Shown: one piece after another, positions 1-37,048 of the stretch
How positions within the stretch are numbered: position 1 is the first letter of the stretch
Layout: the number at the start of each line of letters is the position of its first letter
Source: Thermoleophilia bacterium
GTDB lineage: Bacteria; Actinomycetota; Thermoleophilia; Gaiellales; Gaiellaceae
Reading direction: 5' to 3'
Assembly (NCBI GenBank): GCA_025930955.1
Contig: JAICNY010000006.1
Span: 1 to 37,048 of the forward strand
Length of the DNA stretch: 37,048 bases
The notes under the pieces: generated by a model
Told to the model about the DNA's origin: nothing
Database searches by the model: none
Seen by the model: only the letters and a program-made list of their open reading frames with translations
Translations under genes and position numbers: made by a program

Positions 1-341
1 GCCGCCGGTTCCTCTCACCGAAATCGGGACTCGACGTCCTGCGGAGGTGCCACAGACAGGCCGGAATCCCGGACCGGCGGCTTGACGACGGGCTATGGCA
101 CGCGCATCGCCTCCTCGCTTCGAACGACCTACCGACCGTTCGTTTGTCTAATGCCCGAGACGATCTCGCTCTGGCCACACGGGGACATCAGCGCGCGCAC
201 TGATCGAAGGTGCGTACTTTCCCGTAGAGCTTGAGCGGTCGCGGACCCGCCGGGCGGATGGAGTGGGAAACGGAGCGGATCGGCCCCGTTTCGACAGGCT
301 GGAGGCTCGGACTCGGGCTCGATCCCGACGGACGGCTCTCA
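1..341. other. No supported gene; hairpin and inverted repeat
   Basis: I find no convincing gene in this stretch. A frame open from base 1 to about 229 on the plus strand gives a low-complexity Arg/Ser/Thr-rich translation with no recognisable domain and no start in the window. Two structures are visible. An inverted repeat CGAACG-N10-CGTTCG lies at 121-126/137-142. A perfect 7-bp hairpin, GAAACGG/CCGTTTC with a 12-nt loop, lies at 267-292; it is about 50 nt past the 3' end of the minus-strand tRNA-Ala and could help end that transcript. Confidence 0.4.
121..142. promoter_or_regulatory. Candidate TetR-type operator (inverted repeat)
   Basis: CGAACG and CGTTCG are perfect reverse complements separated by 10 bp. 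The right half (ACCGACCGTTCGT) resembles the half-sites bound by many TetR-family repressors. The regulated gene would lie to the left of the window or be missing. This rests on sequence appearance only. Confidence 0.25.
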
Positions 342-414
342 TGGAGCTAGCCGGACTCGAACCGGCGACCTCCTGGGTGCGATCCAGGCGCTCTCCCAAC
401 TGAGCTATAGCCCC
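342..414 (-). tRNA. tRNA-Ala (anticodon CGC)
   Basis: The minus strand folds as a 73-nt cloverleaf. The acceptor stem pairs GGGGCTA with TAGCTCC (one G-U), the D-arm is of AGCTCAGTTGGGAGAGC type, the anticodon stem CCTGG/CCAGG encloses ATCGCAC (anticodon CGC, reading GCG), and the T-arm is CCGGTTCGAGTCCGG. The discriminator base is A and CCA is not encoded. A TAGAAT -10 box lies at 426-431 on the minus strand, 11 nt before the 5' end. Confidence 0.95.
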
Positions 415-512
415 GTGCGAGGCGCATTCTAGCGGCGGGCGGTACGGGCAGAGGGTCGGGAGCCCGCCGTGGCCGCGCTCGCCCGCGGAGGCAACGGTCT
501 AAGCTCCCCTGC

Positions 513-851
513 ATGGTCGCGAGCGTGACGACGGTCAGGGGCGCGGGCCCGGAGGTCGGCGAGACCGCGCGGATGGCGGGCGAGTCCATGGTGTCCTGGC
601 TGCGCGACTTCGACGGGTACCGCGGGATCCTGATCGTCGCGGACGGCGAGACGGGACGCGCGCGGATCATCACGTTCTGGGACTCGATGGAGGCGATCGA
701 GCGGAGCGAGCGCGGCCGGGCTCAGGTGCGCGAGAGCATGGTGGCCGCGGCCGGGGCGGAGATCGAGACGGTCGAGCGGGTCGCGGTCGTCTTCGAGGAC
801 CGCGTCGATTCGGGGCCGCAGGCCGACCCGGAGCCCGAGCCCGCCGGCTGA
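513..851 (+). CDS. ABM-like (antibiotic biosynthesis monooxygenase fold) protein
   Basis: This 112-residue protein looks like a small dimeric alpha+beta barrel of the ABM family. The core runs from residue 1 to about 95, with a central strand-helix block around DGYRGILIVADGETGRARI and TFWDSMEAIERSE, followed by a loose acidic Pro/Glu-rich tail. Members include heme-degrading and quinone-forming monooxygenases, but many have no known substrate and I see nothing that fixes one here. A TAAGCT box at 500-505, 7 nt before the ATG, and the lack of a ribosome binding site suggest a leaderless transcript. The stop codon directly abuts the TTG start of the dehydrogenase that follows, so the two are probably cotranscribed. 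Confidence 0.7.
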   Translation: MVASVTTVRGAGPEVGETARMAGESMVSWLRDFDGYRGILIVADGETGRARIITFWDSMEAIERSERGRAQVRESMVAAAGAEIETVERVAVVFEDRVDSGPQADPEPEPAG

Positions 852-1700
852 TTGCACGCGGTCGTCGTCGACGCGGAGGGGGTGCCGCGGCTCGCCGAGC
901 TCGCCGATCCGGACGGCGACGGCGAGCTCGTCGCCGTGCTCGCGTGCGGGCTCTGCGGGAGCGACGTCGAGAAGCTCGGGCCGGCGGCGGCCGGGCTCGT
1001 GCTCGGCCACGAGGTCGTCGGGCGGACGGGCGACGGACGGCGCGTCGCGCTCGTCCACCATGCGCCGTGCGGCGAGTGCGAACGCTGCCGCGCCGGCCAT
1101 GAGTCGACGTGCGAGCGGTTCCGGGCGCCGACGATCCTGCCGGGCGGGTTCGCGGAGCGGGCGCTCGCGACCGGCGGAGTCGTGGAGCTGCCGGACGCGG
1201 TCGGCGACGCGCTCGGGACGTATGCGGAGCCGCTCGCCTGCGTCCTGCGGGCGCTCGAACGGGTGCCGCGCGGAGATGCGATCGTCGTCGGCGGCGGGTT
1301 CGTGGGGCGGCTCTTCGCCTGGGCGCTCGGGCGCCGCGGGGACGCGGTGCACGTAATCGACCGCGACCCCGCCCGGAGCGACGGGCCGTCCGCCGGCGCC
1401 GCGACGGCCGTCGTTCTCGCCGCTCCCGCCGGCGCGGACGAGGCGCTCGCGCTCGTCGAGCCCGGCGGAACGCTCCTCGTCTTCGCGGACGCGGGGCCGC
1501 TCGACCTCGCCCGCGTGTATCGCGAGGAGGTCACGGTCGCGGGGTCGCGCTCGGCGACGCCGCGGCATCTGGCGGAGGCGGTCGGGCTCCTCCCCGAGCT
1601 CGATCTCCCCGAGCCGCTCGTCCTGCCGCTCGAGCGGTTCGCCGAGGGGCTCGAGCGCTACCGGCGGCGGGAGGCGCTCAAGGTCGTCTTCACGCCGTGA
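852..1700 (+). CDS. Zinc-dependent medium-chain dehydrogenase
   Basis: This protein belongs to the medium-chain dehydrogenase/reductase superfamily (alcohol, sorbitol or threonine dehydrogenase-like). The catalytic zinc motif is present as GLCGSD (Cys35) and GHEVVG (His53, Glu54). The structural zinc site is CGECERCRAGHESTC (Cys73, 76, 79, 87). A glycine-rich nucleotide loop, GGGFVG, sits at about 149-154. At 282 residues it is shorter than the usual 340 or so, and the second half of the Rossmann domain looks compact. The TTG start directly follows the stop of the upstream gene; no better start aligns with the family N-terminus. Its end overlaps the convergent aminotransferase by 11 bp. The substrate is unknown. 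It is a distant paralogue of the dehydrogenase at 3267. Confidence 0.85.
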   Translation: MHAVVVDAEGVPRLAELADPDGDGELVAVLACGLCGSDVEKLGPAAAGLVLGHEVVGRTGDGRRVALVHHAPCGECERCRAGHESTCERFRAPTILPGGFAERALATGGVVELPDAVGDALGTYAEPLACVLRALERVPRGDAIVVGGGFVGRLFAWALGRRGDAVHVIDRDPARSDGPSAGAATAVVLAAPAGADEALALVEPGGTLLVFADAGPLDLARVYREEVTVAGSRSATPRHLAEAVGLLPELDLPEPLVLPLERFAEGLERYRRREALKVVFTP

Positions 1701-3030
1701 GCGCGCGCACGGCCTCCACGGCTGCGTCGACGTCGGCCTCGTCGTTCGCGATGCTCGGGCCGAAGCGCAGGTAGCTCGTCGCGTACGGCGTCACGCTCGC
1801 GATCACGCGGTGCTCGTCGCGGAGGCGCAAGGCCGCGTCCGGCGGGCCGAGGCCGTCGAGCTCGCAGCAGACGAGGCCGGCGGAGAGCTCCTCGGAGATC
1901 GGGGTCACGATCCGCACGCCGGCGAGCTCCCCGAGGCGCTCCTTCAGCCGTGTCGCGAGCCCATGGGTGTGCGCCTCGACCTCGCCCCGGCCGAGCTCCT
2001 GGTGCAGGGCGAACGCCTCCGGGAGCGCCCAGCGGTGCTCGAAGGACTGGTAGCCCCCGGGCGTCATGAACGGGCCCGGGGGCCCGCCGGTGGGCGCGCG
2101 CCCCTCGAGCCAGGCGACGTACGCCTGCGGGGAGAAGCTCGGGATCGTCGGGCGGAGCCGCTCCCAGGCCTCGGGGGTCGCCCAGACGAGGCCCGTGCCG
2201 CGCGGGCCGAAGAGCCACTTGTGGCAACCCGAGACGAAGACGTCCGCGCCCAGCTCGACCGGCGACGCGGCCTCGACGCCGAACCCGTGGACGCCGTCCA
2301 CGCAGAGAAGGACGCGCTCCTCCGGCGCCCGGTCCCGGTTCGCGTCGGCGACGACCTCCGCGAGGTCGGCGAGCGGCAGCTTCACGCCGGTGCTCGAGTG
2401 CACCCAGGTGACCGCGACGGCCCGCGTGCGGGGCGTGATCCGGTCGGCGACCGCGTCCGCGAGCCGGCCGGCGTCGGCCGAGGCCGGGTCGTCGTAGAGC
2501 GCGACGCGCTCGACCCTGATCCGGTCCCGCTCGGCGCGCAGGCGAAGCGCCTCGTGCGTCGCGTAGAAATCGTGCTCCGTCGTCAGCACCTCGTCGCCTG
2601 CGGCGAGCGCGAGCCCCGCGTAGACGAGGCCGAGGCCCATCGTGGTCGAGTCGGTCAGCGCGACGAGGTCGGGGCTCGTGCCGAGGTAGTCCGCCGCCGC
2701 CTCACGCGCGGCGTCCTCGAGGGCCGGCTCGCCCTCGAGGAGCGCGAGCGACGGGCTCGCGTCGAGCGCGGCGCGGTGGCGCTCGATCGCCTCGCGGACG
2801 CGGCGCGGATGAGGCGCGAGCACGAACGTCGTCAGATCCGTGTGCTCGCCGTCGAGCGCGAACTCGCCGTCGTCGTCGGCCGCCGCGGCAGGCTGCGCGG
2901 CCGGCGCCGGCCCGCCGTCGCCCCGCAGCGCATAGACCGCGGCGCCGCCCAGCCCGGCCGCGCCCGCGACGAGCCCGCCGCCGACGAGCAGCTGGCGCCG
3001 GTCGAGCCGGAGGGGCTTCTCCCGCTCCAT
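1690..3030 (-). CDS. Exported class-V aminotransferase-like protein
   Basis: This is a PLP-dependent fold-type I enzyme of aminotransferase class V, closest in appearance to isopenicillin-N epimerase/cysteine desulfurase-like proteins. The PLP lysine is Lys271 in SGCHKWLFGPRGTG, and the cofactor Asp245/His248 pair is in CVDGVHGF. The N-terminus has RLDRRQLL (Arg11-Arg12) followed by a hydrophobic Gly/Ala/Val segment at about 16-36, resembling a Tat signal or anchor. I place the start at the ATG at 3030, giving 446 residues. The frame stays open to an ATG at 3111, but that extension lies inside a repeat element. A TACCGT box at 3039-3044 sits 8 nt before the start, suggesting a leaderless transcript. 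The reaction is not predictable from sequence. Confidence 0.83.
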   Translation of the reverse strand: MEREKPLRLDRRQLLVGGGLVAGAAGLGGAAVYALRGDGGPAPAAQPAAAADDDGEFALDGEHTDLTTFVLAPHPRRVREAIERHRAALDASPSLALLEGEPALEDAAREAAADYLGTSPDLVALTDSTTMGLGLVYAGLALAAGDEVLTTEHDFYATHEALRLRAERDRIRVERVALYDDPASADAGRLADAVADRITPRTRAVAVTWVHSSTGVKLPLADLAEVVADANRDRAPEERVLLCVDGVHGFGVEAASPVELGADVFVSGCHKWLFGPRGTGLVWATPEAWERLRPTIPSFSPQAYVAWLEGRAPTGGPPGPFMTPGGYQSFEHRWALPEAFALHQELGRGEVEAHTHGLATRLKERLGELAGVRIVTPISEELSAGLVCCELDGLGPPDAALRLRDEHRVIASVTPYATSYLRFGPSIANDEADVDAAVEAVRALTA

Positions 3031-3079
3031 GTCGCAATACGGTAGTCCGGCCGCCGGGGTTCCAGGGCCTCGTCCCCGC

Positions 3080-3240
3080 GGGCCGTGCCCCGGGGACAGT
3101 CCCTCGCCCATGGCCGCGCCGGACGCGTCCGGGCGCCCGCCCCCGTCGCCGGGCGGCCTCGCGGCCGCGACCGGCGGCTTGCCCGCCCGCCCCGGGTGTC
3201 CGCGGCGGCCATGTCGCGGGGACAGTCCCCGGGGGTCTCG
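3080..3240. repeat. REP-like intergenic element, copy 1
   Basis: The element is bounded by two copies of the palindrome GGGGACAGTCCC(C), at 3093-3104 and 3218-3230. From 3091 to 3119 it matches the reverse complement of 28742-28770 perfectly over 29 bases. Weaker identity extends about 11 bases to the left and through the palindrome GGACGCGTCC (3121-3130) to the right. It lies between divergent genes. Paired palindromes of this kind are typical of REP/BIME elements mobilised by RAYT transposases; no such transposase is in the window. Confidence 0.7.
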
Positions 3241-3266
3241 CTCGGCCGCGGCCGTACGATCCGGGC

Positions 3267-4214
3267 GTGCGCGCGCTCGTCTTCCACGGCCCCGGCGACG
3301 TCCGGCTGGAGGACGTCCCGGAGCCGGAGCCCGGGCCCGGCGACGTGCTCGTCCAGGTCGAGGTCGCGCTCACCGACGGGACAGACGCGAAGGCCTACCG
3401 GCGCGGTCACCCGGTGCTGCTCGGCCCGCCGCCGAGCCCGTTCGGCCACGAGTTCTGCGGGATCGACGTCGCGACCGGCCGGCGCGTCGTCGCGGCGAAC
3501 TCGGCCCCGTGCGGCGCGTGTCCGCCCTGCCGGCGCCGCGAGGAGACGCTCTGCGAGAACCTCTTCCCGCTTCTGAACGGCGCCTACGCGGAGCTGCTCC
3601 TCGTCCCGCAGCGGATCGCCCGCGTGAACCTCCTCCGCGTCCCGCACGGGCTCGCGCCGGAGGTCGCTGCGCTCCTCGAGTCGCTCGCCTGCTGCCTGCA
3701 CGGGATCGAGCGCGCGGCGATCGAGCCGGGGCAGACCGTCGCGGTGGTCGGCGTCGGCCCGATCGGGCTCATGCTGTGCGCGGCCGCGCGCGACGCGGGC
3801 GCCGACGTCGTCGCCGTCGGCGGGCGGGCGAGCCGCCGCGAGCTCGCGCAGGAGTTCGGCGCGACCCCGGGCGACGGGAAGGGCGCCGACGTGGTCCTCG
3901 AGGCGGCCGGCAGGGAGGAGGCCTGGCGGACTGCCGTCGAGCTCGTCCGGCCCGGCGGCACGGTCGTCCTCTTCGGCGGACTCCCGCGCGACGCGGCGCC
4001 GCCGGTCGACGCGTATCGCCTCCATTACGAGGAGCTGACGCTCCGCGGTGCCTTCCACCACGCGCCGCGGCACGTCCGGGCCGCCCTGGCGTTCCTCGCG
4101 AGCGGCGCCGCGCCGTGGGAGCGCCTCGTCACGCACCGTGTCGGCCTCGGGGGCGTGGCCGCCCTCTTCGACGACCCGCCCGACGACCTCCTCAAGGCGG
4201 CCGTCGTCCCGTAG
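3267..4214 (+). CDS. Medium-chain dehydrogenase with altered catalytic zinc site
   Basis: This 315-residue protein has the medium-chain dehydrogenase layout: a GroES-like N-terminal domain, structural zinc cysteines in CGACPPCRRREETLC (Cys82, 85, 88, 96), and a Rossmann domain with GVGPIG. His61-Glu62 (FGHEFCG) is kept, but the usual catalytic zinc cysteine is absent: TDGTD puts Asp37 where the family has Cys in C-G-T/S-D. This could mean an aspartate-ligated or weakened zinc site. The GTG at 3267 is used; a TACGAT box at 3255-3260 lies 6 nt before it. The gene ends 7 nt before the permease, whose ribosome binding site overlaps this gene's stop region. The substrate is unknown; a sugar or cyclitol alcohol is possible. 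Confidence 0.85.
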   Translation: MRALVFHGPGDVRLEDVPEPEPGPGDVLVQVEVALTDGTDAKAYRRGHPVLLGPPPSPFGHEFCGIDVATGRRVVAANSAPCGACPPCRRREETLCENLFPLLNGAYAELLLVPQRIARVNLLRVPHGLAPEVAALLESLACCLHGIERAAIEPGQTVAVVGVGPIGLMLCAAARDAGADVVAVGGRASRRELAQEFGATPGDGKGADVVLEAAGREEAWRTAVELVRPGGTVVLFGGLPRDAAPPVDAYRLHYEELTLRGAFHHAPRHVRAALAFLASGAAPWERLVTHRVGLGGVAALFDDPPDDLLKAAVVP

Positions 4215-4221
4215 GAGGCGC

Positions 4222-5556
4222 ATGCGCCCGAACGGCCGCTTTCTCCTCTTCGCCGCCTTCGCCTTCACGGTGATGGCCGATCCCGTCTCCTCGATCGCCT
4301 ACGCGATCGAGGCGGCGCTCGCGGCGCTCGACGGCGACCTCGCGTCGCTCGTGCCGACGATGACCCTCGTCGTGGGGACGATCGCGATCGTCGCCGTCAC
4401 GTACCACGACCTGATCCGCCGCTTCCCGGGAGGCGGCGGCGGCCCGGAGGCGCTGGGCGCGGCCTTCGGCGAGGGGTGGGCGTTCGTGCCGCTCGGTGCG
4501 CTCCTCGTCGACTTCACGCTCACGATCGCCGTAAGCTGCGCGGCCGCCGCCTCGGCCTTCATCGCCTACGCCCCGGGGCTCGCGGACGGTCGCGTGCCGA
4601 TCGCCGCGGGCCTCGCGCTCGTCGTCGGCGCCGCCTGCCTTTTCGGTCATCGCGGGCGCCTCGTGTTCGCCGGCGCGACGATCGGGTTCGTCGGGCTGAC
4701 CGCGTTCGTGCTCGTCCGCGGCCTCGGCGCGGAGCCGGTCGGCGACGCGGCGCCGATCGCCGGAGACGCGTCGCTTCTCGCCGTGCTGCTCGCGATGCCG
4801 CTCGGGATGGCGCTCGCGACGGGTCTCGAGGCGCCGTCGAACGCGATCGCGGAGCTCGGCGAGCTCGACGAGCGCGGGAAGCGCTTCTTCGGCCAGGCGA
4901 CGATCTGGCTCATGCTCGCGATCGTCGGGACGCTCACGCTCGGGATGGCCGTCCTCGCGGCGCGGCTCGGCATAGGGTCGGCGGGCGAGCACTCGACGCT
5001 CCTCGCCGACGTCGCCCGCGCAGCGACGGGCGAAGGCGCCTCGTTCGCCGCCTTCCAGGCGGCCAGCGCGCTGCTCCTCCTGGCCGCCGCCGCGTCCTCC
5101 TACATCGCGGGCTCCGGCCTGCTCGAGGCCCTCGCCCGCCACGGCCGTGACGGCGCCGGCCTCCTCCCGGCGCGCTTCGGCAGCACGAACCGCTTCTTCG
5201 TCCCGCCGTGGGGCGTCGCCGCGCTCGTCGTCGCCGCGCTCGCCATCGTGCTGGTGAGCCGCGGCCGCGACCAGGAGATCGTCCAGTTCTACGCCGTCGC
5301 CGTCTTCACGAGCTTCCTCGGCGCGACGCTCGCGGCGGCGGTGCTCTCGTGGCGCGACCGGGAGCACGTCCGCTTCGCCCTGAACACGCTCGGCGTCGTG
5401 CTCGTCGCCCTCGTGCTCGTACTCAACTTCCGGCGGCTCGACCCGATCGTCTCGCTCCTCGCGGCCGCGTTCGTCTCGGGAGGCTTCTGGGCGCTCTGGG
5501 TGCGGAAAGGCCGGCCGGCTGGCGTCGCCTCCGTGCTCGGCCGCCCCGAGGCCTGA
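4222..5556 (+). CDS. APC-superfamily permease
   Basis: This is a 444-residue inner-membrane protein with about 12 hydrophobic segments, of the amino acid-polyamine-organocation superfamily. The first helix carries FTVMADPVSSIAYAIEAAL, matching the unwound TM1 region of APC transporters. A glycine-rich stretch, FPGGGGGPEALG, follows TM2 as in substrate-binding loops of the group. I start it at the ATG at 4222, which has a strong GGAGG 4 nt upstream; the frame is open further upstream but overlaps the dehydrogenase. It is probably cotranscribed with that gene. Transport of an amino acid or other small cation or amine is likely, but the substrate is not deducible. Confidence 0.82.
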   Translation: MRPNGRFLLFAAFAFTVMADPVSSIAYAIEAALAALDGDLASLVPTMTLVVGTIAIVAVTYHDLIRRFPGGGGGPEALGAAFGEGWAFVPLGALLVDFTLTIAVSCAAAASAFIAYAPGLADGRVPIAAGLALVVGAACLFGHRGRLVFAGATIGFVGLTAFVLVRGLGAEPVGDAAPIAGDASLLAVLLAMPLGMALATGLEAPSNAIAELGELDERGKRFFGQATIWLMLAIVGTLTLGMAVLAARLGIGSAGEHSTLLADVARAATGEGASFAAFQAASALLLLAAAASSYIAGSGLLEALARHGRDGAGLLPARFGSTNRFFVPPWGVAALVVAALAIVLVSRGRDQEIVQFYAVAVFTSFLGATLAAAVLSWRDREHVRFALNTLGVVLVALVLVLNFRRLDPIVSLLAAAFVSGGFWALWVRKGRPAGVASVLGRPEA

Positions 5557-5665
5557 CGCCCATCCGGCGGGCGCCCGACCGTGCCATCCGCGTGTGCGCC
5601 CACCGTCTCGGGGGTCCGGGCGGGGCTAGGTACGATCGCCGGGCAACCCGAGGCGAGGAGGAACC

Positions 5666-6397
5666 GTGGCCGGTCTCATGAGCCGGACGTCGAACGTCAT
5701 CAGCGCGTGGATCTCGAAGCTGCTCGACCGCGCCGAGGATCCGTCCGTCACGCTCGACTACTCGTACGAGCGGCAGCGTGAGCAGCTCCAGAAGGTGAAG
5801 AAGGGCGTCGCCGACGTCGTCACCGCGAAGAAGCGGCTCGAGCTCCAGACGGCCAAGCTCGAGCAGGAGGTCGCGAAGCTCGAGGGCCAGGCGCGCCAGG
5901 CGCTCTCGGCCGGCCGCGAGGATCTCGCCCGGAGCGCGCTCGAGCGCAAGGCGCTCGCGCAGCAGCAGCTCCAGGGGCTCGACCAGCAGGCCGCCGACCT
6001 CGAGGCGCAGCAGCAGAAGCTGATCGAGGCCGAGCGCCGACTCGCCGCGAAGGTGGAGGCGTTCCGGTCGCAGAAGGAGGTCATCAAGGCGCAGTACTCC
6101 GCCGCCGAGGCGCAGGTGCGGATCGGCGAGGCGGCCAGCGGGATCGGCGAGGAGATGGCGGACACCGGGCTCGCGATCGAGCGCGCCCGCGACAAGACCG
6201 AGCAGATGCAGGCACGCGCCGGCGCGATCGAGGAGCTGACCGAGGCCGGGATGCTCGAGGACGTGGGCGGGACGACCGGCTCGGACCTCGACCGCGAGCT
6301 CGCGCAGATCAGCGCATCCCACCAGGTGGACGACGAGCTGGCTCGCCTGAAGGGCGAGCTGGGCGCTGGCCAGGAGAAGAAGGAGCTGGAGCAGTGA
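5666..6397 (+). CDS. pspA: PspA/IM30 (Vipp1) family membrane-stress protein
   Basis: This protein (243 residues) is nearly all helical coiled coil rich in Lys, Glu, Gln and Ala. It has the PspA N-terminal amphipathic segment (SNVISAWISKLLDRAEDP) and the conserved DYSYERQREQLQKVKKG region. PspA/Vipp1 proteins assemble into ESCRT-III-like coats on the inner face of the cell membrane during stress. A GTG start with GAGGAGG upstream is chosen; an in-frame ATG 12 bases further in is an alternative. A TACGAT box at 5631-5636 marks a likely promoter with a leader of roughly 25 nt. The last codons overlap pspAA by 4 bases, so translation is coupled. Confidence 0.93.
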   Translation: MAGLMSRTSNVISAWISKLLDRAEDPSVTLDYSYERQREQLQKVKKGVADVVTAKKRLELQTAKLEQEVAKLEGQARQALSAGREDLARSALERKALAQQQLQGLDQQAADLEAQQQKLIEAERRLAAKVEAFRSQKEVIKAQYSAAEAQVRIGEAASGIGEEMADTGLAIERARDKTEQMQARAGAIEELTEAGMLEDVGGTTGSDLDRELAQISASHQVDDELARLKGELGAGQEKKELEQ

Positions 6398-6684
6398 TCG
6401 TACGTCTCATGGGCGAAGGGCAGTACCGAGTCTCCGACGACCTGCGCGACCGGCTGAGCGAGCTCGACGACCTCGCGGGCGCCGCCGCCGAGGCGGAGGA
6501 CGAGGCCGAGCTCGACGGGCATCTCGACCGCATGTGGGAGCTCGTGCGCGGGGAGGGCGAGATGCTCCCCGACGACGAGCTCACCCCCTCGGACGCGGTC
6601 ATCCCGCCGAGCGACCTCACGCTCGAGGAGACGCAGCGGCTCATGTCGCCGGAGGGCTTCATCCCGGACATCCCCGCCGAGTAG
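6394..6684 (+). CDS. PspA-associated protein PspAA
   Basis: This small acidic protein (96 residues) starts at a GTG that overlaps the pspA stop. It has the PspAA layout: an N-terminal strand pair (MIVRLMGEGQYRVSDD), a helical Asp/Glu-rich middle with LDELDDLA-type heptads, and a C-terminal SDLTLEETQRLMSPEGFIPD segment. PspAA is a partner of PspA in actinobacteria and archaea; its biochemical role is not well defined. The 4-bp overlap argues for a fixed stoichiometry with PspA. The gene converges on the DUF4260/pspAB pair, with only 16 bp between the stops. Confidence 0.88.
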   Translation: MIVRLMGEGQYRVSDDLRDRLSELDDLAGAAAEAEDEAELDGHLDRMWELVRGEGEMLPDDELTPSDAVIPPSDLTLEETQRLMSPEGFIPDIPAE

Positions 6685-6700
6685 CGGGCGCCCGGGCGCG

Positions 6701-7066
6701 TCAGACGCGCTCGAGGTGCGTGTCCTTGAACGCCGTCTCGTACTTGAGGCCGTAGCCGAGCGCGCGGTCCATGCCGATGTGCCCGAGCCAGACGAGCGCG
6801 ATCGCAACCGGTGTGCGCTCGTCGGTCACGACGCCGACGGCGCCGAGCGCGAGCGGCCCGACTAGCGTGTGCGCCGCGTTGTAGACGTACGAGCCGATGC
6901 GCGGGCCCGCGAGGTAGCCGGCGAACGAGACGTCCGGCGCGAGGAAGAGCGCGGCCGCGAGCAGGAGGCTGTAGTCCCGGTCGAGGTAGACGACGAGCGC
7001 AGCCGCGAAGAGCGCGAGCCCCTCCAGGCGGAGCAGGATCCGCGGCAGCGTCCAGGTGCGGATCAT
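6701..7066 (-). CDS. DUF4260 membrane protein
   Basis: This 121-residue protein has three to four hydrophobic segments (about 13-28, 32-45, 62-80, 86-100) and the conserved DUF4260 features LRLEGLALF, GPRIGSYVYNAAHTL and LVWLGHIGMDRALGYGLKY, ending in FKDTHLERV. The function of the family is unknown. Its ATG overlaps the stop of pspAB as ATGA, so the two are translationally coupled and this protein may act with the Psp membrane-stress proteins. The frame is open further upstream inside pspAB, but the coupled ATG at 7066 matches the family N-terminus. Confidence 0.82.
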   Translation of the reverse strand: MIRTWTLPRILLRLEGLALFAAALVVYLDRDYSLLLAAALFLAPDVSFAGYLAGPRIGSYVYNAAHTLVGPLALGAVGVVTDERTPVAIALVWLGHIGMDRALGYGLKYETAFKDTHLERV

Positions 7067-7641
7067 GCGAGCGGCGCGTCGAAGAGTCCGAGCCAGCGCT
7101 CGAGCTCCGGCTCGATCGGAAGCTCGCCCTCGAGCTCGTTCTTCAGGCGCATCTCCTCGGCGTTGTCGCGCTCCTGCTCCTTGCCGGTCGGGACGAACGG
7201 CCAGAACGTGCCGCGCTTGAAGCCGTAGACGAGGTACTCGGTGCGCTCGGCCGCGCGCCCCTCGAAGGCGAAGAGCGCGGCAAGGAGCTGCCCGCCGAAC
7301 CCGCGGGCACTGAGCTCGGAGCTCACGAGGTGGACGCTCGTGACGAGGTCCTCGAAGTCGTTGTCGCGGACGACGATCCACTGGAAGCCGAACGAGTCCT
7401 GGCGGCGCCGCACCTCCGAGCCGGAGCTCGCGGCCGCGACGCCGAGCAGTTCGTCGAGCTCCTGCTCGGCCCGCATGAAGTCGCCCGCGGAGAGCGGCTT
7501 GAAGACGACGGCCGCGGCGCCGGCGCTCCGGAGGCCGAGCTCCGCCTGCATCTGGACGTGCGCGGTCGAGAGCGCGAAGAGCTTGTCGAGCTTCGCGCCG
7601 GAGAGCTTCTTCTTGCCGAAGAGGATGTTGCCGAGACCCAC
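7063..7641 (-). CDS. PspA-associated protein PspAB
   Basis: This soluble 192-residue protein matches the PspAB family. It has the N-terminal signature GLGNILFGKKKLSGAKLDKLFALSTA, a central domain with SFGFQWIVVRDNDFEDLVTSVH, and the C-terminal YLVYGFKRGTFWPFVPTG followed by RDNAEEMRLKNELEGELPIE. PspAB is found with PspA, PspAA and membrane proteases in actinobacteria and some archaea; its molecular activity is unknown. The GTG start at 7641 lies 7 nt after a TAGACT box (7649-7654, minus strand), suggesting a leaderless transcript. It is followed by DUF4260 with an ATGA overlap and preceded by htpX on the same strand, 175 bp away. Confidence 0.88.
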   Translation of the reverse strand: MGLGNILFGKKKLSGAKLDKLFALSTAHVQMQAELGLRSAGAAAVVFKPLSAGDFMRAEQELDELLGVAAASSGSEVRRRQDSFGFQWIVVRDNDFEDLVTSVHLVSSELSARGFGGQLLAALFAFEGRAAERTEYLVYGFKRGTFWPFVPTGKEQERDNAEEMRLKNELEGELPIEPELERWLGLFDAPLA

Positions 7642-7704
7642 GCGGTTGAGTCTAGGCGCCGCGCGCGAGACGCCCGTGGGTCAGCGAGCGGCCCGAACCG
7701 CGTA

Positions 7705-7724
7705 CCCCGCCCCCAGGGGTGGGG
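7705..7724 (-). terminator. Candidate hairpin after htpX
   Basis: CCCC-G-CCC and GGG-T-GGGG can pair (with one G-U) into a stem of about 8 bp around a 4-nt loop, about 95 bases after the htpX stop and before the pspAB promoter. It has no T-run, so intrinsic termination is only possible. Confidence 0.3.
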
Positions 7725-7816
7725 TCGAAGGGGTCCGGCCCGCCTCCCGCCTCGAGCGTAGCGCCGGAAAGCGCGCGGGACCGTGCCGATTCGTCCACAG
7801 GCGTCGCGGCGGGGCG

Positions 7817-8725
7817 CTACGCGACGGGGCGGCCCATCTCGGCCGCGATCGCGCCCAGCCGCTCGAGGCGCTTCTCGAGCGGCGGGTGCGTCATGAAGAG
7901 CTGCCCGATCGACTGCTTCACGTTCGTGGGGACGATGTAGAACGCGTTCATCCCCTCGAGCTCGCGGAGATCGCGCTGCGGGATCCGCGTCATCTGGCTC
8001 GCGATCTTCTGGAGCGCGCTCATGAGCTGCTCCGGCGCCCCCGTGACGAGCGCGGCGCCGCGGTCGGCGGCGAACTCGCGGTAGCGCGAGAGCGCGAGGA
8101 TGAGGACGTACGAGATCACGTACGTCACGATCGAGACGGCGAGGACGATGAGGAAGACGGGCGGTCCGTTGTCGCGCCCGCGGCCGCCGCCCATCATCCC
8201 GCTCCATACGGCCATCCGCGTGATGAACGCGGCGACCATGGCGAAGAAGCTCGCCACGGTCATGATCGCGACGTCGCGGTTCGAGATGTGCGCGAGCTCG
8301 TGCGCGAGGACGCCCTCGATCTCGCGCGGCTCCAGCCGGCGCCAGAGGCCCTCCGTCACGGCCACGGCCGAGTTCTTCGGGTTCCGGCCGGTCGCGAACG
8401 CGTTCGGGACGTCGGTCGGGATGATCGCGACCTTCGGCTTCGGCAGGTCGGCCATCGCGCACAGGCGGTCGACCATCGCGTGCAGCTCGGGCGCCTGCTC
8501 CGGGGTGACGACCTTCGCGCGCGACGCGGCGAGCGCGATCTTGTCCGACGTGTAGTACTGCAGGAAGGCGAGCCCACCGAGTAGCAGGATCACGAACCAG
8601 TACTGCAGCTCGAACAGGCTGATCAGGACGACGAAGAAGGCGACGTAGAGCAGGCCGAGCAGGAACATCGTCCCGAACATGCGGGCGGAGAGCCCTGCGT
8701 CGCGTCCGAATGCCTTCCGCTCCAT
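7817..8725 (-). CDS. htpX: Membrane zinc protease HtpX (M48)
   Basis: HtpX is an integral-membrane zinc endopeptidase that degrades damaged membrane proteins, with its active site in the cytoplasm. This 302-residue copy has two N-terminal helices (about 18-38 and 43-57), the zinc motif HELAH at 142-146, two further helices around 155-175 and 188-212, and the third zinc ligand in REFAADRGA (Glu218). The family PNAFATGRNPKNSAVAVTEGL block is intact. The start is the ATG at 8725; a TAGAAT box on the minus strand (8734-8739) lies 8 nt before it, so the mRNA is probably leaderless. Its position upstream of pspAB fits a shared membrane-quality-control role. Confidence 0.95.
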   Translation of the reverse strand: MERKAFGRDAGLSARMFGTMFLLGLLYVAFFVVLISLFELQYWFVILLLGGLAFLQYYTSDKIALAASRAKVVTPEQAPELHAMVDRLCAMADLPKPKVAIIPTDVPNAFATGRNPKNSAVAVTEGLWRRLEPREIEGVLAHELAHISNRDVAIMTVASFFAMVAAFITRMAVWSGMMGGGRGRDNGPPVFLIVLAVSIVTYVISYVLILALSRYREFAADRGAALVTGAPEQLMSALQKIASQMTRIPQRDLRELEGMNAFYIVPTNVKQSIGQLFMTHPPLEKRLERLGAIAAEMGRPVA

Positions 8726-8765
8726 CGAGCCCGATTCTACCGGCGGGGGGTCGCGCCACCGGAGG

Positions 8766-8792
8766 TTGACTCTCTGCGCCGATCGGTAATAT
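8766..8792 (+). promoter_or_regulatory. Promoter of the cytochrome c gene
   Basis: TTGACT (8766-8771) and TAATAT (8787-8792) form a sigma-70-like pair with a short 15-bp spacer. The -10 box ends 8 nt before the ATG at 8801, which predicts a leaderless message. The opposite strand carries the htpX -10 box at 8734-8739, so this 75-bp gap is a divergent promoter region. Confidence 0.6.
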
Positions 8793-8800
8793 CCCGCGCG

Positions 8801-9214
8801 ATGCGCCGCCTTCCGCTCCTCGTGCTGACGCTGCTCCTGACGCTCCTGCTCGCGGCCTGCGGCGGCTCCGAGGAGCGCGACACGAGCCCGGAGGACGTCC
8901 AGGGCGAGACGCCGACCACGGAGACCCAGCCGGAGGACGACGGAAACGGCGAGGACGACGGCGGCGGAGGCGAGGGGGACGCCGAGGCGGGCGCGGCGCT
9001 CTTCGAGGAGCAGGGCTGCGGGAGCTGCCATGTCCTTGCGGACGCCGGCTCGACCGGCACGACGGGCCCGAACCTCGACGAGGCGCAGCCGTCGTACGAC
9101 GCGGCGTTCCAGCAGATTCAGAACGGCGGCGGCGGGATGCCGGCCTACGACGGGCTGGGCGAGGACGCGATCGCCGACCTCGCCGCCTACGTCTCCGAGC
9201 GCGCCGGCGGCTAG
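8801..9214 (+). CDS. Lipoprotein cytochrome c
   Basis: This 137-residue exported protein has a lipoprotein signal peptide ending in the lipobox LLAAC (Cys at about 20), then an acidic Glu/Asp/Thr/Gly-rich linker to about residue 62, and a small class-I cytochrome c domain. The heme site is CGSCH, and the likely axial methionine lies in GGGGMPAYDG. It should be tethered to the outer face of the cell membrane and shuttle electrons in a respiratory chain; the partner cannot be told from this context. The HAD phosphatase frame that follows begins at its stop without a recognisable start of its own. Confidence 0.9.
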   Translation: MRRLPLLVLTLLLTLLLAACGGSEERDTSPEDVQGETPTTETQPEDDGNGEDDGGGGEGDAEAGAALFEEQGCGSCHVLADAGSTGTTGPNLDEAQPSYDAAFQQIQNGGGGMPAYDGLGEDAIADLAAYVSERAGG

Positions 9215-10052
9215 CGCCACGCTCCCCGAGGGCTTCCCGCGCGCCGTCCAGGCGTTCGCGTGCGACTTCGACCGCACGCTCGTCGGCGAGGACCTCGTCC
9301 TGCGGCCGCGAACGCTCGCGGCGCTCGCCGCCGCCCGCGACGCCGGGCTCCCGGTGATCGTCGTGACGGGCCGGATGTTCCGCTCCGTCCGCCCGTACCT
9401 TGCCGAGGCGCGAATCGAGACGCCCGTCGTCTGCTATCAGGGCGCCGTCGTCGCCGAGCCGGATACCGGCCGCTTCCTGCGCCACGAGCCGATCCCGCTC
9501 GAGCTCGCGCGCGAGGCGATCGCGGCCGTCGAGGAGGAGGGCTTCGGGCTCAACTGCTACGTCGGCGACGAGCTCTACGTCGCGAGCGAGACGCCGGAGG
9601 CGCGCCGCTACGCGGAGTTCCAGCACATCCCGATCCACGTCGTCGGGCCGCTCCTCGACTGGCTCGACGAGCCGCCCACGAAGCTGGTCACGATCGGCGC
9701 GCCGACCGTCCTGGACGGGCTCGAGGAGCGCCTCAAGGCCCGCTTCGACGGCCGCATGTTCATCTCGAAGTCGCTTCCCTACTTCCTCGAGCTCGCGAGC
9801 GCCGACGTGACGAAGGGCTCCGGGATGGACTTCGTCGCCGAGCACCTCGGACTCGAGCCGAAGCGCGTGGTTGCCTTCGGGGACGGCGAGAACGACGTCG
9901 AGCTGCTCGAGTGGGCCGGATACGCCGTGGCCGTCGCGAACGCGCACGAGCGGGTGCTCGCGGCCGCCGACCACGTCTGTCCGCCCGTCGACGAGGAGGG
10001 CGTGGCGCAGGTGATCGAGGCGTATCTCGCGCTCGTAGACTCCCCCCGATGA
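9213..10052 (+). CDS. Cof-type HAD phosphatase, start codon unclear
   Basis: This is a haloacid dehalogenase-family phosphatase with the Cof/YbjI-type cap. Motif I is DFDRT, motif II is VTGR, motif III is the lysine of TKGSGMDF and motif IV is GDGENDVELLEWAG. Substrates are usually sugar or nucleotide phosphates. The start is a puzzle. No ATG, GTG or TTG occurs in this frame between the end of the cytochrome gene and motif I. The only canonical candidates are an ATG at 9030 or a TTG at 9036, both deep inside the cytochrome heme domain. I give the extent from the cytochrome stop. A non-canonical start, a long overlap or a sequence error are all possible. The stop overlaps the serS start as ATGA. 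Confidence 0.72.
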   Translation, partial: SATLPEGFPRAVQAFACDFDRTLVGEDLVLRPRTLAALAAARDAGLPVIVVTGRMFRSVRPYLAEARIETPVVCYQGAVVAEPDTGRFLRHEPIPLELAREAIAAVEEEGFGLNCYVGDELYVASETPEARRYAEFQHIPIHVVGPLLDWLDEPPTKLVTIGAPTVLDGLEERLKARFDGRMFISKSLPYFLELASADVTKGSGMDFVAEHLGLEPKRVVAFGDGENDVELLEWAGYAVAVANAHERVLAAADHVCPPVDEEGVAQVIEAYLALVDSPR

Positions 10053-11272
10053 TCGACGTCAAGGCCGCGCGCGCCGAGCCGGACCGCTACCGCGAGGCGC
10101 TTATCCGTAAGGGCGCGGGCGAGTCGTTCGACGCGCTCATGGCCGCGGACGCGGAATGGCTCACGCTCGTCCCGCGCGCCGACGAGCTCCGAGCGCGGAT
10201 GAAGCTCAAGGGGAAGCCGACGCCCGAGCAGCTCGAGGGCCTCAAGGCCGCCAAGGCCGAGCTCCAGGACGTCGAGCGCGCGCTCGCCGAGGCGCAGGAG
10301 CGCCGCGACGCGCTGCTCGCGGAGGTCCCGAACCCGCCGGACGCGAGCGCGCCGGACGGGACGGCCGACGAGGACGCCGAGGAGGTTCGCCGTGTCGGCG
10401 AGCCGGCCGAGCTCGGGTTCGAGCCGCGCGACCACCTGGAGCTCGCCCGGATCGACACCGAGCGGGGCGCGCGGCTCTCCGGCTCGCGCTTCGCGTACCG
10501 GATCGGCGCGGTGGCGCGGCTCGAGCTCGCGCTCTACCGCTTCGCGCTCGAGCGGATCGGCGAGCGCGGCTTCCTTCCCGTCCTCCCGCCGGTGCTCGTG
10601 CGCGAGGAGGCCATGTACGGCACCGGCTTCCTCCCGACCGAGGAGGTCAACATCTACCGCGTCGAGCGCGACGACCTCTACCTCACGGGCACCTCCGAGG
10701 TGGCCCTGGCCGGGCTGCACATGGGCGAGATCCTCGAGGCGGACGAGCTGCCGCTCCGCTACGCCGGCTACTCCGTGTGCTTCCGCCGCGAGGCGGGCGC
10801 GGCCGGCAAGGACACGCGCGGGATGTTCCGCGTCCACCAGTTCGACAAGGTCGAGATGTTCGTCTTCTGCCGGCCGGAGGCGTCGGGCGAGGAGCACGAG
10901 GGCCTGCTCGCGGCGGAGGAGGCGCTCGTGCAGGAGCTCGGCCTGCCCTACCGGGTCGTGAACATCGCGGCGGGCGACCTCGGGGCGTCGGCGGCGAAGA
11001 AGTACGACATCGAGGCGTGGTTCCCGAGCCAGGGCCGCTACCGCGAGGTCACGTCCACGTCGAACACGACGGACTACCAGGCCCGGCGGCTCGAGGTGCG
11101 CTTCCGCGGAGAGGGCGGTGTCGAGCCGGTGCACACGCTGAACGGGACGGCGGTCACGGCGCGCCACATGCTCGCCGTGCTCGAGAACTTTCAGGACGAG
11201 GGCGGCGCCGTGGCCGTCCCCGAGGCGCTCGTGCCCTTCGGGGCGCCGGCCCGCATCGAGCCGGGCGAATAA
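10049..11272 (+). CDS. serS: Seryl-tRNA synthetase
   Basis: SerRS charges tRNA-Ser (and tRNA-Sec, if present) with serine in the cytoplasm. The 407 residues contain an N-terminal coiled-coil arm (about 1-100, rich in Arg, Glu, Ala and Leu) for the long variable arm of tRNA-Ser. The class-II catalytic core follows, with the TxE motif [12 protein letters not shown], motif 2 in [24 protein letters not shown], the [12 protein letters not shown] region, and motif 3 in [19 protein letters not shown]. The ATG overlaps the stop of the HAD gene. A TAGACT box at 10036-10041, 7 nt upstream, could also give a separate leaderless transcript. A tRNA-Ser gene lies about 190 bp downstream. Confidence 0.97.
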   Translation: [407 protein letters not shown]

Positions 11273-11280
11273 GACCTCCC

Positions 11281-11334
11281 ATGCTCCGCGGGCCCGCGCG
11301 GCGGGCCTCCTCCCCCCAAGGGGATTGCGAGCAT
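11281..11334 (+). terminator. Candidate terminator after serS
   Basis: A GC stem GGCCCGC/GCGGGCC with a 3-nt loop (11291-11307) is followed by a T/C-rich run. It is nested in a wider inverted repeat, ATGCTC (11281-11286) and GAGCAT (11329-11334). Its position 9 bp after the serS stop fits transcription termination. Confidence 0.5.
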
Positions 11335-11461
11335 CCCGGGAGGAACGCTAGCGGCGCCCGGCGCACGCGTCTGTGCCGAACGCGTGACGGATTCGTGCCC
11401 CCGCCAGCGGCGCGGCCGCGTGCGCGTGTGAGAGCTCCGCGCCCCGCTAGACTCGCCCGCG

Positions 11462-11551
11462 GGCGGGGTGCCCGAGCGGTCGAAAGGGGCGGTCTTGAAA
11501 ACCGCTAGGCGAGTGACCCTCGCCTCGTGGGTTCGAATCCCACCCCCGCCG
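11462..11551 (+). tRNA. tRNA-Ser (anticodon UGA)
   Basis: This is a 90-nt tRNA with the long variable arm of the Ser class. The acceptor stem pairs GGCGGGG with CCCCGCC. The anticodon stem GCGGT/ACCGC encloses CTTGAAA, giving anticodon TGA (reading UCA). The variable arm is AGGCGAGTGACCCTCGCCT and the T-arm GTGGGTTCGAATCCCAC. The discriminator is G and CCA is not encoded. A TAGACT box at 11448-11453 lies 8 nt upstream. The anticodon TGA here is the ordinary serine one; this is not tRNA-Sec, whose acceptor branch is longer. Confidence 0.96.
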
Positions 11552-11565
11552 TTCGCCCGCGCCCG

Positions 11566-13380
11566 CTAGGGGACGTTGAAGGTCGTCTCGCAGTTGGCGG
11601 CCGAGTCGATCCCGGCGCCGCCGTCGGCCACGTCGGTGTTCGCGCCGCAGTCGATCGTGTCGGCGCCGTCGTTGCCGTCGACGAAGTCGTCGTTCGCGTC
11701 GCCGTTCAGCGTGTCGTTGCCCGCGCTTCCGACGAGCACGTCGTTGCCCGTGCCGCCGTTCGCGGTCAGCCCGACGCTCGTCGCGGCGAGACCCCCGGCG
11801 CTGAAGACGTCGTCGCCGCCGAGCAGGTTCACGGTCAGGCTGTCGGTGGCGGCCGCCGCTCCGAGGCCGCTCAGGACGAACCCGCTCCAGCTCAGGACGA
11901 ACGAGCCGGAGCTTCCGCTCACCGTCACCGCGTCCAGACCTGCACTGGTGTTCATCGTCACCGTGTCGGCCGCTCCGTCGCTCGCCCCGCCGGCGCCGAG
12001 ATCGGTGGTCACGTTCGTGACGTCCGTGGCGCCCAGGCTGTTGACCGTGATCGAGTCGGTGCCACCGAGCGCGTTCACGACGAGCGCCTCGACGGCGTCC
12101 GTGTCCATGACGATGTTGCCGACGTTACGCGTGAACAGGAGCCGTCCGCCGTTCGCCGCCGCGGTGAAGATCTCCGCGCCCGCCGAGCCGTTGAAAACGA
12201 GGGTGTCGTCGCCCTCCTGGCCCTCGACGACGTCGCTGCCGTCACCGGGATCCCAGACGAACGAGTCGTCGCCCTCGCCGGCGAAGGCGAGGTCGGCGCC
12301 CTGGTTGCCGTCGATCGTGTCGTCGTCGGATCCGCCCAGGAGGAGGTCGGCGCCGTTGCCGCCGTTCAGGACGTCGTTCCCCGTGCCGCCGTCCAGCGTC
12401 AGCATGACGAGCGAGGCGAGCGCGCTCCCGCTCAGCGTGTCGTTCCCGCCGAGGCCGGCGAGGGTCAGCCGGTCCAAGGCCGGCTCGGCGCCGAGGACGT
12501 CGACCTGCGCGGCGCCCCCGGTCACCTGCACGATCGACATGACGGCGGCGGCGGTGAGGACGTCCGGCATGCTCCCGCCCTCGACGAACACGCGATCGTC
12601 CGCCCCGTCGCCGGCGCCGCCCGTCCCGAGCTCGACCTTCACGTGCGTGACGCCGCTGCCCGTCAGGTCGGAGACGGTCACGTCGTCGGCGCCGACCCCC
12701 GCGTCGAGCTCGAGCCGCTCCACCGTCGCCACGCGGACGCTCGCGTTGTCGACGTTCCGCGTGACCCGCGCCGCGGCGCCCTCGGCCCGCGCGGCGAGCG
12801 CGTCGCCGCCGGACGTCCCCGCCATCCGGAAGAGATCGGTGCCGGGACCGCCGGTCACGACGTCCGCCCCGCCGCCGAGGAGCGAGACGGCGCTGTCGTC
12901 GCCGCCGCCGAGCGAGACGGTGTCCGCGCCCGGCCCGCCGCGCGCCGTGTCGGCGCCGCCCTTCCCGTTCAGGACGTCCTTTCCCGGCCCGCCGTCGAGC
13001 GTCTCGCCGCCGGCTCCGCCGCTCAGGCGGTCGTTCCCGGCCCCGCCGTTCAGCGTCGTCGCCTCGGTCGTCGTGAAGACGCCGCGCCGCTCGTCGATCG
13101 AGACAGTGTCGTGCCCGCCGCCTGCGTTCACGACGATCGCCGTGAAGCGCGAGCGCCGGAATGAGAACTCGACCGACCCGTTCGCACCGACGTCCACCTG
13201 GAGCGTGCCGGCGGCGTTCTTCTTCAGCCTGAGCGCGAGCCTGTCGCCCTTCGCGTTGCCGGTGAGCGTGAGCGTCCCGCCGGCGACCTTCGCCTTGTAG
13301 CCGGCCGCGGCGGGCCCGGCGAGAGCGAGCGCGGCCGCGAGAACGGCGCCGGCGAGAAGGCCCGAGACGGCTCGTCGCAT
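11566..13380 (-). CDS. Exported RTX-like calcium-binding repeat protein
   Basis: This protein (604 residues) has a Sec-type signal peptide (MRRAVSGLLAG followed by an Ala/Leu-rich core ending near GPAAA). The remainder is built of Gly/Asp-rich nonapeptides of the GGxGxDxUx type that form calcium-binding beta-rolls, for example GGAGNDRLSGG, GGPGKDVLNGKGG, GGTGNDVLNGGNG and SAGNDTLNGDANDD. Beta-rich spacers with VTVSDLTG- and ITVNSLG-like motifs sit between blocks. It lacks an enzymatic domain, so a structural or adhesive surface role is likely. Classical RTX proteins leave by type I secretion without a signal peptide; this one uses a signal peptide instead, and no type I exporter is nearby. 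I start it at the ATG at 13380 (an upstream ATG at 13416 adds 12 polar residues). Confidence 0.85.
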   Translation of the reverse strand: MRRAVSGLLAGAVLAAALALAGPAAAGYKAKVAGGTLTLTGNAKGDRLALRLKKNAAGTLQVDVGANGSVEFSFRRSRFTAIVVNAGGGHDTVSIDERRGVFTTTEATTLNGGAGNDRLSGGAGGETLDGGPGKDVLNGKGGADTARGGPGADTVSLGGGDDSAVSLLGGGADVVTGGPGTDLFRMAGTSGGDALAARAEGAAARVTRNVDNASVRVATVERLELDAGVGADDVTVSDLTGSGVTHVKVELGTGGAGDGADDRVFVEGGSMPDVLTAAAVMSIVQVTGGAAQVDVLGAEPALDRLTLAGLGGNDTLSGSALASLVMLTLDGGTGNDVLNGGNGADLLLGGSDDDTIDGNQGADLAFAGEGDDSFVWDPGDGSDVVEGQEGDDTLVFNGSAGAEIFTAAANGGRLLFTRNVGNIVMDTDAVEALVVNALGGTDSITVNSLGATDVTNVTTDLGAGGASDGAADTVTMNTSAGLDAVTVSGSSGSFVLSWSGFVLSGLGAAAATDSLTVNLLGGDDVFSAGGLAATSVGLTANGGTGNDVLVGSAGNDTLNGDANDDFVDGNDGADTIDCGANTDVADGGAGIDSAANCETTFNVP

Positions 13381-13456
13381 GTGCCGACGATACGCCGTCC
13401 CGTGGCGAATCTCCAAACCGGCGAACGGCAGCGCCGTGCGACGGCCGGAACGGCGA

Positions 13457-13490
13457 GCGCCCGCCCGGCCCGTGGGGGCCGGACGGGCGC
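13457..13490. terminator. Strong GC hairpin, candidate terminator
   Basis: A 14-bp stem with a single mismatch (13457-13470 against 13477-13490) closes a 6-nt loop. It lies between the mini-ORF at 13521 and the RTX gene on the minus strand. There is no T-run on either side, so it may act as a GC-rich terminator or an RNA-stabilising hairpin. A separate perfect palindrome, CTTCGGCCGAAG, is at 13508-13519. Confidence 0.45.
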
Positions 13491-13520
13491 GCCTCCCCGT
13501 CCTACGCCTTCGGCCGAAGC

Positions 13521-13589
13521 TCAGCTGCCGCGCTCACCGGAGCGCTTCCCCCACAGGGCGCTGAGCCTTCCGCTGTCGCTCTTCGACAT
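13521..13589 (-). CDS. 22-residue mini-protein sharing the protease leader motif
   Basis: This is a very short minus-strand frame, ATG to TGA, 59 bp downstream of the S8 protease stop. It encodes 22 residues, of which SALWGKRSG (10-18) is identical to residues 13-21 of the protease. In the 27 bases encoding that motif the copies differ at only three positions, all synonymous third bases, which suggests selection on the peptide. The upstream regions also match: both have a GAAGGACGG-type ribosome binding site and a preceding CCCGG-rich leader. It could be a genuine small protein, a precursor or decoy peptide for the protease, or the surviving front end of a duplicated, decayed protease gene. 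Its existence as a translated product is unproven. Confidence 0.5.
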   Translation of the reverse strand: MSKSDSGRLSALWGKRSGERGS

Positions 13590-13648
13590 TCGTCCGTCCT
13601 TCCTCGCCGCCCGTCCGGGCGCGGCTGCATGCCGGAATCGACTTCTCG

Positions 13649-15559
13649 TTACGGGAGGATCTCCAAGGCCGGTTCCTCCGCGGGGGCGTCGTCGAGGAGG
13701 CCGAGCAGGAACGCCTCCTCCTCGGGCGTGAGCACCAGCCCGCCGATGCCGCCCTCGCCGGCCGCGTTGTCCTCGTAGCTCACGCTCGCCCAGGATGCGT
13801 TCGCCCACGACGCCGCCGCCTCGGCCGTGTTTGCCCACGAGGCCGACGCCCAGGACGCCGAGGCCCACGAGGCCGCCGCCCAGGAGGCGTTCGCCCAGGA
13901 CGCGCTCGCCCACGAGGCGCTGGCCCAGGACGCGCTCGCCCACGAGGCGCTCGCCCAGGAGGCGTTGGCCCAGGAGGCGTTCGCCCACGAGGCGTTCGCC
14001 CAGGAGGCCGACGCCCACGACGCGTCCTCCTTCGCAACGTGCGCCCAGCTCGCCGAGTCGAAGACGAGGTCGCCCGAGCCGGCCGGGTCCGAGACGAGGA
14101 ACGCGTTCAGCGCGAGGTTCGGGTTCGGCGGATCCTTGACCGCCGCGGCCTTGTCCGCCGAGACGAAGCCGACACCCACCGACCCGAAGTCGGCCGATGG
14201 CATGTGCGTCGCCGTCAGCATGAGGGCGCCCTTGACCTGGTCGGGCGTCCACGTCGGGTTCCGGGCCAGGATGTACGCCGCCATCCCCGAGACGAGCGGG
14301 GCCGCGAACGAGGTGCCCGAGAGCTCGATGTAGCCGGCCGCGCGGAGCTGCTCGGGCCGCTCGAGCGCGAGCGTCGAGGTCGCCGGCACCGGCCCGATCA
14401 TGTAGCGGCCGGGAGCCCCGACCTCGGGCTTCAGGAAGCCGTCGAGCGTGTAACCGTACGCCGACCACGGAGCCGAGCCGTCGTCCTTCACGTTCAGCTT
14501 CTCGCCGAGGTCGAGGGCGCCGACCGTGATGATGAACGGGTCGTTGCCCGGGGCGAAGGGAACGCCCGAGGGCGCATTCGCGACGCCGTAGTTGCCCGAG
14601 GCCGCGACGACGACCACGCCGGCGAACCAGAGCCGCTCGACCGCCTTCGAGAGCGGGTCGTACATGAAGCTGTTGGGCACCGACGAGTGGAGCGAGAAGT
14701 TCGCGACCCGGATGTCGTACGCGCGCCGGTTCGCATGGATCCAGTCGGCGGCCGCGATGACGTCGCTCGTCATCGCCATGCCCTTGTCGTCCATCACGTC
14801 GAGCGAGACGACCGGAGCGGACGGCGCCGCTCCGGCGTAGCCGGGAGCGCTCCCCGCCGCGATGCCCGCGACGAACGTGCCGTGGCCACGACCGTCGCCG
14901 GGCGAGTTCCCCGCGAGCGAGGTCATCGTCTTCTCGACGATCACGCGCCCGCCGAAGTCGTTCCGGCTCGAGTCGATGCCCGAGTCGACGACGGCGATCG
15001 CCGGCATCGTGCCCGCGGTCCCGTTCGCCATCGACGGCCAGACCTTCGCCAGGCCGGTGGCGAGGGGCCAGAGCTGCTTGTTCGAGTAGTTCGAGAGCTC
15101 GACCGGGGCGTCAGGCGTGATCGCGTAGACGCCGCGCCGGTCGGCGAGCCGCAGGATCTGCTTTCCGCTCAGCGTGACCGCGACCGCGGACACCGTGTCG
15201 AACTCGTCCTTGATCCGCGAGCGCACCCGCGCCTGACCAGTCGCGGTGCCGCCGCCTTCGCGGACGATCATCCCCGCGAGCGCCGCGCTCGGCATGGTGC
15301 CGTCGCTCTGCACGATGACGTCGAAGAGGCGGTCGCCGTTCGCCTCCGCACGCTCGAGAAGCGTCGGAGTGACGTACGCCTCGTGGTCCTTGCCCGACGC
15401 GTCGGCGACGCCGGCGAGGGGGCCCGCCAGCATGACGAGGCCCGCGACGAGCGCCGCCGCGAACCCGCGCCGACCGAGCTTCCGACCCTCACGGGAGCCG
15501 GAGCGCTTGCCCCAGAGGGCGCTCGAGCGCACGTCGTTCCGGTTGGTGTCTCTCCGCAT
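13649..15559 (-). CDS. Secreted S8 (subtilisin-like) protease with ASWAx repeat tail
   Basis: This 636-residue protein begins with an Arg-rich segment containing SSALWGKRSG, then a hydrophobic signal at about 31-52, an inhibitor-I9-like propeptide (about 60-150) and a subtilase domain. The catalytic triad is Asp192 (VVDSG), His226 (GHGT) and Ser417 (GTSFAAP), with oxyanion Asn323 (SGN). After the catalytic domain come about 15 pentapeptides ASWA(S/N/A) (residues 513-591) and an acidic tail ending LEILP. The serine protease should act outside the cell, and the Trp-rich tail may bind the wall, a partner or itself. The ATG follows a GAAGGACGG-type ribosome binding site. A palindrome, CCCCGAACGGGG, about 95 bp upstream may be an operator. 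Confidence 0.9.
   Translation of the reverse strand: MRRDTNRNDVRSSALWGKRSGSREGRKLGRRGFAAALVAGLVMLAGPLAGVADASGKDHEAYVTPTLLERAEANGDRLFDVIVQSDGTMPSAALAGMIVREGGGTATGQARVRSRIKDEFDTVSAVAVTLSGKQILRLADRRGVYAITPDAPVELSNYSNKQLWPLATGLAKVWPSMANGTAGTMPAIAVVDSGIDSSRNDFGGRVIVEKTMTSLAGNSPGDGRGHGTFVAGIAAGSAPGYAGAAPSAPVVSLDVMDDKGMAMTSDVIAAADWIHANRRAYDIRVANFSLHSSVPNSFMYDPLSKAVERLWFAGVVVVAASGNYGVANAPSGVPFAPGNDPFIITVGALDLGEKLNVKDDGSAPWSAYGYTLDGFLKPEVGAPGRYMIGPVPATSTLALERPEQLRAAGYIELSGTSFAAPLVSGMAAYILARNPTWTPDQVKGALMLTATHMPSADFGSVGVGFVSADKAAAVKDPPNPNLALNAFLVSDPAGSGDLVFDSASWAHVAKEDASWASASWANASWANASWANASWASASWASASWASASWASASWANASWAAASWASASWASASWANTAEAAASWANASWASVSYEDNAAGEGGIGGLVLTPEEEAFLLGLLDDAPAEEPALEILP
13787..14023 (-). 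repeat. 15-bp tandem repeat encoding ASWAx pentapeptides
   Basis: Inside the S8 protease, imperfect 15-bp units encode Ala-Ser-Trp-Ala-(Ser/Asn/Ala) about 15 times, interrupted once by TAEAA. A degenerate unit, SASWAHVAKED, precedes the array. Third-base differences between units show it is an established protein repeat and not a fresh expansion. Confidence 0.9.
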
Positions 15560-15652
15560 CTGTCCCGTCCTTCTCTCCGCCGTCCCGGGCGGTTCCGCAG
15601 GTGAAAAGGGAATGCACGCGGAACGCTAGGCCGCGAGACCTTTAGCCACTTC

Positions 15653-15664
15653 CCCCGAACGGGG
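15653..15664 (-). promoter_or_regulatory. Palindrome upstream of the S8 protease
   Basis: CCCC-GAAC-GGGG lies in the gap between the S8 protease (minus) and the DUF72 gene (plus). On the minus strand it is followed by GGAAGTGGCTAAAGG. A similar G/C palindrome precedes the exported glycosidase at 28810-30702. It may be an operator or part of a leader hairpin. Confidence 0.3.
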
Positions 15665-15714
15665 CACGGCCGGCAAGATCACTCGGACGAGGGATCGCCC
15701 GCTAGCATCGGCGC

Positions 15715-16650
15715 GTGCCTCCTTTCGTTCGCGTCGGCACCTGCTCGTGGGCGGACGAGTCGCTCTCGAAGTGGTGGTACCCGCGCGGCGTGAACGGCGC
15801 GGAGGAGCGACTCCGCTACTACGCGGAGCGCTTCGACACGGTCGAGCTCGACGCGACGTACTACCGGCTGCCGGAGGCCGAGCAGGTCGCGAAGTGGGTC
15901 GAACGGACGCCGCCCGGCTTCGTCTTCCACGTGAAGGCGTTCGGGCTCATGACGCGCCACCCCGTGAAGCTCGAGGCGCTGCCGCCGGAGCTTCGCGAGG
16001 CGATGCCGGTCGACGAGCGGGGGCGGGTCGACCGGCCGCCACGCGAGCTCCGGGCCCGGGTGTTCGAGCGGTTCCACGAGGCGCTCGAGCCGTTCCGCGC
16101 GGCCGGGAAGCTCGGCGGGATCCTGTTCCAGCTCCCCTCGTACGTCGTGCGCAAGCCCGTGTCGCTCGACTACCTCGCGTGGGCGAAGGAGGAGCTGCGC
16201 GGGGACGAGATGCTCGTCGAGTTCCGCCACCGGAGCTGGCTCGACGACGAGGGGCGGGCCGAGACGCTCGCGTTCCTCGAGGAGCTCGGCGCGACGCACG
16301 TCGTCGTGGACGCGCCGAAGACCGAGGCGAAGAACCTCGTGCCGACCGTGCTCGCGCTCACCTCGCCGACCCTCTACGTCCGCTTCCACGGGCGCAACGC
16401 GGCGACCTGGAACAAGCGCGGCGGGAGCGCGGCCGAGCGGTTCGACTACCTCTACTCCGACGAGGAGCTCGAGGAGTGGGCCGAGGCGATCGGGCCGCTC
16501 GCCGAGGAGGCGGAGAACGCGTACGCGATGTTCAACAACAACGGGCGCTCGCCGTCGCCGTCCGGGCTCGGCGAGCGGGAGTGGTTCGCGCAGGCACCGG
16601 TGAACGCGCTCCGCTTCAAGGAGCTCCTCGGGGAGGAGGTGCCCGCGTGA
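15715..16650 (+). CDS. DUF72 family protein
   Basis: This 311-residue protein carries the DUF72 (YecE-like, TIM-barrel) signatures: RVGTCSWADESLSKWWYPRG at the N-terminus, the ERFDTVELDATYYRLP block, FVFHVKAF, VEFRHRSW, and the C-terminal LYVRFHGRN and AMFNNNGR. The function of the family is not established; the TIM-barrel fold suggests an enzyme. The GTG start follows a TAGCAT box (15703-15708) by 6 nt, a leaderless layout. Its stop overlaps the next gene's GTG by 4 bases, so it forms an operon with the esterase. Confidence 0.9.
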   Translation: MPPFVRVGTCSWADESLSKWWYPRGVNGAEERLRYYAERFDTVELDATYYRLPEAEQVAKWVERTPPGFVFHVKAFGLMTRHPVKLEALPPELREAMPVDERGRVDRPPRELRARVFERFHEALEPFRAAGKLGGILFQLPSYVVRKPVSLDYLAWAKEELRGDEMLVEFRHRSWLDDEGRAETLAFLEELGATHVVVDAPKTEAKNLVPTVLALTSPTLYVRFHGRNAATWNKRGGSAAERFDYLYSDEELEEWAEAIGPLAEEAENAYAMFNNNGRSPSPSGLGEREWFAQAPVNALRFKELLGEEVPA

Positions 16651-17312
16651 GCGCGCTCGAGTCGCTCGCGCACCGGCGGCGGGACGCGCTCGGCGACCCC
16701 GGGGGCGCGCTCGTCGTCTGCCACGGGCGCGGTGCGGACGAGCACGACCTCGCGCCGCTGCTCGACGCGCTCGACCCGGAGCGGCGGCTCGTCGGCTTCC
16801 TGCCCCGCGGGCCACTCTCGCTCCCGCCCGGCGGGGCGCACTGGTACGTCGTGCACGAGGTCGGGTTCCCGGATCCGGCGACGTTCCTGCCGACGTTCGA
16901 GACGCTCTCGGGCTGGGTCGACGCGGCACTCGCCGATGCGGGCGTGCCGATCGAGCGGACGGTCTTCGCGGGGTTCTCGCAGGGGACCGTGATGTCGTAC
17001 TCGCTCGCCTTCGCCGCGTCGCGACCGCGGCCGGGCGGCGTGCTCGCGTTCAGCGGGTTCGTCCCGCGCGTGGACGGGTTCGAGCTCGACCTCGAGGGGC
17101 GTGCGGGCCTGCCGGTCTCGATCGCGCACGGGACGCACGACCCCATCATCTCGGTCGGGTTCGGGCGCGACGCGCGCGAGCGGCTCCTGGCGGCCGGCGT
17201 GGACGTCGCGTACGTCGAGGAGCCGATGGCGCACTCCATCGGCCCCGCCGGCCTCGCCCAGGCGCGCGAGGTGCTGGAGCGGGCGCTCGGCCTCGACGAG
17301 CAGCCGGACTAG
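16647..17312 (+). CDS. Phospholipase/carboxylesterase family hydrolase
   Basis: This 221-residue alpha/beta hydrolase is of the carboxylesterase/lysophospholipase type. The nucleophile is Ser111 in GFSQG, the acid is Asp165 in HGTHDPII and the base is His196 in AHSI. The oxyanion region is VVCHGRGADEHD near the N-terminus. There is no signal peptide, so it is cytoplasmic. The GTG overlaps the DUF72 stop. Its end overlaps the convergent aquaporin by 4 bp. Short-chain acyl esters are the usual substrates of the group. Confidence 0.88.
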   Translation: MSALESLAHRRRDALGDPGGALVVCHGRGADEHDLAPLLDALDPERRLVGFLPRGPLSLPPGGAHWYVVHEVGFPDPATFLPTFETLSGWVDAALADAGVPIERTVFAGFSQGTVMSYSLAFAASRPRPGGVLAFSGFVPRVDGFELDLEGRAGLPVSIAHGTHDPIISVGFGRDARERLLAAGVDVAYVEEPMAHSIGPAGLAQAREVLERALGLDEQPD

Positions 17313-18055
17313 CGGGAGGCGGCGTCGCCGGGACGGGGCTCGTCGAGCCCCGAGCCGGGCGTCCCGACGGGCTCGGGCCGCGCCGGGCGGAGGTAGAGCG
17401 CCTCGTACCCGAGCGCGGCCGCGGCGCCTCCGACGAGCGGGCCGAGGTACCAGACCCAGAAGTCCCCCCACTCGCCGGCCACGAGTTGCGGGCCGAACGC
17501 GCGCGCCGGGTTCATCGCCGCGCCGGTGAGCGGGCCGCCCATGAGGATGTCGAGCGTGATCGTCAGGCCGATTGCGAGCCCCGCGATCGCGGTGAACGTC
17601 CCGCGCGGGTCGGCCGCGGTGGCGAAGATGACCCAGACGAGGAAGAAGGTCAGGATCGCCTCGATCACGACCCCGGCTCCGGCTCCGATTCCCAGCCCGA
17701 GCGCCGGCGTCCCGAGCGCGACCGGGTCGGTCAGCTCGTTCGGGAGCAGCAGCGTGAGGAGGATCGCGCCGAGGAGCCCGCCGAGCATCTGCGCCGCCCA
17801 GTAGACGCCCGCGAGCGACGGCGCCATGCGCTTCGTGACGAGGAAGCCGAGCGTCACGGCCGGGTTGAAGTGCCCGCCGGAGATGTGCCCGACCGCGGAG
17901 GCCATCACGGCGATGACGAGGCCGTGCGCGAGCGCGACGCCGACGAGCCCGCCGTCGGCGGGCCCCGCGACCGCGATCGACCCCGCGCCGATGAAGACGA
18001 GCGCGAAGGCGCCGACCGCCTCGGCGACGCCGCGCTCCATCCAGTCCCGCTCCAC
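17309..18055 (-). CDS. Aquaporin (MIP family channel)
   Basis: This 248-residue channel has six membrane helices and both half-helix motifs: NPA at 64-66 (GHFNPAVTLG) and NPA at 182-184 (AMNPARAFGP). The C-terminal tail is Pro/Arg-rich and cytoplasmic. The spacing and the Arg after the second NPA fit a water channel or a broad neutral-solute channel; a glycerol facilitator would normally have Asp after the second NPA motif. The GTG start at 18055 lies 8 nt after a TACGCT box on the minus strand (18064-18069). It sits next to the potassium-transport genes, which fits osmotic adjustment. Confidence 0.92.
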   Translation of the reverse strand: MERDWMERGVAEAVGAFALVFIGAGSIAVAGPADGGLVGVALAHGLVIAVMASAVGHISGGHFNPAVTLGFLVTKRMAPSLAGVYWAAQMLGGLLGAILLTLLLPNELTDPVALGTPALGLGIGAGAGVVIEAILTFFLVWVIFATAADPRGTFTAIAGLAIGLTITLDILMGGPLTGAAMNPARAFGPQLVAGEWGDFWVWYLGPLVGGAAAALGYEALYLRPARPEPVGTPGSGLDEPRPGDAASR

Positions 18056-18112
18056 GGCGCGGGAGCGTACGGTCGCCGCCGGACGGCACGGGTCGCGTCG
18101 GGCGAGGCAGGC

Positions 18113-19714
18113 TCAGGCCCGCCAGTAGCTGCGCATGAGCAGCACGACGACGGGCACGATCTCGAGCCGGCCGAGCCACATCAGCATGCTCAGGATCCCG
18201 GTCGACAGGTCGCCGAACGGCTCGTACGAGCCGAACGGGCCGGCGAACCCGAAGGCCGGCCCGACGTTCCCGAGGCAGGCCGCGGCCGCCCCGATCGCCT
18301 CGAACGTCGCCACCTCGACCTCGCCGCGCCGCGCGTCGATCAGGAGCCCGAGCGTCCCGAGCGCGAAGATCCCGAGGTAGAGGACGACGAACGCGAACGC
18401 GGAGCGGAGCGCGCGCTCGTCCACGACCGCCCCGCTCAGCCGCACCGGGATGACCGCCTCACGGTGCACCGCCTGCCGGAGCTCGCGCCGGATCAGCTTG
18501 ACCATGAGCAGGTGCCGCACGACCTTGAGCGACCCGCCCGTCGATCCCGCGGAGGCGCCCACGAACATCAGGAGGAGCAGCGTGAGCGTCGCGAGCGCCG
18601 TCCAGCCCGTGTAGTCCGCGGTCGCGAACCCGGTCGTCGTCATGATCGAGACGGCCTGGAAGATCGCGTCGCGCACCGCGCCCTCCCCCACCGCGATCCC
18701 GTCCGCGAGCAGCTCGACGAAGAGGAGCAGCGACGCCGCGAGGAGAAACGCCGCGTAGAGCCGTAGCTCCTCGTCGCGCGCGGCGACCCGGACATGGCGC
18801 TGGACGAGGATCCGGTAGAGGCGCAGGAAGTTGATCCCGGCGAGCGCCATGAAGACGACGAGGAACCACTGCGTCGCCGGGACGAACGCGGCCGCCGACT
18901 CGTTCTGGGTCGAGAACCCGCCGAGCGCGAGCACCGAGAAGGCGTGCGCGACCGCCTGGAAGAGATCCATCTCGGGATCGATCCCCGTCCAGCCGAGCAG
19001 CGCGAGCCCGAGGATGCAGGTCGCCGTCAGGCCGACGTAGAGCGCCCACAGCCGCCGGGCCGTGTCGCGGATCGTCGCCGTGAGGCGCTCGAGCTCGGTC
19101 GGCCCGGCGAGCTCCGACGAGAGGAGCTGGCGCCCGCCGACCCGCAGCCGCGGGAGCACGGCGACGGCGAGGACGATGATCCCCATCCCGCCGAGCCAGT
19201 GGGTGAGCTGCCGCCAGACGAGCATCGAGCGGTCGAGCGCCTCGATGTCCGTGAGCACCGTCGCGCCCGTCGCGGTGAACCCGGACACCGCCTCGAAGTA
19301 CGCGTTCACCGGGCTCGAGAGCTGCTCCACGTCCCCGAGCAGGTAGGGCAGCGCCCCGAACGCCGGCACGAGGAGCCAGATGAGCGCGACGACCAGGAAC
19401 CCCTCGCGCGGCCCGACCTGCTCCCTCGTCCCGGTGACGAGCCGGTCGAGCGACCACCCGACGCCCGCCGTCACTGCGCCCGCGACGACGAACGGCCACC
19501 ACGGCTCCCCGTAGCCGACCGCCACGACCGCCGGGACGAGGAACGCGCCGCCGACGTACGTGAGGACTCCGCCGACGAGGTCGAGCGCGCTCCCGACGTC
19601 CACGCCGATCCGAAGCGGCGTGCGGCGCGACCGCAGCCGTCCCAAGAGCGACCCAGGTCCGCGCGAGCGGCGCACGAGGCGGAAGGCTAACCGGCCCCGC
19701 CGAGGGAAGGCCAT
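18113..19714 (-). CDS. trkH: TrkH/KtrB-type potassium channel subunit
   Basis: This protein (533 residues) is the membrane pore of a Trk potassium uptake system. It has repeated pore modules with selectivity glycines, for example SGFTATGATV, ALGGFSTQ, MTTTGFATADY and CLGNVGPAFG, between pairs of helices. GASAGSTGGSLKVVRHLLMVKLIRREL matches the intracellular gate region. The N-terminus is Arg-rich and possibly cytoplasmic. TrkH works with a cytoplasmic RCK protein; the likely partner, trkA, is on the same strand, separated from it by the khtU-khtT pair. The start codon is only 17 bp from the divergent antiporter gene, so they share a promoter region. Confidence 0.93.
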   Translation of the reverse strand: MAFPRRGRLAFRLVRRSRGPGSLLGRLRSRRTPLRIGVDVGSALDLVGGVLTYVGGAFLVPAVVAVGYGEPWWPFVVAGAVTAGVGWSLDRLVTGTREQVGPREGFLVVALIWLLVPAFGALPYLLGDVEQLSSPVNAYFEAVSGFTATGATVLTDIEALDRSMLVWRQLTHWLGGMGIIVLAVAVLPRLRVGGRQLLSSELAGPTELERLTATIRDTARRLWALYVGLTATCILGLALLGWTGIDPEMDLFQAVAHAFSVLALGGFSTQNESAAAFVPATQWFLVVFMALAGINFLRLYRILVQRHVRVAARDEELRLYAAFLLAASLLLFVELLADGIAVGEGAVRDAIFQAVSIMTTTGFATADYTGWTALATLTLLLLMFVGASAGSTGGSLKVVRHLLMVKLIRRELRQAVHREAVIPVRLSGAVVDERALRSAFAFVVLYLGIFALGTLGLLIDARRGEVEVATFEAIGAAAACLGNVGPAFGFAGPFGSYEPFGDLSTGILSMLMWLGRLEIVPVVVLLMRSYWRA

Positions 19715-19731
19715 AAGATCGGCGCGCCGGC

Positions 19732-20919
19732 ATGACCCTTACGCAGCTCGCCGTCACGGTCGCCCTGCTCGGGGCTCTGGGCCTGCTCGCAAGCCGCTTC
19801 GGCCTCTCCGCGATCCCCGCGTACCTGCTGGCCGGGCTCCTGCTCGGGCCGAACGAGCCCGAGGCGCTCACGGTCATCCGCCCCTCCGAGGTGACGGAGT
19901 TCGTCGCCGACCTCGGCGTCATCTTCCTGCTCTTCTTTCTCGGGCTCGAGTTCAGCGTCGGGCGGCTTCTCCGATCCGGCCGCCATTTCGGCGCGGGCGG
20001 CTCGATCGACCTCGTGGTGAACGGAGGGATCGGGCTCGCGCTCGGCCTCGCCGCGTTCGGGCCGGGCATCGCCGCGGTCGTCTTCGCCGCCGCCGTCTAC
20101 ATCTCGTCGAGCGCCGTGACGGTCAAGGGCCTCATCGACTTCCGCCGCCTCGCGGACGAGGAGACCGACCTCGTGCTCGCGATCCTCATCTTCGAGGACC
20201 TCGTGATCGCGTTCGTCCTCGGGTTCGCGGCGACCGGCGGCGGCGGGCTCGGGCCGACGTTCGTCCTCGTGGCGAAGGCGCTCGCGTTCGTCGCGGTCGC
20301 GCTCGCCGCCTCGCGCTTCGCCTCGCGGGCGATCGGGATGACGCTCGAGCGGATGCCGCGCGAGTTCTTCCTCCTCTTCAGCTTCGCGCTCCTGATCGGA
20401 ATGAGCGCGGTCGCCGAGCGGCTCGGGCTCTCGGAGGCGATCGGCGCGCTCATGGCCGGCGTCGTTCTCTCGGAGACGGCGGTCCGGGCGGAGCTCGAGG
20501 AGCGGTTCTTCAGCTTCCGCGACCTCTTCGCGGCGCTCTTCTTCTTCGTCTTCGGCCTCACGATCGACCTCGACGCGCTCGGAAGCGTCGGCTGGCTCGT
20601 CGCGATCGCGGTCGTCCTCACGGTGGCCGGGAAGCTCTTCGCGGGCTACGCGGCCGGGCAGGTCGGAGGGTTCACGCGCGCCCAGAGCCTGAACACCGGC
20701 GCCGCCCTCGTCGCCCACGGCGAGTTCACGGTCATCATCGCGCAGCTCGCCTCGCGCAACCCGCAGATCTCCCCGGCGACGCGCGCCGACCTCGTCGCGT
20801 TCGCGGGGCTCTACGTCCTCGCCACGGCCACGATCGGCGTCGTGCTCATGAAGGAGTCGAAGGGGATCGGCCGGAGGCTCTTCCGGAGACCTACACTGAC
20901 ACAGGAGGCTCTCGAGTGA
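19732..20919 (+). CDS. khtU: CPA2 cation/proton antiporter, KhtU-like
   Basis: This 395-residue membrane protein has about 12 helices of the monovalent cation:proton antiporter-2 family. Conserved features include PAYLLAGLLLGP near the N-terminus, FLLFFLGLEFS, IFEDLVIAFVLG in the ion-exchange region, and NTGAALVAHGEFTVIIAQLA. It lacks a C-terminal RCK domain. Instead the next gene encodes a KhtT-like regulator with a 4-bp overlap, exactly the khtT/khtU arrangement of potassium/proton antiporters. It should export K+ in exchange for H+. A TAAGAT box at 19714-19719 lies 12 nt before the ATG. Confidence 0.87.
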   Translation: MTLTQLAVTVALLGALGLLASRFGLSAIPAYLLAGLLLGPNEPEALTVIRPSEVTEFVADLGVIFLLFFLGLEFSVGRLLRSGRHFGAGGSIDLVVNGGIGLALGLAAFGPGIAAVVFAAAVYISSSAVTVKGLIDFRRLADEETDLVLAILIFEDLVIAFVLGFAATGGGGLGPTFVLVAKALAFVAVALAASRFASRAIGMTLERMPREFFLLFSFALLIGMSAVAERLGLSEAIGALMAGVVLSETAVRAELEERFFSFRDLFAALFFFVFGLTIDLDALGSVGWLVAIAVVLTVAGKLFAGYAAGQVGGFTRAQSLNTGAALVAHGEFTVIIAQLASRNPQISPATRADLVAFAGLYVLATATIGVVLMKESKGIGRRLFRRPTLTQEALE

Positions 20920-21452
20920 ATCAGGTCACCCAGACCCGCCTGCCGGGCGTCGGGACGAAGTTCTCGATCCCGACGTCGCACGGCGGCCGGCTCGCCGTCA
21001 TCCAGCACAACGACGGCATGCGCGAGATCTACTTCTTCCAGCGCCGCGACGACGACGAGCCGTGCGCGGTCATCCAGCTCGAGGACGACGAGGCCCGCCA
21101 GCTCGGCGCGGTGATCGGCGGCGCGTACGAGCGGCCGCGCATCGTCGAGGAGCTCGAGATGGCCTTCGGCGAGCTCGCGATCGAGTGGGTCCCGGTGCCG
21201 CAGGGCAGCCCGGCGATCGGCCACTCGCTCGCCGAGTGCGCCTTCCGCGCCCGGACGGGGATCACGATCATCGCCATCCTTCGCGAGCCGGAGCCGGTCA
21301 CGGGCGCACAGCCCGGCGACGTGATCAAGGAGGGCGACACGCTCGTGACGGTGGGAAAGCTCGGGCAGTACGCCGCGTTCCGAAAGCTCCTCGCCGACGG
21401 CCCCTTCCCGGCCCCGAACCAGGAGCCGACCCACATCCCGAAGAGGCTTTAG
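20916..21452 (+). CDS. khtT: KhtT-like antiporter regulatory subunit (RCK_C/TrkA-C)
   Basis: This cytoplasmic 178-residue protein has an N-terminal domain (TRLPGVGTKFSIPTSHGGRL) and a C-terminal RCK_C/TrkA-C domain (roughly 90-165) with GHSLAECAFRARTGITIIAI and GDVIKEGDTLVTVGK. In KhtT this domain binds nucleotide and controls the antiporter. The GTG start overlaps the khtU stop (GTGA), so production is coupled. The end overlaps the convergent trkA stop by 4 bp. Confidence 0.88.
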   Translation: MNQVTQTRLPGVGTKFSIPTSHGGRLAVIQHNDGMREIYFFQRRDDDEPCAVIQLEDDEARQLGAVIGGAYERPRIVEELEMAFGELAIEWVPVPQGSPAIGHSLAECAFRARTGITIIAILREPEPVTGAQPGDVIKEGDTLVTVGKLGQYAAFRKLLADGPFPAPNQEPTHIPKRL

Positions 21453-22786
21453 AGGACCTTCTCGACGTTCGCGACGCGCGACGACTCCGTGAAGATGATC
21501 GCGCGGTCCCCCGGCAGGAGCACGTCCTCGCCGTGCGGGAAGATCGCCTCGCCGTCGCGGACGATCGCGCCGATCAGCGAGCCGGTCATCGGGAGCTCGC
21601 GGAAGGGGATCCCGCAGAGCTCGCTCTCCTCCCGGACGGTGATGTCGAGAACCTCGAACCGGTCGCCCTCGAGCATCGCGAGCTGGCGGATGCGCGGGTC
21701 GTGCGCGAAGCGCACCATCTCCTCGGCCGTCACGGAGCGCGGGTTCACCGCCGCGTCGACGCCGGCGCGGTCGAAGACGAGCTCGGCGCCCGGCTCGTGG
21801 ACGATCGCGACCGTGAACGCGACGGAATGGAGCTTCGCGAGCGTCGCCGCGTAGAGGTTCTTCGCGTCCTCGCGCATGGCGAAGACGGCGGCCTGCGAGC
21901 GGCCGATCCGCTCCCGCTCGAGAAACTCGGGGTCGACCCCGGTCGCATGGAAGACCGAGACGCCGGGCAGCGCCTCGGCCACCTCGCGCGCCCGCTCTCC
22001 GTCGGCCTCGATCAGGCGGACGCCGATTCCCTGGTCGGTGAGCGTCCGCGCGACCTCGAAGCCGGTCTGGCCCCCGCCGAAGACGACGACGTCGTCCACG
22101 ACCGCAGTCCGGCCGCGCAGCATCAGCCGGCTCCACTCCCTGGCCGCCTCCGGCGAGCCGATGATCACGACCCGGTCGCCCCGGAGAACGGCCTCGTCCC
22201 CGCGTGGGACGAGCACGCTGTCGCCTCGGATGATCGCGGCCACCTTCGACTCGTCCGGGATTCGCGCCTCACGGAGCGGGCGGCCGATCACCTCGCCGTC
22301 GTCCCCGCCGGGCTCCACCTCGACGTCCAGCTCGATCATCTGGACGAGGCCGTCCGCGAAGACGTCCGTCTGCCGCGCGGCGGGCACGCCGACGAGCCGG
22401 GCGATCGCGTGCGCCGCCTCGAGCTCCGAGCAGACCATGAAGTCGATCTCGAGCTCCCGCTCGCGCCAGATCTCGAGGTACTCGACGTTCGTCGTCCGGA
22501 CGATCGTCCGGATGTTCGGCCCGAGCTTCTTCGCGAACATCGAGGCGACGATGTTCACCTCGTCGCGCGAGGTGCACGCGAGGAGCAGGTCGCCCTTGTC
22601 GACGCCCGCCTCGCGCAGCGCGCGCCGCGAGGCGCCGTTCCCCTGGACGGTCACGACGTCGAAGCGATGCGCGACCGCCTGGAGCCGTCCCCCGTCCACG
22701 TCGAGCACGACCACGTCGTGCTCCTCGTAGAGCGCCTCGACGACCGCCGTGCCGACCTGCCCGGCGCCGACGACGAAGATCTTCAC
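21449..22786 (-). CDS. trkA: Trk potassium uptake regulator TrkA
   Basis: TrkA is the cytoplasmic gating ring of Trk/Ktr potassium channels. This full-length 445-residue version has two RCK_N/RCK_C units: the first nucleotide loop is VGAGQVG (about 6-12) with LDVDGGR, and the second is FGGGQTG (near 240) with LIEADGER. TrkA-C domains follow each (GEVIGRPLREARIPDESKVAAIIR and ESELCGIPFRELPMTGSLIGAIV regions). The GTG start is 10 nt past the stop of the candidate selenoprotein. A TAGGCT box (22794-22799, minus strand) overlaps that stop and is 7 nt from the start, so it may be expressed both by read-through and from its own leaderless promoter. Confidence 0.93.
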   Translation of the reverse strand: MKIFVVGAGQVGTAVVEALYEEHDVVVLDVDGGRLQAVAHRFDVVTVQGNGASRRALREAGVDKGDLLLACTSRDEVNIVASMFAKKLGPNIRTIVRTTNVEYLEIWRERELEIDFMVCSELEAAHAIARLVGVPAARQTDVFADGLVQMIELDVEVEPGGDDGEVIGRPLREARIPDESKVAAIIRGDSVLVPRGDEAVLRGDRVVIIGSPEAAREWSRLMLRGRTAVVDDVVVFGGGQTGFEVARTLTDQGIGVRLIEADGERAREVAEALPGVSVFHATGVDPEFLERERIGRSQAAVFAMREDAKNLYAATLAKLHSVAFTVAIVHEPGAELVFDRAGVDAAVNPRSVTAEEMVRFAHDPRIRQLAMLEGDRFEVLDITVREESELCGIPFRELPMTGSLIGAIVRDGEAIFPHGEDVLLPGDRAIIFTESSRVANVEKVL

Positions 22787-22796
22787 GGCCGGGAGC

Positions 22797-23342
22797 CTAT
22801 TCGTCCCAGTCCGGCTCGGGCCCGATGCCGACCGCCTCGGCGATCCGGTTGATGTAGTTGAAGAACGCGATCACCTGGATCGCGTCGTGGATCGCCTCGT
22901 CGGACAGGCCGTGGCCGCGGAGCCGGTCGATCTCCACCTCGCCGACCGCGGCCGGCTCGAGCGTCAGGTCGACGGCGAAGTCGCAGAGCGCGCGGAGACG
23001 GGCGTCGAGCGGCGCGCGGCGGTAGTCGTGGGAGACGTGCTCGGCAAGCTTGTCGTCTGCGCCCTCGGCACGGAGGTCGTCGGCATGCGCCCGCGTTCAG
23101 TAGTGGCAGTCGTTCGCCGACGAGACGACGACGGCGAGGAGCTCGCGCTCGGCGCGCGAGAGCTCGCACCGGCCGAACATGACCGCCTTGTAAAGCCCCA
23201 TCGCCTCGCGCAGGACGGGCGGGCGCAGGCTCATCGCCTTGACGATGTTGAAGACCTTGCCGGCCCGCCCGATCGCCTCGTCGTATTCGACGCGGAGCTC
23301 GCCGGTCGCCTCGTCGACGTCGATCAGCCGGAGGTAGGCCAC
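22797..23342 (-). CDS. AhpD-like peroxidase-family selenoprotein (in-frame UGA = Sec82)
   Basis: Read with one in-frame UGA (23097-23099) as selenocysteine, this gives a 181-residue protein of the AhpD/carboxymuconolactone-decarboxylase (peroxidase-related) family ending at TAG. The motif is Cys79-His-Tyr-Sec82-Thr-Arg-Ala-His86, with Glu67 twelve residues before Cys79. This spacing matches the AhpD proton-relay set Glu118-Cys130-Cys133-His137, so Sec takes the place of the peroxidatic cysteine. The frame after the UGA reads as family sequence with no further stop (HADDLRAEGADDKLAEHVS, then LTLEPAAVGEVEIDRLRGHG and QVIAFFNYINRIAEAVG). A possible SECIS hairpin follows the UGA. AhpD-like selenoproteins are known in other bacteria. 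The start is GTG at 23342. A single base error (TGA for TGC/TGT) or a pseudogene are the alternatives. Confidence 0.82.
23059..23090 (-). promoter_or_regulatory. Candidate bacterial SECIS hairpin
   Basis: Downstream of the in-frame UGA, CCUC (23076-23073) and GAGG (23066-23063) pair around the loop CGUGCC. Flanking GCGC (23090-23087) and GCGC (23062-23059) can extend the stem with a bulge on the 5' side. The apical loop begins 25 nt after the UGA, within the usual 16-37 nt range, and has a G near its start, as SelB-binding loops do. The fold is by eye only. Confidence 0.45.
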
Positions 23343-23384
23343 AGGCCCCGATTCTGCCCGACGACGGTGTAGACTCGCGCTCCG

Positions 23385-23939
23385 ATGCGCCCTCGCAACG
23401 TCACGGTCGTCGGCCAGGGCGACGAGCACGAGCCGCTTCCCGACGAGGGCGTCGTGCGGGTCGAGACGCCCCGCTCCCCGTACGAGGACCTCGGCGCGCG
23501 CATCGCGGGCGTGCTCGCGGCGGCCGAGCAGGCGGCGGCCCAGATGAAGGACGAGGCGGAGACCGAGGCGGAGCAGGTGCGCCGCGAGGCCGACGAGTAC
23601 GCGAAGGAGGTCCGCGCCGCCGTCGAGACGTACGCGAAGGAGCAGCGCCGCCGGGCGGAGGACGAGGCGCGCGCCGCGGTCGCAGCCGCCGACGCCGAGG
23701 CCCGCGCGATGCGCGAGGCCGCCCAGGCGATGGCGGCCCGCCTCGAGGAGGAGGCACGCCGAGGCACCCTCAAGTTCCGCGAGGACACGCGGGCGCTCGA
23801 GGAGCGCCGCCAGCGCGTGCTCGACGAGCTCCGCGAGATCGCGGCGACGCTCGAGGACATCGTGCAGGGCGGCGTGGCCGGCCGGTTCGGCGCGCCGGAG
23901 TCGATCGCGAACGCGCGCTCCCGGCGCCGCTCCCGCTGA
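23385..23939 (+). CDS. Coiled-coil protein, DivIVA-like
   Basis: After a polar N-terminus with VETPRSPYEDLGARIAGVL, this 184-residue protein is one long Ala/Glu/Arg coiled coil (about 45-155), for example EEARRGTLKFREDTRALEER, and a basic tail RSRRRSR. The SPYEDLGARIAGVLAAAEQAA block resembles DivIVA/Wag31-type and ATP-synthase-b-like coiled coils of actinobacteria. A role in polar growth or cell-envelope scaffolding is possible but not shown. A TAGACT box (23370-23375) 9 nt before the ATG suggests a leaderless message, divergent from the selenoprotein with 42 bp between the starts. Confidence 0.72.
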   Translation: MRPRNVTVVGQGDEHEPLPDEGVVRVETPRSPYEDLGARIAGVLAAAEQAAAQMKDEAETEAEQVRREADEYAKEVRAAVETYAKEQRRRAEDEARAAVAAADAEARAMREAAQAMAARLEEEARRGTLKFREDTRALEERRQRVLDELREIAATLEDIVQGGVAGRFGAPESIANARSRRRSR

Positions 23940-23956
23940 GTCGGGCCGGGAACACC

Positions 23957-24631
23957 ATGGGGGTCGGCGCGGTCGTCTTCGACCTCGACGGCGTGATCGT
24001 CGACTCGGAGCACGTGTGGAACGAGGCGCGGATGCGGCTCGCCGAGGAGCGCGGAGGCCTCTGGCACGCCGGAGCCCAGCGGGCGATGATGGGCATGAGC
24101 TCGACCGAGTGGTCGCGCTACATGCACGAGGTGATCGAGCTCCCGGACCCGCCGGAGGAGATCTCCGCGGAGGTCGTGCGGCGGCTGTCCGCGATCTACC
24201 GCGAGGAGCTTCCGCTCATCCCCGGGGCGGTCGAGGCGGTGCGGCGCCTGCGGGCGCGCTTCCGGCTCGGGCTCGCGTCGTCGTCGAACCGCGAGCTGAT
24301 CGACCTCGTGCTCGACCTGGCCGGGATCGCCGAGTGCTTCGAGGCGACCGTCTCCTCCGAGGAGGTGGCCCGCGGGAAGCCGGCGCCGAACGTCTACCTC
24401 GAGGTCGCCCGCCTGCTCGAGCTGCCGCCCGAGGACTGCGCGGCGATCGAGGACTCCGAGAACGGGATCCTGAGCGCCCGCCGCGCCGGCATGCGCGTCG
24501 TCGCCGTCCCGAACCCCCGCTACCCGCCGGGGGATGCGGCGCTCGCGGAGGCGGACGTCGTCGTCCGCTCGCCGGCCGAGCTGACGCTCTCGCTCGTCGG
24601 CTCGATCCCGCCGCGCGAGTGGCGCGGCTGA
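23957..24631 (+). CDS. HAD-superfamily phosphatase (beta-phosphoglucomutase-like)
   Basis: This 224-residue protein is a subfamily-IA HAD hydrolase. Motif I is FDLDGVIVDSE, motif II is ASSSN, motif III is the lysine in GKPAP and motif IV is IEDSENG. A small helical cap follows motif I, as in beta-phosphoglucomutase or phosphoglycolate-phosphatase-like enzymes. The substrate, probably a small sugar phosphate, cannot be assigned. It lies 17 bp after the coiled-coil gene and may be cotranscribed. The ATG at 23957 is the only start that keeps motif I near the N-terminus. Confidence 0.88.
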   Translation: MGVGAVVFDLDGVIVDSEHVWNEARMRLAEERGGLWHAGAQRAMMGMSSTEWSRYMHEVIELPDPPEEISAEVVRRLSAIYREELPLIPGAVEAVRRLRARFRLGLASSSNRELIDLVLDLAGIAECFEATVSSEEVARGKPAPNVYLEVARLLELPPEDCAAIEDSENGILSARRAGMRVVAVPNPRYPPGDAALAEADVVVRSPAELTLSLVGSIPPREWRG

Positions 24632-24743
24632 GGCGCCCTGGTACGCGTTCACGCAGGCGCGCCGCGGACCGCACCTCGTTCCAGGGATCCGGCTCGCGGC
24701 CCGGCGCCCGCGCGCCGACACTCGGAGTGGGACTTCTGCGGCA

Positions 24744-24956
24744 ATGCTTCTTCGCATCGACAACCCGGCCTCGGCCGACGACCTCGTGCGTTTCTTCGAG
24801 ACGCACGACTACGTCGTGGAGCGGCGTGGCGACACGCTCGTCCACGTCCGGCCGTCGAGCGCGCTCGGCGAGCGGGCTGACCGCGAGCGAGTCGTCCGCG
24901 ACCTCGAAGCGTGGCTGGCCTGGAACCCCGGCGCGCGGGCCGAGCTCGTGGACTGA
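24744..24956 (+). CDS. Small protein of unknown function
   Basis: I do not recognise this 70-residue protein. It begins MLLRIDNPASADDLVRFFE, has a VVERRGDTLVHVRPS strand pair, then a helix RERVVRDLEAWLAWNPGA and ends AELVD. The composition is balanced (Leu, Val, Arg, Asp, Glu), unlike shadow frames in this GC-rich DNA, so it is probably real. It lies between a HAD gene and the convergent fabF gene. Confidence 0.6.
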   Translation: MLLRIDNPASADDLVRFFETHDYVVERRGDTLVHVRPSSALGERADRERVVRDLEAWLAWNPGARAELVD

Positions 24957-25022
24957 GCGGCGGGCGGGAGCGGGTGCCCGCCCGCCGGTCGGTCCGTGAG
25001 TCGGCCAGGGCCGGCTTCGCGC

Positions 25023-26252
25023 CTACGAGGCGCGACCCAGGAGGACGCAGGCGTTGTGCCCGCCGAGGCCCATCGCGTTCGAGAGCGCGACGCCCACCTT
25101 CTCCTCGCGAGCGACGTTCGGGACGTAGTCGAGGTCGCAGTCGGGATCGGGGTCGTCGAGGTTGATCGTCGGCGGGACGACGCCCTCGTGGATCGCCTTC
25201 GCGCAGGCGAGCGCCTCGATCGCCCCGGCCGCGCCGAAGAGATGGCCGATCATCGACTTCGTCGAGGAGATCGTCAGGTCGTACGCATGGTCGCCGAACA
25301 CCTGCTTGATCGCCTTCGTCTCGGCGATGTCGCCCTGTGGCGTCGCGGTGCCGTGCGCGTTCACGTAGTCGACCTGCTCCGGCTCGAGCCCGGCGGTCTC
25401 GAGCGCGCGGCTCATCATCGCGGCGACGCCGGTCCCCGTCGGATCGGGCTGGATCATGTTGTGCGCGTCGTTCGAGGAGCCCGCGCCGAGCACCTCCGCA
25501 TAGATCGTCGCGCCGCGCTTCTCGGCCGTCTCGTAGTCCTCGAGCATGAGCACGGCCGCGCCCTCGGACATGACGAACCCGTCTCGGCCGGCGTCGAAGG
25601 GCCGCGAGGCGCGGGCCGGCTCGTCGTTTCGGGTCGCGAGGCCGCGCATGGCGCAGAAGCCGCCGAGGACGAGCGGGCTGATCGCGCCCTCCGTCCCGCC
25701 GGCCAGCACGGCGTCCGCCTGGCCCGTGCGGATGAGCTCGGCGCCCTCGGCGATCGAGTGCGACCCGGACGCGCAGGCGGAGACGACCGCGCAGTTCGGG
25801 CCCTTGAGCCCGAGCTCGATCGCGAGGTGGCCGCTCGGGGAGTCCGGCAGGAAGTTCGCGAGGAAGAACGGGCTCATTCGGTCCCAGCCGCGCTCCTTCA
25901 GGACCTCCCACTGCTGGAGCGACTGGTTGATCCCGCCGACGCAGCAGCCGACGACGACGCCGACCCGCTCGGGCGTGAAGCCGTTCATGCCGGCGTCGCC
26001 CATCGCCTCGCGCGCGGCCGCGACGGCGAAGAGCACCGCGCGATCGACGTGACGGGCCTTCTTCGCCGACATGACGTCGGTCGGCTCGAGACCCTTCACC
26101 TCGCCGGCGATCCGGACGGGGAACTCGCTCGGGTCGAAGGCGGTGATCGTGTCGATCCCGCTCTCGCCGGCGACGAGCGCGTTCCAGGTCGTCTCGACGT
26201 CGTTTCCAACAGGGGTCACCGCCCCCATCCCCGTTACGGCTACGTGACGCAT
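25023..26252 (-). CDS. fabF: 3-oxoacyl-ACP synthase II (beta-ketoacyl-ACP synthase)
   Basis: FabF extends acyl-ACP by two carbons from malonyl-ACP in type-II fatty acid synthesis in the cytoplasm. The 409 residues keep the full Cys-His-His set: Cys160 in VVSACASGSHS, His300 in NAHGTATPQGD and His337 in KSMIGHLFGA, plus Lys332. The N-terminus MRHVAVTGMGAVTPVGNDV is typical, which fixes the start at the ATG at 26252. The frame is open upstream into the preceding gene, but that part has no family similarity. It is the second gene of a likely pair with the unknown protein at 26285. No other fatty acid synthesis gene is in the window, so it may be a stand-alone copy. Confidence 0.95.
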   Translation of the reverse strand: MRHVAVTGMGAVTPVGNDVETTWNALVAGESGIDTITAFDPSEFPVRIAGEVKGLEPTDVMSAKKARHVDRAVLFAVAAAREAMGDAGMNGFTPERVGVVVGCCVGGINQSLQQWEVLKERGWDRMSPFFLANFLPDSPSGHLAIELGLKGPNCAVVSACASGSHSIAEGAELIRTGQADAVLAGGTEGAISPLVLGGFCAMRGLATRNDEPARASRPFDAGRDGFVMSEGAAVLMLEDYETAEKRGATIYAEVLGAGSSNDAHNMIQPDPTGTGVAAMMSRALETAGLEPEQVDYVNAHGTATPQGDIAETKAIKQVFGDHAYDLTISSTKSMIGHLFGAAGAIEALACAKAIHEGVVPPTINLDDPDPDCDLDYVPNVAREEKVGVALSNAMGLGGHNACVLLGRAS

Positions 26253-26284
26253 CTGATGGTTGGACGTGCCCGGGCCGCGCCGGG

Positions 26285-26599
26285 TTACACGTCTTCCCGC
26301 TCGAGGCGGAAGCGGCAGAACTCGCGCCCGAGGAGGAGGCCGCGGCCGTCCCACGTCGTGGAGTCGCGGGCGACGAGCTCGTCGCGGACGGGAAGACCGA
26401 CGTAATCGAGAACGGCGTGGTCCGAGTCGGGGCGGCGCACCTTGAAGTGCGCGGCCGGCGCACCGGCGAGGAGTGTCCAACCCCTCGCGCCGAAGATCCG
26501 CTTCGAGACGCCGAACGGAGGCAGCGCACCGCTCTCGCGGACGACCCTCCACACGCCGTCGAGACGACCCGTGCGGCTACCTTCGGTCTGTGGACGCAT
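26285..26599 (-). CDS. Conserved-looking protein of unknown function
   Basis: This 104-residue protein is not recognised with a named domain. It has LDGVWRVVRESGALPPFGVSKRI, then a strand-rich middle (GWTLLAGAPAAHFKV, LDYVGLPVRDEL) and ends WDGRGLLLGREFCRFRLEREDV, with a beta-rich, lipocalin- or SH3-like feel. The sequence is ordered and non-repetitive, so it is probably real. The ATG start overlaps the first codons of the divergent kinase-like gene by 10 bp; a GTG at 26554 is a shorter alternative. It is 32 bp upstream of fabF and likely cotranscribed with it. Confidence 0.62.
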   Translation of the reverse strand: MRPQTEGSRTGRLDGVWRVVRESGALPPFGVSKRIFGARGWTLLAGAPAAHFKVRRPDSDHAVLDYVGLPVRDELVARDSTTWDGRGLLLGREFCRFRLEREDV

Positions 26600-27126
26600 A
26601 CGACGTCGTCAATGCCCTGCTCGGTGTCCTGTACATCCTGCTCTCGCTCGTCCTCGCACGCTATGCCGCGCGTGTCGGCCGGTCCTTTCCCTGGTTCGCG
26701 CTCCTCGTCATCCTCTTCTTTGCCCGCGGCGTTGATCGAGTGTACGCGGCGTTCGGCGACGAGCAGCGGCTCGGCATCCTCGTGGACGGGATCCTGATCG
26801 CGGTGCTCGTCGCGCTCATCCTCGGGATCGATCGGACCGCGACGGCCCTCAGGGCGGCGCACGACGAGGCGGCCGTGCGGGAGGAGGAGTACCGGCGAGC
26901 GCTCACGGACTACCGGCGGCTCGCGCGCCACCGGCTCGCGAACCCGCTCGCGGCGATCCGCGGGAGCATCGTGACGCTTCGGGACGTCCCGGAGCTCGAC
27001 GCCGAGGAGCGCCGCCAGCTCCTCGACGCGCTCGAGTCGGAGGCGATCCGGCTGGAGAAGATCGCCCTCGACCCGGAGGTCATCGGGCCCGAGGAGCGCG
27101 GGCTCGACCCGCGGCCGAAGCTGTAG
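26590..27126 (+). CDS. Membrane sensor-kinase-like protein lacking the ATPase domain
   Basis: This 178-residue protein has two to three membrane helices (about 6-22, 32-48, 63-80), then a linker and a dimerisation/histidine-phosphotransfer-like segment: ARHRLANPLAAIRGSIVTL with a candidate phospho-histidine, followed by ELDAEERRQLLDALESEAIRLEK. This is the HisKA two-helix pattern. The ATP-binding HATPase domain that should follow is missing; the protein ends 40 residues later in a Pro/Arg tail. It may be phosphorylated by another kinase, act as a phosphatase or dimer partner, or be a truncated remnant. The GTG start lies 6 nt after a TACCTT box (26578-26583). Confidence 0.68.
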   Translation: MDAYDVVNALLGVLYILLSLVLARYAARVGRSFPWFALLVILFFARGVDRVYAAFGDEQRLGILVDGILIAVLVALILGIDRTATALRAAHDEAAVREEEYRRALTDYRRLARHRLANPLAAIRGSIVTLRDVPELDAEERRQLLDALESEAIRLEKIALDPEVIGPEERGLDPRPKL

Positions 27127-27167
27127 CCCGTTTCGGGCGGCGCCGCGGCGGAAATCCCATCGCGGCA

Positions 27168-27557
27168 GTGCGGCTCACGGCATTCGTCCCCGTTCTCTGG
27201 CTCGCGGGCGTCCTGGGACTGCTCGCGGCGGCCGGCTGGGAGCGCGGGACGGGCGACGTCGCGGAGGCGGGCTCGAAGCCGGTCGCGGTGGCGGAGGGCC
27301 GCGTGGCGGCGACGACCGCGAACGCCACGAAGCCGACGAAGCTCTGGCGCGGCAAGAAGGGCGTCCGCTACGAGCGCTCGTACCGGATCTGTAGCGTCTT
27401 CACCGTGAAGGAGGTGGCCCGGGAGCTCGGAGTCCCCGCACGGCGGAAGCAGGCGGCGCTCGCACACGCGAACGCGTGGTACGACCCGCCCTTCCGGCAG
27501 GCCGCCTACCGCGGCTGCCTGGACGCCTTCCGGGGTCGTCCGCCGGCGCTCGGGTGA
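27168..27557 (+). CDS. Small exported protein of unknown function
   Basis: This 129-residue protein starts at GTG with a clear signal or anchor (FVPVLWLAGVLGLLAAAGW), then a Thr/Ala/Lys linker and a compact C-terminal domain containing two cysteines: RICSVFTVKEVARELGVPA and WYDPPFRQAAYRGCLDAF. These could form a disulfide outside the cell. The stop overlaps the start of the DNA ligase gene by 4 bases (GTGA), so they are translated together, though no functional link is evident. I do not recognise the domain. Confidence 0.65.
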   Translation: MRLTAFVPVLWLAGVLGLLAAAGWERGTGDVAEAGSKPVAVAEGRVAATTANATKPTKLWRGKKGVRYERSYRICSVFTVKEVARELGVPARRKQAALAHANAWYDPPFRQAAYRGCLDAFRGRPPALG

Positions 27558-28576
27558 GCTCGGACGAGCTCCCGGTCCCGGCCGGGCTGCCGTTCCCGCC
27601 GATGGAGGCGGAGCTCGTGCGCGAGCTGCCGGACGGTGACGGCTGGCAGTACGAGCCGAAGTGGGACGGCTTTCGCGGCGTCCTCGAGAACCTCGACGGA
27701 GAGCTGCACCTCTGGAGCCGGAACGGACGGCCGCTCCTGCGCTACTTCCCGGAGCTCGCCGGGCTCGGCGTCCGGCTCCCCCCGCGCTCGGCGCTTGACG
27801 GGGAGGTGGTCGTCGAGCGGGAGGGCGCCCTCGACTTCGACTCGCTCCAGATGCGGCTCCACCCGGCCGAGAGCAGGGTCCGGAAGCTCTCGGCGGAGAT
27901 CCCGGCGCGCTACGTCTGCTTCGACGTGCTCGTGTGGGAGGGCGAGGACGTCTGGCCGCTGGCGCTCGAGGAGCGCCGCGCGCGCGTCGAGGCGCTGCCG
28001 TTCGACGTCTCGCCCGCGACGGGCGAGCTCGCGGTCGCGCGCGGCTGGGAGGAGAGCCTCGAGGCGGCGGGCTTCGACGGCGTGATCGCGAAGCGGCTCG
28101 GGTCGCCGTACCTTCCCGGCTCGCGCGAGGCGGTCGTGAAGGTGAAGCGCCACCTGGCCGCGGACTGCGTCGTGATCGGCGTGACGTGGAGCGAGAAGGG
28201 CGCGGGCTTCGCATCGCTCATGCTCGGCCTGTGGGACGGCGACGCGCTCCGGCCCGTCGGGACGGCGTCCGCGGCCGGGAAGCGGCGGGAGGAGATCGAG
28301 GCGGCCGTGCTCCCGCTGCTCGGGCCGTCTCCCGAGCGGCGGCCGCGCGGCGAGCCGAGCCGCTGGCGCCGCGACGTGACGCTCGAGTGGTCGCCGGTCG
28401 AGCCGAAGCTCGTCGTCGAGGTGCGCTACGACAAGTGGCAGAAGGGCCGCTTCCGGCACGGCACGCGGTTCCTCCGCTTCCGGCCGGACAAGGACCCGTC
28501 CGCGTGCACGGTCGACCAGGTGCGCCCGAAGCCCGGCGCGGGCGACGTGACCGTGCGGCAGCTGCTCGGCTCCTAG
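27554..28576 (+). CDS. ATP-dependent DNA ligase (LigC-type)
   Basis: This 340-residue ligase has the nucleotidyltransferase and OB-fold core only. Motif I is EPKWDGFR with AMP-binding Lys36; motif III lies near RYVCFDVLVWEG, motif IV is DGVIAKRLG and motif V is VKVKRH. A C-terminal OB-fold follows (GVTWSEKGAGFASLMLGLWDG to about 330). It resembles the small actinobacterial ATP ligases that act in repair and not in replication. It lacks the primase and nuclease domains of LigD. The GTG overlaps the previous stop. A REP-like element lies just downstream. Confidence 0.92.
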   Translation: MSSDELPVPAGLPFPPMEAELVRELPDGDGWQYEPKWDGFRGVLENLDGELHLWSRNGRPLLRYFPELAGLGVRLPPRSALDGEVVVEREGALDFDSLQMRLHPAESRVRKLSAEIPARYVCFDVLVWEGEDVWPLALEERRARVEALPFDVSPATGELAVARGWEESLEAAGFDGVIAKRLGSPYLPGSREAVVKVKRHLAADCVVIGVTWSEKGAGFASLMLGLWDGDALRPVGTASAAGKRREEIEAAVLPLLGPSPERRPRGEPSRWRRDVTLEWSPVEPKLVVEVRYDKWQKGRFRHGTRFLRFRPDKDPSACTVDQVRPKPGAGDVTVRQLLGS

Positions 28577-28617
28577 CGCCGGACGCGGCGGCGCGTTCTC
28601 CGACGCGTCTCGCCGGG

Positions 28618-28782
28618 TCACGCCCTGGGGACTGTCCCCGAGGCACGGCTCTTCGGGCCGGCCGGGCCGCATCGGCTCCCGGGGGCCGAGCCGACGAGAT
28701 TCCCGCACGGGGATTGGAGCTCCGCGCCTGGACGCGTCCCTCGCGGCCATGGGCGAGGGACTGTCCCCGGGTCATGGCCCGG
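28618..28782. repeat. REP-like intergenic element, copy 2
   Basis: This is the inverted second copy of the element at 3080-3240. Palindromes GGGGACTGTCCCC (28627-28639) and GGGACTGTCCCC (28757-28768) bound it. Bases 28742-28770 are the exact reverse complement of 3091-3119, and the GGACGCGTCC palindrome (28730-28739) is also shared, with one base of length difference between the two blocks. It lies between the convergent ligase and glycosidase genes. The central parts of the two copies differ, as in BIME-like arrays. Confidence 0.7.
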
Positions 28783-28809
28783 CGGGACAGGGAGCCGACG
28801 GCGAGCCGG

Positions 28810-30702
28810 TCAGCGCACGTCGAGGCGGAGGAGGTCGAGCCCCGCCGCGAACCGGGCCGGGCCGGTCGCCACGACACGCAGCCGCACGACCGCGGACGCG
28901 CGCGCGAACGAGGGGGGCACGCCCCCCGCGAGCAGACGGTCGACGGGCCCGAGCCGCCGCGAGCCGACGGCCACCCACCGCCCGGTGGCCGGGTTCCGCG
29001 CCTCGAGCCGCGCCAGCACCCCGGCAGTCGAGGAGCGCGCGTCGAGCACCGCCGTGAGCCGCTTCGGCACCCGCGCGCACGCCGGCCGGCGCACCGAGGC
29101 GTCGAACGACGCCCGCCACTTCCCGCCCCGCGCCCGCGCCCGCACGACGACCCGCCGCCCGTCGTCCGCCTGCAGCGCCGCCCGCGAGGGGAAGTACCGC
29201 TCGAGCTCGCCCGTGGGCGTCGCGCAGGCCGCTCCCGACCGCGCCCCGACGTTCCCGACCGTGTCGACCGGGACGACCGAGTACCGGTACGTCCGCCCGT
29301 TCACCACCGTCGCGTCGACGAACGGGGAGCGAACGGGCTCCGAGGTCAGCCGCGTCCACGGGCCGCCGGCCCGCGGCGCCCGCTCGACGCGGTAGCCGAG
29401 CACGTCGTCGTCCGGGCTCGGAGCCCACGACACCCGCACCGTTGCGATCCCGGGCTGCGCTCGAATCGAAGGAGATGCCCGCGGCGCCACGCTCTCCGGA
29501 ACCGGCGCACCGCCCTTGAGCGCCGCGCAGTCGACGTCGCCCGCCGCAGCCTCGGCGATCGCGTCGCGCGCGTAGAAGGACGACGTCTTCATGGTCCCGT
29601 CCGCCCAGAGGAAGCCCGACTGCCAGCGGTTCAGCGGCTCCTCGTCGCGCACGAGGTAGTTGAAGAAGGCCTGCACGTACGGCTGGCAGGCCGCGAGCCG
29701 GATCGCGTCCACGATCTGCGCCCGCCGGTCGGGGGCATCCGCCGGGTAGGGCGGGCCGGAGTCGCCGCCGGCGTCGTCCGGCACGACGACGGCCGTCTCG
29801 GTCCCGGAGTACGCGCCCGCCTTGGCCGGCACGGGCTGCGTCTGGAACCCGGCCTCCGTGTACCAGATCCAGACGCACCCGACTGCGTCGCAGCGGCCGG
29901 GCCGCGGCTGCGCCGTGCCGCCGAACGCCCCCGCATACGCGGACATGAGGCGCGACCAGTCCCCCTGCGAGATCCAGGTCTGATCGGTGTGGAACCACCA
30001 CGGACGCTCGGCCGCGTCGCGCCCGTACGCGTTGTGGCCGACCGTGTCGAAGATCCGCTTCGTCCGGCCGCTCAGCCGGTACGCGGCGCCCATCTCCTCG
30101 ATGAAGCGGAGCGGCGAATGGGAGATGTTGCTGACGGCGTGCGGCCGGTTGTTCCCGCTCGGGGACGTGCTGGGCGCGACGATGTTCACGTCCGGCCGGA
30201 AGGCGTGGAGCACGTCCCAGCAGCGCGCGAGCAGCGCGACGTAGGCCGCGGGAGCAACGCTCGCGTCGCCCGGGTCTGTCCCGGCGAACTGCGGGCGCCA
30301 GGCCGCGGTCTTGTTCGGCTCGTTCCAGATCCCGATGTCCCGGACGGACGGGACCGCCTCGAGCAGCGCGCGCACGTACCCGCAGTAGCGGTCGCGCGAG
30401 GAGGGGTCCTGTGGCGAGGACACGGAGGACCCGACCGACACGAGCAGGCGCGCGCCGGGCGGCAGCGCCGCGGCGGCCGCTTCGACGGATGCGATTGCCG
30501 CCGCGTCCGGCTCCGAGTGCTCGGGGTTCCACTCCACCCACATGCGCGCGCCGCCGAGCCCGAGGTCGGCCAGCGCCGGCCCGCTCCCCGCGAGCACCTC
30601 GGGCGCATCGACGGCGCCCGTGAAGAACCCGGGCGCGGCCGCCGCGCCGCCCACCCCCACGCTGAGAGCGATGACGCAGCCGACGATGCACGCGAGCCTC
30701 AA
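28810..30702 (-). CDS. Exported glycosidase-like protein with Fn3 domain
   Basis: This protein of 630 residues has a signal peptide (MRLACIVGC followed by a Val/Ala core, cleavage near GGAAAAP). A clan-A (TIM-barrel) glycoside hydrolase-like domain follows, with the acid/base Glu128 in GIWNEPNK and a candidate nucleophile Glu283 in WIWYTEAG. Next is a fibronectin type III domain (about 415-510, ATVRVSWAPSPDDDVLGYRVERA) and a C-terminal beta-rich domain. The TTG start at 30702 is chosen because it follows a strong GGAGGGGGG ribosome binding site and opens directly into the signal peptide. A G/C palindrome at 30761-30774 lies upstream. It probably trims or remodels a polysaccharide, perhaps the product of the adjacent cluster. 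Confidence 0.8.
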   Translation of the reverse strand: MRLACIVGCVIALSVGVGGAAAAPGFFTGAVDAPEVLAGSGPALADLGLGGARMWVEWNPEHSEPDAAAIASVEAAAAALPPGARLLVSVGSSVSSPQDPSSRDRYCGYVRALLEAVPSVRDIGIWNEPNKTAAWRPQFAGTDPGDASVAPAAYVALLARCWDVLHAFRPDVNIVAPSTSPSGNNRPHAVSNISHSPLRFIEEMGAAYRLSGRTKRIFDTVGHNAYGRDAAERPWWFHTDQTWISQGDWSRLMSAYAGAFGGTAQPRPGRCDAVGCVWIWYTEAGFQTQPVPAKAGAYSGTETAVVVPDDAGGDSGPPYPADAPDRRAQIVDAIRLAACQPYVQAFFNYLVRDEEPLNRWQSGFLWADGTMKTSSFYARDAIAEAAAGDVDCAALKGGAPVPESVAPRASPSIRAQPGIATVRVSWAPSPDDDVLGYRVERAPRAGGPWTRLTSEPVRSPFVDATVVNGRTYRYSVVPVDTVGNVGARSGAACATPTGELERYFPSRAALQADDGRRVVVRARARGGKWRASFDASVRRPACARVPKRLTAVLDARSSTAGVLARLEARNPATGRWVAVGSRRLGPVDRLLAGGVPPSFARASAVVRLRVVATGPARFAAGLDLLRLDVR

Positions 30703-30760
30703 GAGCGGATCCCCCCTCCGTCCGCGGTCCAGGGGCGCCAACAGTAGCCCATGCGGGATT

Positions 30761-30774
30761 CCCCCATCGGGGGG
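30761..30774 (-). promoter_or_regulatory. Palindrome upstream of the exported glycosidase
   Basis: CCCCC-ATCG-GGGGG has 5-bp arms around 4 bases. It lies 58 bp before the TTG start and, on the minus strand, is followed by AATCCCGCATGGGCTACTG. Its form resembles the palindrome upstream of the S8 protease (15653-15664), so both may be sites for one regulator. A bulged hairpin with ATGAG/CTCAT arms lies nearby at 30803-30825. Confidence 0.3.
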
Positions 30775-30960
30775 GTAGGTGAAACGCGGTGGCCGCCACA
30801 TGATGAGAGCGCCGGCTCCCCTCATAACCCGGCACCGACGACGCCCGTCACGATCAAGCGGCTCCCCATGGCTCGCCGAGGCGGGCTTCGTCCTTTAAGC
30901 GGCCGGGGCGCCGGGTGCGGGCACGGAAGCCGCCGATCGACGTTGGTACGATGGCCGCAC

Positions 30961-31051
30961 GGAGAAGTGGCCGAGTGGCTGAAGGCGGCGCCCTGCTAAG
31001 GCGTTAGGGGGGCACAAGCTTCCCTCGAGGGTTCGAATCCCTCCTTCTCCG
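30961..31051 (+). tRNA. tRNA-Ser (anticodon GCU)
   Basis: This is a 91-nt tRNA with a long variable arm. The acceptor pairs GGAGAAG with CTTCTCC; the anticodon loop CTGCTAA gives anticodon GCT (reading AGC/AGU). The T-arm is GAGGGTTCGAATCCCTC. The discriminator is G and CCA is not encoded. A TACGAT box at 30947-30952 lies 8 nt upstream. Confidence 0.95.
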
Positions 31052-31113
31052 CCTCACGAGTTGGACGACGGCGCGCCGCGAACGGCGGAGCGCCGCGCGA
31101 CGGCCCGAGCGCG

Positions 31114-31674
31114 CTAGCCGCGATTCGCGCGCCGCTGCCGCAGGCCGACCGCGACCACGGTGGCGGCCGTCACGGCCAGGAGCGCGAGGAGCAGGCCGAG
31201 CAGGCGCCGGGAGTCGCTGCCCTCGACCGCGGTGACGGCGGAGGAGACGACCCCGGACGACTCCGTGCCGGACGACACCGCCTCGGGGAGCTCGCCGCCG
31301 CGCTCCATCCGCTCGGACGAGCCAGAGCCACCGCCCTTGTTCTTTCCGGCGCGCTCCTGCGGAGCGCCATAGGTCGACGACGACACGACCTGCGTGAGGA
31401 GCGGCGCGTCGGAGCCGCCCTGCGCGTCGATCTGCTGCTGCACGCCGCTCGGCGGGGGCGTAGAGCTCGGCGGGTCGGCCGTCGGATGCGCCGTGCCGCT
31501 CCCCGTCGGGACGTCCTCGACGTACTGGTCGACCGCACCCGGGCCGCCCGACAGCTGCGCGTGGGCGGGCGCCGAGGTTGCCAGTAGGGTGGCGCCGACG
31601 ATCGCCGCGAACGCGAGTACGCGTCGTCGCGGGACGCTCCGCCGCATGAGCTCGACCCCGAACACTGACCTCAT
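31114..31674 (-). CDS. Exported Pro/Ser/Thr-rich protein with C-terminal membrane anchor
   Basis: This 186-residue protein has a signal peptide (RRRVLAFAAIVGATLLATSAPAHA), then QLSGGPGAVDQYVEDVPTGSG, a disordered Pro/Ser/Thr/Gly region, and a C-terminal hydrophobic helix (RRLLGLLLALLAVTAATVV) followed by basic residues. The layout is that of a cell-surface protein held by a tail anchor, but there is no LPXTG sorting motif. Its function is unknown. It is divergent from the O-antigen-ligase-like gene with only 27 bp between starts, which suggests it belongs with the surface-polysaccharide cluster. The ATG at 31674 is used; another ATG lies 9 codons in. Confidence 0.75.
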   Translation of the reverse strand: MRSVFGVELMRRSVPRRRVLAFAAIVGATLLATSAPAHAQLSGGPGAVDQYVEDVPTGSGTAHPTADPPSSTPPPSGVQQQIDAQGGSDAPLLTQVVSSSTYGAPQERAGKNKGGGSGSSERMERGGELPEAVSSGTESSGVVSSAVTAVEGSDSRRLLGLLLALLAVTAATVVAVGLRQRRANRG

Positions 31675-31701
31675 CGTCGTTACGCCTGCCCCGGCTGTCA
31701 A

Positions 31702-33618
31702 ATGAGAAACATGCGACCCGCACTCCCGCTCGCGGTGGCCGCGGCGGTCTTCTGGATCGGATTCGACGCGGGCTCGTACTCGCTCGAGAGCCGCGCGATC
31801 CTCGCGATCGTCGTCCTCTGGGGAACGATGCTCGCGTTCGTGCTCGGCCTCTGGCCGCTTCGGCGCCCGCCGCTCGCCGCGCGCGTCGCCGGCGGCCTCC
31901 TCGCGGCGTTCGCGCTCTTCACGGGACTCTCTGTCTTCTGGGCCGAGAGCGCCGAGCGCGCGCTCGTCGAGTTCAACCGCGCCGTGCTTCTCGTCGTCGT
32001 CTTCGCGGTCGCCGTCCTCGCCGGCACGCGCGGGAACGTCGGGCGCTGGCTCGACGGGATCGCCCTCGGGATCGCCGCGATCGGCGTGCTCGCGCTCGCC
32101 GGCAGGCTCTTCCCCGACGTCTTCCCGACGAGCGCCGTGCAGGACTTCCTCCCCGCGGTCGCGAGCCGCCTGAGCTGGCCGGTCGAGTACTGGAACGGGC
32201 TCGCGATGCTCGTCGGGCTCGCGCTGCCGCTGCTCCTCCGTGTGGCGACGACCGCGCGCCCGGTCGCGCGCGGGGCGGCGGTCGGCGCCGTGCCCGCGCT
32301 CGCGGGGACGCTTTTCCTGAGCTCGTCGCGCGGCGGCTTCGCGGTCGCGTTCGTCGGCGTGGCCGCGTACTTCGTGCTCGGCCCGCGCCGTTGGGGAACC
32401 GCGGCGGCGGGCGTCCTCGCGGCGGCCGGGTCGGTGGCGGCGGTCGCGATTCTCCACGCGCGTGACGAGCTGGTGAACATGCCGACGGCGCCCGAGGCGG
32501 TCGGCCAGGGACGCAGCGCCGCGCTCCTCATCCTCGTCACCTGCCTCGCGACCGGCGCGGTCTACGCGGCCGGCTCGCGCCTCCTCGCGGAACGCCGCAC
32601 GCCGCCGCTCCCCGGCTGGGCGGCCGCGGTCGCCGTGCTCGTCGTGGCCGTCGTCGCCGCCGTCGTGGTCGACGCGGCCGAGCGGTTCGGCGAGTTCTGC
32701 GACCCGCCGCCGGAGTTCGCGCGGGACGACTTCGTCCAGGCCCATCTCGTGAGCGGGACGGGAAGCGGCCGCTGCCAGTTCTGGGGCGCCGCGCTCGACC
32801 AGTGGCGCGAGGCGCCGCTCGCCGGGCAGGGCGCCGGGTCGTACGAGGCGTGGTGGTCGCAGAACGGGACGATCCCGTACTTCATCCGCGATGCGCACTC
32901 GCTCTACCTCGAGACGCTCGGCGAGCTCGGCGTGATCGGGTTCCTTCTCCTCGTGGGCGCGCTCGCCACCGGGCTCGTCGCCGGCGCGCGGAGGCTGCTC
33001 GCCGCGGCCGACGCGGACGAGGCCGTCGGGATCGCCGCCGTCCTCTCGGGCTTTCTCGCCTTCCTGGCCTCAGCCGCGATCGACTGGATGTGGGAAGAGA
33101 CGGTCGTCGCCGTGGTCGGCCTGCTCCTGCTCGGCCTCGCCGTCGGCCCGGCCACGAGCACCGCCGCGCCGGCGCTCGCCCCCGCCGCCGAGCCGCCGCC
33201 GCGCTCGTCGCTGCGCCGCTACGGGGCGGCGATCGCCGTCCTCGTCGCCGGCTGGGTGCTCGTCTGCGTCCAGGCAGTCCCGCTCCTCACCCAGTACACG
33301 ATCGTCGCGAGCCAGGACGCGGTCCAGGACGACGATCTTCCGCGGGCGCTCGACCGGGCCCTCGCCGCGCGGCAGCTCTCGCCCTGGGCGTCCTCGCCGT
33401 ACCTCCAGCTCGCGCTCGTGCACGAGCAGCGCGACGACCTTCAGGCCGGGCGCGCGGCAATCGCCGATGCGATCGAGCGCGACCCGCTGAACTGGCGCCT
33501 CTGGCTCGTACGAGCGCGGCTCGAGACGCTCGACGGCGAGGTCGCGGCGGCCCGCGAGAGCCTCGCGCGCGCGGTCGAGCTCAACCCGCGTTCGCCCCTC
33601 TTCGTAAACGCGAGCTAA
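31702..33618 (+). CDS. O-antigen ligase/polymerase-like membrane protein with TPR tail
   Basis: This 638-residue protein has about 11-12 membrane helices and a Wzy/WaaL-type core. A large external loop around residues 330-410 contains GQGAGSYEAWWSQ and RDAHSLYLETLGELGVIGF, a conserved block of the O-antigen ligase family. The C-terminal 90 residues are soluble and helical, with TPR-like repeats (SPYLQLALVHEQRDDLQAGRAAI and LARAVELNPRSPLF). Members polymerise or transfer undecaprenyl-linked oligosaccharides outside the membrane. It is followed by the sugar transferase that probably starts the repeat unit. Confidence 0.85.
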   Translation: MRNMRPALPLAVAAAVFWIGFDAGSYSLESRAILAIVVLWGTMLAFVLGLWPLRRPPLAARVAGGLLAAFALFTGLSVFWAESAERALVEFNRAVLLVVVFAVAVLAGTRGNVGRWLDGIALGIAAIGVLALAGRLFPDVFPTSAVQDFLPAVASRLSWPVEYWNGLAMLVGLALPLLLRVATTARPVARGAAVGAVPALAGTLFLSSSRGGFAVAFVGVAAYFVLGPRRWGTAAAGVLAAAGSVAAVAILHARDELVNMPTAPEAVGQGRSAALLILVTCLATGAVYAAGSRLLAERRTPPLPGWAAAVAVLVVAVVAAVVVDAAERFGEFCDPPPEFARDDFVQAHLVSGTGSGRCQFWGAALDQWREAPLAGQGAGSYEAWWSQNGTIPYFIRDAHSLYLETLGELGVIGFLLLVGALATGLVAGARRLLAAADADEAVGIAAVLSGFLAFLASAAIDWMWEETVVAVVGLLLLGLAVGPATSTAAPALAPAAEPPPRSSLRRYGAAIAVLVAGWVLVCVQAVPLLTQYTIVASQDAVQDDDLPRALDRALAARQLSPWASSPYLQLALVHEQRDDLQAGRAAIADAIERDPLNWRLWLVRARLETLDGEVAAARESLARAVELNPRSPLFVNAS

Positions 33619-33687
33619 AGACTCCTCGAGCGATGTTCACGATCCGGTCTGTCCGGGAACGGCCGCGTCCACTATGCTCGGTGACGA

Positions 33688-35178
33688 ATGAGCGAGACCT
33701 CGGTTGTGCAGCGGCAGCACGCCGGGGACCCCGTGCTTTCCGCCGTCCCTGCTGTGGCGGCGGAGGCCTCCGGAATCCCTACGGCGCTGGTCACGAGCGC
33801 CCCCGCGCCGTCGAGCCTCCCCTCCGCCTGGCGGGCGCAGCGGCTCGGGCCGTGGCGCGACTCGCTCCTGCGCCGCCTGCTCGCGCTGGCGGACGTTACG
33901 ACGGCCGCGCTCGTCGCGCTCCTCTTTGCCGCCGTCCCGGCCGGCGGGCCCGCGACGGCGCTTCTCGCCTTCGCCGCGGCACCCGCGTGGGTGCTCTTCG
34001 CGAAGCTCCAGGGCCTCTACGACGGCGACGAGCGAAGCCTGCGGCACCTGACGGTCGACGAGCTGCCGAAGCTCTTCGTCTGGGCGCTCACGTGCACCGT
34101 GGCGACGCTGCTCGTGCTCTGGTCCGCGCCCGTCACGCCGCCCTCGGTCGGCGCCGGCGTCGCCGCCTTCGGGCTCGCGGTCGTCGCGGCGACCGCGCTC
34201 CGCACGACCGCCCGGTTCTCCTGGCGGCGGATCGTCCCGCGGGAGCAGGCCGTCATCATCGGCAGCGGCCCGCTCGCCGACGAGACCCGGCGCAAGCTCG
34301 AGCTCTTCCCGGACATCCACGTCGACGTCGCCGGCCAGCACGACGAGAGCGTCGCAGTGAACGGAGCCGTCGTCGGGCTCGAGGGGGCGGATCGCGTGAT
34401 CCTCGCGTCCCAGTCGGTGGACGAGGCGCTCATCGCCCGCCTCCTCCGGCACTGCCGGGCCCACCACGTGAAGCTGAGCATGATCCCACCCGTGCGCGGG
34501 ATGTTCGGCACGGCGGTCCGCCTGAACCACGTCGCCGATCTCCCCGTGGTCGAGTACTCGACCTGGGGCGTCTCGCGCTCGTCGCTCCTCCTCAAGCGCT
34601 GGATCGACGTCGCCCTCTCCGCGCTCGCGCTGCTCGTGCTCGCGCCGCTCTTCCTCGTCGTCGCGGTCGCGATCCGGGTCGAGTCGCGCGGCCCCGCGAT
34701 CTTCCGCCAGGAGCGCGCCGGCGAGGACGGGCAACCGTTCCGGATGCTGAAGTTCCGCACGATGGTCGCCGACGCGGAGGCGCGGCTCCCGCAGCTCGTC
34801 TCTTTCGAGAGCCTCCGCGACCCGATGTTCAAGCTTCGCGAGGACCCGCGCGTGACCCGCGTGGGCCGGATCCTGCGCCGGACGAGCATCGACGAGCTCC
34901 CGCAGCTCGTGAACGTCCTGCGCGGCGAGATGAGTCTGGTGGGCCCGCGGCCCGAGCAGGTCGAGCTCGTCGAGCGCTACCGGCCGGAGCACCGCTTCCG
35001 CCTGCTCGTCCGCCCGGGGATCACCGGCCCGATGCAGGTCTTCGGCCGCGGCGAGCTCACGTTCGAGGAGCGCCTCGCCGTCGAGCGCGAGTACATCGAG
35101 AACCTCTCCCTCGGCCGCGACGTCCGGATCCTGGCGCTGACGGTCTCGGCCGTCGTCCACGCGAAGGGCGCCTACTAG
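33688..35178 (+). CDS. Polyprenyl-phosphate sugar-1-phosphate transferase
   Basis: This 496-residue protein is an exopolysaccharide-biosynthesis polyprenyl glycosylphosphotransferase (WbaP/WcaJ type). Its N-terminal half has four to five membrane helices and a soluble Rossmann-like domain (VIIGSGPLADETRRKLEL). The catalytic bacterial sugar transferase domain follows helix KRWIDVALSALALLVL. Its signatures are FRQERAGEDGQPFRMLKFRTM, RRTSIDELPQLVNVLRGEMS and VGPRPE. It loads the first sugar phosphate onto the lipid carrier at the membrane. A TATGCT box at 33673-33678 lies 9 nt before the ATG, suggesting its own leaderless promoter in addition to read-through from the upstream gene. Confidence 0.93.
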   Translation: MSETSVVQRQHAGDPVLSAVPAVAAEASGIPTALVTSAPAPSSLPSAWRAQRLGPWRDSLLRRLLALADVTTAALVALLFAAVPAGGPATALLAFAAAPAWVLFAKLQGLYDGDERSLRHLTVDELPKLFVWALTCTVATLLVLWSAPVTPPSVGAGVAAFGLAVVAATALRTTARFSWRRIVPREQAVIIGSGPLADETRRKLELFPDIHVDVAGQHDESVAVNGAVVGLEGADRVILASQSVDEALIARLLRHCRAHHVKLSMIPPVRGMFGTAVRLNHVADLPVVEYSTWGVSRSSLLLKRWIDVALSALALLVLAPLFLVVAVAIRVESRGPAIFRQERAGEDGQPFRMLKFRTMVADAEARLPQLVSFESLRDPMFKLREDPRVTRVGRILRRTSIDELPQLVNVLRGEMSLVGPRPEQVELVERYRPEHRFRLLVRPGITGPMQVFGRGELTFEERLAVEREYIENLSLGRDVRILALTVSAVVHAKGAY

Positions 35179-35207
35179 CGGCGACCGCGAATGCGGCTCG
35201 CTGCTCG

Positions 35208-35228
35208 CTAGTAAGACAGTGTTACTAG
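35208..35228. promoter_or_regulatory. Operator-like palindrome 1
   Basis: CTAGTAA-GACAGTG-TTACTAG has perfect 7-bp arms. The core AGTAAGACAGTGTTACT is nearly the same as the second site 53 bp downstream. It lies just after the sugar transferase stop and 100 bp before the glycosyltransferase start. The form fits a TetR-family dimer site. Confidence 0.6.
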
Positions 35229-35263
35229 CCTCTGGGTCTCCGCACGCTTCGAACGCCTAGCCA

Positions 35264-35278
35264 GTAACACGGTGTTAC
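35264..35278. promoter_or_regulatory. Operator-like palindrome 2
   Basis: GTAACAC-G-GTGTTAC is a perfect 15-bp palindrome, 50 bp upstream of the glycosyltransferase start. Its centre is 53 bp from the centre of palindrome 1, about five helical turns, so two dimers would sit on the same face of the DNA. No regulator gene is visible in the window. Confidence 0.65.
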
Positions 35279-35327
35279 GTGCGGATCCTCCGCGCCGCAG
35301 CGAGCCCTCCGTGAAAAGCTGACCGCG

Positions 35328-36455
35328 ATGGCGCAGCCTCTGACGGAGCGGACGGCGATCGTCCACGACTGGTTCCAGGGCTTCCACGGCGCGGAGCGCG
35401 TCGTCGAGGCGATGCGCGCCGGGCTCTTCGCGGACGGGAACGAGCCGGACGTCTTCACGTTCCAGGCGGCGCGCGAGCTGCTCCCGCCCGAGCTCTCCGC
35501 TCGTATCCGACAGGAGTCGCGCCTCGCGAACCTCCCGGGCATCCGCCAGCGCGGGCACGACCCCGGCCGCTGGCGGATGCTCCTCCCGTTCATGCCCGGC
35601 TACTTTCGCCGGCTCGACCTCGACGCCTACGACACGGTGATCGCGTCGAGCCACGCGTGCGCGATTCACGCCCGGCCGCGCGAGGAGGCGCGCTACGTCT
35701 GCTACTGCCATACGCCGATCCGCTACGCGTGGCTGCCCGACACGGAGGCGAACCGAGTTCGCGGCCCCGCGGCGCTCGGTCTGCGCGCCGCCCGCGGCTG
35801 GCTGCGCCGGAAGGACCTCGAAGCCTCGCTGGGCCCGGACGTCTTCGTCGCCAACTCCACGGTCGTCCGGGAGCGGATCCGAACCGCGTACGGGCGCGAC
35901 GCCGCGGTCGTCCACCCGCCGGTCGACGTCGACGACTTCGACCCGCACGCGGAGAAGGAGCCGGGCCATTTCCTCTGGGCGCACCGGCTCGTCGCGTACA
36001 AGCGGCCGCAGGTCGTCGCCGAGGCCTTCCGCGGGCTTCCGCACCGGCTCACGATGGTCGGCGTCGGCCCCCTCGCGGGCGAGCTCCGGCGCGACCTCCC
36101 GCCGAACGTCGAGCTGCGCGGCTGGGTCTCCCGCGACGAGCTCGCCCGGCTGTACGAGCGCGCGTCCGGCTTCATCCACGTCGGCGAGGAGGACTTCGGG
36201 ATCACCATGGTCGAGGCGCTCGCGGCAGGTGCGCCCGTGATCGCACTCGCGCGCGGCGGGGCACTCGACATCGTCCGGCCCGACGAGGACGGGGTGCTTC
36301 TCGAGCGCGCCGAGCCGGCCTCCGTCCGTGACGCCGTCGAGCGGATCGCGGCACGCGACTGGGACCGCGATGCGCTCGCCGCGCGAGCGGCCGAGTTCTC
36401 GCGGGAGCGGTTCGTGGCCCGGATGCTCGAGACGATCGAGGGCGTCCGCCGGTGA
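35328..36455 (+). CDS. GT4-family glycosyltransferase
   Basis: This 375-residue GT-B enzyme is of glycosyltransferase family 4. The N-terminal acceptor half starts AIVHDWFQGFHGAERVVEAM. The C-terminal nucleotide-sugar half has FLWAHRLVAYKRPQVVAEAF, VGVGPLAGELR and the EX7E-type region GEEDFGITMVEALAAGAPVIAL. It should add a sugar to the lipid-linked repeat unit at the cytoplasmic face of the membrane. Two palindromic operators upstream suggest separate control from the genes before it. A hairpin follows the stop. The donor sugar is not known. Confidence 0.9.
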   Translation: MAQPLTERTAIVHDWFQGFHGAERVVEAMRAGLFADGNEPDVFTFQAARELLPPELSARIRQESRLANLPGIRQRGHDPGRWRMLLPFMPGYFRRLDLDAYDTVIASSHACAIHARPREEARYVCYCHTPIRYAWLPDTEANRVRGPAALGLRAARGWLRRKDLEASLGPDVFVANSTVVRERIRTAYGRDAAVVHPPVDVDDFDPHAEKEPGHFLWAHRLVAYKRPQVVAEAFRGLPHRLTMVGVGPLAGELRRDLPPNVELRGWVSRDELARLYERASGFIHVGEEDFGITMVEALAAGAPVIALARGGALDIVRPDEDGVLLERAEPASVRDAVERIAARDWDRDALAARAAEFSRERFVARMLETIEGVRR

Positions 36456-36465
36456 GCGGACCGGT

Positions 36466-36486
36466 CACCGGCGCCCTTTGCCGGTG
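36466..36486 (+). terminator. Candidate terminator after the glycosyltransferase
   Basis: CACCGGC and GCCGGTG pair perfectly (7 bp) around a 7-nt loop containing TTT, starting 11 bp after the stop. No T-run follows. A further inverted repeat, GTCAAG/CTTGAC (36491-36496/36508-36513), lies just downstream, before the next gene. Confidence 0.45.
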
Positions 36487-36559
36487 CGGCGTCAAGTCTT
36501 TGTGAAGCTTGACGAGCGCTTGTTTCGGAACGCGGGGTCGTCCCTAGACTGAGGAAGAG

Positions 36560-37048
36560 ATGCGGCTCGCCTCTCTCTTCGTCTGCCTGCTCGCCGTCGG
36601 CGCCCTCGCGGCGGCGCCGGCGAGCGCGCAGCTTCGTACCGGGATCGTCGACCCCGAGTACTTCCACGACTTCGTGCAGCCGCAGTACGAGCAGGACTTC
36701 GACCGCACGACGGCGACCGGCGCCGGCTTCGTCCGGCTGACGCTCAACTGGCGGCAGGTCGTCGGCGACAGCCCCGAGCCGGCCGACCCGACGGACCCGA
36801 ACAGCTCGGAGTACAACTGGCAGCAGTTCGACACACAGGTGCAGGAGGCCCGCGACCGCGGGCTCCAGATCATCGCCTCGGTGCAGAGCGCGCCGGACTG
36901 GGGCCAGGCCGTGCCGAACGGGAAGCCGGACGGCACGGTGACGCAGCCCTACCCCGGCAAGTTCGCGCAGTTCGGCACGGCGGCGGCGACCCGCTACGAC
37001 GGGAAGATCAAGCTCTGGCAGGTCTGGAACGAGCCGAACCGCGACTAC
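36560..37048 (+). CDS. Exported glycosidase-like protein, cut by window end
   Basis: The frame starts at ATG after GAGGAAGAG and runs off the end of the window at residue 163. It has a signal peptide (LASLFVCLLAVGALAAAPASA, cleavage after ASA), then a clan-A glycoside hydrolase-like barrel: GAGFVRLTLNWRQVV, a helix with ARDRGLQIIASVQSAPDW, and the acid/base motif WQVWNEPN with Glu158. It resembles the glycosidase at 28810-30702 in type, but the two differ in sequence. The domain and substrate are not assignable from the fragment. A TAGACT box (36545-36550) lies 9 nt before the start. Confidence 0.8.
   Translation, partial: MRLASLFVCLLAVGALAAAPASAQLRTGIVDPEYFHDFVQPQYEQDFDRTTATGAGFVRLTLNWRQVVGDSPEPADPTDPNSSEYNWQQFDTQVQEARDRGLQIIASVQSAPDWGQAVPNGKPDGTVTQPYPGKFAQFGTAAATRYDGKIKLWQVWNEPNRDY

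Follow-up and report, generated by a model that had tools for sequence, protein, structure and literature searches.

The locus lies on contig JAICNY010000006.1 of a Thermoleophilia bacterium, within a stretch of 37,048 nt that was analysed as a whole (hereafter the window). It comprises a gene for a secreted subtilisin-type protease (Peptidase S8) and, directly behind it on the same strand, a very short open reading frame to which we will refer as the mini-ORF. Its features are the following:

13457..13490, minus strand: G+C hairpin with a 15-bp stem, 3' of the mini-ORF; may end the transcript but lacks a T run
13521..13589, minus strand: mini-ORF MSKSDSGRLSALWGKRSGERGS, 22 codons, TGA included in the coordinates (open reading frame)
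13536..13562, minus strand: copy of SALWGKRSG in the mini-ORF, residues 10-18, identical to the protease tag
13594..13621, minus strand: leader of the mini-ORF, resembling the protease leader (28-nt local alignment)
13649..15559, minus strand: secreted S8 protease (PF00082); SALWG tag at the N-terminus, then a signal peptide, SWASASWA repeats at the C-terminus
15497..15523, minus strand: SALWGKRSG tag of the protease, residues 13-21, kept in relatives
15565..15591, minus strand: leader of the protease with ribosome-binding site GAAGGACGG (leader alignment)
15651..15691, minus strand: two-site upstream element of the protease gene, CTCGTCCGAGTGA-N-CCCCGTTCGGGGGA (pattern searches)

The protease, 636 amino acids long, belongs to Peptidase S8 by virtue of its subtilase domain (PF00082, E value 1.8e-40, 139.5 bits against a cut-off of 21.8) and its Asp, His and Ser triad, the residues of which (D192, H226, S417) are invariant across nine homologues. 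In relatives the usual site of the S8 gene is between GatD-MurT and a gene with GGDEF and HD-GYP domains; in the five relatives read the protease adjoins the GGDEF+HD-GYP gene, and in several of these it is flanked by MurT/GatD at its opposite end. The same site, from MurT/GatD to the GGDEF+HD-GYP gene, is present on another contig (C63) of the genome studied here, where it is devoid of an S8 gene. The window protease therefore sits elsewhere, in a rearranged locus; its neighbours are an RTX-repeat protein and a DUF72 gene, and no conserved synteny was found around it. The former neighbour, directly 3' of the mini-ORF and on the same strand (11566-13380, minus), is a secreted protein with RTX-type calcium-binding repeats (PF00353). 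We infer that relocation of the protease may have been the occasion on which its start was partly copied.

The first-pass annotation had drawn attention to nine residues, SALWGKRSG, shared by the protease (residues 13-21) and a 22-codon reading frame 59 bp downstream, and this identity was confirmed. The protease stop is separated from the ATG of the mini-ORF by 59 nt and from its tag by 86 nt, and the corresponding 27-nt blocks (AGCGCCCTCTGGGGCAAGCGCTCCGGC and AGCGCCCTGTGGGGGAAGCGCTCCGGT) indeed differ at three positions only, all of them third codon positions and all synonymous. The similarity claimed for the upstream DNA likewise holds: the 28-nt leader alignment, which includes the ribosome-binding site GAAGGACGG, has a score that is matched by 0.3% of dinucleotide shuffles and by 0.2% of 2000 window stretches of the same length. 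The mini-ORF has retained its frame, ribosome-binding site and tag, while its flanks carry indels. The two copies are the sole credible SALWGK sites in their own 2.7 Mb genome, in which no further tagged protein was found.

To place the motif in a wider context, it was searched for with a class-wide pattern (399 genomes), with a family-wide profile (103 genomes) and in 80 named S8 loci. It proved to be an N-terminal tag of one secreted S8 protease family in one family of Thermoleophilia. The tag occurs in one to three copies (e.g. SALWGKPAKGETRSSALWGKGGRG) and lies directly ahead of the hydrophobic export segment in all tagged proteases read; the named records of such proteases come from uncultured Actinomycetota and Thermoleophilia, one being labelled Gaiellaceae. 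No convincing case outside this Thermoleophilia family emerged from the class-wide pattern or from a phylum-wide HMM search (396 genomes), the matches there being other proteins or chance. Within genera, all 75 codon differences at the five core positions [S/N]ALWG are synonymous (0 non-synonymous); over a block of 9 codons spanning the motif, 121 are synonymous and 11 non-synonymous. These are pairwise counts, in which a single change can count more than once. This codon pattern indicates that the tag is under selection as a peptide in the proteases, although it is placed before the export signal. On one contig of a related genome (G034, contig C87), about 100 nt past an upstream element, there is the start of a different protein with an export signal and a variant tag, ESRASGLWGAKRGG, the gene being cut by the contig end; to judge from this case, the tag is perhaps not confined to S8 proteases. 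Another genome (G029, contig C67, around position 95677) contains the 5' end of a tagged S8 protease with a broken frame, and such genes thus do decay in the family.

Many tagged protease genes are preceded by two G+C-rich, palindrome-like sites (CTCGNNNGRGKGA, 10-24 nt, CCYN2-6GGGKGA). A spacer of about 13-20 nt separates the sites, and 130-180 nt lie between the second site and the tag. Relaxed patterns of this element match 18-26 of 45 protease upstream regions, with no match of the reversed control in 1.9 Mb, and a related pattern has matches in 55 of the 103 family genomes, again with none for its reversed control. The element precedes S8 proteases as well as other genes of exported appearance, and it marks the genes of exported proteins in this Thermoleophilia family as a candidate regulon. 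In three genomes (G023, G029, G024) it is found 5' of a small membrane protein, conserved and about 37 amino acids long (MDPNTHAFVLATAAITSIAFAISFMNVLAVVLSHLLQ and variants). In three others (G028, G021, G030) it stands 5' of two genes in succession, the first for a secreted protein whose SWAEEASWA-type repeats are reminiscent of the SWASASWA tail of S8 proteases, the second for a short membrane-anchored protein. No element of its own was found for the window mini-ORF; if expressed, it should therefore share the transcript of the protease. This transcript may end at the hairpin at 13457-13490 (fold z-score -3.3), even though the latter is not followed by a T run.

Tag genes that stand alone are known from other genomes of the family. 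The best case is another genus (g9), in which the profile search revealed a tag reading frame in all six genomes, with a GTG start and 17-18 codons (VHECGSALWGTGTRGGR and variants); in G043 the GTG lies one codon further upstream. These six frames show no indel from start to stop, their changes are mainly at third positions or T/S replacements, and their synonymous sites vary while SALWG is fixed. They keep a Shine-Dalgarno sequence, and on their 3' side a strong hairpin is formed by the inverted repeat CAAGCTCCCGGG...CCCGGGAGCTTG. An element of the protease type lies 5' of this gene as well (pattern match in G040, G044 and G045; similar by eye in the rest). With an intact frame and stop, a ribosome-binding site and an upstream element of its own, the g9 frame thus has the attributes of a protein-coding micro-gene. 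The two g9 proteases read (G040 and G041) are without the tag, and in G042, G043 and G044 the tag gene is present while no protease of the tagged family was detected at E<=1e-20, an absence that is not certain because these genomes are 77, 92 and 84% complete. Taken together, these genomes indicate that the tag can persist without the protease.

A second pair of genomes, G107 and G114, has a common stand-alone tag frame between tRNA-Gly and an aldolase gene. The two copies are identical at 33 of 36 nt over 12 motif codons, while in the adjacent aldolase gene 69% of the codons that encode a shared residue are identical. This case is weaker than that of g9, because other genomes have no tag at this place and the start codon is ambiguous; the tag occurs in two of the 29 aldolase loci read, and we rejected it as a general feature of the site. 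The genes that follow stand-alone tags vary by lineage (an RTX protein, pdxS or a small membrane protein, and an aldolase), for which reason the idea that the mini-ORF is a leader of the RTX gene was also rejected as a general rule.

How, then, is the window mini-ORF to be understood? Established are the homology of the two starts, selection at the peptide level on the protease tags, the existence of conserved stand-alone tag genes and an upstream element common to these and the proteases. Building on them, our preferred reading, to which we give close to an even chance, is that part of the protease start region was copied to give the mini-ORF, which is co-transcribed with the protease and yields a functional free tag. 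It would be an old partial duplicate of the region of translation start (leader, ribosome-binding site and tag); as the second cistron of the protease transcript, it would be translated to give a free tag with an action in trans. Given its position ahead of the signal peptide, the tag is most likely recognized on the nascent protease by a dedicated partner, either in the cytoplasm or at the membrane; the free peptide would bind this partner, compete for it or signal to it, and thereby modulate export or report that protease is being made. The simplest reading for g9, where the proteases read are without the tag, is that the peptide works in trans.

Several points speak against a free tag in the window: the g9 tag gene is a parallel and not an orthologue of the window ORF, because it is located at another site; the window ORF is not preceded by an element such as that of the protease; and the expectation that mini-ORF and protease recur as a pair was not borne out, as no orphan motif stands beside the protease in the 80 named loci or in the directly read protease loci of relatives, these relatives being more distant than genus level. 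What remains of the earlier suggestion of a free-standing peptide with the motif is that it holds in principle, in the conserved g9 gene. The suggestion of duplication followed by selection on the peptide is likewise upheld with regard to homology, whereas the selection is seen in the proteases of relatives rather than in the mini-ORF; the three synonymous differences alone are insufficient as proof of selection after the duplication because a full-length paralogue would have had the motif under constraint beforehand.

The alternative that the mini-ORF is a non-functional relic is nearly as likely, and we rate it somewhat short of even. It would be what is left of a tandem S8 paralogue after loss of all but its 5' end, or else the product of a neutral duplication that covered only the start of the protease. 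The motif would then look conserved owing to past selection within a full-length protease. Since no relative has a mini-ORF beside its protease, the window ORF, which directly follows the protease, could be such a partial-duplication relic; the rearranged locus together with the empty usual S8 site, the tandem S8 genes present in several relatives and the broken S8 start in G029 all point the same way. The homologous leader and start codons also fit the decayed 5' end of a second protease that had been named as a possible refutation, but a tblastn search with the S8 set matches the tag alone, without any S8 sequence beyond it. Moreover, the gap from stop to tag is 202-276 nt in the tandem copies read, as opposed to 86 nt here, and some of the tandem gaps contain upstream sites that are missing in the window, so that a relic needs two deletions. 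Retention of the tag peptide despite synonymous change, and its maintenance on its own in g9, likewise argue for a functional product. The spacing of 1961 bp from tag to tag was also considered as evidence of a former tandem and was dropped, because, compared with the tandem cases, the window has a longer protease and a shorter gap.

It is improbable, by contrast, that conservation concerns an element of RNA or DNA, made up of leader hairpin, start region and terminator hairpin, which would function as a small RNA or an attenuator and have the peptide as a by-product. Hairpins are indeed predicted 5' of the Shine-Dalgarno sequence in the window mini-ORF and in several g9 frames, as well as after the ORFs, and the copies in G107 and G114 are almost identical at the nucleotide level. 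Against this, third positions of the protease tag codons vary freely, as the 121 synonymous differences attest, the g9 frames vary synonymously around a fixed SALWG, the genes downstream differ by lineage, and tRNAs are the only Rfam matches at the loci of relatives. The weights expressed for the three readings are judgements and were not computed.

Returning to the free tag, a broader picture can be proposed, tentatively and as something we hold to be possible though below even odds. A lineage-specific secretion tag would have become a gene of its own. The free SALWG micropeptides would be expressed with a regulon of secreted proteases and would serve as signals or act in trans on whatever reads the tag; one genus would have exchanged the protease-borne tag for them, or kept them after the protease was lost. 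If the tag works in trans, a peptide of 17-22 residues provides a defined bait for a partner in Thermoleophilia that are known here only from metagenome assemblies. If true, the case tests whether a part of an export signal can turn into an independent regulatory gene.

No description of the SALWG tag was found among the best-ranked full-text matches in the literature (haemoglobin peptides and unrelated text). Type VII mycosins (TIGR03921, the nearest NCBIfam model) have the subtilase catalytic domain and triad in common with the window protease, but the latter scores 117.7, far below the curated cut-off of 278.75, and is not a member; its tag and C-terminal SW repeats fall outside the matched stretch. 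Autotransporters and two-partner secretion proteins possess an extended signal peptide region (ESPR), a charged, conserved N-terminal extension before a normal export signal, described in proteobacterial outer-membrane secretion, for which functions beyond targeting have been proposed (PMC2805444). Like the ESPR, the tag is a conserved extension that precedes an ordinary export signal in all tagged proteases read. Unlike it, the tag is carried by Thermoleophilia S8 proteases, in which Pfam detects no autotransporter or two-partner secretion domains, and has an invariant LWG core, one to three repeats and stand-alone genes. Peptide pheromones such as cAD1 of Enterococcus and pPplA of Listeria are cut from the signal peptides of lipoproteins, which are cleaved by signal peptidase II (PMC4379056). 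They resemble the tag in that a short peptide from the region of the export signal would have a role of its own, separable from the exported protein; the tag differs in that it precedes the hydrophobic segment, no lipobox is seen and the free copies have their own genes. While we claim membership in neither, the ESPR and the signal-peptide pheromones appear to be, in functional terms, the nearest ideas to the SALWG tag.

Follow-up and report, generated by a model that had tools for sequence, protein, structure and literature searches.

An in-frame UGA codon in an AhpD-like gene of the TIGR01926 family from a Thermoleophilia bacterium is very probably read as selenocysteine

The window, that is, the whole 37,048-nucleotide stretch of DNA that was analysed, carries on its minus strand a gene for an AhpD-like protein of the TIGR01926 family. 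Codon 82 of this gene is an in-frame UGA, and on comparative evidence it is very probably decoded as selenocysteine (Sec). The same decoding had been proposed in the first-pass annotation and it holds up well: Cys homologues align at the TGA, selA, selB and selD are present in the genome, and the orthologues keep the TGA. TIGR01926 selenoproteins with a CxxU motif have already been catalogued, and the window gene is a further example of this known family. Standard annotation would halve this gene, an error that the analysis corrects. The analysis further brings to light an actinobacterial clade that keeps the TIGR01926 CxxU selenoprotein without a Cys form in its place, and in several genera of the clade the gene sits within a cluster of Sec machinery genes.

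Reading frame and conservation of the TGA codon

The coding sequence extends from 23342 to 22797 on the minus strand, with a GTG start codon (23342-23340) and a TAG stop codon (22799-22797). It specifies 181 residues when TGA is translated as a residue, and the sole interruption of the frame is the TGA at 23099-23097 (minus strand, codon 82). The first-pass annotation had described this frame with its single TGA without stating the strand; the minus strand is the correct one. Plus-strand translation of 22797-23342 yields a spurious frame and not the AhpD-like protein. The read-through product is VAYLRLID...SRAERELLAVVVSSANDCHYUTRAHADDLRAEGA...INRIAEAVGIGPEPDWDE, followed by TAG. Its motif reads C79-H-Y-U82-T-R-A-H86; E67 lies twelve residues ahead of C79 and H86 four residues past Sec82, in agreement with the Cys-x-x-TGA-x-x-x-His arrangement and the preceding Glu recognised at the first reading. 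Without read-through, the GTG at 23342 gives an 81-residue product, which is the truncated protein that had been expected from a standard annotation. A longer upstream start in the list of open reading frames gives 110 aa and ends at the same TGA.

The read-through translation matches TIGR01926 (peroxidase-related enzyme) with 165.7 bits against a cut-off of 81.8, over residues 3-177 and profile positions 2-177 of 178. It also matches the Pfam family CMD. The claim that one AhpD/CMD protein spans the TGA is borne out by this match. Relatives in the PDB with Cys at the TGA site (2pfx, 6k40 and 3c1l) likewise align on both sides of it. Judged from the sequences, with the end-to-end TIGR01926 match and the in-frame TGA of every orthologue, the read-through frame is far beyond chance.

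Orthologues were searched for in 129 genomes of the order. The search yielded 17, including the window gene, with 62-77% identity and from at least 10 genera. In the codon alignment TGA occupies the homologous codon in 17/17 and the frame continues across it in all. A check for orthologues that truly stop at this site returned none of the 17. In pairwise comparisons dN/dS stays under 1 both before and after the TGA (for example, 0.26 upstream and 0.28 downstream against L024), and both halves of the gene are under purifying selection.

The alignment with Cys-containing homologues, a check suggested in the first-pass annotation, placed their Cys residues at the TGA position. Four related domain-fused proteins and several paralogues have TGA at the same codon, and other paralogues have TGC. 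Among distant relatives, TGA is found in one Chloroflexota and one Acidobacteriota metagenome-assembled genome (MAG), and TGC in Planctomycetota and Bacteroidota. A contig scan gave two Sec orthologues from MAGs of Actinomycetota; its distant homologues, with Sec or Cys, came from Chloroflexota, Acidobacteriota, Planctomycetota and Bacteroidota. The tree places the 17 orthologues together in a supported group that is Sec throughout; in the rest of the family Sec and Cys exchange, with at least two changes forced. A second TIGR01926 paralogue group is mixed, having both Sec (TGA) and Cys (TGC) members (L046, L049 and L050 versus L044, L045, L048 and L051), and offers a set for studying Sec/Cys exchange.

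Selenocysteine machinery and a predicted SECIS hairpin

The genome assembly is 95% complete, with 2.72 Mb in 259 contigs. The gene selA (501 bits) adjoins selB (343 bits) on contig C64, and selD (346 bits) is on contig C235. A formate dehydrogenase alpha chain (783 bits) is encoded at G000:C56:2035-4056 (L112). Its single TGA falls within EATUHAPTLYGL, and downstream of this TGA is a hairpin with GGUC. The genome of the window thus has a second, textbook selenoprotein.

Of the Sec machinery whose presence the first-pass annotation had proposed to check, the three sel genes were found and tRNA-Sec was not. No tRNA-Sec was detected in the 259 contigs with RF01852, with a covariance model built from the tRNA-Sec of five relatives, or with a pattern search. 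These searches returned only ordinary Ser, Leu, Arg and Gly tRNAs or nothing, and the best match to the Rfam model was a tRNA-Ser whose anticodon, TGA, pairs with UCA codons rather than with UGA. Contig C64 ends 56 nt past selB (G000:C64:4685-4740, L017), and inspection of these 56 nt for the start of a tRNA-Sec gave no clear match. A tRNA-Sec is present in 9/16 relatives carrying the selenoprotein gene; in two relatives (G080 and G039) its start is no more than about 50 nt from where selB ends. The simplest reading is that the missing tRNA-Sec probably lies in an assembly gap after selB. Across the 17 genomes bearing an orthologue, selA was detected in 12, the other five being 73-88% complete. 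One genome with no detected selA (G049) has selB beside the selenoprotein gene.

The RNA downstream of the UGA was analysed for constraint. Only three of the 66 conserved columns of 4- or 6-fold degenerate codons are invariant, namely 90 (Leu CTC), 91 (Arg CGT) and 94 (Gly GGC). All three fall inside the region of a predicted hairpin, in a stretch 17-38 nt past the UGA, and among the Arg codons used by this genome's genes CGT accounts for 4%. For the 17 sequences RNAalifold predicted a single hairpin, CG-a-CCUC(CGUGCN)GAGG-g-CG, with six pairs kept in 17/17. The window copy, CG-a-CCUC(CGUGCC)GAGG-g-CG, lies at 23060-23079 (minus strand), with the apical loop at 23072-23067, beginning 24 nt past the UGA. 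The loop has 6 nt with G second, followed by U, and the stem has 4+2 bp. The published limits for bacterial SECIS elements are a loop of 3-9 nt, G in the first two loop positions, a stem of 4-16 bp, a distance of 16-37 nt from the UGA and a minimum free energy (MFE) of -7.5 kcal/mol or lower (PMC13188914). The loop, stem and spacing fall inside these limits, and the MFE of the window copy, -7.3 kcal/mol, is just short of the threshold; the same hairpin in L034 has -11.6. Some other orthologues' sequences fold alternatively in this region. The hairpin is no more stable than shuffled sequence, and the 71-nt region around and after the UGA, folded whole, showed no stable structure (z +1.85); only the alignment of the 17 sequences brought the hairpin out. 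The pairs never vary, and covariation therefore has nothing to act on as a test. The hairpin, which has the geometry of a bacterial SECIS element, is predicted to direct decoding of UGA-82, a prediction that is weak on folding energy alone.

Other explanations of the TGA were weighed against this evidence. Had a Cys gene recently acquired a nonsense mutation, or been miscalled in sequencing, one base change from TGC or TGT would suffice, and Cys homologues do exist; but the same TGA in 17 independent assemblies makes a base error untenable, and the sharing of the TGA by every orthologue, along with purifying selection past it, renders either form of this explanation extremely improbable. Just as improbable is a true stop, at which standard gene callers would terminate, leaving an 81-residue protein and a downstream part that is a separate or unused frame. 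The 99 downstream residues are conserved and include the catalytic His; single-chain homologues align with them from end to end, and the frame is kept across the TGA in all orthologues. Insertion of another residue (Trp or Cys) through a reassigned code or a suppressor tRNA could be argued from the tRNA-Sec missing in the window assembly, but it is scarcely more credible than a stop. TGA terminates 8/16 other genes checked in this genome and is an ordinary stop there, so the code is not reassigned. The site aligns with a catalytic Cys, the sel genes and a Sec-type formate dehydrogenase are present, and the nearest match to a tRNA-Sec is a tRNA-Ser for UCA. Selenocysteine is thus by far the preferred reading of UGA-82.

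Gene neighbourhood and a related fusion

The trkA gene (21449-22786, minus strand) begins 10 nt past the selenoprotein stop, the distance given in the first-pass annotation, and the same order is seen at L024/L084, L026, L028 and L031. Upstream are a divergent coiled-coil-like hypothetical protein (23385-23939, plus strand), which tblastn also places beside the selenoprotein orthologue in L024, L025, L026, L028 and L035, and an HAD-family hydrolase-like protein (23957-24631, plus strand) from the list of open reading frames, which tblastn places beside the orthologue in L024, L026, L028, L031 and L035; both are conserved neighbours. The window genome shares these flanks with five others (G069, G070, G079, G080 and G039): trkA downstream, where the contig reaches, and the divergent hypothetical protein and HAD hydrolase upstream. 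In seven relatives (G046, G049, G053, G056, G057, G058 and G061) the selenoprotein gene is beside or convergent with selA-selB, and in six genomes (G046, G053, G056, G057, G058 and G060) tRNA-Sec lies 0.9-9 kb from it. PADLOC gave no link to defence. Elsewhere in the window, at 13649-15559 (minus strand), an open reading frame for a subtilisin-like serine protease has a series of ASWA(N/S)ASWA-type repeats at its C-terminal end.

In four relatives a CHYU AhpD domain is followed in frame, at the C-terminus, by an NAD(P)H-hydrate epimerase domain (YjeF_N), at L040:1453-2709 (G029), L043:547-1815 (G084), L041 and L042. The motif of the fusion proteins is CHYU-V, and the TGA is kept in the 4 genomes, which belong to 4 genera. 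The epimerase domain scores 126-140 bits with YjeF_N and about 120 bits with TIGR00197 in the two tested. None of the papers searched links an AhpD-like selenoprotein with NAD(P)H-hydrate epimerase. A more far-reaching and rather unlikely proposal is that the CHYU AhpD-like protein could be a core client of the Sec machinery in this actinobacterial order, with a role in a pathway of Sec-dependent redox chemistry or NAD(P)H repair instead of that of a generic peroxidase, and decoded through a short, low-stability SECIS element with a near-invariant CUC-CGU core. Its gene's place in a cluster with selA-selB and tRNA-Sec in certain genera, together with the sister group fused to NAD(P)H-hydrate epimerase would favour it.

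Active site, likely chemistry and comparison with known systems

An AlphaFold2 model was built from eight sequences; its mean pLDDT is 79, with a core above 90 and a poor N-terminus. It superimposes on 2pfx, 3c1l, 6k40, 2prr and 2oyo with TM scores of about 0.78-0.83. The site Glu-x11-Cys-x-Tyr-Cys/Sec-x3-His is present as E67, C79, Y81, U82 and H86. The Glu, both Cys/Sec positions and the His are invariant in 8 homologues from five phyla, and position 81 is Tyr or Phe. In Pseudomonas PA0269 a relay of Glu36, Cys48, Tyr50, Cys51 and His55 has been described, and this protein reduces H2O2 weakly (PMC3141380). The spacing of Glu67, Cys79, Tyr81, Sec82 and His86 is that of the PA0269 relay and also that of Mycobacterium tuberculosis AhpD.

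In the proposed mechanism, ribosomes with SelB and Sec-tRNA-Sec would decode UGA-82 as selenocysteine, directed by the hairpin about 24 nt downstream. Sec82 would occupy the second Cys position of the CxxC site in an all-helical fold, with Glu67, Tyr81 and His86 as the proton relay and Cys79 as the resolving thiol. The selenolate at Sec82 would be oxidised by a peroxide or disulfide substrate; attack by Cys79 would then give a Se-S bond, and the enzyme would be regenerated by a thiol or dithiol reductant of the cell. The protein may serve as a small peroxidase or as the reductant of a partner peroxidase. Since the Glu, Cys, Tyr, Cys/Sec and His of the active site correspond to those of solved AhpD-like proteins, Sec-based peroxide or disulfide chemistry is likely, and reduction of a peroxide or of a partner disulfide appears, with modest confidence, to be the best assignment. 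The selenium-dependent peroxidase that the first-pass annotation had put forward is inferred from family and active site, and members of TIGR01926 are mostly uncharacterised.

A selenoprotein that does not reduce peroxides but, for example, reduces a partner disulfide, carries out reductive dehalogenation or has a regulatory role like that of sestrins is a possibility of somewhat less than even weight. The AhpD fold includes adaptor reductases for AhpC (PMC3141380) and is shared by the debrominase Bmp8 and the sestrins, in keeping with the fold matches and a weak match of the read-through protein to Pfam PA26; the neighbours trkA and HAD suggest no peroxide pathway. Against these stand the relay residues, which are those of AhpD-like proteins that reduce H2O2 weakly. 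The compact genes of this clade (181 aa, with invariant SECIS codons) would be convenient for testing the function of AhpD-like selenoenzymes.

The closest known system is the AhpD-like selenoprotein family (TIGR01926, CxxU), listed among high-confidence predicted selenoprotein families in a 2026 review (PMC13188914, Table 1). Its first appearance was in the Sargasso Sea set (PMC1088965), and the earlier study cited by the review appears to be that survey. The window protein shares with it the HMM family, the CxxU motif and Sec at the second catalytic Cys, and differs in belonging to an Actinomycetota clade with CHYU and in adjoining trkA here and selA-selB in relatives. With NF041238 (AhpD_rel_CFYUT, alkylhydroperoxidase-related (seleno)protein) it shares a CxYU active site and the AhpD domain; that model has 357 positions, and at 70 bits the window protein is far under its cut-off of 175 and is not a member. 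The Cys-containing TIGR01926-like structures (2pfx, 3c1l, 6k40, 2oyo and 2prr) share the fold, the Glu/Cys/Tyr/Cys/His site and 32-39% identity, but carry Cys where the window protein has Sec. Classical AhpD (TIGR00777) is matched with 24.9 bits, below its cut-off of 191.95. M. tuberculosis AhpD (Cys130/Cys133, Glu118, His132 and His137; PMC3141380) has the same Glu, CxxC and His spacing, whereas the window protein has Tyr at the position of His132 and its gene has no ahpC beside it.
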